43,876 bases of DNA from Nocardia ninae NBRC 108245 (lineage in GTDB: Bacteria; Actinomycetota; Actinomycetes; Mycobacteriales; Mycobacteriaceae), in NCBI RefSeq assembly GCF_007990755.1, contig NZ_BJXA01000076.1, forward strand, positions 1 to 43,876, written 5' to 3'. Both the position numbers and the translations under genes were made by a program. Shown here in pieces: positions 1 through 43,876 of the stretch. How positions within the stretch are numbered: position 1 is the stretch's first letter; every line of letters starts with the position of its first letter. Under the pieces are notes generated by a model. It worked only from the letters and a program-made list of their open reading frames with translations, searched no databases and was not told the origin of the DNA.

Positions 1-125
1 CTTCCGACGGCGCCGCGATCGAGATGCGCGACGGCGACGACGAGGATCTGGAGCGCGCCGCGGCGAACCTGGGCATCAACTTGTCCAGGAACGAAGCGGC
101 CACCGTCGACGATCTGGCGAACTAG
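1..125 (+). CDS. rpoB: RNA polymerase beta subunit, C-terminal end (partial)
   Basis: Reading from base 3 gives the last 40 codons of the beta subunit, ending in TAG at 123-125. The segment with [17 protein letters not shown] followed by [10 protein letters not shown] is the typical C-terminus of actinobacterial RpoB. The rest of the gene lies before the window, so domains and rifampicin-region residues cannot be seen. It is followed after 105 bases by rpoC in the same direction, the usual rpoBC order. Confidence 0.93.
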
Positions 126-131
126 GCGGTC

Positions 132-166
132 GGCCGGATGCCGTTCGCTGAGAACGGCATCCGGCC
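132..166 (+). terminator. Perfect 15-bp hairpin in the rpoB-rpoC gap
   Basis: Bases 132-146 pair perfectly with 152-166 around a 5-nt loop (147-151). No U-run follows; the next bases are CCGCG. The hairpin starts 7 bases after the rpoB stop. In a co-transcribed rpoBC unit it could be a partial terminator, a processing site or a 3'-end stabiliser. Between it and the rpoC ribosome site is an AT-rich stretch (190-216, with TTATAG at 210-215) that might hold a weak promoter; this is low confidence. Confidence 0.6.
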
Positions 167-230
167 CCGCGTTCCACCAACTAGTGAACTTTTTGCTCGA
201 ATTCGACCCTTATAGGGGAAAGGAAGTTAC

Positions 231-3200
231 GTGCTAGACGTCAACTTCTTCGATGAACTCCGGATCGGCCTGGCCACCGCGGACGACATCCGCCAGTGGT
301 CTTTCGGCGAGGTGAAAAAGCCGGAGACCATCAACTACCGCACCCTCAAGCCGGAGAAGGACGGGCTCTTCTGCGAGAAGATCTTCGGTCCTACCCGGGA
401 CTGGGAGTGCTACTGCGGCAAGTACAAGCGTGTCCGCTTCAAGGGCATCATCTGTGAGCGCTGTGGCGTCGAGGTCACTCGCGCCAAGGTGCGTCGTGAG
501 CGGATGGGCCACATCGAGCTGGCCGCACCGGTCACCCACATCTGGTACTTCAAGGGCGTGCCCTCGCGCCTCGGGTACCTGCTCGACCTGGCGCCGAAGG
601 ATCTGGAAAAGATCATCTACTTCGCCGCCTACGTCATCGTCGCGGTCGACGACGAGCTGCGCCACAACGAGCTCAGCACGCTCGAAGCCGAGATGGAGGT
701 CGAGAAGAAGGCGGTCGCCGACCAGCGCGACGCCGACCTCGAGGCCCGTGCCCAGAAGCTCGAGGCCGACCTGGCCGAGCTCGAGGCCGAGGGTGCCAAG
801 TCCGACGTCCGCCGCAAGGTCAAGGACGGCGGCGAGCGCGAGATGCGTCAGCTGCGCGACCGGTCCCAGCGTGAGCTGGATCGGCTCGACGAGATCTGGA
901 CCACCTTCACCAAGCTGGCGCCCAAGCAGCTCATCGTCGATGAGGTGCTCTACCGCGAGCTGATCGACCGCTACGGCGAATACTTCACCGGCGCCATGGG
1001 TGCGGAGTCCATCCAGAAGCTGATGGAGAACTTCGACATCGACGCCGAGGCGGAGAGCCTGCGGGAGACCATCCGCAGCGGTAAGGGCCAGAAGAAGCTG
1101 CGCGCGCTCAAGCGGCTCAAGGTCGTCGCGGCGTTCCAGACCAACGGCAACTCGCCGATGGGCATGGTGCTCGACGCCGTTCCGGTGATCCCGCCGGAGC
1201 TGCGCCCGATGGTTCAGCTCGACGGTGGCCGGTTCGCCACCTCCGACCTGAACGACCTGTACCGCCGCGTGATCAACCGCAACAACCGCCTCAAGCGACT
1301 GATCGACCTCGGCGCGCCCGAGATCATCGTCAACAACGAGAAGCGGATGCTGCAGGAGTCCGTGGACGCGCTGTTCGACAACGGCCGTCGCGGCCGCCCG
1401 GTCACCGGACCGGGTAACCGCCCGCTGAAGTCGCTGAGCGATCTGCTCAAGGGCAAGCAGGGTCGTTTCCGGCAGAACCTGCTGGGCAAGCGTGTCGACT
1501 ACTCGGGCCGTTCGGTCATCGTGGTCGGCCCGCAGCTGAAGCTGCACCAGTGCGGTCTGCCCAAGCTGATGGCGCTCGAGCTGTTCAAGCCGTTCGTGAT
1601 GAAGCGTCTGGTCGACCTGAACCACGCGCAGAACATCAAGTCCGCCAAGCGGATGGTCGAGCGTCAGCGTCCCCAGGTGTGGGATGTCCTCGAAGAGGTC
1701 ATCGCCGAGCACCCGGTGTTGCTGAACCGCGCGCCCACCCTGCACCGTCTGGGCATCCAGGCGTTCGAGCCGCAGCTCGTCGAGGGTAAGGCGATCCAGC
1801 TGCACCCGCTCGTCTGTGAAGCGTTCAACGCCGACTTCGACGGTGACCAGATGGCCGTGCACCTTCCGCTGTCCGCGGAGGCGCAGGCCGAGGCCCGCAT
1901 CCTGATGCTGTCCTCGAACAACATCCTGTCGCCTGCCTCCGGCCGACCGCTCGCCATGCCGCGTCTCGACATGGTGACCGGCCTGTACTACCTGACCCGC
2001 CTCGAAGAGGGCGCGAAGGGCGAGTACAAGGCCGCGGGCAAGGACAAGGCCGAGTTCGGCGTCTACTCCTCGCCTGCCGAGGCACAGATGGCGGTGGACC
2101 GCGGTGAGCTCACCGTGCGTTCGCTGATCAAGGTGCGCCTCATCCACCAGCGCCCGCCGAAGGACATCGAGGCGAAGCTGTTCCCGGAGGGCTGGAACCG
2201 CGGCGACGCGTGGATTGCCGAGACCACCCTTGGTCGCGTGCTGTTCAACGAGCTGCTGCCGGCGGACTACGCGTTCATCAACGAGCAGATGCCGAAGAAG
2301 CGTCAGGCGACGATCATCAACGATCTGGCCGAGCGCTACCCGATGATCGTGGTCGCGCAGACCGTCGACAAGCTGAAGGACGCGGGCTTCTACTGGGCCA
2401 CCCGTTCCGGCGTGACGGTCTCGATGTCCGACGTGCTGGTGCCGCCGGAGAAGACCGAGATCATGGAGCGCTACGAGGCGCTTGCCGATCAGATCGAGAA
2501 GAAGTACCAGCGTGGTGCGCTCGATCACCAGGAGCGCAACAACGCCCTGGTCAAGATCTGGCAGGAAGCGACCGAAGAGGTCGGTACGGCACTGCGGGCG
2601 CACTACCCGCCGGACAACCCGATCATCACGATCGTCGAGTCGGGCGCCACGGGTAACTTCACCCAGACTCGTACCCTCGCCGGTATGAAGGGTCTGGTGA
2701 CGAACCCGAAGGGTGAGTTCATCCCGCGCCCGATCAAGTCCTCGTTCCGTGAGGGCCTGACCGTGCTCGAGTACTTCATCAACACCCACGGTGCTCGTAA
2801 GGGTCTGGCCGATACCGCGCTGCGTACCGCCGACTCGGGTTACCTGACCCGTCGTCTGGTGGACGTCTCGCAGGACGTGATCGTGCGCGAGCACGATTGC
2901 GCCACCGAGCGCGGCATCATCGTGCACATCGCCGACAAGCAGGCGGATGGCTCGCTCATCCGCGACGCGCACGTGGAGACCTCCGCGTACGCTCGCACGC
3001 TCGCTTCGGACGCGGTGGACGCCAAGGGCAACCTGGTCATCGCGAAGGGCGCCGACCTCGGCGACCCGGCGATCGACGCGCTGCTCGGGGCAGGCATCAC
3101 CGAGGTCCGGGTCCGCTCCGTGCTGACCTGCACCACCGGTACCGGTGTCTGTGCCACCTGCTACGGCCGCTCGATGGCCACCGGCAAGCTGGTCGACATC

Positions 3201-4184
3201 GGTGAGGCCGTCGGCATCGTCGCCGCGCAGTCCATCGGTGAGCCCGGCACCCAGCTGACCATGCGTACCTTCCACCAGGGTGGTGTCGCCGGCGATGACA
3301 TCACCGGCGGTCTGCCCCGGGTGCAGGAGCTGTTCGAGGCCCGTGTGCCGAAGGGCAAGGCTCCGATCGCCGAGGTCAGTGGCCGGGTCCGGATGGAGGA
3401 CGACGACCGCTTCTACAAGATCACCATCATCCCCGATGACGGTGGCGAAGAGGTTGTCTACGACAAGCTCTCGAAGCGGCAGCGTCTGCGTGTCTTCAAG
3501 CACGACGACGGCACCGAGCGTCTGCTCTCCGATGGTGACCACGTCGAGGTCGGCCAGCAGCTGCTGGAAGGCGCGGCGGATCCGCACGAGGTGCTGCGCA
3601 TCATGGGTCCCCGTCAGGTGCAGATCCACCTGGTCCACGAGGTCCAGGAGGTCTACCGCTCGCAGGGTGTGTCGATCCACGACAAGCACATCGAGGTCAT
3701 CGTGCGCCAGATGCTGCGTCGCGTGACGATCATCGACTCGGGTGCCACGGAGTTCCTGCCCGGTTCGCTCACCGAGCGTTCCGAGTTCGAGGCCTCCAAC
3801 CGTCGCGTCGTCGCCGAGGGCAACGAGCCCGCGGCGGGTCGCCCGGTGCTGATGGGTATCACGAAGGCGTCGCTCGCGACGGATTCGTGGCTGTCGGCGG
3901 CGTCCTTCCAGGAGACCACTCGAGTGCTGACGGACGCGGCCATCAACTGCCGCTCCGACAAGCTCATCGGTCTCAAGGAGAACGTGATCATCGGCAAGCT
4001 GATCCCGGCCGGTACCGGTATCAACCGCTACCGCAACATCACGGTGCAGCCGACCGAAGAAGCCCGTGCCGCCGCGTACGCGGTGCCGTCCTACGACGAC
4101 ACCTACTACAGCCCGGACAGCTTCGGCCAGACCACCGGCGCCGCAGTCCCGCTCGACGACTACGGTTTCAGCGACTACCGCTAA
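231..4184 (+). CDS. rpoC: DNA-directed RNA polymerase subunit beta'
   Basis: Largest catalytic subunit of RNA polymerase, 1317 aa, full length for actinobacteria. It starts at GTG 231, behind AGGAAG at 221-226. The N-terminal zinc ribbon has C60, C62, C75 and C78. The active-site loop NADFDGDQ places the Mg-binding aspartates at D535, D537 and D539, the same numbers as in mycobacteria. A second zinc site is marked by [11 protein letters not shown] near residues 968-978. The trigger-loop region TMRTFHQGG is intact. The C-terminus reads [10 protein letters not shown] strong intrinsic terminator follows the stop. Function and identity are certain from family knowledge; the presence of the hairpin before the gene is the only unusual point. 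Confidence 0.99.
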
Positions 4185-4204
4185 ACCCGGTACCGCAACA
4201 CATC

Positions 4205-4236
4205 CGGCCCCCGCTCCCTTCCAGGAGCGGGGGCCG
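4205..4236 (+). terminator. Intrinsic terminator after rpoC
   Basis: A 13-bp perfect stem (4205-4217 with 4224-4236) closes a 6-nt loop and is followed by TTTGCGTT. It lies 20 bases after the rpoC stop and is the probable end of the rpoBC transcript. Confidence 0.85.
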
Positions 4237-4277
4237 TTTGCGTTGGTAGGGAGTCTTCACGGTGTCGGAAGAGTGAT

Positions 4278-4321
4278 GCGAAATTTACTTCGCGGGGAAT
4301 ATTTTCTGTAAGAATATTTTC
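4278..4321 (+). promoter_or_regulatory. AT-rich element with direct repeats upstream of the MetX-like gene
   Basis: This 44-base patch is far richer in A/T than its surroundings. It holds two identical 10-mers, GAATATTTTC, at 4297-4306 and 4312-4321, spaced 15 nt start to start. Just before them is a short inverted repeat, GCGAA/TTCGC (4278-4282 and 4289-4293). It sits about 90 bases before the likely start at 4411. It probably holds the promoter and perhaps a repressor site. The role is inferred from composition and repeats only. Confidence 0.4.
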
Positions 4322-4410
4322 AATTGAAGGGGTTTGGTCGGTGGATGGTGCGCTCGGGCGGCTGGGACCTGCTGAATCCTGTTCCGCCCGTTGCGAAAGC
4401 GAGTCGCTTC

Positions 4411-5442
4411 ATGACCGACCACCAGATCTTCGATCTCGGTGATTTCACCACCCAGCACGGTGCCACGCTGCGTGGTGCCTTCCTGACGTACGCCACCTAT
4501 GGTGAGCTCAACGTGGACAAGAGCAATGCCATCGTCTATCCGACGTGGTATTCGGGGCGACATTGGGACAACGAGTGGCTGATCGGTCCGGGGATGGCGC
4601 TGGATCCGGCGGAGTACTTCATCATCGTGCCGAACATGATCGGCAACGGCCTGTCCAGCTCGCCGAGCAACACGCTGCAACCCTATGACCGCGCCCGCTT
4701 CCCGGACATCACGGTGTACGACCAGGTGGCCGCGCAATACCGTTTGGTGACAGAGCGTTTCGGCATCGAGCGACTGGCCTTGGTGACCGGCTGGTCCATG
4801 GGCGCGGGCCAGACCTACCAGTGGGCGGTGAGCTATCCGGACATGGTGGAGCGGATCGCCCCGTTCTGCGGCTCCGCCCGGACCAGCGACCACAACAAGG
4901 TCTTCCTGGAGGGCGTCAAGGCGGCCCTGACCGCCGACTCGGCCTTCGCGGGCGGCTGGTACGGCGAACACTGGCCGACCACCGGATTGCGCGCCCTGGC
5001 AAGGGTTTACGCAGGCTGGGGTTTCTCGCAGGCCTTCTACTGGGAGAAGGAATACGAGAAGCTCGGCTACACCTCGCTCGAGGACTTCCTGATCGGCTTC
5101 TGGGAGGGCTTCTTCCTGGACGGCCGCGACCCGAACAACCTGCTCACCATGCTGTGGACCTGGCAGCACGGCGACGTCGGCCGCACGCCCGGCTTCGACG
5201 GCGACACCGAAGCCGCCCTCGCCTCGATCAAGGCCACCGCCCTGGTCATGCCTGCCGAGAAGGACCTCTACTTCCCGCCGGAGGACGAGGCCTGGGCCGT
5301 CGGTCACATGCGCAACGCCGAACTCCGGGTGATCCCGGGCATCTGGGGCCACTTCGCCGGCCACGGCAGCAACCCCGAAGACACCCGGTTCATCGACACC
5401 GCCCTAGCCGAGCTACTCGGAAAACCCGGTGGCCTGGCCTGA
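4411..5442 (+). CDS. Alpha/beta-fold hydrolase or acyltransferase, homoserine O-acetyltransferase (MetX)-like
   Basis: A 343-aa soluble alpha/beta-hydrolase of the MetX-like group. The nucleophile elbow is G-W-S-M-G with Ser129. The likely acid is D285 in PAEKDLYFPPED and the likely base H314 in IWGHFAGH. The early motif for this group, TYATYGELN near residues 26-34, is present. I chose ATG 4411 (MTDHQIFDLG) because family homology begins here; an in-frame start at 4324 would add 29 residues without family likeness and no clear ribosome site decides. True homoserine acetyltransferases carry more N-terminal substrate residues, so the substrate is uncertain. It follows the rpoC terminator and runs straight into a tiny membrane-protein gene. 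Confidence 0.8.
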   Translation: MTDHQIFDLGDFTTQHGATLRGAFLTYATYGELNVDKSNAIVYPTWYSGRHWDNEWLIGPGMALDPAEYFIIVPNMIGNGLSSSPSNTLQPYDRARFPDITVYDQVAAQYRLVTERFGIERLALVTGWSMGAGQTYQWAVSYPDMVERIAPFCGSARTSDHNKVFLEGVKAALTADSAFAGGWYGEHWPTTGLRALARVYAGWGFSQAFYWEKEYEKLGYTSLEDFLIGFWEGFFLDGRDPNNLLTMLWTWQHGDVGRTPGFDGDTEAALASIKATALVMPAEKDLYFPPEDEAWAVGHMRNAELRVIPGIWGHFAGHGSNPEDTRFIDTALAELLGKPGGLA

Positions 5443-5450
5443 TCCGGCCA

Positions 5451-5588
5451 GTGAACTATCCACTGGTGGTAGCGCTCGGCGTCCTGCTGCTGTTCGGCAT
5501 CGTCGCGCTGGCGGTCTGGGACGACGTGCGAGACATGGATGAGGACGGTATCCGGCAGACCGACGAGGAGCGGATTGACATCAACTAA
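5451..5588 (+). CDS. Small single-pass membrane protein
   Basis: A 45-codon frame starts at GTG 5451, 8 bases after the hydrolase stop. It encodes VNYPLVVALGVLLLFGIV then ALAVWDD, giving one membrane helix at about residues 4-24. An acidic tail follows, rich in D and E, with DEDGIRQTDEER. The same frame is open far upstream but only this part looks like a protein. The spacing suggests an operon with the hydrolase. No family was recognised. The start has no strong ribosome site, so translation may depend on coupling. Confidence 0.55.
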   Translation: MNYPLVVALGVLLLFGIVALAVWDDVRDMDEDGIRQTDEERIDIN

Positions 5589-5592
5589 CGTT

Positions 5593-5640
5593 TAGGTTGC
5601 ACGCTGGTCACCGAAGCTCGAAGGAGTTCTGACCAGAGGA
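5593..5640 (+). promoter_or_regulatory. Promoter and leader of the first quinone reductase
   Basis: TAGGTT at 5593-5598 is a plausible -10 box. Downstream, CTGGTCA (5604-5610) and TGACCAG (5630-5636) form a 7-bp inverted repeat around 19 bases. The right arm overlaps the ribosome site AGAGGA (5635-5640). The repeat could be an operator or an RNA stem limiting translation. No partner regulator is adjacent. Confidence 0.35.
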
Positions 5641-5646
5641 GTTGCT

Positions 5647-6618
5647 GTGCGCGCCGTAGTCCTGCATTCATTCGGCCCCCCGGAAAACCTGCGCTACGAG
5701 GAGGTTCCCGATCTGAAACCGGGTCCGGGCGAGGTGCGCATCGCCGTCCGGGCAGCCGGTGTGCACCTGATCGAGACGGCGATGCGGGCGGGCCTGGCGA
5801 TCGGCCCACCGCTACCGGAGTTGCCCGCAATTTTCGGCGGCGAGGTCGCGGGTGTCGTCGACGCGATCGGGCCGGATGTGGACTTGTCCTGGCTCGACGC
5901 CGCAGTGGTGACGCCGCGCAGCACCTCCGGCGGTTACGCCGAGTGGGCGATCGCGGAGTTGGCTGCACTGCACCGGATTCCGGACGCTCTGGACCATTCG
6001 ACCGCCGTCGCCATGATCGTCACCGGCACCACCACCGTCGAGGTCCTCGATATCGCCGCGCTGACGTCCGACGACCTGGTCCTGGTGAATTCGGCGGCAG
6101 GCGGGGTCGGCCGATTGATCGTCCAGCACGCCCGCAATATCGGCGCCAGGGTCATCGGCGCGGCCGGCGGAGCGGCCAAAGTCGCTGCGGTGGACGCACT
6201 GGGTGCCGACCTAGCTGTCGACTACAACGAGTCCGACTGGACCGACCAGATCCGGCAGGCGTTCTGCGACCGCGCGGTGACGGTAGTGCTCGACGGTGTG
6301 ATGGGCGAGAAGGGCCGGGCGGCAGTGTCCTTGCTCGCCGAGGGCGGGCGGTACGTCACCTACGGAAACGCCTCCAGGGAGACCTTCGAACCGGACCCGG
6401 AGAAACTGCGGGAACAAGGCATTACGGTGATCGACGCGCTGTCGATCATGCTGAGCCAGCCCCGCGAGGTGCGCGGCGAGGAGTCCCGCGCGCTGGCCGC
6501 GGCCGCCGACGGCACCATGGTGCCGACCGTCCAGACCTTCCCGCTCGACCAAGCGGCGAAAGCACATGCCGCGTTGGAGAATCGGGCGACGACCGGCAAG
6601 GTGGTGCTGATTCCGTAA
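5647..6618 (+). CDS. Zinc-independent alcohol dehydrogenase / NADPH:quinone reductase family protein
   Basis: Medium-chain dehydrogenase/reductase of the quinone-reductase branch, 323 aa, cytoplasmic. The GroES-like N-terminal half has PGPGEVRIAVRAAGV and FGGEVAGVV. The Rossmann half has the NADPH-binding motif AAGGVGR in VLVNSAAGGVGRLIVQHAR. The zinc-binding Cys and His of true alcohol dehydrogenases are absent. It ends in ENRATTGKVVLIP, typical of the family. The GTG start at 5647 is preceded by AGAGGA. It probably reduces quinones or enones; the substrate is unknown. A related paralogue lies at 28557-29531. Confidence 0.88.
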   Translation: MRAVVLHSFGPPENLRYEEVPDLKPGPGEVRIAVRAAGVHLIETAMRAGLAIGPPLPELPAIFGGEVAGVVDAIGPDVDLSWLDAAVVTPRSTSGGYAEWAIAELAALHRIPDALDHSTAVAMIVTGTTTVEVLDIAALTSDDLVLVNSAAGGVGRLIVQHARNIGARVIGAAGGAAKVAAVDALGADLAVDYNESDWTDQIRQAFCDRAVTVVLDGVMGEKGRAAVSLLAEGGRYVTYGNASRETFEPDPEKLREQGITVIDALSIMLSQPREVRGEESRALAAAADGTMVPTVQTFPLDQAAKAHAALENRATTGKVVLIP

Positions 6619-6670
6619 TCCGCCCGGGATTCATGCGGACGTCACCGCCGCGTCGGCGAAGGCGGCCACA

Positions 6671-7744
6671 ATGAGGTGTATGCGTCGAACATCTGTACTC
6701 GGAGTCGCGGCGATCCTGCTGGCCGGTCTGCTGAACGCGGGTGCGGCGTCGGCGGACGTGCCGCCGCGGCAATTCGATCTGCAGGCGCACCGCGGTGGCC
6801 TCGCCCTGGTGGTGGAGAACACCGTGGCCGCCTTCGCGAACGCGTTGGAACTCGGCGTGCGCACGCTGGAGCTGGACGTGCAGATCACCGAGGACGGCTA
6901 CGCGGTGCTCACCCACGATCGGGACCCCAATCCGAACAAGTGCGTCGACACCGCCCCCGCCTTTCTCGGCGATCCCGAGTTCCCGTATGTGCCCGGCACC
7001 AGGTTCATTCGCGACCTGACGTTGGCGCAGGTGCGCACCATCGATTGCGGCTCACTGCGATTGGCGGCTTTCCCCGAACAGCGCACCGTGCCGGGCGCTC
7101 GAATGCCGTTGCTGTCGGAGGTTTTCGATCTCGTGCGTGCCTATCGCGCCGATGAGGTCATGCTGAACATCGAGACCAAGGTGGAGGCGGGCGCGCCGGA
7201 GCAAACCGCACCGCGGGAGCAGTTCGTGCAGGTGGTCGCGGCGGAAGTCCGGCGCGCGCACCTCGAAAACCAGGTCACCATCCAAAGTTTCGACTGGGGT
7301 GCCCTGATGCGGATGCGGGAGGTGGCGCCGGAACTGCCGATCGTCGCGTTGACCAACGGGCAGCAGTTCTTGCAGGCCGACCAACCCGGGGCGTCGCCAT
7401 GGTTGGGCGGCCTCGACATCGATGACTTCCCCGGCTCGCTGCAGCGCAAGTTCGTCAGCGCCGCAGCGTCTTTCGGTGCCGATGCGGTCTCGCCGGTGCA
7501 CGGCGACCCGCAGGACGGCAGCGTCGAGGACCCGGGCTATCGGCCGTTCACGACGCGTGAGCTGGTGCGGGCCGCGCACCGGCAGCAGATGCGAGTGGTG
7601 CCGTGGACGGTCGACGACCGCGCCACCATGATTGCGCTGATCGACCTCGACGTGGACGGCCTCATCACCAACCGCCCGGACCTGTTGCGCACCGTCCTCG
7701 CCGAACGCGGCTACCAGCTACCGAAGGCATATCCGCGCCCCTGA
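6671..7744 (+). CDS. Secreted glycerophosphodiester phosphodiesterase
   Basis: A 357-aa exported GDPD-family TIM-barrel enzyme that hydrolyses glycerophosphodiesters to glycerol-3-phosphate and an alcohol. Residues 1-28 form a signal peptide (MRRTSVLG, a hydrophobic core, then ASA|DVPP). Active-site motifs follow: H40-R41-G, E49-N50-T51, E67-L-D69 and H82-D83. Later motifs are NIETK near the middle and VVPWTVDD plus GLITNRPD near the end. This is the extended secreted type, somewhat longer than cytoplasmic GDPDs. ATG 6671 has GAAGG at 6658-6662; ATG 6680 is an alternative that still leaves a signal peptide. It may scavenge glycerol phosphate from lipids outside the membrane. Confidence 0.9.
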   Translation: MRCMRRTSVLGVAAILLAGLLNAGAASADVPPRQFDLQAHRGGLALVVENTVAAFANALELGVRTLELDVQITEDGYAVLTHDRDPNPNKCVDTAPAFLGDPEFPYVPGTRFIRDLTLAQVRTIDCGSLRLAAFPEQRTVPGARMPLLSEVFDLVRAYRADEVMLNIETKVEAGAPEQTAPREQFVQVVAAEVRRAHLENQVTIQSFDWGALMRMREVAPELPIVALTNGQQFLQADQPGASPWLGGLDIDDFPGSLQRKFVSAAASFGADAVSPVHGDPQDGSVEDPGYRPFTTRELVRAAHRQQMRVVPWTVDDRATMIALIDLDVDGLITNRPDLLRTVLAERGYQLPKAYPRP

Positions 7745-7821
7745 CGGCACGGGAGTGAAACGTATCCAGGATCCCGTTGCACGCTTCGCGTGGACAACGC
7801 CCGCCCACCACGGTATGAAAA

Positions 7822-7835
7822 TGGAACACGTTCCA
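7822..7835. promoter_or_regulatory. KstR-type operator palindrome
   Basis: TGGAACACGTTCCA matches the published KstR consensus TnnAACnnGTTnnA at every fixed position, and its arms TGGAAC/GTTCCA are perfectly complementary. It sits 20 bases before the hotdog gene start (7856). KstR is the TetR-family repressor of sterol catabolism in mycobacteria and relatives. Binding here is inferred from the match alone. Confidence 0.6.
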
Positions 7836-7855
7836 GTTATGTAGTGGGAGATGCG

Positions 7856-8326
7856 ATGGACAGCGCGGCCATGGGCGAGTTGGTAATGGCGGGGTTCCAG
7901 AAGCTGGGGTTCATCCAATTCACCGGGATCGAAGGAGTGGAGTTCGATGCCGGACGGAACGTGGTGCGGATGGCGCCGCGCGCCGAGCATCTCAACCACA
8001 ACGGTGATCTGCACGCGGCGGTGCTGTTCGGCCTGGCCGAGACCGCGGCGATGGGCGCGTCGGTCTCGGGAATCGTGGACCTGATGGGCGAGACCTTCAT
8101 CGTGGCCAGGGACGGGCGGATCGAATACCGGGCGCGCGCGAAAGGTGACGCCGGACCGTACCTCGCGACATCCGAGGTGTCCGGGGAGATTTTGCAGCAG
8201 GTGCGGGCGGACATCGCGGCCCGGACGCCGATCGAACTGGAAGTGCCGGTGAACATCACCGACAACACCGGAAAGTCGGTCGCCGCAGCGGCATTCACCG
8301 CCGTGATCCGGCCGCGGCGAAAATGA
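7856..8326 (+). CDS. Hotdog-fold (DUF4442/thioesterase-like) protein
   Basis: A 156-aa protein with a hotdog fold, related to PaaI/DUF4442 acyl-CoA thioesterase-like proteins. It has HLNHNGDLHAAVLFGLAETAA, the substrate-site helix region, and an ending in AAAAFTAVIRP typical of the last strand. I chose ATG 7856 because GGGAG at 7846-7850 is correctly spaced; the frame is open to 7790 but that part carries the operator. The upstream KstR-like palindrome suggests a role in sterol or fatty-acyl-CoA metabolism. The catalytic residue and substrate cannot be fixed. Its 3' end lies in a 20-nt tandem repeat and converges on the first aldo/keto reductase. Confidence 0.75.
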   Translation: MDSAAMGELVMAGFQKLGFIQFTGIEGVEFDAGRNVVRMAPRAEHLNHNGDLHAAVLFGLAETAAMGASVSGIVDLMGETFIVARDGRIEYRARAKGDAGPYLATSEVSGEILQQVRADIAARTPIELEVPVNITDNTGKSVAAAAFTAVIRPRRK

Positions 8327-8363
8327 TCCGGCCACGCCGGAAGTGATCCGGCGGGCGCGCCCC
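8304..8363. repeat. Three 20-nt tandem repeat units across the hotdog gene's stop codon
   Basis: TGATCCGGC begins at 8304, 8324 and 8344, an exact 20-nt period. The first unit encodes the last residues of the hotdog protein, the second contains its TGA, and the third is non-coding. The similarity between units fades after the first 10 or so bases. It looks like a small local duplication of the gene's tail. Confidence 0.6.
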
Positions 8364-8384
8364 CGACTGCACGAGCGCGCCCGC
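8351..8384. terminator. GC-rich stem between convergent genes
   Basis: GCGGGCGCGC (8351-8360) pairs with GCGCGCCCGC (8375-8384) over a 14-nt loop. It lies between the convergent stops at 8326 and 8395. There is no U-run. It is a probable bidirectional terminator or transcription barrier. Confidence 0.5.
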
Positions 8385-8394
8385 CGCTCTCGGC

Positions 8395-9405
8395 TCAGCG
8401 CTCGCTGTCGAGCATCGCCATCTGCTCGGCGGCATACCGTGAACCGGCGATCTGCTCGGCGGGCACCGCGGCCTCGATGGTCGCCAACTCGTCCTCGGTC
8501 AGCGAAACATCCAGTGCGCCTACCGCTTCCGCCCAGCGCTCACGCCGCCGCGCACCGATGACCGGCACGATATCGTCGCCGCGGGTCAGCACCCACGCGA
8601 TCGCCAGCTGGGCGACCGAAACATCCTTGGCCGCGGCGATTTCGGCGAGCGCATCGACCAGCTTCAGGTTCCGGCTGAGGTTCTCGCCCTGGAAGCGCGG
8701 GCTGTGCGCCCGGAAGTCGTTGGCGGCGAACGTGGTCCCCGCCTGTACCGAGCTGCTGAGCAGTCCGCGCGACAGCACACCGTAGGCGGTGACGCCGATG
8801 CCGAGCTCGCGGCACAGCGGCAGGATCTCGGCCTCGATACCGCGCGAGATCAGCGAGTACTCGATTTGCAGGTCCGCGATCGGATGCACGGCGGCGGCGC
8901 GCCGGATGGTGTCGGCGCCGACCTCGGACAGCCCGATGTGCCGGACATACCCCGCCGCGACGAGCTCGCCGATCGCACCGACCGTGTCCTCGATCGGAAC
9001 GTTCGGATCGAGTCTGGCCGGACGGTAGACGTCGACATAGTCGACGCCGAGCCGCTGCAGGCTGTAGACGAGGAAGTTGCGCAAGGCCTCGGGCCGATTG
9101 TCCACACCACCCCAGGTACCGCCGGGACCGCGCAGCGCGCCGAACTTCACGCTCAGCACCACGTCCTCGCGCGGCCGCTCGGCGATGGCCTTGCCGATCA
9201 GTAGCTCGTTGTGTCCGGCACCGTAGAAATCGCCGGTATCGATGAGGTTCGCGCCCGCGTCGAGCGCGGCGTGGATGGTCGCGGTGGATTCGGCGTCGTC
9301 CGCGGCCCCGTACATGCCGGACATCCCCATCGCGCCGAGTCCGAGACGGCTGACGGAAGGCCCGGTCTTACCGAGCTGAACTGCGGGAATCTTCGATGTC
9401 GTCAT
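8395..9405 (-). CDS. Aldo/keto reductase lacking the usual catalytic His
   Basis: NADPH-dependent aldo/keto reductase, 336 aa, (alpha/beta)8 barrel. The catalytic-tetrad residues D56 (LIDTGDFYG), Y61 and K87 (LSVKFG) are present. The fourth position reads YRPARLDPNVPIED, so Ala130 stands where the second reductase in this window has His131. I believe this YRPAR form occurs in a natural subgroup, so it need not be inactive. I chose ATG 9405 (MTTSKIPAVQ) because family homology starts here; an upstream in-frame ATG at 9648 would overlap the divergent regulator. The gene is divergent from the MmyB-type HTH gene at 9506 with a palindrome between them. Confidence 0.9.
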   Translation of the reverse strand: MTTSKIPAVQLGKTGPSVSRLGLGAMGMSGMYGAADDAESTATIHAALDAGANLIDTGDFYGAGHNELLIGKAIAERPREDVVLSVKFGALRGPGGTWGGVDNRPEALRNFLVYSLQRLGVDYVDVYRPARLDPNVPIEDTVGAIGELVAAGYVRHIGLSEVGADTIRRAAAVHPIADLQIEYSLISRGIEAEILPLCRELGIGVTAYGVLSRGLLSSSVQAGTTFAANDFRAHSPRFQGENLSRNLKLVDALAEIAAAKDVSVAQLAIAWVLTRGDDIVPVIGARRRERWAEAVGALDVSLTEDELATIEAAVPAEQIAGSRYAAEQMAMLDSER

Positions 9406-9455
9406 GGGACCAGCCTGCGCTTCTTGCGGCGACCGCGGCAGAGATTGCTTATCGG

Positions 9456-9470
9456 GGGATCGCCGATCCC
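9456..9470. promoter_or_regulatory. Palindrome between the reductase and HTH genes
   Basis: GGGATC-GCC-GATCCC is a perfect 6-bp inverted repeat with a 3-nt spacer. It lies in the 100-base gap between the divergent starts at 9405 and 9506. It is a good candidate operator for the adjacent HTH protein, acting on both genes. Confidence 0.45.
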
Positions 9471-9505
9471 TGGCTGAGCGGCCCGACTCGAGGGACAGTG
9501 GAGCC

Positions 9506-10366
9506 ATGGACCGCACCGAGCTCGCCGACTTCTTGCGCCGCCGTCGGGAGCAGCTGACACCCGCCGACGTGGGTTTGCCGCCCGGTGTCCGGCGTCGCAC
9601 TCCCGGCCTGCGCCGGGACGAGGTAGCGCTGCTTGCGGGCATGTCCACGGACTACTACACCCGGTTGGAGCAGTCGCGTGGGCCGCGGCCGTCCATCCAG
9701 GTGCTCGCGTCGCTGGCACGCGCGCTGCGTTTCAGCAGCGACGAACGTGACTACCTCTACCACCTGTGCGACCAGTCGCCGCCGGGACGTGAGCTCACCG
9801 ACAAGCACGTCGGCCCCGGGATGATGCACCTGCTCGCAAAGCTGGACGACACCGCCGCCACCGTGGTCACCGACCTCGGTGAGGTGCTCGTGCAGAACCG
9901 CATGCACACCCTGCTCATCGGCGATCACGGCACTCGTCGCGGGTGGGACCGCTTCTACGCCTACCGCTGGTTCACCGATATCGAGTCGCGCGCGACCTTC
10001 CCCGAGGAGGACTGGGATCGCTTGGGCCGCCAGCACGTCGCTGACCTGCGGGCCACGGCCGCGCGCAGGGCAGGCGATGCCGACGTCGCCGAGTTCATCG
10101 GCGTATTACGTTCCGCGAGCACCGAATTCGACCGTCTCTGGGACGAACACGAAGTAGCGGTGCGGCTTTCGGACACCAAGCGTATCCAGCACCCGCAGGT
10201 CGGCTTGATCGACACGATCTGCGAAACGCTGCTCACCCCGAACGCCGCTCAGCGCCTGCTGGTCTACCTACCCCGCCCCGGCACGGACGCCGCGGAGAAG
10301 CTGGATCTGCTGCGCGTCATCGGAACGCAGACCCTGGGCGGCATCGAGGATCCCGCGCAAAGCTGA
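9506..10366 (+). CDS. MmyB-type helix-turn-helix transcriptional regulator
   Basis: A 286-aa DNA-binding protein. The N-terminal Xre-type HTH (about residues 5-85) includes RRTPGLRRDEVALLAGMS and YYTRLEQSRGPRPS, the signature of actinobacterial MmyB-like regulators. The C-terminal PAS-like MmyB ligand domain contains ATVVTDLGEVLVQNR, NRMHTLLIGD and the late HPQVG motif. Such domains are known or predicted to bind fatty-acid-like ligands. ATG 9506 was chosen for the MDRTELADFLRRRR start typical of the family. It is divergent from the aldo/keto reductase and probably controls it. It ends 5 bases from the convergent gene at 10372. Confidence 0.88.
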   Translation: MDRTELADFLRRRREQLTPADVGLPPGVRRRTPGLRRDEVALLAGMSTDYYTRLEQSRGPRPSIQVLASLARALRFSSDERDYLYHLCDQSPPGRELTDKHVGPGMMHLLAKLDDTAATVVTDLGEVLVQNRMHTLLIGDHGTRRGWDRFYAYRWFTDIESRATFPEEDWDRLGRQHVADLRATAARRAGDADVAEFIGVLRSASTEFDRLWDEHEVAVRLSDTKRIQHPQVGLIDTICETLLTPNAAQRLLVYLPRPGTDAAEKLDLLRVIGTQTLGGIEDPAQS

Positions 10367-10371
10367 TCGGA

Positions 10372-10998
10372 TCAGGGCGCCCCGGTGGCGTAGTCGAGCG
10401 CCGCGTCGATCGCGGGCTGACCGCCGCCCATGGCGAGGCCGGCCGCCGCGCCGATCGCGGCGCCGAGCACCGTGGTGATCGGCACCGTGATGAAGTCGAG
10501 CACGAAAAGTCCGAGCGGGAAGCCGAGCACGAAGCCGATCGCCGCGCCGATTCCTGCGCCCGCCAGCACAATCGGCATGGCCTTCTCGACCTCGGCGAAG
10601 AACCGTTCCTGGCTGCTGACATCGCGCAGCGGCGTCTGCGACATGTTGTCCGGAACGAGGGTGAGTCGGTGGCCCGACTCCTCGATGACCGGGTGCAGCG
10701 CCACTCGCTTGTCGCCGACGCGCAGCGCCATCGGGAGCGCGGCGACGACGTTGCCGTCGTGACCGGTCAGCGTGACGACCCGGCCGTCGTGGATCAGGTC
10801 GAAGCGACCGTCCTGAATGGTCGTCACCGCGGCGCGCCGATCCTCGGATGCCGCAACCTGATAGGCGATGTCGGCGAAGGATCCGCGCACATCGAGCGCG
10901 GTGTCGGGGGTGGTGGGATCCGCGTGCGTGGCGCTCGTGCCGATGACCGTGGCGACCAAGGCCAGCAGTGCCGTCGCGGCGATTCTGGAGACTCTCAT
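10372..10998 (-). CDS. Exported protein with glycine-zipper membrane region
   Basis: A 208-aa protein of unknown function. Residues 1-26 form a signal peptide ending in THA|DPTTP. A soluble part of about 120 residues follows, with TLTGHDGNVVAALP and HPVIEESGHRL. The last 70 residues hold Gly/Ala-rich helices (AGAGIGAAIGFVLGFPLG, then AAIGAAAGLAMGG) that could pack in a membrane. It resembles hypothetical secreted proteins common in Nocardia. Start ATG 10998 is preceded by GAAAGAG. No neighbour gives a clear clue to its job. Confidence 0.7.
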   Translation of the reverse strand: MRVSRIAATALLALVATVIGTSATHADPTTPDTALDVRGSFADIAYQVAASEDRRAAVTTIQDGRFDLIHDGRVVTLTGHDGNVVAALPMALRVGDKRVALHPVIEESGHRLTLVPDNMSQTPLRDVSSQERFFAEVEKAMPIVLAGAGIGAAIGFVLGFPLGLFVLDFITVPITTVLGAAIGAAAGLAMGGGQPAIDAALDYATGAP

Positions 10999-11112
10999 CG
11001 TGCTCTTTCGGTAGCGCTGCCCCTGCGCAGTGTTTTCGTCGGCGACAGTATCAGGCGCGGCCGGGACGGCGGTTCGGACCGGCAGAACAGCTCGGTCGCA
11101 GCGCAACTCGGC

Positions 11113-11583
11113 TCAACGCTCGAGTTCGCCGCTCAACCTGCGCAGGTAGCCGGCGAACCGCTGCCGATCGAGATCGTCCCAGTCGGCGGTGAGTTCGGTG
11201 AAGACCTGGCGCTGCCAGTCGCGCGCGTCGGCGAGCAGGCGCTCACCGCTCGCGGTCAGCGCCAAGGACGTTCGGCGCCGATCGTGCTCGGACTCGGCGC
11301 GGGAGAGGTGGCCCGCCGCGGTGGCGTCGCGCACCATCCGGCTGGCGCCCGAATGATCAAGTCCGAGTTGATGTGCCACCGAGGTGATGGTGGCCTCGGC
11401 GCCCTGCTCGACGGTGGCGGCTACCGCCTCGACCACCTGGATGTGCTGAGCGTGCCGTAATTCCTCGGGTAAGTCCGCAGAGGTCCGGTTGATCCAGCGC
11501 CGGGACCAGAATCGAACCAGTCGAAACAACGCGGGTCCGCCGTCGGCGGCGGTCCCAGGCTTGGCGGTCGCCCGTCTGCTCAT
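11113..11583 (-). CDS. MarR-family transcriptional regulator
   Basis: A 156-aa winged-helix regulator. The recognition part is TSVAHQLGLDHSGASRMVRDATAAGH and the wing is SRAESEHDRRRTSLALT, with D-x-R-R-R typical of MarR. ATG 11583 was chosen as the first start. It is divergent from the VOC gene at 11668, with two copies of CATGC-N5-GCATG between them, so it probably represses that gene and itself. The ligand is unknown. Confidence 0.9.
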   Translation of the reverse strand: MSRRATAKPGTAADGGPALFRLVRFWSRRWINRTSADLPEELRHAQHIQVVEAVAATVEQGAEATITSVAHQLGLDHSGASRMVRDATAAGHLSRAESEHDRRRTSLALTASGERLLADARDWQRQVFTELTADWDDLDRQRFAGYLRRLSGELER

Positions 11584-11613
11584 GGTGCCAGCCTAGCTGG
11601 CCCTCGCCAATAA

Positions 11614-11651
11614 CATGCGTATCGCATGTATATTTGCATGCAGTTCGCATG
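11614..11651. promoter_or_regulatory. Two MarR-type operators, CATGC-N5-GCATG
   Basis: The palindrome CATGC-N5-GCATG occurs at 11614-11628 and again at 11637-11651. Centres are 23 bases apart. The first extends to 7-bp arms, ACATGCG/CGCATGT. They lie between the divergent marR start (11583) and the VOC ribosome site (11658-11662). The arrangement fits two MarR dimers covering a shared promoter. Confidence 0.7.
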
Positions 11652-11667
11652 TTTATCGGAGGTAGCC

Positions 11668-12039
11668 ATGACCATCGTCTTGAATCACACGATCGTCCCC
11701 GCGAGGGACCGGCACGCCGCCGCAACGTTTTTCGCTGAGCTGTTCGGCTTGGCCGTCGGCCCGCCGAGCGGGCCTTTCGTGCCGGTCCAGGTCAACGCCG
11801 AACTCACCTTCGATTTCGACGACCGAGGGCGGGTCCAGCCGGGGCACTATGGATTCCTCGTCGACGACGAGACGTTCGACGCGGTGCTCGGGCGGCTGGC
11901 GCAGTGGCCCGCCGTCGATTACGGCTCAGCCCCGCAGCACGGGTGGAACCGGGCGATCAACCACCTCGGCGGCGGGCGGGGTGTCTACGTGCGCGCGCCC
12001 GATGGGCACAGCTACGAGCTGTTCACGGCGCTGCCATGA
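11668..12039 (+). CDS. VOC-family (glyoxalase/bleomycin-resistance-like) protein
   Basis: A 123-aa single-module VOC protein with paired beta-alpha-beta-beta-beta units. NHTIVPARDRHAAATFFAELFGL opens the fold and VRAPDGHSYELFT closes it; H6, H64 and the Glu in YELF are candidate metal ligands. ATG 11668 follows a strong GGAGG at 11658-11662. It is probably controlled by the divergent MarR protein, a pattern common for detoxification or dioxygenase-like enzymes. The substrate is not evident. Confidence 0.85.
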   Translation: MTIVLNHTIVPARDRHAAATFFAELFGLAVGPPSGPFVPVQVNAELTFDFDDRGRVQPGHYGFLVDDETFDAVLGRLAQWPAVDYGSAPQHGWNRAINHLGGGRGVYVRAPDGHSYELFTALP

Positions 12040-12051
12040 GCCGAATGTGAA

Positions 12052-13038
12052 TCAGGTTCTGGCCGGGCCGATCCGGCGTTTGCGCGGCTTGAGATGCAGT
12101 CCTGGCAGCGGTGGCGCCGGAATGCGCTGCTCGGGCGGGTGGCCGGCGATATCCGCAAAGCGGCCGAGATCGCGGTTCTCCCAATCGTTTCGGGCCGCCA
12201 CGATGTCCTCGTGGCTGCGGCCGACGAAGTTCCACCACATCACCAGTTCCTCGCCGAACGGCGCGCCGCCGATCAGCGCGAAATGCGCACCGGCCGTGCT
12301 GGTCAGCGAGATCTCCGCCCGGTCGGTGCCGAGGTACAGCAGCGGGCCCGCGGCCAGCGGGGTGCCGTCGACCGTCACCTCGCCCTCGATCACCATCAAC
12401 GCGTGCTCGAACCCGCGCTCCAGTGGGAGCGTGGCCGCGCCCGGTGCCAGCCGCACATCCGCGCCGACGATCGGCGTGTAGGCGGTGGCGGGGGAGGTGA
12501 CGCCGGCCAGCGTGCCGATCAGCACGATGGCTTGCAGCCCCGGCGCCTGATAAACGGGCAGGTCGCGATGCTGCTCGAAATGCGGGTCGATCCCGGTTTT
12601 GTTGCCGGGCAAGGCGATCCACAGCTGCAGGCCGTGCCCGGCGTGCGCGCCCGCGACACCGTATTCGGAGTGCGCGATGCCGCGCCCCGAGGTCATCAGG
12701 TTCAGCTGCCCCGGCTGGATCTGCACATCGGAGCCGACCGAGTCGCGGTGGCGGATCCGGCCGTCGAACGGCCAGGTCACCGTCTGCAGGCCGATGTGCG
12801 GATGCGGATCGATATCCGGCGACGCCCCGGTATCGGTGACCGTGGGCGAGCCGAAGTGATCCAGGAAGCACCACGCTCCGACGGTCGGCAGGTCCCGTTG
12901 CGGCAGTACCCGTTCCACGAAGACGCCGCGGACCCCGCCGAGCGGTACCTCGCGCGTCGGGTAGAGCTCGGCCACCGGGCCCGGACCGGGAGCGGGCTCG
13001 CACAGTGTCTCCGCCGGATGCGGATCGAGGTCGCTCAC
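12052..13038 (-). CDS. Pirin-family protein
   Basis: A 328-aa bicupin pirin. The N-terminal cupin has GVFVERVLPQRD, the metal-site pair DPHPHIGLQTVTW, and HRDS, followed by QPGQLNLMTSGRGIAHSE, all hallmarks of pirin. Bacterial pirins include quercetinases and redox-linked regulators. I chose GTG 13038 (VSDLDPHPAE); a GTG at 13074, only 4 bases after the upstream stop, is an alternative. It follows the AhpD-GNAT gene by 40 bases on the same strand, so the two are probably co-transcribed as a redox-response unit. It converges on the VOC gene with a 12-base gap. Confidence 0.88.
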   Translation of the reverse strand: MSDLDPHPAETLCEPAPGPGPVAELYPTREVPLGGVRGVFVERVLPQRDLPTVGAWCFLDHFGSPTVTDTGASPDIDPHPHIGLQTVTWPFDGRIRHRDSVGSDVQIQPGQLNLMTSGRGIAHSEYGVAGAHAGHGLQLWIALPGNKTGIDPHFEQHRDLPVYQAPGLQAIVLIGTLAGVTSPATAYTPIVGADVRLAPGAATLPLERGFEHALMVIEGEVTVDGTPLAAGPLLYLGTDRAEISLTSTAGAHFALIGGAPFGEELVMWWNFVGRSHEDIVAARNDWENRDLGRFADIAGHPPEQRIPAPPLPGLHLKPRKRRIGPART

Positions 13039-13078
13039 GATCGCGCCGTTCCGGGCGCTGTGCCGACGGTGCACACCC

Positions 13079-13873
13079 TCACCGGGTGATGCCCTTTCCG
13101 ATCACCTGCGCGTCGTACTGCGGGTGCTTGTCCAGGTAAGCCTTGATGAACGGGCACAGCGGGCGGATCACCCGGCCGCGCTCGATCACGTCCTCGATGG
13201 CGTGCTTGGCCAGCGTGCTGCCCAGGCCCTTGCCGGAGAACGCGCCGTCAATCTCGGTGTGCGTGAACACCGTCTCGTCGTCGCGCTCCTCGTACTCGGC
13301 GAACCCGGCGAGCTCGCCGCCGTAGGTCACCTCGTATCGGTTCTTCTCGTCGTTGCGGACAACCTTGGATTCCGAGGCAGCTGCGGTCATGGTCGACTTC
13401 TCCTTCGATGCGCGTACCGGATGCTTGCTGAGGATCGACACGCGATTGAACGCGCCGATCGTGGTGGCCGCCCAGATGACGACGGACAGCTGATCGTCGG
13501 TCAGATGCTTGCGGGCGAAAGCGTAGTCACGCTCCATTGTCGCCTCGTCCGGCAGCGTGGCGGTGATCTCGGCCAGCGCGAGGGCGGCCTGTTCCTGTGG
13601 TGTGTACAGCTCGGTGCGCCGCCACGCGGGCAGTACGGCGAGTTCCTGTTCGGTGTTCCCCGCGGCGAGCGCGGCCCGCTGGTGTGTGTCCAGGCAGAAG
13701 GCGCAGCCGTTGAGCTGGGAAACACGCAGGTTGATCAGCTCGATGAGCTTGCGGTCCAGGCCGACTGCGGCGCCTGCGGCGCGTACTTCGCTCGCGACCT
13801 TGCTGAGGGCGCGGAACGCGGCGGGCGTCTGCTTGTCGATCCAGACGCGGTCGTGCGATACATCGGGCTTCAC
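13079..13873 (-). CDS. AhpD-like carboxymuconolactone decarboxylase domain fused to a small GNAT-like domain
   Basis: One 264-aa frame holds two families usually made as separate proteins. Residues 1-155 are an AhpD/CMD-type alkylhydroperoxidase with C57-A-F-C60 and H64 (NGCAFCLDTH), and end in the normal IGAFNRVSILSKHPV. Residues 162-264 are a complete NATD1/YjdJ-type small acetyltransferase with GELAGFAEYEE and GKGLGSTLAKHAIED. The linker KEKST is encoded by the Shine-Dalgarno sequence of an internal ATG at 13390. So the cell may make the fusion, the free GNAT protein, or both. The GTG start at 13873 is the only good N-terminal choice. It probably heads an operon with pirin. Confidence 0.85.
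   Translation of the reverse strand: MKPDVSHDRVWIDKQTPAAFRALSKVASEVRAAGAAVGLDRKLIELINLRVSQLNGCAFCLDTHQRAALAAGNTEQELAVLPAWRRTELYTPQEQAALALAEITATLPDEATMERDYAFARKHLTDDQLSVVIWAATTIGAFNRVSILSKHPVRASKEKSTMTAAASESKVVRNDEKNRYEVTYGGELAGFAEYEERDDETVFTHTEIDGAFSGKGLGSTLAKHAIEDVIERGRVIRPLCPFIKAYLDKHPQYDAQVIGKGITR
13388..13405 (-). promoter_or_regulatory. Internal Shine-Dalgarno and ATG for the GNAT domain
   Basis: On the minus strand AAGGAG (13405-13400) stands 9 bases before ATG (13390-13388). This would start a free 103-aa GNAT protein (13079-13390, MTAAASESK). It is a better ribosome site than that of the full-length gene and suggests the ancestral second gene kept its own start after the stop codon between the two was lost. 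Confidence 0.65.
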
Positions 13874-14045
13874 TCCATTGGATGGTAGTGACCCGAGTAC
13901 CCGGTCGTACGGCGGGGGCCGGTTTAAACGGACCGGGGTCCGCGTTCATTTACACCGGCATACAGAACTCGTAGAGATCGTTCGGCACTGCTCGCGCGGG
14001 CCGGGGCGGGGGACAAACATGGAGGTCCGTAGAAGGAGAAGTGTC

Positions 14046-14216
14046 ATGAGGTTCCGCAACCGCACCGCCCCCACCTTGGTCGCCGCCTGCCGTCGCAGCG
14101 CGCACCGCATCTGGGCCAGGCAGGATCTCACCCCGCAGGAGCGGGCGAATCTGATGGCCGGGTGGACGCCGCCCGCCATCATCAGCGCCTCGCTGGGCGG
14201 GCGAACGTTCCACTGA
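14046..14216 (+). CDS. Small basic protein, unknown function
   Basis: A 56-aa frame starts at ATG 14046, 7 bases after a strong AAGGAG (14033-14038). It reads MRFRNRTAPTLVAACRR, then SAHRIWARQDLTPQERANL and MAGWTPPAII. The N-terminal half is rich in Arg (7 of the first 25 residues), with one Cys and no clear membrane helix. A strong hairpin follows the stop. The good start signal and terminator support a real gene. No family was recognised. Confidence 0.6.
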   Translation: MRFRNRTAPTLVAACRRSAHRIWARQDLTPQERANLMAGWTPPAIISASLGGRTFH

Positions 14217-14224
14217 GACAGCAC

Positions 14225-14256
14225 GGCCCGGCGATCCGTCTTCGGATCGCCGGGCC
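14225..14256. terminator. Perfect 14-bp terminator hairpin
   Basis: Bases 14225-14238 pair perfectly with 14243-14256 around the loop TCTT. It lies between the convergent stops at 14216 and 14286 and can serve both strands. There is no U-run. Confidence 0.75.
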
Positions 14257-14285
14257 GGCGCTCAGTTCGCAGATCTCGTCTGTTG

Positions 14286-14576
14286 CTAGATCTCGGTGAA
14301 TCGTCGCAGCTGGAACGGCTCGACCAGGATGTCGTCCAGGGCTGCCGCGCACTGCTTCAGATGCGGGGTCTCGAAATGCGCGGCCAAGGCGTCGGCGTCG
14401 ACCCACTCCTCGAGCAGGACGACCCGGCTCGGATCGGTGGGGTGCAGGTACAGCTCGTAGCCGAGGCAGCCGTGCTCGGCGAGGGTCGGCTCGATCATTT
14501 CCTGCAACACCTCGCGCAGCTCGGCCTCGCGCCCCGGCTTGGCGGCGAAGCGGACATTGAGCGTCAGCGTGGACAC
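14286..14576 (-). CDS. Antibiotic biosynthesis monooxygenase (ABM) domain protein
   Basis: A 96-aa dimeric ferredoxin-like-fold protein of the ABM/YgiN quinol-monooxygenase type. Motifs include VRFAAKPGREAELREVL, CLGYELYLHPTDPSRVVLLEEW and HFETPHLK, all close to YgiN-like proteins. GTG 14576 is preceded by CAGGAG. It follows the second aldo/keto reductase by 30 bases and is the third gene of a MerR-AKR-ABM operon, which points to quinone or dicarbonyl stress. The exact substrate is unknown. Confidence 0.9.
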   Translation of the reverse strand: MSTLTLNVRFAAKPGREAELREVLQEMIEPTLAEHGCLGYELYLHPTDPSRVVLLEEWVDADALAAHFETPHLKQCAAALDDILVEPFQLRRFTEI

Positions 14577-14606
14577 GGTTGAACTCCTGATCTGTTGTGC
14601 TGCTTG

Positions 14607-15614
14607 TTATTCCCGGCCTGCGGACGTGAAAGACATGTCCGCGTAGCGGTTTCCGGCTACCTGGCCCGCGATCAGTGCGAGCGTCGCCAATTCGTCGGCG
14701 GTCAGCTCGATGGTCGCGGCCGCAACATTATCGGCAAGCCGAGTCCTACTGCGGGTACCGGGAATCGGAGCCACCGAGAGTGCGTGCACCCGGGCCTGTG
14801 CGTGCAGCCAGGCCAGCGCGACCTGCGCCATGGTGATCCCGCGGGTCTCGGCGATGGCGCGCAGCGGCGCGAGCAGTTCCGCGTTGCGGGCCGCGTTGTC
14901 CTCGGCGAAGCGCGGAAACACCCGCCGCACATCGTCTTTCCCGAGTTCCTGGACCGCACCGGTCAGGAAGCCGCGGCCCAGCGGCGAGTACGGCACGAAG
15001 GTCACGCCGAGCTCGATGGCGGCGGGCACCACCGTCCGCTCGACATCCCGGGAGAAGATCGACCATTCGGACTGCACGGCGGCGATCGGATGCACCGTCT
15101 GTGCCGCGCGCAGCTCCGGACCTGTCACCTCGGACAGGCCGACCGTGCGAATCTTGCCCTGCTGCACCAGATCTGCCAGCACACCGACTGTGTCCTCGAT
15201 CGGCACCGACGGGTCGCGCCGGTGCATGTAGTACAGGTCGATCACGTCGATGCCGAGCCTGCGCAGGCTGGCCTCCACCGCGTTGCGGATGTACGCCGGC
15301 GAGTTGTCGATGCCGCGGTAGGCCGGATCGTCGGCCTTGCGAACGATGCCGAACTTGGTGGCCAGCACCACCCGATCGCGGTTGGCTCGCACGAAGTCGC
15401 TGAGGAACTCCTCGTTGTGCCCCAGGCCGTAGACGTCGGCGGTGTCGAACAGCGTGACGCCCAGTTCCAGCGCCCGGTCCAGCGTCGCCCGCGACTCGGC
15501 CAGGTCGCTGGTGCCGTAGAACTCGCTGATCCCCATGCAGCCCAGCCCCTGCACGCTGATCTCGATACCGCTGGTGCCCAGCGTGGTCGTCGGCAGCGTT
15601 CCGGTGGTGGTCAT
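14607..15614 (-). CDS. Aldo/keto reductase with complete catalytic tetrad
   Basis: A 335-aa NADPH-dependent aldo/keto reductase. The tetrad is complete: D57 and Y62 (FDTADVYG), K87 (LATKFG) and H131 (DLYYMHRRDPSVPIED). This contrasts with the first reductase in the window. The start ATG overlaps the stop of the MerR gene as ATGA (15611-15614), so translation is coupled. Gene order MerR-AKR-ABM suggests an inducible detoxification unit under the palindrome at 16107-16124. The natural aldehyde or quinone is not visible from sequence. Confidence 0.93.
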   Translation of the reverse strand: MTTTGTLPTTTLGTSGIEISVQGLGCMGISEFYGTSDLAESRATLDRALELGVTLFDTADVYGLGHNEEFLSDFVRANRDRVVLATKFGIVRKADDPAYRGIDNSPAYIRNAVEASLRRLGIDVIDLYYMHRRDPSVPIEDTVGVLADLVQQGKIRTVGLSEVTGPELRAAQTVHPIAAVQSEWSIFSRDVERTVVPAAIELGVTFVPYSPLGRGFLTGAVQELGKDDVRRVFPRFAEDNAARNAELLAPLRAIAETRGITMAQVALAWLHAQARVHALSVAPIPGTRSRTRLADNVAAATIELTADELATLALIAGQVAGNRYADMSFTSAGRE

Positions 15615-16066
15615 ACCTTGATCCCTTCACTGTCTTGCACGGTGATCGTGGCCGGCCGGGCAAGCTGTGCCTTGCCCTCGTAGATATCGATCTTGTAATC
15701 CAGCACGGCCACGGTCTGACGAAGTTCATCGATCTTGGCGAGGACCTCGGCGCGCGTGTTGCGGAACATCTCCAGCCGCTCGGGGAACGTCGATTCCCCG
15801 GCCCGCACCAGCTCGGCGTAGCGAACCATGTCCGCCACCGACATCCCGGTGGTGCGCAGCCTGCCGATCAGCGCCAGCCACTCCAGGTCGCGATTGCTGA
15901 AGCGCCGCTTGCCGGCATGATCCCGGCCCACGTAATCCATCAGCCCGATCCGCTCGTACCAGCGCAGCGTGTCCCGGCTCAGCCCCGACCGTTCGGCGAC
16001 CTCACCGATCGAATACCTCGGCTGTTCCCAGCCGCTACCTCGCTCGTCCCGTGCGCCTTCACTCAC
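15611..16066 (-). CDS. MerR-family transcriptional regulator
   Basis: A 151-aa regulator. The winged-helix DNA-binding domain (residues 17-85) reads YSIGEVAERSGLSRDTLRWYE then RFSNRDLEWLALIGRLRTTGMS. A long dimer helix follows with RAEVLAKIDELRQTVAVLDYK. There are no metal-site Cys residues, so it is the drug- or redox-responsive type, not the metal-sensing type. GTG 16066 was chosen; the domain starts soon after. An 18-bp perfect palindrome lies upstream between -35 and -10 elements spaced 19 nt, the classic MerR promoter design. Confidence 0.92.
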   Translation of the reverse strand: MSEGARDERGSGWEQPRYSIGEVAERSGLSRDTLRWYERIGLMDYVGRDHAGKRRFSNRDLEWLALIGRLRTTGMSVADMVRYAELVRAGESTFPERLEMFRNTRAEVLAKIDELRQTVAVLDYKIDIYEGKAQLARPATITVQDSEGIKV

Positions 16067-16096
16067 GATCCTCGCCCTTCCCGTTGAACATCGATG

Positions 16097-16127
16097 ACGC
16101 TAGTCACTTGGAGTGCACTCCAAGCAA
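16097..16127 (-). promoter_or_regulatory. MerR-type promoter with 18-bp palindrome
   Basis: CTTGGAGTGCACTCCAAG at 16107-16124 is a perfect palindrome. On the minus strand it lies within TTGCTT (16127-16122), 19 nt, TAGCGT (16102-16097). A 19-nt spacer is the distortion that MerR activators correct. The site lies 31 bases before the merR start. Confidence 0.75.
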
Positions 16128-16221
16128 GTCCAATCTACGGAAAGCCGCGGTCGCGTTCCGGCCGCCCGAGTACCTTGCGTGGGACACTGGAGCCGACCAG
16201 GGGGCGAGCTGAGGAGCGAGC

Positions 16222-16797
16222 GTGACCGCACTTCCGGAGCCAGGACGGCTGTTGACCATCGCCGACTATGTGGCGCTCGGTGAGGACGATCGGTATCGCT
16301 TGGAGCTGGAGGAGGGGAAGCTGTTGATGGTGCCGTCGCCGGAACCGGAGCACAATCTCGTCGGCGTCGAACTCTGGTCCCAGCTACGCCCTCAACTGCC
16401 CCCGGAATTGGTCGCCGTGCCCGACATCGATATCGACCTGGAGTTGGCTCCTGCGGAGGGCCCTGCGACGGTACGCAGGCCGGACATGGTGATCGTGCGG
16501 CGAGCCGAGGTCGAACGACGCAAAGCCGAAGGCGGGATTCTGCGTTCGTCGGGCGTCGTGGTCGTCATCGAGATCGTCTCGCCCGGCTCCCGCCGCACCG
16601 ACTACCGCACCAAGCGCGGTGACTACGAGGACGCTGGCATCCCCCAGTACTGGATCGTCGACCCGAACCCGCCGGTAAGCCTGCTCGCACTGCGACTCAC
16701 CGACGAACTCGGCTACGTAGACAACGGCGAAGCAACCGAAACCTTCACAACCACCTCACCCTGCCCCCTGAAGATCGCGCTGGATCAGTTGGACTGA
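16222..16797 (+). CDS. Uma2-family (DUF820) putative PD-(D/E)xK nuclease, copy 1
   Basis: A 191-aa Uma2/DUF820 protein with a restriction-endonuclease-like fold. The fold begins with YRLELEEGKLLMVPSPEPEH. The predicted active-site parts are RRPDMVIV (Asp), VVVIEIVSPGSRRTDY (Glu) and KRGDYEDAGIPQYWIVDP. GTG 16222 follows GAGGAG. The biological role of this family is not established. A tandem paralogue follows at 16956 with a matching leader, showing local duplication. It is the better conserved copy. Confidence 0.88.
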   Translation: MTALPEPGRLLTIADYVALGEDDRYRLELEEGKLLMVPSPEPEHNLVGVELWSQLRPQLPPELVAVPDIDIDLELAPAEGPATVRRPDMVIVRRAEVERRKAEGGILRSSGVVVVIEIVSPGSRRTDYRTKRGDYEDAGIPQYWIVDPNPPVSLLALRLTDELGYVDNGEATETFTTTSPCPLKIALDQLD

Positions 16798-16955
16798 ATC
16801 CAACCCGCAATACTGCGCCCCCGTTGCGCACCGACGGCGCTGGCCTGTGGCGGGACAAATTCCAACCTGTGTAAACAGAGGCCGGAGGTTCTGATCGAGC
16901 ATGCACCGCGGCTGGGACTGGGGCGACCAGAAGCGAGACGAGCCGAGGAGCGAGG

Positions 16956-17534
16956 GTGACAGCATTTCCGGAACCGTGGCGACTGTTGACGATTGCCGAT
17001 TACGTGGCGCTCGGAGAAGACGACGACGGGTGTCGTAGGGAGTCGCAAGAAGGGGTACTCAACAATTCGCCGTCGCCAACGCCGCGACACAACGTCGTGC
17101 GTGGCCAGCTCTATGGCCAAGTAGACGCGCAGCTTCCATCGGACCTGGTTGCCGTGCCCGCTGTTGACCTCGACCTGCAACTGGTTCCGGACGACGGTCC
17201 GGCCACGGTCCGGCGACCCGACCTTCTCGTCGTAGCAGAGGCCGAGTACGAGCGAGTTGGTGCAGAAAAGGGGATTCTTCGCGCGTCTGCCGCTCGCCTT
17301 GTCGTCGAAATCGTGTCGCCCGGCTCCCGGCGCACGGATTACGTCATGAAGCGCAGCGAGTATGCAGATGCAGGCATACCGCACTACTGGATCATCGACA
17401 CGAGTCCGCCGCTCAGCCTGGTGGCGTTCCGGCTCACCGAGGAGCTCGGGTACGTCGATGACGGCGAGGTGACCGATGTTTTCACGACCACCTCGCCGTG
17501 CCCGCTGACGATCCGATTGGACCAGCTGGACTGA
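16956..17534 (+). CDS. Uma2-family (DUF820) protein, copy 2
   Basis: A 192-aa paralogue of the preceding gene, same strand, starting at GTG 16956 after GAGGAG. The core is kept: RRPDLLVV, LVVEIVSPGSRRTDY, KRSEYADAGIPHYWIID, and an almost identical end, TTTSPCPLTIRLDQLD. The first 50 residues differ: copy 1 has YRLELEEGKLLMVPSP where this has CRRESQEGVLNNSPSP, so an early conserved Glu/Gly strand has diverged. The upstream leader, with AGCCGAGGAGCGAG, resembles that of copy 1, so the duplication included the ribosome site. It may have a changed or lost function. Confidence 0.85.
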   Translation: MTAFPEPWRLLTIADYVALGEDDDGCRRESQEGVLNNSPSPTPRHNVVRGQLYGQVDAQLPSDLVAVPAVDLDLQLVPDDGPATVRRPDLLVVAEAEYERVGAEKGILRASAARLVVEIVSPGSRRTDYVMKRSEYADAGIPHYWIIDTSPPLSLVAFRLTEELGYVDDGEVTDVFTTTSPCPLTIRLDQLD

Positions 17535-17607
17535 CACGCGGGCGGGGCGCGCCGGCGTCAGCTTCGGGTTGCGTGCTCAACCGTTTGCCGCGCCGAAAAG
17601 CCCCCGC

Positions 17608-17976
17608 TCAGTTGTACTGCGGCAATTCCTGCACGGCCCACTGGTTTCCATCGGGGTCGGCGAAGTAGGTGAACTTCCCCCACGCCAGTTCTTCCACCGG
17701 TGACGCTTCCACCCCGGCCGCCACCAAGTGCTTGTACGCGTCCTCCGCGCTGGCGACCACGATCTGCATGCCGCGGACGCTGCCGGGGGCCGCGTCGGTG
17801 ATGCCCTCACCGATACAGATCGAGCAGCCGGAGCCGGGCGGCGTGAGCTGTACGAAGCGCATGTTCTCGTCGACCCGGTGATCGTGGTCGGCGTTGAATC
17901 CGATCTTGGTGTAGAAGTCTTTGGCGCGATCCACGTCGGTCACCGGGATCGCGATGAGCTCGATTTTCCAATCCAT
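17608..17976 (-). CDS. VOC-family protein
   Basis: A 122-aa single-module VOC protein. It reads IELIAIPVTDVDRAKDFYTKIGF at the start and AWGKFTYFADPDGNQWAVQE at the end, the standard glyoxalase-like signature. Its first strand has no His (IPVTD), so a metal site, if any, is incomplete. ATG 17976 begins MDWKIELI. It is apparently a single gene. The reaction is unknown. Confidence 0.87.
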   Translation of the reverse strand: MDWKIELIAIPVTDVDRAKDFYTKIGFNADHDHRVDENMRFVQLTPPGSGCSICIGEGITDAAPGSVRGMQIVVASAEDAYKHLVAAGVEASPVEELAWGKFTYFADPDGNQWAVQELPQYN

Positions 17977-18022
17977 CGACCGAGCATCCCACCGGTGACC
18001 GACAAAGTCCCGGCTTCCGGCC

Positions 18023-18037
18023 TACCCTGGGGACATG
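18023..18037 (+). promoter_or_regulatory. Leaderless promoter (TACCCT) for the small membrane protein
   Basis: TACCCT at 18023-18028 fits the -10 consensus TAnnnT and ends 6 bases before ATG 18035. Transcription would start at or next to the A of the ATG, the common leaderless design in actinobacteria. Confidence 0.55.
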
Positions 18038-18238
18038 CCTGGTAAGGACGTCAACCGGATCAGGGCCCGCTCGGCTCTGGCAACGGTCAAGGAAAGCCCG
18101 GTGATCGCCGCTATCGCGGTGGCGCCGGTGGTGCTCGCGCTCGCCGTCGTGTGGTGGCTGCTCGGCGGATTCGCCGCGTTCGTGCTGCTGGTCGTGCTCG
18201 GCGCGGTCGTGGTGGTCGGCGGCAAGCTGCTGCGCTGA
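18035..18238 (+). CDS. Small two-helix membrane protein
   Basis: A 67-aa protein. The N-terminus is basic (PGKDVNRIRARSALATVK). Two membrane helices follow at about residues 22-44 (VIAAIAVAPVVLALAVVWWLL) and 45-63 (FAAFVLLVVLGAVVVVGG), with a basic end, KLLR. The basic N-terminus should stay in the cytoplasm. It probably has a leaderless mRNA. It converges on sixA with an 8-base gap. No family was recognised. Confidence 0.75.
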   Translation: MPGKDVNRIRARSALATVKESPVIAAIAVAPVVLALAVVWWLLGGFAAFVLLVVLGAVVVVGGKLLR

Positions 18239-18246
18239 CTGCCTGT

Positions 18247-18738
18247 TCAGCGGGGGATGTGGAAACGCACGAGTTCACCGGTCCCCGGGTCGATCTGCGT
18301 CCACGGCCGGTCGAATTCGAGCACGGCCAGCGCCGAGGTGGGGAATTTGCGGCTGAGCTCGATGGCGGGCGTCGAACTGCGGTTGCTCGCCAACTCCCAT
18401 GCCGTCCACGGCATTCCGGGCGCGTGCCCGATCACCAGCAGCGTCGACACGTCGTCGTCGCTGAGCTGGACCAGCTCGATGAGGCTCTGCGGGGAGGCCT
18501 CGTAGATGCCCGCTTCGTAGACCACCGGCGCGGTGACGCCGGTGGCGGCGAGGGTTTCCCTGGTGCGGGTCGCGGTGGAGCACCGCACCGCGTCGATCGG
18601 CGGCTGCGTCTTACGCAACCATTCACCCGCCAAGCCTGCCTCGCGTTGTCCGCGCGGCGCCAACGGGCGCTCGTGGTCGCCGACACCGTCGGGATAGGCC
18701 GACTTGCCGTGCCGCATGAGGATCAGAGTCCGCACCAT
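18247..18738 (-). CDS. sixA: Phosphohistidine phosphatase SixA-like (histidine phosphatase family)
   Basis: A 163-aa member of the phosphoglycerate-mutase-like histidine phosphatases. The catalytic LMRHGKS (H10) opens the protein, CSTATRTRET provides the conserved Arg, and VIGHAPGM provides the second His. The short length fits SixA, which in E. coli removes phosphate from phosphohistidine in phosphorelay or PTS proteins. ATG 18738 was chosen because family homology starts there and TACGGT (18750-18745 on the minus strand) stands 6 bases upstream, suggesting a leaderless transcript. The real target is unknown. Confidence 0.85.
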   Translation of the reverse strand: MVRTLILMRHGKSAYPDGVGDHERPLAPRGQREAGLAGEWLRKTQPPIDAVRCSTATRTRETLAATGVTAPVVYEAGIYEASPQSLIELVQLSDDDVSTLLVIGHAPGMPWTAWELASNRSSTPAIELSRKFPTSALAVLEFDRPWTQIDPGTGELVRFHIPR

Positions 18739-18744
18739 GGGGAT

Positions 18745-18750
18745 ACCGTA
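18745..18750 (-). promoter_or_regulatory. -10 box (TACGGT) of a leaderless sixA transcript
   Basis: Minus-strand TACGGT fits TAnnnT and ends 6 bases before ATG 18738, leaving no room for a ribosome site. Confidence 0.5.
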
Positions 18751-18896
18751 AGGCCTCCGGTCGCATGGCCTCGACCACACTCGAGGCAAACTGAAAGCGG
18801 CGTCACATCGCGGTGGTTCCGCGCCGTGCCGTTTCTGTCCACCTCTGCCCACCGGGTGGCCTACAGCCCACGTACATCTTCGAGGATCTGCACAAT

Positions 18897-20567
18897 ATGG
18901 CCTACGTAATCACGCAGCGTTGTTGCAACGACGCCAGCTGCGTTTCCGAGTGCCCTGTCGATTGCATCCGTCCGACCCCGGACCAACCGGAGTTCGCGAC
19001 GACCGAGATGCTCTACATCGACCCCGACACCTGTATCGACTGCGGTGCGTGCGTCGATGCGTGCCCGGTCGAGGCGATCTTCTCCGAGGACGACCTGACC
19101 GCATCGCTGGCCAGATACCGCGAGATCAATGCGGCCTATTTCGAGCGCCATCCGCTGGAATCGAACTTCGACCCGATCGTGACGCCGCCGCGGCCGCCGA
19201 AGGAACTCGGCACGCTGCGGGTGGCGATCGTCGGCGCCGGCCCGGCGGCCTGCTACGCGGCCGACGAGCTACTGCGCAGGGCGGATGTGGAGATCGAGAT
19301 GTTCGACCGGGTGCCGACCCCGTGGGGTCTGGTCCGGGCCGGCGTCGCCCCCGATCACCCGGGCACCAAGACGGTGTCGAGCCTGTTCGAGTCCGCGTTC
19401 CGGCGCGAAACCCTGCAGTACTACCTCAATGTCGAGGTCGGCACGCACATCTCGCACGAGGAGCTGCTGCGGCACCATCACGCCGTCATCTACGCGGTCG
19501 GCGCGTCGACCGACCGCAAGCTCGGCGTGCCCGGTGAGGATCTGCCGGGCAGCCACTCGGCCACCGAGTTCGTCGCCTGGTACAACGGCCACCCCGACTT
19601 CGCGGACCGGCAGTTCGACCTGTCCGGCGAGCGGGCGGTGATCGTCGGCAACGGCAATGTCGCACTCGACGTCGCCCGCGTGCTGACGGTCGACCCGGAC
19701 GAGCTGGCCAAGACCGATATCGCCGACCACGCGCTGGACGCCCTGCGGCGCAGCAATATTCGCGAGGTCGTTGTGCTCGGCAGGCGCGGCCCGCTGCAGG
19801 CGGCGTACACGTCGTCGGAGTTCCTGGCGCTGGCCCATCTGCAGGGCATCGACGTGATCGTCGACGAATCCGACCTCGCGCTCGATCACGCCAGCCAGGC
19901 GCTGCTGGACGACCCACAGGTCGAGCCGTCGCTGAAACTCAAGTACACCCTCGCCGAGGAGTACGCGGGCGGGCGGCGCGACCCGTCCCACAAGCGGATC
20001 GTCTTCCGCTACCTGGCCTCGCCGACCGCGCTCGTCGGCACCGAGCACGTCGAGGCGATCGAGTTCGCGCACAACGAATTGTTCGAGGAGAACGGTCAAT
20101 TGCTGGCGCGGCAGACCGAGCGCACCGAGCGGATGGACGCCTCGCTGGTGCTGCGTTCCATCGGCTACCGCGGCGCGGCCGTCGCCGACGTGCCGTTCGA
20201 CGAGCGGCGCGGGGTGATGCCGAACGAGCACGGCCGGGTGCTCGGCACGGACGGCACGCCGCTGTCCGGGGTGTACGCGAGCGGCTGGATCAAGCGCGGC
20301 GCCCGCGGCGTCATCGGCTCGAACCGGATCGATGCCGAGGAGACGGTGGAGAACCTGATCTCCGACTTCACCAGCGGCAAACTCGCTGCGCCCGAGGCGG
20401 ATCGGGCGGCGCTGAAGGCGTTGCTCGGCCAGCGGCAGAGCGACCTGGTCGACCGGGAAGGGTGGCGGGCGATCGATCAGGCCGAGCGGGCGGCGGGCAA
20501 GTCCGCCGGACGGCCTCGGGTCAAGTTCACCACCCGGGAGGACCTGCTCAAGGCCGCACGCGGCTGA
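18897..20567 (+). CDS. fprB: Ferredoxin/ferredoxin-NADP reductase, FprB type
   Basis: A 556-aa fusion of a bacterial ferredoxin and an adrenodoxin-reductase-like flavoprotein. The ferredoxin part holds C9, C10, C15, C19 and C23 (SCVSECPVDC) and C46, C49, C52 and C56 (CIDCGACVDAC), consistent with two clusters. The reductase part begins LRVAIVGAGPAACYAADEL (FAD) and has VIVGNGNVALDVARVL (NADP). It ends SGVYASGWIKRGARGVIGSNRIDA, as in FprA/FprB. ATG 18897 (MAYVITQ) is the family start. It would pass electrons from NADPH to ferredoxins or P450s. The length is close to mycobacterial FprB (575 aa). Confidence 0.95.
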   Translation: MAYVITQRCCNDASCVSECPVDCIRPTPDQPEFATTEMLYIDPDTCIDCGACVDACPVEAIFSEDDLTASLARYREINAAYFERHPLESNFDPIVTPPRPPKELGTLRVAIVGAGPAACYAADELLRRADVEIEMFDRVPTPWGLVRAGVAPDHPGTKTVSSLFESAFRRETLQYYLNVEVGTHISHEELLRHHHAVIYAVGASTDRKLGVPGEDLPGSHSATEFVAWYNGHPDFADRQFDLSGERAVIVGNGNVALDVARVLTVDPDELAKTDIADHALDALRRSNIREVVVLGRRGPLQAAYTSSEFLALAHLQGIDVIVDESDLALDHASQALLDDPQVEPSLKLKYTLAEEYAGGRRDPSHKRIVFRYLASPTALVGTEHVEAIEFAHNELFEENGQLLARQTERTERMDASLVLRSIGYRGAAVADVPFDERRGVMPNEHGRVLGTDGTPLSGVYASGWIKRGARGVIGSNRIDAEETVENLISDFTSGKLAAPEADRAALKALLGQRQSDLVDREGWRAIDQAERAAGKSAGRPRVKFTTREDLLKAARG

Positions 20568-20579
20568 GCTGAACGGGCC

Positions 20580-20610
20580 CGCCGACCGGATCGCGAGTTT
20601 CCGGTCGGCG
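20580..20610. terminator. Stem-loop after fprB
   Basis: An 11-bp perfect stem (20580-20590 with 20600-20610) has a 9-nt loop. It is 12 bases after the fprB stop and before the convergent gene ending at 20699. There is no U-run. Confidence 0.65.
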
Positions 20611-20698
20611 CGTTCGGATCTCGAGGCGGCGGACGCGAGCTTCGGGTCGGCGTGCTCGAATGTTCGGGCGTCGTGTTCCTCAGCGCCGCGAGGTCGGT

Positions 20699-21475
20699 CT
20701 ATTCCGGCGGCAGCGGCATGATGCGGACGACGGTCGTGGTCGTGCCACCGACCACGAACCACAGCCGCAGTACCGGCCGCCCGGTGCGATCACCCGGCTC
20801 GTAGCGGCTGCGGACGGTCACATGCTGGCGCGCCAGCACCGGCGCGACGTACTCGATGACCGCGCGATGCGGGCCGGCGAGCAGCTTCGGATACTCGACC
20901 ATGAACTGCTCCACCGCCTGCCAGTAGCAGGCGTTGTTGACGTGGTTGTACTGGTCGATATCGGTCGCGCGCACCGGAAACGGCATATCGGTGTCGGATT
21001 CCGACGGGGTGGCGTCGGTCAGGTAGGGCCGCCAGCGCAGGCGGTGCTCCTGGGTCGTCCGCGAGAGATAGGCCAGGCCCTCGTCGCTGATCCGCGCGGG
21101 CATCCCGGTCGCCTCGCTGATATTGATCCAGAAGCCCTCGGTCTCGATCAGGCCACCGTTCGTGCTGGTCACCCGCACACGCATATTGGTCCAGCGGGTC
21201 GACAGCGCCGAGCACCAGCGCAACAGCTGCACCTCGTCCGGCCACAGGATCGGCCGGATCACATCGATCACCGTGCGGCGCACGATCCAATTCGGATCGG
21301 TGCGATGAAAGAACGTCTTGTGCAGATTTTCCCAGGCGATGTCTTGCAGGTAGCGGGCGACGGCGTCGAACCGCAGCCGGTCGTAGGGGTCCACATCGCC
21401 CGCCCGGATGGGCCACGCCGAAGCAAAGCCCATGCCCTCCTGGGGAAGCGGGGCGAGTGGCTGATCGAGTGACAC
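20699..21475 (-). CDS. Acyl-ACP thioesterase-like double-hotdog protein
   Basis: A 258-aa protein of the acyl-ACP thioesterase family with two hotdog modules. Module 1 has RAGDVDPYDRLRFDAVARYLQD. Module 2 has PVRATDIDQYNHVNNACYWQAVE, with the Asn-His pair typical of the active site. These enzymes release fatty acids from acyl carrier protein or CoA. GTG 21475 follows GAGGAG at a 5-base spacing. It is divergent from the small HhH gene, with a 152-base gap that must hold its promoter. The substrate chain length is unknown. Confidence 0.88.
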   Translation of the reverse strand: MSLDQPLAPLPQEGMGFASAWPIRAGDVDPYDRLRFDAVARYLQDIAWENLHKTFFHRTDPNWIVRRTVIDVIRPILWPDEVQLLRWCSALSTRWTNMRVRVTSTNGGLIETEGFWINISEATGMPARISDEGLAYLSRTTQEHRLRWRPYLTDATPSESDTDMPFPVRATDIDQYNHVNNACYWQAVEQFMVEYPKLLAGPHRAVIEYVAPVLARQHVTVRSRYEPGDRTGRPVLRLWFVVGGTTTTVVRIMPLPPE

Positions 21476-21627
21476 TGGTGCTCCTCGCGCTGCACGGTGT
21501 GCCGCGTTCTTCGTGTGGTGCTGTTGTGAGACGACTTTACGGGGCGTACGTCACACCATCGCGTCGAGTGCGTCCGTTACCAACGGTATCCTCATCGGCA
21601 ACGCTTCTACCAGGCATCATGGGGGAC

Positions 21628-21819
21628 ATGAGCGTTTCGGATCTCCCTGTGAAACTGGGCAAACCGGCCGAACGTGCCCTCGCCGCGGCCGGAATCCGCC
21701 GGCTCGACGACCTCACCGCGTGGACCGAGCGCGATCTCGCTGCTCTGCACGGTGTCGGCCCGACCGCGATCAGCAAGCTCCGCGCCGCTCTCGCCGCCGA
21801 CGGCCGGACACTCGCCTGA
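21628..21819 (+). CDS. Small helix-hairpin-helix DNA-binding protein
   Basis: A 63-aa protein consisting of one HhH2-like unit: GKPAERALAAAGIRRLDDLTAW and LAALHGVGPTAISKLRAALA. GVGPTAISKLR is a classic HhH hairpin that binds the DNA backbone. I chose ATG 21628 because GGGGGA lies directly upstream; ATG 21619 (MGDMSVSD) is an alternative that adds 3 residues. Similar orphan proteins are common in actinobacteria and their role is unclear. It precedes the kinase genes by 78 bases on the same strand. Confidence 0.8.
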   Translation: MSVSDLPVKLGKPAERALAAAGIRRLDDLTAWTERDLAALHGVGPTAISKLRAALAADGRTLA

Positions 21820-21897
21820 CCCCGCACCCGGCGACATCAGGACGTGACCGACCCGCGCCGGTACGATCCCGAACAGGCACTACAGGGGAGGAACACG

Positions 21898-23751
21898 GTG
21901 AAGCCGCTCGGGCGACACGATCCGCGCACGGCCGGCCGCCACCGGCTGATCGCGGTCATCGGCCAGGGCGCCATGGGTCGGGTGTTGCTCGGCCGGGCAC
22001 CCGACGGCCGGCTGGTCGCGGTCAAGATGATCCACCGGCATCTCGCCAAGAATCCCGAGTTCCGTGCCCGCTTCCGGCTCGAAGTGCAAGCCTCCCAACG
22101 GGTCACCGGGGCGTACACCGCCGCGGTGATGGACGCGGACCCGGAAGCCGAAGCGCCGTGGCTGGCCTCGGTTTTCGTGCCCGGCCCTTCGCTGCGGGAC
22201 GCCATCGATCAGCACGGCCCGATGTCTCTCGGCGGCCTACGCCTGCTGACCGCGGGCCTCGGCTCCGCCTTGCTGGAGATTCACCGGGCGGGCATGATCC
22301 ATCGCGACCTCAAACCGTCGAATGTTCTTCTCGCGCAGGATGGTCCGCGCGTTATCGATTTCGGCATCGCCCGCGCCTTGGAAGCCGACCTTCAGCTCAC
22401 CAGCACCGGCACCCTCGTCGGCTCGCCGGCTTTCATGTCGCCGGAACAGGCGTCGGGCAACGAACTCAGCACTGCCAGCGACGTTTTCTCGGTCGGCGCG
22501 ATGCTGGTCATGGCGGCGACGGGGGAGAGCCCATTTCTCGGTGCCTCGGCGCCGCAGACCTTGTACAACGTGGTGCACCACCACCCCGACACCAGTCGCG
22601 TGCCTGCGCCTTTGCGCCCCATCGTGGCTGCTTGCCTGGACAAGAACCCCGCACATCGCCCGGCCCCGCGGCAACTGATCGACTCGGTAGCCGACATCAC
22701 CGCCCGGTCCGGCTGGTCCGCCGGGGTGCGGCGGCAGATCACCCAGGACCGGGCGGAAGCCGAGCGTTGGGTAGCGACCGGTGGCGAGGTGCCGGAGCAG
22801 TCGCCGCGCCGGACCGCGAGATGGGTTGCCGCAGCGGCGGTACTGGTCCTGTTGGCTGCCGGGGCCGTCACGACCTTTCTCCTGACCCGCGGCACTACGC
22901 CCGCGCCCGTTGATCCGTTGGCGAATCGCACCCTGGAACTGACCGATGAGCAATTGCGGCTCACCGACACCTGCGCGCTGCTCGGCAACGACGTGGTCGG
23001 GCATCTGGGGCAGCCCGTCAAGCCGGAGCTGACGAATTCGTCGGTCTGTGGCACGAAATTCGTCGAGTCCGGCGGGCGTCGGACGCAGCTGACCGTCGGG
23101 GTCGGTACCGCTTTGTCGGGCGGGAAACCGGTGACCGAACAGATCGCGGGTCGCCCCATGCTGGACACGTCGGTGAGTGCGGATTCATGCGCGCGCGCCA
23201 TCGCGGTACGCGACCAACCGCTACTCGGTGTCGAAGTGAAAATAACTGCGGCAGAAGGAGCGTCCTGTGTGTTGGCAGGGGACGCCTTGAAAGCCGTTGC
23301 AGGCCGGCTGGCGGCAAGTCCACCGAGCGTGCGTTCACCGAAACAGTCTGTCGTCCGGATGGTTCCGTGCGACTCGGTGGCGCAGGATGTGATCGCCGCA
23401 CAAGCAGGTACCGGGGCGGCGCCGGTACCGGTCGACGCGCACACCTGCACCTGGGCGGGCAGTCGCTTCACGATCACCGTGCACACCGCCGAGGGAAAGC
23501 GCGTCGATGTGGACCCGAAGTACACCGGACTGCTGGTGAACGGCGGCACCCTCGGCGACTTCCCGTCGGCGCGCCGCATCGACCCCGACGGCACGTGCGC
23601 GACCTACCACCTGGTCCGGCCGACCATCGAAGACCGAGGAGAACTGATCGCCGTGACCGCGCAACCGACCGGGCCCGGCGCCGCCGAAACCGCCTGTGCC
23701 GCTACCGAGTCAGTGCTCGGTGGCGTCGTGGCCCGACTGAGGAGCTTGTGA
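21898..23751 (+). CDS. Membrane Ser/Thr protein kinase 1 with two-module four-Cys ectodomain
   Basis: A 617-aa receptor-like kinase. The cytoplasmic kinase has the G-loop GQGAMGRV (G22), Lys43, the catalytic H135-R136-D137-L-K, D154-F-G and an SPEQ motif in place of APE. One membrane helix spans about residues 310-329. The outside part has eight Cys arranged as two modules of four, starting with C359 in TCALL. The pattern CALL, C, C, C-helix resembles the lipoproteins at 32948 and 33490. I chose GTG 21898 because GGGGAGG stands just before it; GTG 21844 has no such site. Its TGA overlaps the ATG of kinase 2 as TGATG, so the two are translationally coupled. Confidence 0.92.
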   Translation: MKPLGRHDPRTAGRHRLIAVIGQGAMGRVLLGRAPDGRLVAVKMIHRHLAKNPEFRARFRLEVQASQRVTGAYTAAVMDADPEAEAPWLASVFVPGPSLRDAIDQHGPMSLGGLRLLTAGLGSALLEIHRAGMIHRDLKPSNVLLAQDGPRVIDFGIARALEADLQLTSTGTLVGSPAFMSPEQASGNELSTASDVFSVGAMLVMAATGESPFLGASAPQTLYNVVHHHPDTSRVPAPLRPIVAACLDKNPAHRPAPRQLIDSVADITARSGWSAGVRRQITQDRAEAERWVATGGEVPEQSPRRTARWVAAAAVLVLLAAGAVTTFLLTRGTTPAPVDPLANRTLELTDEQLRLTDTCALLGNDVVGHLGQPVKPELTNSSVCGTKFVESGGRRTQLTVGVGTALSGGKPVTEQIAGRPMLDTSVSADSCARAIAVRDQPLLGVEVKITAAEGASCVLAGDALKAVAGRLAASPPSVRSPKQSVVRMVPCDSVAQDVIAAQAGTGAAPVPVDAHTCTWAGSRFTITVHTAEGKRVDVDPKYTGLLVNGGTLGDFPSARRIDPDGTCATYHLVRPTIEDRGELIAVTAQPTGPGAAETACAATESVLGGVVARLRSL

Positions 23752-25691
23752 TGGTGACACCGCTCGAGCGCGATGAACCCCAGCAGATCGGCCGATACCG
23801 GCTGCTCGGCCAGCTCGGCTCCGGCGGCATGGGGCGGGTGCTGCTCGGCGTCGGCCCGGATGGCCGGCTGGTCGCGATCAAACAGGTGCACCAGCACCTG
23901 GTGACCGAGGAAGACTTCCTGCCGCGGTTCCGCCGCGAGGTGCAGACCTCGATGCAGGTCTCCGGCGCCTTCACCGCCGCGGTGATCGACTTCGACGTCG
24001 AGTCGGAAGAGCCTTGGCTTGCCTCGGTTTTCGTGCCGGGGGTGCCGTTGGACAAGGCCGTCCAGGACTACGGCCCGCTGACCCCGGAAGAAGTGCACAA
24101 GCTGGCGATCGGCCTCGCCTCGGCGCTGCAGGCCATCCATGGCGTCGGCCTGATTCATCGGGATCTGAAGCCCGCCAACGTGATTCTCGCCGAGGACGGC
24201 CCGAGGGTCATCGATTTCGGTATCGCCCGAGCGGTCGAGGGCCGATCCGAGCTCACCCACACCGGTTCGATCATCGGTTCGCCTGCGTTCATGTCCCCGG
24301 AGCAGGCGCAGTCGCTGCCGCTGACCCCGGCCAGCGACATCTTCTCCCTCGGCGCGGTGCTCGCGATGGCGGCGGGCGGCGCGAGTCCCTTCGCAGGCGC
24401 CTCGCTGCCGCACACGCTCTACAACATCGTGCACACCGACCCCGACCTGAGCGGATTGCCGCCCGAGGTCCGGGAATTGGTGGAACCGTGCCTGCGCAAG
24501 GACCCGCAGGAACGCCCGACACCCGCCCAGCTGCTCGACTTCCTCGGGCCGCTGCCACCGCAGCATCGTCCCTGGTCGACACAGGTGCACAAGGCGATCG
24601 GCGCGCAGGAGGCGGAGATGTCGGCGCTGCTGGCCGACCCGGAGGCCACTCAGTTCGTCGGTGCCGCGCCGGCGCCCGTCCCGGCGTCGCACAGCGCCGA
24701 CTTCGAACAGCGCCTGCAAGCGCTCGTCGAGATCCAACGCGCCGGGGTGTTGCACCGGCGTCGGAAGCGGGTGCTGATCGCGGCCGCGGCCGTGGTGGTC
24801 TTGGTTGCCGGTGTCCTGGCCGGTACGGCCCTGTTCGGTGGTGAAGACGAGCGACCGGCCGGCCCGGTGGCGAATCCACTTGCCGCGCTGAATCTTACGA
24901 AGCTCCGGTCGCTGGATGTCTGCGCCGCGGTGCACGAGCCACTGGTCTCCGCGCTGGGTAATTGGACGACGGAGCCGAGCTCCACCCAATGGGGAACGTG
25001 CTCGGGCGAGGCGGACGGGTACCGGTTCGACGTCGACATCAAGCGCATCGAGGGCTATCGCGACAACGGCAAACGTGTTGCGGGAGTGCCGGTCCTGGAG
25101 GACGTGACCAGCGGCGCCGACAGTTGCGGGCGGGCACTGTTCCCCGCGACAACGGACCCGCAGTTCGGGATCGCGGTCCGGGTGCAGGGCGCGCAACCCG
25201 AGGAAAGGTGCGGCGTCGCCGACGACGCGGCCGCGGAGCTGGCCCGCCGGCTGACCGAACGCGCGCCACAGCTTCCGGGCTTGCGCAGCTCACTCGCCCC
25301 GCATGACCCGTGCGCCCTGGTGGATTCCAGCGTCGTCAAGCTGAATATCGGCGAGCAGGTCCGCGGAGCTCCGGATCAACTGCACACCTGCAAGTGGCTC
25401 TCGACCGGCACGGTCACCGTCGCGCTGGAACGCTCGAAGGTGCTGGTGCCGACCGAAAAGCCGATCCCGTTCGATCTCGGTGGCGGCAATATCGTCTTCA
25501 CGGACGAGGCGGACCTGCGATCGCCCACGTGTGAACGGCGCGGTCAGTATCGCGGCATCAACAGCACCGACGCGGAGGTGGTGACCGTGCAGGTGGCGAA
25601 CCCGACGCTCAATGAACGTCCCGAATTCCGATGTCTGACAGCGCAATTGGTGCTGCAGAATGTCCTCGACAACCTCCCCCGGGTGAACTGA
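23751..25691 (+). CDS. Membrane Ser/Thr protein kinase 2 with two-module four-Cys ectodomain
   Basis: A 646-aa paralogue of kinase 1. Kinase motifs are GSGGMGRV, Lys44, H136-R137-D138-LKPAN, D155-F-G and MSPEQ. A longer juxtamembrane part (about residues 275-340) is rich in Ala, Glu and Gln. The membrane helix is at about 341-362 after HRRRKR. The ectodomain again has eight Cys in two four-Cys modules (VCAAV, TCSGE, SCGRA, RCGVA; then PCALV, TCKW, TCERR, RCLTA). Sequence between ectodomains differs much more than between kinase domains, so the two may sense different ligands. Both ends overlap neighbours as TGATG, marking a kinase-kinase-lipoprotein operon. Confidence 0.92.
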   Translation: MVTPLERDEPQQIGRYRLLGQLGSGGMGRVLLGVGPDGRLVAIKQVHQHLVTEEDFLPRFRREVQTSMQVSGAFTAAVIDFDVESEEPWLASVFVPGVPLDKAVQDYGPLTPEEVHKLAIGLASALQAIHGVGLIHRDLKPANVILAEDGPRVIDFGIARAVEGRSELTHTGSIIGSPAFMSPEQAQSLPLTPASDIFSLGAVLAMAAGGASPFAGASLPHTLYNIVHTDPDLSGLPPEVRELVEPCLRKDPQERPTPAQLLDFLGPLPPQHRPWSTQVHKAIGAQEAEMSALLADPEATQFVGAAPAPVPASHSADFEQRLQALVEIQRAGVLHRRRKRVLIAAAAVVVLVAGVLAGTALFGGEDERPAGPVANPLAALNLTKLRSLDVCAAVHEPLVSALGNWTTEPSSTQWGTCSGEADGYRFDVDIKRIEGYRDNGKRVAGVPVLEDVTSGADSCGRALFPATTDPQFGIAVRVQGAQPEERCGVADDAAAELARRLTERAPQLPGLRSSLAPHDPCALVDSSVVKLNIGEQVRGAPDQLHTCKWLSTGTVTVALERSKVLVPTEKPIPFDLGGGNIVFTDEADLRSPTCERRGQYRGINSTDAEVVTVQVANPTLNERPEFRCLTAQLVLQNVLDNLPRVN

Positions 25692-26905
25692 TGAACTGGA
25701 ATCCACGCGCGGTCACGGCCATCCTCGCTGTTCTCGCCGCCGTAGTCGGGGCCGGGGGCTGCGCATCGACGGTGCGCGGCACCGGCGTTTCGGCCGAGAT
25801 CGACGTGCGTTCGCTGGATACGGGCAAGTTCCCGACCACGCCGCCCAAGCTCTCGGCCCGCCTGGACGATGTCGGGTACGCCCGGCTGGAGGCCGCGCGC
25901 ATGGCGGATGCGGTACTGAGTCCGCACGAGGTGGACCCGACATACTCCGCGGGCGCGTCGGCGCTCATGCATACCGATGTCCAGTCGGTGACGCGGTATC
26001 TCGCCGAGCCCACGATTCCGGTCTTGCTGAATCACGGCTTCGTCCTCGGTTTCTCGACTGGTTCGGCCGAGGACGTACTGCCGCTCACCACGGCGGCGGC
26101 CGGTAGTCGCCAGCGCGAGGGTCTCACCGTGACGGTGTTGCGTTTGCGGGATGCGGCGGCGGCGAAGGCCGCGGCAGCCGAACTCGATGCGGTGGATTTC
26201 GCCCTCAATCCGGAAAATGTCGCGGTCAGCCTGCCCAAGTACCCGGACTCGCGGGCCCATTGGCGTCCGTCGGTTCCGACGCTGGGTAGCACGACCGCAC
26301 ACGGGATCTACGTGATCAGTGTGCTCGCGGATTCGCGGACCGCGGATATCAATCGACTGGTCGAGGCGACCCAGAAGTATCTCGATGCCGAGGTGGCCGA
26401 ACTCGACAAGTTCACGCCGACACCGGCCGGAAACTTCAGCACGCTGCACCAGGATCCGGACGGGTTGCTGGCCAGGGTTATCCACGACCAAGGCGTCGTC
26501 GCCGGGCCCGATGGGCAGGGCGAGGTGGTGTTGACGCTGCGCGGCTACCTGAACTACGTGCTGGACCAATCGGGCCGGCTGCCGGTGCTGCGCCGAGCGG
26601 GGGTCGATCGGGTTGCGGTGGCTCCCAGTGCTTTCGGCTTCCGAACCACCGACGACGCCGCCGCGGTGCGATTCGTCGCGGAGTCCGCCGAACTCGGCAA
26701 CCCGGTGGACCGGCGGGCGGTGGATCCCCCGGCGGATGTGCCCGGTGCGTTGTGCGTGCAGGACTATGTCGCGCCGAAGGAAGCGCAGTTCCGCTGCTTT
26801 GTCGCGTACCGCAGATACGCGGCGCTGGTGCTCGGCGCCCGACTATGGGAAACGCAGCAACGGGCGGCCGCGCAATACGCGCTGCTCGCCAACGCCCAGC
26901 GATGA
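25691..26905 (+). CDS. Lipoprotein co-translated with the kinases (DUF7373-like)
   Basis: A 404-aa exported lipoprotein. Residues 1-24 form a signal peptide with a lipobox ending AGGC; the -3 residue is Ala, slightly weak. The mature protein has GTGVSAEIDVRSLDTGKFPTTP near the start, then two alpha/beta domains with LLNHGFVLGFSTGSAEDVLP and RAGVDRVAVAPSAFGFRT. From memory it resembles DUF7373 lipoproteins of Nocardia. Its ATG overlaps the kinase 2 stop, so it is made in step with the kinases. It may lie outside the membrane and help their ectodomains sense a signal; this is inference. It ends 9 bases from the convergent transglycosylase gene. Confidence 0.82.
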   Translation: MNWNPRAVTAILAVLAAVVGAGGCASTVRGTGVSAEIDVRSLDTGKFPTTPPKLSARLDDVGYARLEAARMADAVLSPHEVDPTYSAGASALMHTDVQSVTRYLAEPTIPVLLNHGFVLGFSTGSAEDVLPLTTAAAGSRQREGLTVTVLRLRDAAAAKAAAAELDAVDFALNPENVAVSLPKYPDSRAHWRPSVPTLGSTTAHGIYVISVLADSRTADINRLVEATQKYLDAEVAELDKFTPTPAGNFSTLHQDPDGLLARVIHDQGVVAGPDGQGEVVLTLRGYLNYVLDQSGRLPVLRRAGVDRVAVAPSAFGFRTTDDAAAVRFVAESAELGNPVDRRAVDPPADVPGALCVQDYVAPKEAQFRCFVAYRRYAALVLGARLWETQQRAAAQYALLANAQR

Positions 26906-26914
26906 GCGGGACCG

Positions 26915-28036
26915 TCAGTAGCCGCGGTAGGCGCCACCCGATTCGACGGCCACCACGCCGGGCACATTCTTGACCGATCCGTACGTATCGATCGAGTAGC
27001 GGACGCCGGCGATGATGTTGTCCACCGGATTCCAGATATCGTCGTGCCCCGGTGCCTTGTAGGCGTTGAAGGTGCTGTCGATGGTCTGCATCAGCCCCTT
27101 CGACGGGTGCCCCGCCAGCCAGTTGCTGTCCCAACGGTTTTCCGCATAGGGGTTACCCGCTGATTCGTGCTGGATGATCATGGCGATGGCCCGCTCATCG
27201 ATATCCTTGGGGTCGTAGCCCATTTCGATGAGTTTCTGTTTCGCCTCCGCGATCCATTTCGCCATATCGCCGCTCGGCAACGGCCCAGTCGGCGCGCTCG
27301 AGCTCCCCGAATAGCTTCCGGTGTACGGGCTGCCGGCGGACGACCCGGAATTGCTGTTGTTCCCCATCGCGTAACTCGGCTTGTTGGACGAAGGGCTACT
27401 GCTGACCGGAGTCGGCGCCGCGACGCTGGCGGGTGCGGTATTCACCGGTGGCGCCACATTCGTGGCGGGCTCGCCGAGTCCACCGAACGCCTGCTCCAAT
27501 TTGCGTACCGCCGCATCGACCTGTGTCTTCGCCTGGTTGGCAACGGTTTCCGCGGTTTTCAGCGCATTGGTCAGTTCCCAGGTCCGAGTCGCCGCCTGCA
27601 GCGACTCCTGGAAAATGAGTCCCTCTACGTTCGCCTTGTCCGAATGCTCGCGCAGCGCCGCGATCCGGGTCGTCGCATTGACGGTGCCGTTCGGCTCCAC
27701 ATCGAATGGGGGTGCCTGATTGACGGCGTCATCGCGGAGTTGCAGCACCTTGGTTTTCGCTTCGACCAGGTTCTGCGTCTGAGAGGTGAAGGCTGTCTTC
27801 AATTCCAGCAGCGCGGCACTGACCGGTGAGGCCTTGGTCTTCTCGGTGTCCATGCGCGCGTTCGCGGCGGCCCCGGCCGTACCGGACCATTTCTTGCCGT
27901 CTTCCAGCGATTTCGTCTGACTGGCACCCTTGCCGACGGCGGCATCCAGGCCCTGCGAGACGGTCCCCGCGTGTTCGCCTGCGGCGGTGAGCTGTTCGGG
28001 TTTCCAGTTCTCCACGTCAGGGATGGTGAGGGTCAT
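26915..28036 (-). CDS. WXG-like domain fused to a lytic transglycosylase (type VII secreted wall enzyme)
   Basis: A 373-aa protein. Residues 1-180 are all-helical with W50-S-G52 in GKKWSGTAG, like WXG100/EspB-type T7SS substrates. Residues 185-255 are a Pro/Ser/Gly-rich linker. Residues 256-373 are an SLT domain with the catalytic Glu291 in IIQHESAGNPYAENR and the motif GLMQTIDSTFNAY. There is no Sec signal peptide, so export would be through type VII secretion. ATG 28036 overlaps the stop of the EspC-like gene as ATGA, so the two are coupled and may be exported as a pair. It would cleave peptidoglycan. Its neighbour across the stop is the kinase operon. Confidence 0.9.
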   Translation of the reverse strand: MTLTIPDVENWKPEQLTAAGEHAGTVSQGLDAAVGKGASQTKSLEDGKKWSGTAGAAANARMDTEKTKASPVSAALLELKTAFTSQTQNLVEAKTKVLQLRDDAVNQAPPFDVEPNGTVNATTRIAALREHSDKANVEGLIFQESLQAATRTWELTNALKTAETVANQAKTQVDAAVRKLEQAFGGLGEPATNVAPPVNTAPASVAAPTPVSSSPSSNKPSYAMGNNSNSGSSAGSPYTGSYSGSSSAPTGPLPSGDMAKWIAEAKQKLIEMGYDPKDIDERAIAMIIQHESAGNPYAENRWDSNWLAGHPSKGLMQTIDSTFNAYKAPGHDDIWNPVDNIIAGVRYSIDTYGSVKNVPGVVAVESGGAYRGY

Positions 28037-28356
28037 GGCAGTCCGATCGCGCGCAGCTTCGCGGTGAAGTCGTCCTCGGCCAGTTCGTATTTCCCTGCAG
28101 CATTGTGCATATTGTCGGCGATGGTGGTCAGTCGATTGCCGATCCGTTGCAGGCACCGGTTGACCACATCGTTCGCCTGCTGTGCCGCGGTACCGAATTC
28201 GGTACCGGGTAGCGCCGTGGCCGCGGCGGTGAACGCGCCCCCCGCGTTGAGCCCGGTCACCTCGCCCGCCTCGGTGCCGAGGGTTTGCGCGAAGGACCGC
28301 AGTGCGTCCGGATCGACCTGCACGCTCGTCGACGATGGTTGATTGCGCTCGACCAT
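28033..28356 (-). CDS. EspC-family (T7SS target) small protein
   Basis: A 107-aa helical-hairpin protein of the EspC/WXG100-like family. VQVDPDALRSFAQTLGTEAGEV opens it and YELAEDDF near the C-terminus carries a Y90xxxE94 signal, the YxxxD/E type used by type VII secretion. ATG 28356 follows a G-rich site (GGGGG). It overlaps the transglycosylase gene by 4 bases. EspC-like proteins usually pair with a larger partner for export, here most likely the WXG-transglycosylase. No T7SS machinery genes are in the window. Confidence 0.87.
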   Translation of the reverse strand: MVERNQPSSTSVQVDPDALRSFAQTLGTEAGEVTGLNAGGAFTAAATALPGTEFGTAAQQANDVVNRCLQRIGNRLTTIADNMHNAAGKYELAEDDFTAKLRAIGLP

Positions 28357-28556
28357 GAGTCCCCCTTCACGCCCGACCATAGGTCGCGGTCAGCATAGCA
28401 AAACGGGGTCTGCGGAACAGGGCGTCGAGCAGGTCGTGGCAGTCGCGCGCGGCGGCGCGACGCGGGCAGGGTGCGCACGGCGCGGCGACGCGGGTTACGT
28501 TGATCACGGCGGCGCCGGCGCGGACGAGGCCGGTGCCACGACAGAGAGGTCGGCAG

Positions 28557-29531
28557 ATGCGCGCAGCCCAGGTCAGCAAGCTGGAGGGACCGGAGTCGGT
28601 CGAGATCGTGGACATCCCGGAGCCCAAGTCGTATCCGGGTGGCGTGGTGATCGACGTGCACGCCGCCGGTGTCGCGTTCCCGGACGTGCTGATGTCGCGC
28701 GGGCTGTACCAGATGAAGCCGGAGCTGCCGTTCGTCGTCGGTGGCGAGGTCGCGGGCATCGTGCGCGAAGCGCCGGCCGACGCGCACGTCAAGGCCGGCG
28801 ACCGGGTGGTCGCGCTGACGTTGCTCGGCAATGCCATGGCCGAGACGGCCGTCGCGCCCGCGCAGATGGTGTTCCCGTTGCCAGACAACGTCTCCCTGGA
28901 GTCCGGGGCAGGCATCCTGTTCAACGATCTGACGGTGCACTTCTGCCTGCGCAACCGCGGCAGGCTCGCCGCGGGCGAGACGGTGCTCGTGCACGGCGCC
29001 GCGGGCGGCATCGGCACCTCGACGCTGCGGATGGCCACCGCGCTCGGCGCGGGCCGGGTGATCGCGGTGGTCAGCACCGAGGCGAAGGCGGAGGTGGCCC
29101 GCGCGAACGGCGCCACCGACGTGGTGCTGGCCGAGGGCTGGCTCGCGGCGGTCAAGGAACTGACCGGCGGTCGCGGCGTGGACATCGTGCTCGATCCGGT
29201 CGGCGGCGACCGCTTCACCGACAGCGTCCGCTCGCTCGCGTCGGCGGGCCGCCTGCTGGTGGTCGGCTTCACCGCGGGTGAGATCCCCACCGTGAAGGTG
29301 AACCGGCTGCTGCTGAAGAACGTCGAGGTGATCGGCGCGGCCTGGGGTGAATGGGTGATGACGCACCCGGGCTACCTGACCGAGCAGTGGGCCGAGGTGG
29401 CGCCGCTGCTGGCCGCGGGCAAGATCGCCGCACCCGAGCCGGTGCTCTACCCGCTGGACCGGGCGGCCGAGGCGATCGCCTCGCTGGAGAACCGGACGGC
29501 GACCGGCAAGGTCGTGGTCACGCTGCGCTGA
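28557..29531 (+). CDS. NADPH:quinone oxidoreductase family protein
   Basis: A 324-aa zinc-independent medium-chain reductase. GroES-like half: MRAAQVSKLEGPESVEIVD and PFVVGGEVAGIV. Rossmann half: VLVHGAAGGIGTSTLRMAT for NADPH and VDIVLDPVGGDRF. It ends ENRTATGKVVVTL, like the paralogue at 5647. ATG 28557 follows GAGGT; upstream the frame is open but lacks homology. It is divergent from the EspC-like gene, and 15 bases before the AlkZ-like gene, with which it is probably co-transcribed. The substrate is unknown. Confidence 0.9.
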   Translation: MRAAQVSKLEGPESVEIVDIPEPKSYPGGVVIDVHAAGVAFPDVLMSRGLYQMKPELPFVVGGEVAGIVREAPADAHVKAGDRVVALTLLGNAMAETAVAPAQMVFPLPDNVSLESGAGILFNDLTVHFCLRNRGRLAAGETVLVHGAAGGIGTSTLRMATALGAGRVIAVVSTEAKAEVARANGATDVVLAEGWLAAVKELTGGRGVDIVLDPVGGDRFTDSVRSLASAGRLLVVGFTAGEIPTVKVNRLLLKNVEVIGAAWGEWVMTHPGYLTEQWAEVAPLLAAGKIAAPEPVLYPLDRAAEAIASLENRTATGKVVVTLR

Positions 29532-29546
29532 GGCGAGCGAATCGTG

Positions 29547-30656
29547 ATGCTCTCCGACCGGATACTGAACCGCACGCTGCTCGCCCGCCAGCATCTGCTG
29601 GAACGCTCGCAGCTCACCGTGCACGAGATGTGCGATCACCTCGTCGGTCTGCAAGCACAGGACTCGCCGCCGCCGTTCGTCGCATTGTGGAGTCGCATAG
29701 CGGATTTCGATCCCGCGACAATCTCGAACGCGCTGGAGGATCGGACGCTCGCCCGAATCACCTTGATGCGCGGCACTATTCACATGGTGACCCCGCCGGA
29801 CGCGCTGCGGATCGCGCCGCTGATGCAGCCGGAGCTGGAAAAGATCCCCTTCCGAAAGGGTTTCAACTACGGCGCGCTGGTCGGACTCGACCCCGACGAG
29901 GTGCGCGCGCACGGCGAGCGGGTGCTCGGCGACGAACCGATGTCCGCCGCCGATCTGCGACTGCACGCCGCCGAGTGCTACCCGGACCGCAATCCCGGCA
30001 TGGTCGTGCAGGCCTGGCTCATCCTGCTGCCGGTGCTGCAGACCCCGCCGCGCGGCAAGTGGAAGGAAAGCAGCAGGCCGGTCTGGTCCCGGGTCGAGCC
30101 GTGGCTCGGCGCACCGCTCGACCCGTCCTATCCGTTGGCGGAGTTACTGCTTCGGTACCTGCGCGCCTTCGGTCCGGCGTCCACCATGGACATGCAGACC
30201 TGGTCGAAGCTGCTCGGCATGAAGCAGGCGATCGCCCAGCTCGGCGACCGGGTGCGCACCTACACCGACGAGCGCGGCCGCACCCTCTACGACGCCGCCG
30301 ACGGCGAGCTCGCCGATCCGGAACTCCCGGCACCGGTGCGCCTGCTCGGCTGGTACGACAATGCCCTGCTCTCGCACCAGGATCGGAGCAGGATCGTGCC
30401 GGACGGCGCGGCGCCACCGCTGCGCGCCTTCGCCGCCGCGGTCGCCCCGGTGCTGGTCGACGGCTACCTCGCCGGTCTCTACAAGATCTTCCCGGAGTCC
30501 GGCGCGGCGCGCCTGCGGATCAGCCCCACCCGAAAGTGGACCAAGGCCGAGCGCGCGGCGGTGGAAGCGGAATCGCATGCCCTGCTCGCCTTTCTGGAGG
30601 CGGACAAGGAACCGCGGGTCGAGATCCTGGAGGTGGGCGCCGACGTGCGGCCCTGA
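29547..30656 (+). CDS. Winged-helix AlkZ-like (HTH_42) DNA glycosylase-family protein
   Basis: A 369-aa protein of the HTH_42/AlkZ-YcaQ superfamily. The catalytic-type motif Q36-A-Q38 is in CDHLVGLQAQD, matching the QxQ motif of AlkZ, an enzyme that removes bulky and cross-linked purine adducts in antibiotic producers. Later family motifs include TLMRGTIHMVTP, RAFGPAS and the middle WYDNALLSHQDRSR. ATG 29547 was chosen; GTG 29544 adds one residue. Many family members in actinobacteria are uncharacterised and may have other roles. It follows the quinone reductase closely on the same strand, so the pair may be induced together. Confidence 0.83.
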   Translation: MLSDRILNRTLLARQHLLERSQLTVHEMCDHLVGLQAQDSPPPFVALWSRIADFDPATISNALEDRTLARITLMRGTIHMVTPPDALRIAPLMQPELEKIPFRKGFNYGALVGLDPDEVRAHGERVLGDEPMSAADLRLHAAECYPDRNPGMVVQAWLILLPVLQTPPRGKWKESSRPVWSRVEPWLGAPLDPSYPLAELLLRYLRAFGPASTMDMQTWSKLLGMKQAIAQLGDRVRTYTDERGRTLYDAADGELADPELPAPVRLLGWYDNALLSHQDRSRIVPDGAAPPLRAFAAAVAPVLVDGYLAGLYKIFPESGAARLRISPTRKWTKAERAAVEAESHALLAFLEADKEPRVEILEVGADVRP

Positions 30657-30662
30657 GCTCGG

Positions 30663-31187
30663 TTACCGTTCGTGCGCCGCGCGGTACGCCGGCGCCTTCG
30701 TGCCGCCCGCCGGATCGAGGGTGCGCAGGAGCGGCAGGGTGCGAAACGGCACCACGGTCGACAACACGATGACGCTGTGCGACCGCACCACCGACGAGGT
30801 CCGGTCGATGCTCAGCAGCACCGCTTGCAGCCCGGCGTGTGAGTCGGCGCCGATCCGGCACCACACATCGCCCGAGCCGGTGGTCGCGTAGGCCTCCAAA
30901 ACCCCTGGGATCATGTCGAGTTCGGCGGCGACCGAGTCCAGCGCGCCCTGCGCGATCTCCAGCGTGACGAACGCCTGCACGTCGAAACCCGCTGCGGTAA
31001 CGTCGATCTGCGGGTCGTAGGAGGCGATGACGCCGGATTCCTCCATCCGCCCGATCCTGGACTGCACCGTCGCCCTGGCCACCCGGGTCCGGCGGGACAG
31101 CTCGAGGATGCCCGCCTTCTGATATTCGTGCATCGCGGTCAGGATCGCGAGATCGAGTTCGTCCAGTTTCGCCGGCGTGCGTGACAT
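30663..31187 (-). CDS. Lrp/AsnC-family transcriptional regulator
   Basis: A 174-aa regulator. The N-terminal HTH reads LDELDLAILTAMHEYQKAGILELSRRTRVARATVQSRIGRME. The C-terminal RAM-type effector domain has FVTLEIAQGALDSVAAEL, VLEAYATTGSGDVWCRI and a strand with SHSVIVLSTVV. It is divergent from hppD, so it probably senses tyrosine, phenylalanine or a related acid and controls tyrosine breakdown. The gap of 172 bases holds an imperfect 12-bp inverted repeat. ATG 31187 begins MSRTPAKLDELD. Confidence 0.9.
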   Translation of the reverse strand: MSRTPAKLDELDLAILTAMHEYQKAGILELSRRTRVARATVQSRIGRMEESGVIASYDPQIDVTAAGFDVQAFVTLEIAQGALDSVAAELDMIPGVLEAYATTGSGDVWCRIGADSHAGLQAVLLSIDRTSSVVRSHSVIVLSTVVPFRTLPLLRTLDPAGGTKAPAYRAAHER

Positions 31188-31227
31188 TGGCGGCCTCCGT
31201 TCCGAGCACAGGCTGGGCTTCCAGCCT

Positions 31228-31259
31228 TGGATAGCACCAGCCAGCTGATGCTATTCAAA
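31228..31259. promoter_or_regulatory. Inverted repeat between lrp and hppD
   Basis: TTGGATAGCACC (31228-31239) and GATGCTATTCAA (31248-31259) are reverse complements at 10 of 12 positions, with an 8-nt spacer. It lies in the divergent promoter region and fits a site for the Lrp-type protein. Confidence 0.5.
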
Positions 31260-31332
31260 TTGTCCAGCATTTCGGGGCACTTCCTAGCCGGATTCGCCAG
31301 AGTGTCTAACGAAAATCGCCGCTGTTGCCTAA

Positions 31333-32583
<1,251 letters not shown>

Positions 32584-32651
32584 TCGGTTGTGGCCCTGAG
32601 CATCCGGCAGTACGCTCCGTTGACTCGCCGGATGCTTAAGGGGCCGCCGCA

Positions 32652-32858
32652 GTGCTCGACAGATCCGCCGCCGCCTTCTCGCTGGCCGTTGCCCTCACCC
32701 TCGGTACCGACGCCACCTCCCGCGCCGAACCCACTCTCACCTATTACCCCTCCCTCGATGCCTGCCTCGGCGCCATGTCGAAATACAAGACGGGCCCGGC
32801 GCAGTGCACCTACATCGATTCGATGGGTGCTTACGAACTCCGCGTCCCGCACGAGTAG
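32652..32858 (+). CDS. Small secreted protein, unknown
   Basis: A 68-aa frame at GTG 32652. Residues 1-25 look like a signal peptide (LDRSAAAFSLAVALTLG, cut near SRA|EP). The mature part of about 43 residues has two Cys, in LDACLGAM and AQCTYID, which could form a disulfide. AAGGGG upstream is a possible ribosome site. It lies 68 bases after hppD. No family was recognised; the signal peptide and Cys pair support a real gene. Confidence 0.55.
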   Translation: MLDRSAAAFSLAVALTLGTDATSRAEPTLTYYPSLDACLGAMSKYKTGPAQCTYIDSMGAYELRVPHE

Positions 32859-32934
32859 GGCAGGTGCCGACTCGCCGACACCCGAGGTCATTCGGGCCGA
32901 TCGGCCGAGCAGGTCGCCGACACCGTCGCGCCGG

Positions 32935-32940
32935 TAGAGT
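32935..32940 (+). promoter_or_regulatory. -10 box (TAGAGT) of a leaderless lipoprotein transcript
   Basis: TAGAGT ends 7 bases before ATG 32948 and no ribosome site fits between. It probably drives both lipoprotein genes. Confidence 0.55.
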
Positions 32941-32947
32941 CTCAGGC

Positions 32948-33475
32948 ATGCGGATCAAGTCGGCGATCGTCACGGGCACGGTCTTCGCGCTGTTGCTGTC
33001 CGCGTGCGGATCGCGCGGCGACTCGGACACCTCGAACACGCCGCTGCGGCCGCCGCCGAAGGTCGCCACGCTCGGCCCGTTCGTCGGCGAGTGCGGGCAC
33101 GCCACCGACGACGAGGTGCGTGATCTCGCGGGGCTCGGCCAGATCTCCCAGGCGCTGAAGAATTCGGTCGGCTGCAATTGGCAGTCCGCCGGATTGGGTT
33201 CGCCCAGCGTAACTTTCGCGTCGTATCGGGGCAGCCCGATCGACCGCGAGAAGGCGTGGGTGACCACCCAGGGGCGGACCACCCAGGCGATCGAAGTCGG
33301 CGGCCGCACCGGCTGGCAGGCGCTCGAGCCGGACAGCAAGGTCTGCGACCTCGCCGTGCAGCTCGACGACGACTTCTTCGAATGGTCGATGTCCTACGGC
33401 ATGTTCGCGCCCGACGGCAACCCGTGCGACCGGATGCACAAGCTGGCGGAGCTGACCGTGCGGCGGCTGAAGTGA
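32948..33475 (+). CDS. Four-Cys lipoprotein, DUF3558-like (copy 1)
   Basis: A 175-aa lipoprotein. Lipobox LLLSACGS near residue 20. The mature part has four Cys: ECGHATDDEV, GCNWQSA, VCDLAVQ and PCDRMHKLAELTVRRL. This C, CxW, C, C-helix layout is the DUF3558-like module. The protein is anchored on the outer face of the membrane. The next gene, 14 bases on, has the same architecture. The function of the family is unknown. The same module appears twice in each kinase ectodomain at 22-25.7 kb. Confidence 0.85.
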   Translation: MRIKSAIVTGTVFALLLSACGSRGDSDTSNTPLRPPPKVATLGPFVGECGHATDDEVRDLAGLGQISQALKNSVGCNWQSAGLGSPSVTFASYRGSPIDREKAWVTTQGRTTQAIEVGGRTGWQALEPDSKVCDLAVQLDDDFFEWSMSYGMFAPDGNPCDRMHKLAELTVRRLK

Positions 33476-33489
33476 GGGGGAGGACGGCA

Positions 33490-34041
33490 ATGCAGCTTCG
33501 TCGCGCTCGCGCCATACTCACGGCGGCCGCTGTCTCGGCCCTCGCGGTGACCGTCGCGGGTTGCGGTCAGACGGTGAGCGGTTCGGCACATCCCGCCGGT
33601 TCGGGGACCGGGGAGTCGGTGAACACCAACTTCGACAAGCTGTTGCGCGAATGCGACATCGTCTCGCTGAACCAGGTCGGCGACGCGGTGAGCCAGGGCG
33701 CCATGGCGATGCAGTCCTTCTACGGCGCGGTGTGCATGTGGGACGTGCAGGGTTCGAGCAGCGCCATGGTCACCCTGAACTGGTACGAGATCGGCTCGCT
33801 GAACAACGAGAAGACCACCAACGACAAGTTGGGTTACCTGACCAACAACATCACCGTGCAGGGGCGGCGCGGGCTGGAGACGCGGCGGCCGAACGATCCG
33901 GACTCCTGTGGCGTCAGCGCGGGGGCCGCGGATCAAGGTGTGATCGGGTTCTGGATCAACTATCGGCCCGGCTCGGCGCACCCGGATCCGTGCGCGGGCG
34001 CCAAGAAACTCGTAGAGTTGACGCTGAACCTGGCCAGGTAG
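33490..34041 (+). CDS. Four-Cys lipoprotein, DUF3558-like (copy 2)
   Basis: A 183-aa lipoprotein in an operon with the previous gene. The lipobox is VAGCGQ near residue 25, followed by TVSGSAHP, a common start in actinobacterial lipoproteins. The four mature Cys are in RECDIVSLNQVGDAV, VCMWDVQG, SCGVSAG and PCAGAKKLVELTLNLA. A strong GGGAGG precedes ATG 33490. Identity with copy 1 is low outside the Cys frame, so they are old paralogues. It is followed by the rpsL promoter region. Confidence 0.87.
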   Translation: MQLRRARAILTAAAVSALAVTVAGCGQTVSGSAHPAGSGTGESVNTNFDKLLRECDIVSLNQVGDAVSQGAMAMQSFYGAVCMWDVQGSSSAMVTLNWYEIGSLNNEKTTNDKLGYLTNNITVQGRRGLETRRPNDPDSCGVSAGAADQGVIGFWINYRPGSAHPDPCAGAKKLVELTLNLAR

Positions 34042-34063
34042 CGGGGTCTGCAGCCACCCCGCT

Positions 34064-34093
34064 TTGACCCTGTGTCGCGACCACGAGTATCGT
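34064..34093 (+). promoter_or_regulatory. Promoter of the rpsL operon
   Basis: TTGACC (34064-34069), an 18-base spacer and TATCGT (34088-34093) form a good housekeeping promoter. It would give a leader of about 210 bases before rpsL. The leader contains no obvious gene. Confidence 0.6.
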
Positions 34094-34310
34094 GGATCGC
34101 TGTGCCCGGAAGCATACGGGCAAGTTCGTGCGTGACCGTAGGCCAGCGAAAGCGGCTGACACCTCCAGCGTGCCCGCATTTCGGGCCCTACACCGCGCGC
34201 GACACGCCCGACCTCGGGGCACGTGAAACGTGGCCGGACGTGCGAGTGAAAGCTCGATGACAAAGACATGAAGTTCCAGACACCGCGTAACTAATAAGGA
34301 AAGCCGGTCT

Positions 34311-34685
34311 ATGCCAACCATCAACCAGCTGGTCCGCAAGGGTCGCCGCGACAAGGTCTCCAAGACGAAGACCGCGGCGCTCAAGGGCAGCCCGCAGCGT
34401 CGTGGCGTGTGCACTCGCGTGTACACCACGACCCCGAAGAAGCCGAACTCCGCGCTGCGTAAGGTCGCGCGCGTTCGCCTGACCAGCGCGGTCGAGGTCA
34501 CGGCCTACATCCCGGGCGAGGGCCACAACCTGCAGGAGCACTCGATGGTGCTCGTTCGTGGCGGCCGTGTGAAGGACCTTCCCGGTGTGCGTTACAAGAT
34601 CATCCGTGGCTCGCTCGACACCCAGGGTGTGAAGAACCGCAAGCAGGCCCGCAGCCGTTACGGCGCCAAGAAGGAGAAGAGCTGA
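34311..34685 (+). CDS. rpsL: 30S ribosomal protein S12
   Basis: Ribosomal protein S12, 124 aa, full length, at the decoding centre. Lys43 ([11 protein letters not shown]) and Lys88 ([12 protein letters not shown]) are the drug-sensitive forms, so no common streptomycin-resistance change is visible. ATG 34311 follows AAGGAAAG. It heads the str operon rpsL-rpsG-fusA-tuf. Confidence 0.99.
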
Positions 34686-34686
34686 T

Positions 34687-35157
34687 ATGCCACGCAAGGG
34701 CCCCGCACCCAAGCGTCCGCTGATCAACGACCCGGTCTACGGGTCCCCGCTGGTCACTCAGCTGGTCAACAAGATCCTGCTGGACGGCAAGAAGTCCACG
34801 GCCGAGCGCATCGTCTACGGCGCGCTGGAGCAGGCGCGCGAGAAGACCGGCACCGATCCGGTCGTCACCCTCAAGCGCGCGCTGGACAACGTCAAGCCTG
34901 CCCTCGAGGTCAAGCCCCGCCGCGTCGGTGGCGCCACCTACCAGGTGCCCGTCGAGGTCCGTCCGGGCCGTTCCAACACGCTGGCCCTGCGCTGGCTGGT
35001 CAACTACTCCCGCGCTCGCCGCGAGAAGACCATGGTCGAGCGTCTGGCCAATGAGCTCCTCGATGCCAGCAACGGCCTCGGTGCTTCGGTGAAGCGCCGT
35101 GAGGACACCCACAAGATGGCCGAGTCGAACCGGGCCTTCGCGCACTACCGCTGGTGA
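34687..35157 (+). CDS. rpsG: 30S ribosomal protein S7
   Basis: Ribosomal protein S7, 156 aa, full length. It begins [12 protein letters not shown] and ends RAFAHYRW, standard for actinobacteria. It starts 1 base after the rpsL stop, so translation is coupled; its ribosome site AAGGAGAAG lies in the last codons of rpsL. S7 nucleates the head of the small subunit. Confidence 0.99.
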
Positions 35158-35238
35158 CGTCTGCCCGGCCCATCGTCTGGGGTCGGGAGGCACACTGTCG
35201 GCGCGGCACCAACCTGCCGCTTCCGGCGTTGACATAGA

Positions 35239-35256
35239 GACGACCACAGGGTCGTC
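35239..35256 (+). other. Small hairpin before fusA
   Basis: GACGACC (35239-35245) pairs with GGTCGTC (35250-35256) over a 4-nt loop. TTGACA (35229-35234) stands just before it but no good -10 follows at 17 bases. It is a leader stem or weak pause site in the 138-base rpsG-fusA gap. Confidence 0.4.
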
Positions 35257-35295
35257 CCCGAAAATCCCATCTAGCTACGAGCGGGGAAGATTTCC

Positions 35296-37398
35296 GTGGC
35301 ACAGGACGTGCTCACCGACCTGAACAAGGTCCGCAACATCGGCATCATGGCCCACATTGATGCGGGCAAGACGACCACAACCGAACGCATCCTCTTCTAC
35401 ACCGGCATCACCTACAAGATCGGTGAGGTTCATGATGGCGCGGCCACCATGGACTGGATGGAGCAGGAGCAGGAGCGTGGTATCACCATCACCTCCGCGG
35501 CTACCACGTGCTTCTGGAACGACAACCAGATCAACATCATCGACACCCCCGGGCACGTCGACTTCACCGTCGAGGTGGAGCGGTCGCTGCGCGTGCTCGA
35601 CGGCGCCGTTGCGGTGTTCGACGGCAAGGAAGGTGTCGAGCCGCAGTCCGAGCAGGTGTGGCGTCAGGCCGACAAGTACGACGTGCCGCGAATCTGCTTC
35701 GTCAACAAGATGGACAAGCTCGGCGCGGACTTCTACTTCACCGTGCAGACCATCAAGGACCGCCTCGGTGCCAAGCCGTTGGTCATCCAGCTGCCGATCG
35801 GCGCTGAGGACACCTTCGAGGGCATCGTCGACCTGGTCGAGAACAACGCCAAGGTCTGGCGGGGCGAGACCAAGCTCGGCGAAGAGTACGAGGTCGTCGA
35901 GATCCCGGAGGATCTGAAAGAGCGGGCCGAGCAGTACCGTCAGGAACTGCTGGAGACCGTCGCGGAGTCCGACGAGGCGCTGCTGGAGAAGTTCTTCGGC
36001 GGCGAGGAGCTCTCGCTCGAGGAGATCAAGGGCGCGATCCGCAAGCTCACGGTCAACTCCGAGATCTACCCGGTGCTCTGTGGCTCGGCGTTCAAGAACA
36101 AGGGCGTTCAGCCCATGCTCGACGCGGTCATCGACTACCTGCCCTCGCCGCTGGACGTGGAGGCCACCACCGGCCACGTGCCCGGCAAGGAAGAGGAGCT
36201 GCTGACCCGCAAGCCGAGCGCCGACGAGCCGTTCGCGGCCCTGGCGTTCAAGATCGCGGTGCACCCCTTCTTCGGCAAGCTGACCTACGTCCGGGTGTAC
36301 TCCGGCAAGGTCGACTCCGGCGCCCAGGTCATCAACTCGACCAAGGGCAAGAAGGAGCGTCTGGGCAAGCTGTTCCAGATGCACTCCAACAAGGAGAACC
36401 CGGTTCCGGCTGCCTCGGCAGGTCACATCTACGCGGTGATCGGCCTCAAGGACACCACCACCGGTGACACCCTGTGCGATCCGCAGAACCAGATCGTGCT
36501 CGAGTCCATGACCTTCCCGGACCCGGTCATCGAGGTCTCCATCGAGCCGAAGACCAAGTCCGACCAGGAGAAGCTGGGCACCGCGATCCAGCGTCTCTCG
36601 GAAGAGGACCCGACCTTCTCGGTCAAGCTCGACCAGGAGACCGGCCAGACCGTCATCGGCGGCATGGGCGAGCTCCACCTCGACATTCTCGTCGACCGCA
36701 TGCGTCGCGAGTTCAAGGTCGAGGCGAACGTCGGTAAGCCGCAGGTGGCCTACCGCGAGACGATCACCAAGAAGGTCGAGAAGCTCGAGTTCACCCACAA
36801 GAAGCAGACCGGTGGCTCCGGCCAGTTCGCGAAGGTCATCATCGCCGTCGAGCCGTTCGTCGGCGAGGACGGCGCGACCTACGAGTTCGAGAACAAGGTC
36901 TCCGGTGGCCGCGTGCCGCGCGAGTACATCCCTTCGGTGGACGCCGGTGCGCAGGATGCCATGCAGTACGGTGTGCTCGCGGGCTACCCGCTGGTGAACC
37001 TGAAGGTCGTTCTGCTCGACGGCGCGTACCACGACGTCGACTCGTCGGAAATGGCCTTCAAGATCGCCGGCTCGCAGGCCCTGAAGGAAGCGGCCCGTAA
37101 GGCCGGTCCGGTGATCCTCGAGCCGCTCATGGCGGTCGAGGTCATCACGCCCGAGGAGTACATGGGCGATGTGATCGGCGACCTGAATTCCCGCCGTGGC
37201 CAGATCCAGGCCATGGAGGAACGCAGTGGTGCCCGTGTCGTCAAGGCGCTGGTTCCGCTCTCGGAGATGTTCGGTTACATCGGTGACCTGCGGTCGAAGA
37301 CCCAGGGCCGAGCGAACTACTCCATGGTGTTCGACTCGTACGCGGAGGTTCCGGCCAACGTGTCGAAGGAGATCATCGCCAAGGCGACCGGCGAGTAA
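35296..37398 (+). CDS. fusA: Elongation factor G
   Basis: Translational GTPase, 700 aa, that drives ribosomal translocation. G-domain motifs: P-loop AHIDAGKTT (19-27), [13 protein letters not shown] and NKMD. Domains II-V follow, with the loop GGSGQFAKV in domain IV and [14 protein letters not shown] in domain V. GTG 35296 gives [11 protein letters not shown], the usual start. It is the housekeeping copy by its place in the str operon. Confidence 0.99.
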
Positions 37399-37402
37399 TA
37401 CC

Positions 37403-37466
37403 GGCGGAGCAAGTGCAAGACTGGCAGCAAGCCCAATAGGGACAAGCTGCATGCACTTGCCCCGCC
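37403..37466 (+). other. Long stem in the fusA-tuf gap
   Basis: Bases 37403-37417 pair with 37452-37466 at 14 of 15 positions, around a 34-nt loop. The core is GCAAGTGCA/TGCACTTGC. It lies in the 146-base gap between fusA and tuf, about 65 bases before the tuf ribosome site. It could be a leader structure, an RNA-processing site, or a binding site for a regulator of tuf. Confidence 0.5.
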
Positions 37467-37544
37467 AGCCGGGAGTCAGTACGACCCCAGTAATAACCGC
37501 ACTGCTGCAACTGCACGCACCAACAAGTCCAGGAGGACACCACA

Positions 37545-38735
37545 GTGGCGAAGGCGAAGTTCGAGCGGACGAAGCCGCACGTCAACATCGGCACCATCGG
37601 TCACGTCGACCACGGCAAGACCACGCTGACCGCAGCGATCACCAAGGTGCTGGCTGACAAGTACCCGGATCTGAACGCCGCGTTCGCGTTCGATCAGATC
37701 GACAAGGCGCCGGAGGAGAAGGCTCGTGGTATCACGATCAACATCTCCCACGTCGAGTACCAGACGGAGAAGCGCCACTACGCGCACGTCGACGCTCCGG
37801 GTCACGCTGACTACATCAAGAACATGATCACCGGTGCGGCGCAGATGGACGGTGCCATCCTCGTGGTCGCCGCGACCGACGGCCCGATGCCGCAGACCCG
37901 CGAGCACGTGCTGCTCGCCCGTCAGGTCGGCGTGCCCTACATCCTGGTCGCGCTGAACAAGTCGGACATGGTCGACGACGAGGAAATCCTCGAGCTCGTC
38001 GAGATGGAGGTCCGCGAACTGCTGGCCGCCCAGGAGTTCGACGAGGACGCGCCGGTCGTGCGCGTCTCCGGTCTGAAGGCGCTCGAGGGCGACCCGAAGT
38101 GGACCGAGTCCATCGTCGAGCTGATGAACGCCGTCGACGAGTCGATCCCGGACCCGGTCCGCGACACCGAGAAGCCGTTCCTGATGCCGGTCGAGGACGT
38201 GTTCACGATCACCGGTCGTGGCACCGTCGTCACCGGTCGCGTCGAGCGCGGCATCGTCAACGTGAACGAGGAAGTCGAGATCGTCGGCATCAAGCCGACC
38301 TCGACCAAGACCACGGTCACCGGTATCGAGATGTTCCGCAAGCTGCTCGACCAGGGCCAGGCCGGCGACAACGTCGGTCTGCTGGTTCGTGGCATCAAGC
38401 GCGAAGATGTCGAGCGCGGCCAGGTCATCGTGAAGCCGGGCACCACCACCCCGCACACCGAGTTCGAGGGCCAGGCCTACATCCTGTCCAAGGACGAGGG
38501 CGGCCGGCACACGCCGTTCTTCAACAACTACCGTCCCCAGTTCTACTTCCGTACGACTGACGTGACGGGCGTTGTGACCCTCCCCGAGGGCACCGAGATG
38601 GTTATGCCGGGCGACAACACCGAAATGTCGGTCGTGCTGATCCAGCCGATCGCCATGGAAGAGGGCCTGCGTTTCGCGATCCGTGAAGGTGGCCGCACCG
38701 TCGGCGCCGGTCGCGTCACGAAGATCATCAAGTGA
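37545..38735 (+). CDS. tuf: Elongation factor Tu
   Basis: Translational GTPase, 396 aa, that brings aminoacyl-tRNA to the ribosome. Motifs: [10 protein letters not shown] (19-28), [25 protein letters not shown] and NKSDMVDD. The C-terminal barrel ends with [24 protein letters not shown] 37545 follows the strong AGGAGG at 37531-37536. A perfect terminator hairpin follows the stop. Confidence 0.99.
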
Positions 38736-38755
38736 TTTCCTGAATCACTGAAACT

Positions 38756-38789
38756 GAACGGCGCCGCTCCGAAAGGAGCGGCGCCGTTC
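38756..38789 (+). terminator. Terminator after tuf with GAAA loop
   Basis: A perfect 15-bp stem (38756-38770 with 38775-38789) is closed by the stable tetraloop GAAA. It stands 20 bases after the tuf stop and ends the str operon. There is no U-run. Confidence 0.85.
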
Positions 38790-38810
38790 GGCGTCTGAGG
38801 GACTAGTCCG

Positions 38811-38984
38811 CCGTGCGTTGGTATCGAAGGTGGCCACGCCGAGGGACTTCCAGGCTGCCAACAGTCGGCTGTCGCCGGAGGCAGCCGCAGTGCCGGCATC
38901 TTCCGTCTGCTCTGCGGAGGCGCAATCGACCGCATCGTATCCGCGCAGCGCTACGCCCTGCCTCGAAGTCCCAAATGCTGCCAT
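38811..38984 (-). pseudogene. Truncated VapC-type PIN toxin, C-terminal remnant
   Basis: The minus strand encodes GVALRGYDAVDCASAE then AAASGDSRLLAAWKSLG and VATFDTNA. This matches the last third of actinobacterial VapC PIN toxins, including the third acidic residue (Asp of YDAV) and the fourth (Asp of SGD). The N-terminal half, with the first two active-site residues, is absent. The open frame continues to 38745, through the tuf terminator, so even the normal end is altered. A complete VapB antitoxin gene lies upstream on the same strand (39241-39495), and between them is a repeat-bearing stretch. I read it as a broken vapC. Confidence 0.65.
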
Positions 38985-38985
38985 A

Positions 38986-39109
38986 GTGTCCCGTTGGACA
39001 AGGACGGCATTCGCGAGTGGGACATGGTGGCGGGTCTACTCGATGGATGCCGCCGTGGTGTCCCGCTGGGCGTGGATGGTGGTTGTGGGTGGGACATGGT
39101 GGCGGTCTA
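38986..39109. repeat. Two 72-nt-period imperfect direct repeats
   Basis: GTGTCCCG(T/C)TGG begins at 38986 and at 39058. Each copy ends in GTGGGACATGGTGGCGG and TCTA about 50 bases later. TGTCCC at the left and GGGACA at the right of each copy are inverted, as at the ends of small mobile elements. No transposase frame is visible. The stretch 39110-39240 holds no supported gene. Confidence 0.5.
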
Positions 39110-39240
39110 GCTGGTCGGACAGTTCCGTCGCGCGCAATAGCGGCGCATTGTCGACCTTGGTCTGTGGTCAGAGTTGATCCAAGAGTCGTAGGCGTGCCGC
39201 ATGTTCCTCGTTGTTGAGACGGGTCAGTCGATGCAGCCGA

Positions 39241-39495
39241 TCATCGGCGTTGGTCATCAATCAGTTCGCTCACCGTGCCGTGGCCTTGGATCGGTTGGGG
39301 CGCAGGCTGCTTTCGAGTACGTGCGGGTTGAACCCGCCGTTCTTCCCGGGCCGACACCGGCCCGGGAAGTTGTCCAGTGGGGACGACTCGAGCGATTGGC
39401 TGATCGTGGTCAGTAACCGTCACGGTCCGTCCGGCTCGAACCTCCGCCAGATACCGGCTCAAGCTGTCCCGTAGTTCGAGTACTCCGACCTCCAC
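39241..39495 (-). CDS. VapB/Phd-family antitoxin (orphan)
   Basis: An 84-aa antitoxin of the Phd/YefM-VapB type. VGVLELRDSLSRYLAEVRAGRT and VTVTDHDQPIARVVPTG form the DNA-binding fold; the toxin-binding tail ends GTVSELIDDQRR, the usual end. GTG 39495 follows a strong AAGGAGG at a 5-base spacing. In intact loci vapC overlaps or directly follows vapB; here only a distant C-terminal vapC piece remains at 38811. It may still repress its own promoter or block another toxin. Confidence 0.85.
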   Translation of the reverse strand: MEVGVLELRDSLSRYLAEVRAGRTVTVTDHDQPIARVVPTGQLPGPVSAREERRVQPARTRKQPAPQPIQGHGTVSELIDDQRR

Positions 39496-39561
39496 CGCTG
39501 CCTCCTTGTGGCCATATTTCCATAGGTAGCTGTAGCCACAATCGGTTTGGTGGCGGGGCGG

Positions 39562-40227
39562 TCAGCAGGTGTAGGTTCGGCCGACTGAGGAGTCGGGGGG
39601 TGATTGGGCTTCGCGGAGGCAGCCGAAGGGGACTATGGCGTCGTCGCTCATGTGGACGCCGGTGCGGGTGGTGGGGTTGACGCAGGTGAGGCCGTCGGTG
39701 GCGATGCGACAGGTGTAGTCGCCGAAGGTGAGTTTGCTGTCGTAGGGGAGGGTTTGGCCGTCGCCGTGGATGAAAAGGCCTGGGTCGCCGCGGAATTGGC
39801 CTACGGTGAGGGTTTTCGCGGAGTAGTTGACGTAGCCGCCGTCCCAGTTTCCGAAACCCTCGTGCGGCTTGGGGACGGGGTTCTTCAGTTTCACTACACA
39901 GTTGAATCCGTCTAGCTGATAGGCGGTTCCGGTGATGCAGCTGATCTTTCCGGAGGGGCTGATGAAGGCGATGTCGCTCTTCAGGTCGGCGGCGGCGCCG
40001 GTGCCCGTGCTCGCGGAGTGGTAGCGGCTCGGGTCGACTTCGGTGCCCGCTTGGACCCAGGCGATCCGGTCCTTCAATCGGCTTTCCGGGCTGGCCGGTG
40101 TCGAGGGCGGCGCGGCCGTGGTCGAGGTCGCCGGTGGTGGGCCGGGGGCGGGCTGTGGTTGGCCCGAGGTGGATTGGGAACAGGCGCTCAGCGCCAAGAT
40201 CAAGGCAGCGAGTGCCGCAATTCGCAT
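39562..40227 (-). CDS. Lipoprotein of unknown function
   Basis: A 221-aa lipoprotein. Lipobox LALSACSQ with C16. A long Pro/Thr/Ala-rich linker (about residues 20-50) leads to a folded part with FISPSGKISCITG, GFNCVVKL, DYTCRIA and GLTCVNP, and the end is YTC. Six Cys in the folded part suggest three disulfides. ATG 40227 was chosen because TAGTCT stands 7 bases upstream (40240-40235), giving a leaderless mRNA; ATG 40245 is an alternative. No family name is certain. Confidence 0.82.
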   Translation of the reverse strand: MRIAALAALILALSACSQSTSGQPQPAPGPPPATSTTAAPPSTPASPESRLKDRIAWVQAGTEVDPSRYHSASTGTGAAADLKSDIAFISPSGKISCITGTAYQLDGFNCVVKLKNPVPKPHEGFGNWDGGYVNYSAKTLTVGQFRGDPGLFIHGDGQTLPYDSKLTFGDYTCRIATDGLTCVNPTTRTGVHMSDDAIVPFGCLREAQSPPDSSVGRTYTC

Positions 40228-40234
40228 GGCTCCC

Positions 40235-40240
40235 AGACTA
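40235..40240 (-). promoter_or_regulatory. -10 box (TAGTCT) of a leaderless lipoprotein transcript
   Basis: Minus-strand TAGTCT ends 7 bases before ATG 40227. GGGAG between them could also act as a weak ribosome site. Confidence 0.45.
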
Positions 40241-40374
40241 GCCATTGTGGCGCAACATGTTCCGGCCACGGTCGGGCGGGGAGGTGATTCGATGACCTCG
40301 GAGGTTATCGCGGAACGGCGGTCGGGTCCGTTAGCGTCGAAATGCGAACAACACCGGATCATCGGAGGAACGTG

Positions 40375-41205
40375 ATGAGCAAGAACCTCGCCGCTGAGCT
40401 CGACATCGCCGAGGGGGCGCTGCGGCACGGGCTGCCCTACCTGGCGCTGGGTGCCGGGCGACCGCTGGCGTTCCTGCGCTGGTTCACGCCGGACCACGCG
40501 AATCCGAGTGGCTGGATGCGGAATTCCGAGATCAAGATGCTGGCGCCGTTGGCGCGGCACTTCCGCGTCTACGCGGTGAATCGGGCGCCGGGGATGGCCG
40601 AGGGCACCACGATGGGCGAGATCGCAGCCCAGCACGCGGACGCGTTGCAGGCCGAGTTCGGCGAACCGGTGGATGTGCTCGGTGTCTCGTCCGGCGGATC
40701 GTTGGCGCTGCAGCTGGCGGCGGATCAGCCGGGCGCCGTCCGCCGCCTGGTCATCGCCTCGTCCGGCTACCGCTTGGATCCGCTCGCCAAACAGGCCCAG
40801 ATCCGCTACGGCGAAGCGGCGTTCGCGGGTCGGCGCGCACTGCATCACCTGGCGCCGATCACCGCCTCGTCACGGTTGCTCGCCCGGCTGGCCGGTGCGG
40901 GCATGTGGCTGATCGATCCGCTGGGCCGCCCGAAGAACCCGGCGGACACCCTCGCCTTCGTCCGCGCCGAAGACGAGTTCGACCTGTCCGACCGCCTCGC
41001 CGAGATCACCGCGCCGACCCTGGTCCTCGGCGGTGAACGCGACGCGGCCTACAGCACCGCGAACTTCCGCCACACCGCCGACGGCATCCCCACCTCCCGC
41101 CTGGTCATCTACCCCGGTACCAGCCACATGGGTGTCGTCAAGCACGCTCGCTTCGCCCGCGACGTCACCGAATTCCTCACCTCCGCAACCCCGCTCGCGC
41201 CCTGA
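40375..41205 (+). CDS. Alpha/beta hydrolase
   Basis: A 276-aa alpha/beta-fold hydrolase. The nucleophile elbow is G-V-S-S-G in VDVLGVSSGGSLALQLA. The likely acid is Asp in VLGGERDAAYS and the likely base is His in GTSHMGVV. ATG 40375 follows GGAGG. It is divergent from the lipoprotein gene. The substrate is unknown; the layout fits esterases and lipases of the 3-oxoadipate-lactonase type. Confidence 0.88.
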   Translation: MSKNLAAELDIAEGALRHGLPYLALGAGRPLAFLRWFTPDHANPSGWMRNSEIKMLAPLARHFRVYAVNRAPGMAEGTTMGEIAAQHADALQAEFGEPVDVLGVSSGGSLALQLAADQPGAVRRLVIASSGYRLDPLAKQAQIRYGEAAFAGRRALHHLAPITASSRLLARLAGAGMWLIDPLGRPKNPADTLAFVRAEDEFDLSDRLAEITAPTLVLGGERDAAYSTANFRHTADGIPTSRLVIYPGTSHMGVVKHARFARDVTEFLTSATPLAP

Positions 41206-41286
41206 CCGCATTGCCGACGGGCATGCGGCAACTCCCGCTTCCGGACTGACTGCCCGTCGGCGGGCGCTCGGCAAACACACATCAGC

Positions 41287-42243
41287 TCAACACCGCGGCG
41301 TCGGAATCCAATGCCCGGTGCGGTGAGCGCGCCCCGAGACCTCGGCGGCAGCGCGGATGCGTTCGGCCAGCTGCGCGGGGTCATCCAGATCACTCCAGCT
41401 CCAGCGGACCACCTCCCACCCGAGTGCGCGTAATCGGTCGTCCCGGTCCTGTGCCGCAACCGTCCACTGCGCGGGCAGGCGTGCACCGCTCAATTCATCG
41501 CGCTGGTCACTCTGTCCGTCGAACTCGCCGATCACACCCAATCCATCGAACAGAAAGTCGACCCGTCCGACGCACACCTCATCATCGGTGAAGACCCGCG
41601 CCTGCAATTCCGGCGCGGGCAACCCGGTTTCATGAAAAGCCACCCGGCTACGCGACTCACCGACGCTCTCGCTGCGTCCGTCCAGGAACTCGATGGCCCG
41701 AGCGGCCTGCCGAGCTCCGCGGCGGTGCGCTGCTCGCCGGAGATGTTCGCCCACTGCATCGGCGGTGGTGAGTCCTTGGCGCAGCGCGCTGTCGCCGCAG
41801 ACGACCGCGTGTTCGAACCCCACCGAGCGCGCGATATCGAAGATCGTCCGCGGCGCGGTGGTCACCCGGACCCCGTTGATCAGGGTGATCTCGTCCGGCG
41901 CCAGTTGTGCCGAATGCAGGACCAGCTGTTTCCGGATCCGCCCACCGGCGATTCGGTCGCGCGTGACGTGCGCCCGCTCGAGCGGGATCGACCAGGTCGG
42001 CAAGCCGTGCAATATCAGCGCCGAACAATGGCTCGCCACAGCGTCATCGGACATCGCCTCGCACATCGCGAGTACAAGCATCAGATGGCGGCCCGCCAGG
42101 GTGAGCGCCGGCTGCGGCGCGTTCACATAGTGCCCGGCGCGGATCCGCTGCCATTTTCCGGAGCGGCAGAGGCGCTGCAATTGGCTGTCGGACATCCCGG
42201 AGGCCAAGGCCTGCGTGCGCGAGATCAGTTGCGGTGCGTCCAT
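41287..42243 (-). CDS. AbiEi-type HTH domain fused to DUF559 (Vsr-like) nuclease domain
   Basis: A 318-aa protein of a type common in actinobacteria. The N-terminal part (SDSQLQRLCRSGKWQRIRAGHYV) is the AbiEi antitoxin winged-helix domain. The middle has LILHGLPTW and TTAPRTIFDIAR. The C-terminal DUF559/very-short-patch-repair-like fold has RVDFLFDGLGVIGEFDGQSD and LRALGWEVVRWSWSDL, with a plausible D...E-x-D active site. No AbiEii toxin gene is adjacent, so it is not a normal type IV toxin-antitoxin pair. ATG 42243 was chosen (MDAPQLISRTQ). Two perfect DnaA boxes lie 52-78 bases upstream. Confidence 0.82.
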   Translation of the reverse strand: MDAPQLISRTQALASGMSDSQLQRLCRSGKWQRIRAGHYVNAPQPALTLAGRHLMLVLAMCEAMSDDAVASHCSALILHGLPTWSIPLERAHVTRDRIAGGRIRKQLVLHSAQLAPDEITLINGVRVTTAPRTIFDIARSVGFEHAVVCGDSALRQGLTTADAVGEHLRRAAHRRGARQAARAIEFLDGRSESVGESRSRVAFHETGLPAPELQARVFTDDEVCVGRVDFLFDGLGVIGEFDGQSDQRDELSGARLPAQWTVAAQDRDDRLRALGWEVVRWSWSDLDDPAQLAERIRAAAEVSGRAHRTGHWIPTPRC

Positions 42244-42294
42244 ACCGCGATCCTGACCGACGCCGACGCTCCGCAATACCCACCATCCGCCGAA

Positions 42295-42321
42295 TGTGGA
42301 TAACACGCACCCTGTGGATAA
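42295..42321 (-). promoter_or_regulatory. Two perfect DnaA boxes
   Basis: TTATCCACA occurs on the minus strand at 42303-42295 and at 42321-42313, 18 bases apart, in the same direction. Both match the E. coli consensus exactly. They lie in the 87-base gap between tetR and the AbiEi/DUF559 gene. They may control that gene by DnaA or bind DnaA for another purpose. Confidence 0.6.
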
Positions 42322-42330
42322 CTTCGGAGG

Positions 42331-42996
42331 TCAGCCGAGCTGGGTCATGCCCGCGGCGACCACTCTGGCGACATTCAGGACGTCTTCGGCGGAGGGAATC
42401 GGCACACCGTCCAGGGCGTGCAACCGGTCGGTGCTCGCGATGGCGAACATGGCCGAGACCCAGGCGGCGGCGCAGGCGCGCAACGTGCCGGGGCGGACCG
42501 GGGCCGGCGCGCTGGCCTGCAACACCCGCGCGGTGACATCCAGCAATTGGTCACGAAGATGGCGCAATTGGCGCCGGACATCGGGATGGGTGTCGGCCTC
42601 GCGCCACATGATCACCCGCAGCACCGAGGAATGGTGGTCGCGCAGGTTGAGTGCGGCATCGAGGGCGACCAGGCTGGCGGCCGGATCGCCGGGCGCGACC
42701 ACGGTGTCGATGTCGTCGATCGGGTGCATCGGCACCCGTTCGTCCATCAGCGCCGACAAGATCGAGTCCTTGGTCGGAAAGTAGTAGAAGACAAGGCCTT
42801 TGGGCACCTCGGCGGCGCCCGCGATGGCAGCCGTCGCGGTGGCATCGAATCCCTGTGCCGCGAAAAGCTTTTCGGCGGCATCGAGAATGAGTTGCCGGGC
42901 GTCGCCGTCGACTTTCGCGCTGCGCCGCCGCCCGGCCTTCGGTTCCTTGCCCGGTCGCTGAGCCGCGGCTCGGCGACCGGGTTTCGGCATCTGCAT
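42331..42996 (-). CDS. TetR-family transcriptional regulator
   Basis: A 221-aa regulator. A basic N-terminal tail (about 30 residues, with KPGRRAAAQRPGKEPK) precedes the HTH: LILDAAEKLFAAQGFDATATAAIAGAAEVPKGLVFYYFPTKD in parts. The C-terminal ligand domain is typical but not assignable. Its ATG shares one base with the stop of the SPW gene (TGATG, 42998-42994), so the two are coupled. It probably represses its own operon through the palindrome at 43406-43423. Confidence 0.92.
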   Translation of the reverse strand: MQMPKPGRRAAAQRPGKEPKAGRRRSAKVDGDARQLILDAAEKLFAAQGFDATATAAIAGAAEVPKGLVFYYFPTKDSILSALMDERVPMHPIDDIDTVVAPGDPAASLVALDAALNLRDHHSSVLRVIMWREADTHPDVRRQLRHLRDQLLDVTARVLQASAPAPVRPGTLRACAAAWVSAMFAIASTDRLHALDGVPIPSAEDVLNVARVVAAGMTQLG

Positions 42997-43355
42997 CAGT
43001 GGTGGGTCGCCGCGCCGTGCAGCCGTCCCGACACCGTCGGCAGCGCCGCTACCGCGACCACCGCCGTCACTACCCCGACTACCCATGCGGTCCAGGATGC
43101 GCCGCGGTAATCCGTGAAGTCCATGGCCCAGGGGGAAATGAACAGCAACACGCCGAAAAGACCCATCGCGTAGTCGGCGTTGGTGCCGAGCGCGGGCCGG
43201 TACATCTGTGTGAGGCCGGTGAGCGCGATCAGCACGCCAAGCACGATCAGCGACCACATCGCTTTGTCGGTGGTCTCCAGCCACAGGGGTGAGAGCGCGG
43301 CGAAGATCCCCAGCACTACGGCGAGGAAGTCCTGTGCGCGGCTTTCGGTGAACAT
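42996..43355 (-). CDS. SPW-repeat membrane protein
   Basis: A 119-aa membrane protein with four helices and two SPW motifs: ALSPLWLE near residue 20 and FISPWAMDF near residue 74. ATG 43355 follows a strong AAGGAGG. SPW proteins are of unknown function. It is the first gene of an operon with tetR, so its amount is probably ligand-controlled. Confidence 0.9.
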   Translation of the reverse strand: MFTESRAQDFLAVVLGIFAALSPLWLETTDKAMWSLIVLGVLIALTGLTQMYRPALGTNADYAMGLFGVLLFISPWAMDFTDYRGASWTAWVVGVVTAVVAVAALPTVSGRLHGAATHH

Positions 43356-43405
43356 GGTGTGCCTCCTTGGGCTCAGGAATATGTCCTTCCTTCGGTATAG
43401 ACCTG

Positions 43406-43423
43406 ATTGACCGCCCGATCAAT
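43406..43423. promoter_or_regulatory. Palindrome upstream of the SPW-tetR operon
   Basis: The 18-bp ATTGACCGCCCGATCAAT pairs with itself at 8 of 9 positions. It lies 51 bases before the SPW start and fits a TetR operator. TGATTGA also resembles a -35 region on the plus strand. Confidence 0.5.
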
Positions 43424-43494
43424 ACCTGAATGGATACGATTGCACGCCATCGCCGAGTGATCGGGTTCACTCCGGCGCCGAACCAAGCAGACGT

Positions 43495-43500
43495 TAGGGT
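43495..43500 (+). promoter_or_regulatory. -10 box (TAGGGT) of a leaderless oxidoreductase transcript
   Basis: TAGGGT ends 7 bases before GTG 43508, again the leaderless spacing. Confidence 0.5.
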
Positions 43501-43507
43501 GAGCTGC

Positions 43508-43876
43508 GTGTCACCTTCCGCAACAGACGCCGCGCCGATCGTGATCGTCGGCGCCGGGCTCGCCGGCCTGCGCACCGCCGAGGAACTGCGCCGTGCCGGG
43601 TACGCGGGCGGGCTGATCCTGCTCGGCGACGAGTCCCGCCTGCCGTACGATCGGCCGCCGCTGTCCAAGCAGTTCGTCCGCGGCGAAACCGACGACACCA
43701 CCCTGCGTCCCGGCGAGTTCTTCACCGAGAAGCAGATCGACCTGCGCCTGGACACCGCCGCGACCGGCGTCGACACCGACGCGCGCCAGGTACGGCTGGC
43801 CGACGGCTCGACCCTCGGCTACGCCCAGCTGATCATCGCCACCGGCCTCCGCCCGCGCCTGCTGCCGGGCCTGCCC
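43508..43876 (+). CDS. FAD-dependent ferredoxin/rubredoxin reductase-like protein, 5' part
   Basis: The first 123 codons of an FAD/NAD(P)H oxidoreductase that runs out of the window. It begins VSPSATDAAPIVIVGAGLAGLRTAEELRR in parts, with the dinucleotide-binding GAGLAG. LPYDRPPLSKQ and IIATGLRPR are signatures of the rhodocoxin/terpredoxin/putidaredoxin reductase group, which feed electrons to ferredoxins for P450s or dioxygenases. GTG 43508 is likely a leaderless start. The C-terminal domain cannot be seen. Confidence 0.9.
   Translation, partial: MSPSATDAAPIVIVGAGLAGLRTAEELRRAGYAGGLILLGDESRLPYDRPPLSKQFVRGETDDTTLRPGEFFTEKQIDLRLDTAATGVDTDARQVRLADGSTLGYAQLIIATGLRPRLLPGLP

Follow-up and report, generated by a model that had tools for sequence, protein, structure and literature searches.

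The window, the whole stretch of 43,876 nucleotides from Nocardia ninae NBRC 108245 (contig NZ_BJXA01000076.1) that was analysed, contains a row of three genes. Two receptor Ser/Thr kinases, k1 and k2, are followed by a DUF7373 protein, and two free DUF3558 lipoproteins are encoded downstream. The features are as follows.

21898..23751, + strand, k1, type I receptor Ser/Thr kinase (617 aa, GTG start; open reading frame, Pkinase 130 bits)
21952..22683, + strand, k1 kinase domain, residues 19-262 (Pfam PF00069)
22825..22884, + strand, k1 transmembrane helix, about residues 310-329 (hydropathy maximum 2.47; boundary approximate)
22951..23331, + strand, k1 module A with C359, C384, C431 and C457 (profile comparison with DUF3558 and module B; boundaries approximate)
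23344..23748, + strand, k1 module B with C491, C517, C567 and C600 (profile comparison with DUF3558)
23751..25691, + strand, k2, type II receptor Ser/Thr kinase (646 aa, ATG start; open reading frame, Pkinase 136 bits)
23796..24536, + strand, k2 kinase domain (Pfam PF00069)
24771..24830, + strand, k2 transmembrane helix, about residues 341-360 (hydropathy maximum 2.61; boundary approximate)
24897..25271, + strand, k2 module A with C391, C417, C459 and C487 (profile comparison; boundaries approximate)
25287..25688, + strand, k2 module B with C521, C547, C594 and C628 (profile comparison)
25691..26905, + strand, DUF7373 protein, probable lipoprotein (lipobox-like AGGC, by eye), third gene of the row (PF24088 184.6 bits, PF24092 108.2 bits)
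32948..33475, + strand, free single-module DUF3558 lipoprotein, module homologue (PF12079 115.1 bits)
33490..34041, + strand, free single-module DUF3558 lipoprotein, module homologue (PF12079 115.2 bits)

Both kinases belong to the transmembrane receptors of the Hanks type; k1 represents one old paralogous type and k2 another. In each, a hydropathy peak (2.47 in k1, 2.61 in k2) follows the kinase domain and marks a membrane-spanning helix that separates it from the ectodomain. Both retain the catalytic Lys, HRD-Asp, Asn and DFG-Asp, the four residues that were checked. The k1 stop and k2 start overlap in the letters TGATG, as do the k2 stop and the start of the DUF7373 gene.

The original prediction gave each kinase exactly eight ectodomain Cys in two sets of four. 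This count was confirmed in k1 (359, 384, 431, 457 and 491, 517, 567, 600) and k2 (391, 417, 459, 487 and 521, 547, 594, 628), with one further Cys in each located within the kinase domain. The Cys contexts it quoted for the lipoproteins at 32948 and 33490 were also recovered; each has a lipobox Cys plus the four quoted. Kinase-motif picks from 40 Nocardia loci (L046-L085) and the window comprised 67 receptor ORFs, a 68th (L062_10150) being left out for want of a transmembrane segment. Eight ectodomain Cys were present in 66/67, and the remaining ORF is a single module with four. This pattern is more than chance.

In a larger set, 162 distinct double-module proteins passed a screen for coverage, which dropped frames with partial coverage or two overlapping receptors. 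Eight Cys were found in 157 and nine in five, the extra one being located ahead of the modules, in the transmembrane segment or lipobox (by eye), so that all 162 have eight module Cys. Because the screen required both modules to be covered, it missed lipoproteins with a decayed second module and six Cys. Among 21 complete double-module frames, excluding three cut by locus ends (L259|1641, L262|2 and L266|1552), nine lack C7 and C8 jointly, and these nine are Nocardia lipoproteins with six Cys. Loss of exactly this pair points to disulphides inside one module, and C1-C2 and C3-C4 bonds probably close each module internally. The original prediction had named pairing across the halves as evidence against itself; natural variation in Cys content favors the prediction. 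Free DUF3558 modules have five Cys, lipobox Cys included, in 40/42 cases, and the two L228 proteins have twelve after the lipobox.

Homology of the ectodomain halves to DUF3558 (PF12079) had to be sought by profile. The window ectodomains gave no domain match of any kind in Pfam or NCBIfam and no PDB sequence match. k1 and k2 produced no PF12079 row in Pfam at E up to 1 and so fall below its curated cut-off of 34.1 bits. Searches for a solved relative returned none for the lipoprotein at 33490 or query A1, and one chance row (E 1.9) for A2. Using hhalign, the profile-profile check proposed with the original prediction came out in its favor for both halves. A lipoprotein-only DUF3558 profile matched receptor module B with 97.8% probability and module A with 94.8% (97.1% and 85.6% with a smaller sequence set), and reversed-profile controls reached at most 0.4%. 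With Cys masked, kinase module B matched DUF3558 at 94.2% and kinase A matched kinase B at 95.1%. The masked A half dropped to 17.9% against DUF3558 (9.0% with the smaller set), so the direct link of A to DUF3558 leans on Cys and on intermediates.

Three of nine proteins scanned have both Pkinase and DUF3558 above the Pfam cut-offs: L084 (DUF3558 65.8 bits, one module), L131 (42.4) and L133 (38.7). Other scanned kinases fell below the DUF3558 cut-off (18.6, 30.8 and 26.9 bits; L168, 28.3), and the L192 kinase had no DUF3558 match in the Pfam scan. The single-module lipoproteins L222, L223, L225 and L226 (PF12079 at 51-82 bits) hit the receptor profile in its B half (E 1.8e-8 to 1.3e-10). The double-module lipoproteins L144 and L179 contain two PF12079 stretches each, and L144 matches the receptor profile over positions 11-275 (1.9e-51). 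At E < 1e-3, an HMM built from DUF3558 lipoproteins alone detected a domain in just 16/68 kinase ORFs and two domains in none. The window halves scored 2.0 to 10.5 bits with it, and the best Cys-fixed shuffle 9.6 (1320 made, 1224 scored). Chance or Cys-only matching as the cause was tested by these shuffles, Cys masking and reversed profiles, and was rejected. Like the DUF3558 lipoproteins, the window modules have four Cys in the same order, and the lipoproteins align collinearly to each receptor half. They differ in that the window's DUF3558 lipoproteins are free, lipid-anchored and single-module, while the receptor ectodomains lie below Pfam detection. By profile and intermediates, then, both halves are supported as distant DUF3558-type modules, module A more weakly when Cys are masked.

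The original prediction went on to propose that a DUF3558-like module was doubled and placed on a kinase. Homology of the halves to DUF3558 and to each other stands, but the doubling did not arise for kinases. Free double-module lipoproteins, recognized by a lipobox pattern and without a kinase, occur in 17/29 loci (L144-L172). They are found in Nocardia and in family f14 of the same order, have A and B in the same order and mostly eight Cys, and differ from the receptors in having a lipobox where those have a kinase and transmembrane helix, and in that nine from Nocardia have six Cys. The kinase A and B halves are closest to their A and B halves, respectively. Doubling is therefore not special to kinases. 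No published name was found for these lipoproteins.

The window's two DUF3558 lipoproteins were considered as operon partners of the receptors and rejected as unlikely. Genomes G002, G005 and G007 have a tandem DUF3558 pair, one member of which is 62-66% identical to the window's second lipoprotein, and no receptor match with either query. Since tandem pairs with the orthologue of the second stand in receptor-free genomes, the pair at 32948 and 33490 is probably not the partner.

The DUF7373 lipoprotein at 25691 appears the likelier partner, judging by gene order. A DUF7373 gene adjoins the receptors in 38/40 Nocardia loci; outside the genus, 14 genomes with receptors yielded no DUF7373. The receptors split into two clades, type I (k1) and type II (k2), which co-occur, variously ordered, in 32/40 Nocardia loci. 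All 23 receptor-receptor junctions examined allow a stop/start overlap. DUF7373 accompanies a lone type I receptor in four loci, and type I stands with two DUF7373 genes in one. These five loci, with type I but no type II beside DUF7373, indicate that the pair is not always needed. L070 has an in-frame stop and contributes no classed receptor to the locus counts.

Our preferred explanation, held with moderate confidence, is that type I and type II receptors with doubled DUF3558-type modules act jointly at the cell surface and probably form a heteromer. The DUF7373 lipoprotein from the same gene row would be their extracytoplasmic partner or ligand carrier. The doubled module would act as the sensor: once it bound a ligand or the lipoprotein, the kinase domains inside the cell would come together, and this association would switch on autophosphorylation.

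Alternatively, k1 and k2 could be two independent homodimeric receptors that arose by an old duplication, bind different ligands and stay adjacent through shared transcription, with DUF7373 a co-transcribed envelope protein. The intact catalytic residues of both kinases and the five loci without type II agree with this. Retention of both types in 32/40 loci despite several gene orders argues against it, as does a dead type II copy with an eight-Cys ectodomain in the row in ten of those 32 loci, and we think it unlikely. These dead copies emerged from an alignment check of 123 kinases, of which 10 lacked all four catalytic residues and 6 lacked one; L133, among the six, is a cut alignment. The ten loci add a type II pseudokinase whose eight-Cys ectodomain is kept, a third receptor that would act as a pseudokinase co-receptor. 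That Nocardia assembles multi-part surface receptors from type I, type II and DUF7373, with a pseudokinase co-receptor in ten loci, is tentative and somewhat doubtful. If true, it would parallel, in bacteria, the receptor systems of animals and plants that couple live with dead kinases.

A rather improbable reading is that the ectodomains bind no diffusible ligand but serve as envelope anchors or scaffolds, positioning the kinases at cell-wall sites while the lipoproteins act as structural partners. The same double module does occur free of a kinase in the 17 loci above, and no enzymatic or transport family matched it in Pfam or NCBIfam. Strong paralogue divergence (ectodomain identity to k1 is 19-27% for 54/65 other receptor ectodomains) fits varied partners better than a single scaffold, a weak argument. 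Convergence of the eight-Cys pattern in halves unrelated to DUF3558 is hardly credible: the missing direct Pfam match and the weakened A half fit it, but the Cys-masked B-DUF3558 and A-B matches, the three kinases above the Pfam cut-off, and L144 and L179 all contradict it.

A kinase sensor closed by two disulphides and shared with lipoproteins is already known. The extracellular domain of Mycobacterium tuberculosis PknH, described as having two internal disulphides, belongs to the PknH_C family PF14032, reported also in the lipoproteins LpqQ, LprH, LppH and LpqA and in secreted Rv3705c (PMC4118811, PMC3601408). As described there, PknH resembles k1 and k2 in being a receptor Ser/Thr kinase with a lipoprotein-shared extracellular domain (PMC4118811, PMC3601408). 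It differs in that neither a doubled module nor a I/II pair with a lipoprotein gene is seen in the available portions of those accounts (PMC4118811, PMC3601408). PknH_C was rejected as the ectodomain family: its profile is unrelated by sequence to that of the module (hhalign at most 1.3%), and none of the window proteins matched it in Pfam. Nor did PknH_C match in the window's own genome. The doubled DUF3558-type version is a new variant; no published description was found of a receptor kinase with such a sensor.

In what could be consulted of it, a 2012 review states that the mechanisms and signals of receptor kinases are not fully clarified (PMC3601408). The present finding ties DUF3558, a lipoprotein family without an assigned function, to kinase ectodomains, names the DUF7373 lipoprotein as a likely receptor partner and brings out a pseudokinase form of the receptor. 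Should the free and the kinase-borne module share a ligand class, a ligand identified for one would be informative about the other. The sensing question can be tested, since the module, the kinase pair and the lipoprotein lend themselves to separate deletion or expression. The PASTA kinases PknB and PrkC, and PknD, are likewise receptor kinases of the Hanks type that carry their sensor outside the cell, as outlined in the review; unlike k1 and k2, PknB and PrkC have PASTA repeats there, which also repeat a single module, and PknD a beta-propeller (PMC3601408).

The two receptor Ser/Thr kinases, k1 (type I) and k2 (type II), lie in the following gene row.

21898-23751, k1, receptor kinase, in tandem with k2
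23751-25691, k2, receptor kinase, in tandem with k1 and followed by the DUF7373 gene
25691-26905, DUF7373 gene, 3' of k2
26918-28156, minus strand, protein with a transglycosylase SLT domain (46.6 bits), close 3' of the kinase row and convergent with it
28260-29966, minus strand, 569-amino acid frame without a Pfam match at E up to 0.001

Using the predicted starts, both the k1/k2 and the k2/DUF7373 junction are overlaps of the form TGATG, which suggests translational coupling of all three genes. The original prediction of eight cysteines per kinase ectodomain, in two sets of four, was borne out by the cysteine positions in k1 and k2. The halves are referred to as modules A (C1-C4) and B (C5-C8). 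Relatives of the k1 ectodomain occur in N. tenerifensis (71%), N. altamirensis (70%) and N. suismassiliense (29%). The closest relative of k2 is in genome G079 (locus L065), with a module that is 98% identical; at the place of k1 this locus has only a 156-amino acid frame matching the receptor profile.

The window's two free lipoproteins (32948-33475 and 33490-34041) are members of the DUF3558 family (PF12079), and the k1 and k2 ectodomains had no match in Pfam or NCBIfam. A DUF3558 profile was built from 42 lipoprotein modules and zero kinases, then compared with the receptor halves using hhalign, in which each E-value stands for one single comparison. With a set of 66 receptors, the B half gave 97.1% (E 6.9e-11) and the A half 85.6% (E 5.5e-6). 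A larger set, 123 kinases plus 39 other double-module proteins, gave 94.8% for kinase A, 97.8% for kinase B, 95.7% for lipoprotein A and 97.1% for lipoprotein B. With the cysteines masked these values became 17.9%, 94.2%, 48.4% and 88.7%, respectively; in the smaller set masking gave 88.0% for B, 9.0% for A and 73.0% for A against B. Reversed-profile controls reached at most 0.4%. The profile of PknH_C (PF14032), the extracellular domain family of M. tuberculosis PknH, gave at most 1.3% against the module halves. Searched as an ordinary HMM, the lipoprotein profile found a domain at E < 1e-3 in 16/68 kinase ORFs and two domains in 0/68; the window halves scored 2.0 to 10.5 bits and the best shuffle 9.6. 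Because this search was weak, the direct argument for k1 and k2 rests on the profile-profile comparison, for which hhalign served, and on intermediates. Both uphold the proposal that the ectodomain halves are homologous to DUF3558, and the module is almost certainly of DUF3558 type.

Judged by sequence, the intermediates settle this homology. A one-module kinase in genome G006, in tandem with a two-module receptor, matched Pkinase at 115.6 bits and DUF3558 at 65.8 bits (cut-off 34.1). Both families were also matched in L131, from another family of the order (DUF3558 42.4 bits), and in L133, from Nocardia (38.7 bits), each with two DUF3558 stretches counted at E up to 0.1. Three further kinases among the nine proteins scanned were below the DUF3558 cut-off (18.6, 30.8 and 26.9 bits), as was kinase L168 (28.3 bits), and L192 had no DUF3558 row in the Pfam scan. 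The double-module lipoproteins L144 and L179 matched DUF3558 at 55.3 and 40.5 bits, with two stretches apiece, and L144 matched positions 11-275 of the receptor profile (1.9e-51). PF12079 recognised four single-module lipoproteins (L222, L223, L225 and L226) at 51-82 bits, and their matches to the receptor profile, at E 1.8e-8 to 1.3e-10, fell in its B half.

One minus-strand frame (L135:5579-8095) matches PrsW protease (114.8 bits) and DUF3558 (34.8 bits, barely above cut-off), and the kinase family weakly (26.0 bits, below cut-off). Here the DUF3558-type module may serve a further kind of membrane protein. Locus L136 of genome G003 has several double-module DUF3558-type lipoprotein frames on both strands of one small region.

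The eight module cysteines are present in 162/162 doubled proteins passing the coverage screen. Twenty further Nocardia places (receptor-profile matches in frames of ~320-430 amino acids) were surveyed together with L215, on contig C18 of the N. ninae genome. Among these 21 complete double-module frames, 18 had a lipobox by pattern, 12 had eight cysteines and nine had six. All nine six-cysteine proteins (L215, L250, L252-L255, L259, L262 and L266) lacked C7 and C8 and kept C5 and C6; L259 has one extra cysteine, four residues after the lipobox cysteine. The nine are probably related by descent, so the loss of C7 and C8 perhaps represents few events. This pattern fits predicted pairs C5-C6 and C7-C8 within one module. 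Pairing across the halves had been named as an outcome that would count against the two-module reading, and the joint absence of C7 and C8 speaks against such pairing. Two neighbouring lipobox proteins (L228:3626-5473 and 5563-7278) have twelve cysteines after the lipobox, by eye three sets of four. Their third module has little profile support, with a partial DUF3558 match in one, and the first protein has no Pfam row.

The top hhalign scores linked like halves: 99.5% (E 2.5e-22) between the A modules of kinases and lipoproteins, and 99.8% (E 1.1e-28) between their B modules. The four A-to-B comparisons scored lower (96.5-98.3%). These profiles make most likely a single origin of the doubled unit and its use in free lipoproteins as well as in kinase ectodomains. 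The original prediction that the receptors were built by doubling therefore holds for the doubled module itself but not as a kinase-only event, since free double-module lipoproteins have the same A and B halves. A quick tree of the 162 doubled modules required 3 kinase/lipoprotein changes, and well supported branches force only one.

All distribution counts are lower bounds, with 8 to 26 candidates scored per genome in the profile searches. The k1 ectodomain query identified 37/98 Nocardia genomes (E up to 0.001). The receptor profile, whose counts include lipoproteins and single modules, identified 53/96 Nocardia genomes (E up to 1e-6), 38/200 genomes of the order in 15/60 genera (E up to 0.001), and 2/296 genomes in a phylum sample, N. 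ninae being one (E up to 1e-6).

The gene-order survey covered 40 Nocardia loci whose receptors were classed, namely the window and 39 of L046-L085 (without L070); some genomes contributed more than one. In 38/40 loci the receptors have a DUF7373 gene no more than 300 bases away, measured between stop-to-stop frames. The orders were I-II-DUF7373 (12), II-DUF7373-I-II with an altered last kinase (10), DUF7373-I-II (7), DUF7373-I with an altered kinase (4) and seven others found once each. Both receptor types are present in 32/40 loci. All 23/23 receptor-receptor junctions examined permit a stop/start overlap, by eye TGATG (12), TAATG (1), ATGA (9) or GTGA (1). DUF7373 was not found in 14 receptor-profile genomes outside Nocardia by a search that did detect it in N. 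ninae, so its pairing with the receptors is, as far as tested, a Nocardia feature. N. ninae has six DUF7373 genes, one in the window row; five DUF7373 matches lie close together on contig C32 (36600-43890).

No paper on DUF3558 was found in the open-access literature, the only match being, by title and abstract, on a mouse Polycomb protein, and none was found there for PF12079 or DUF7373. Nor did this system appear, by title and abstract start, among the open-access papers listed on PknH lipoproteins or the PknH sensor domain, actinobacterial pseudokinases with an extracellular domain, or Nocardia threonine kinase/lipoprotein operons. PknH provides a precedent, as part of PMC4118811 describes a sensor domain, with two disulphides and a cleft, common to the kinase and to lipoproteins; a passage in PMC3601408 gives the regulatory molecules of PknH as unknown. 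We lean slightly towards type I, type II and DUF7373 being a co-working set. Analogy with receptor kinases suggests that the most likely mode would be binding of a ligand and then association of the kinases.

Live and dead receptor kinases occur together in animals and plants. In the ten II-DUF7373-I-II loci (L057, L062, L068, L073, L076 and L078-L082), the last receptor lacks all four catalytic residues checked by alignment (Lys, HRD-Asp, Asn and DFG-Asp; 10/123 kinases) and keeps the eight-cysteine ectodomain. These ten form one clade in the quick tree (SH-aLRT 98). The type I receptor of L085 had also been flagged as altered, which the alignment check did not confirm. The type I receptors of the four DUF7373-I loci and of L074 (together L064, L069, L072, L074 and L075) have HRN or HRR for HRD, with no type II in the fetched stretch; each is beside a DUF7373 gene, which in L074 is on the opposite strand.
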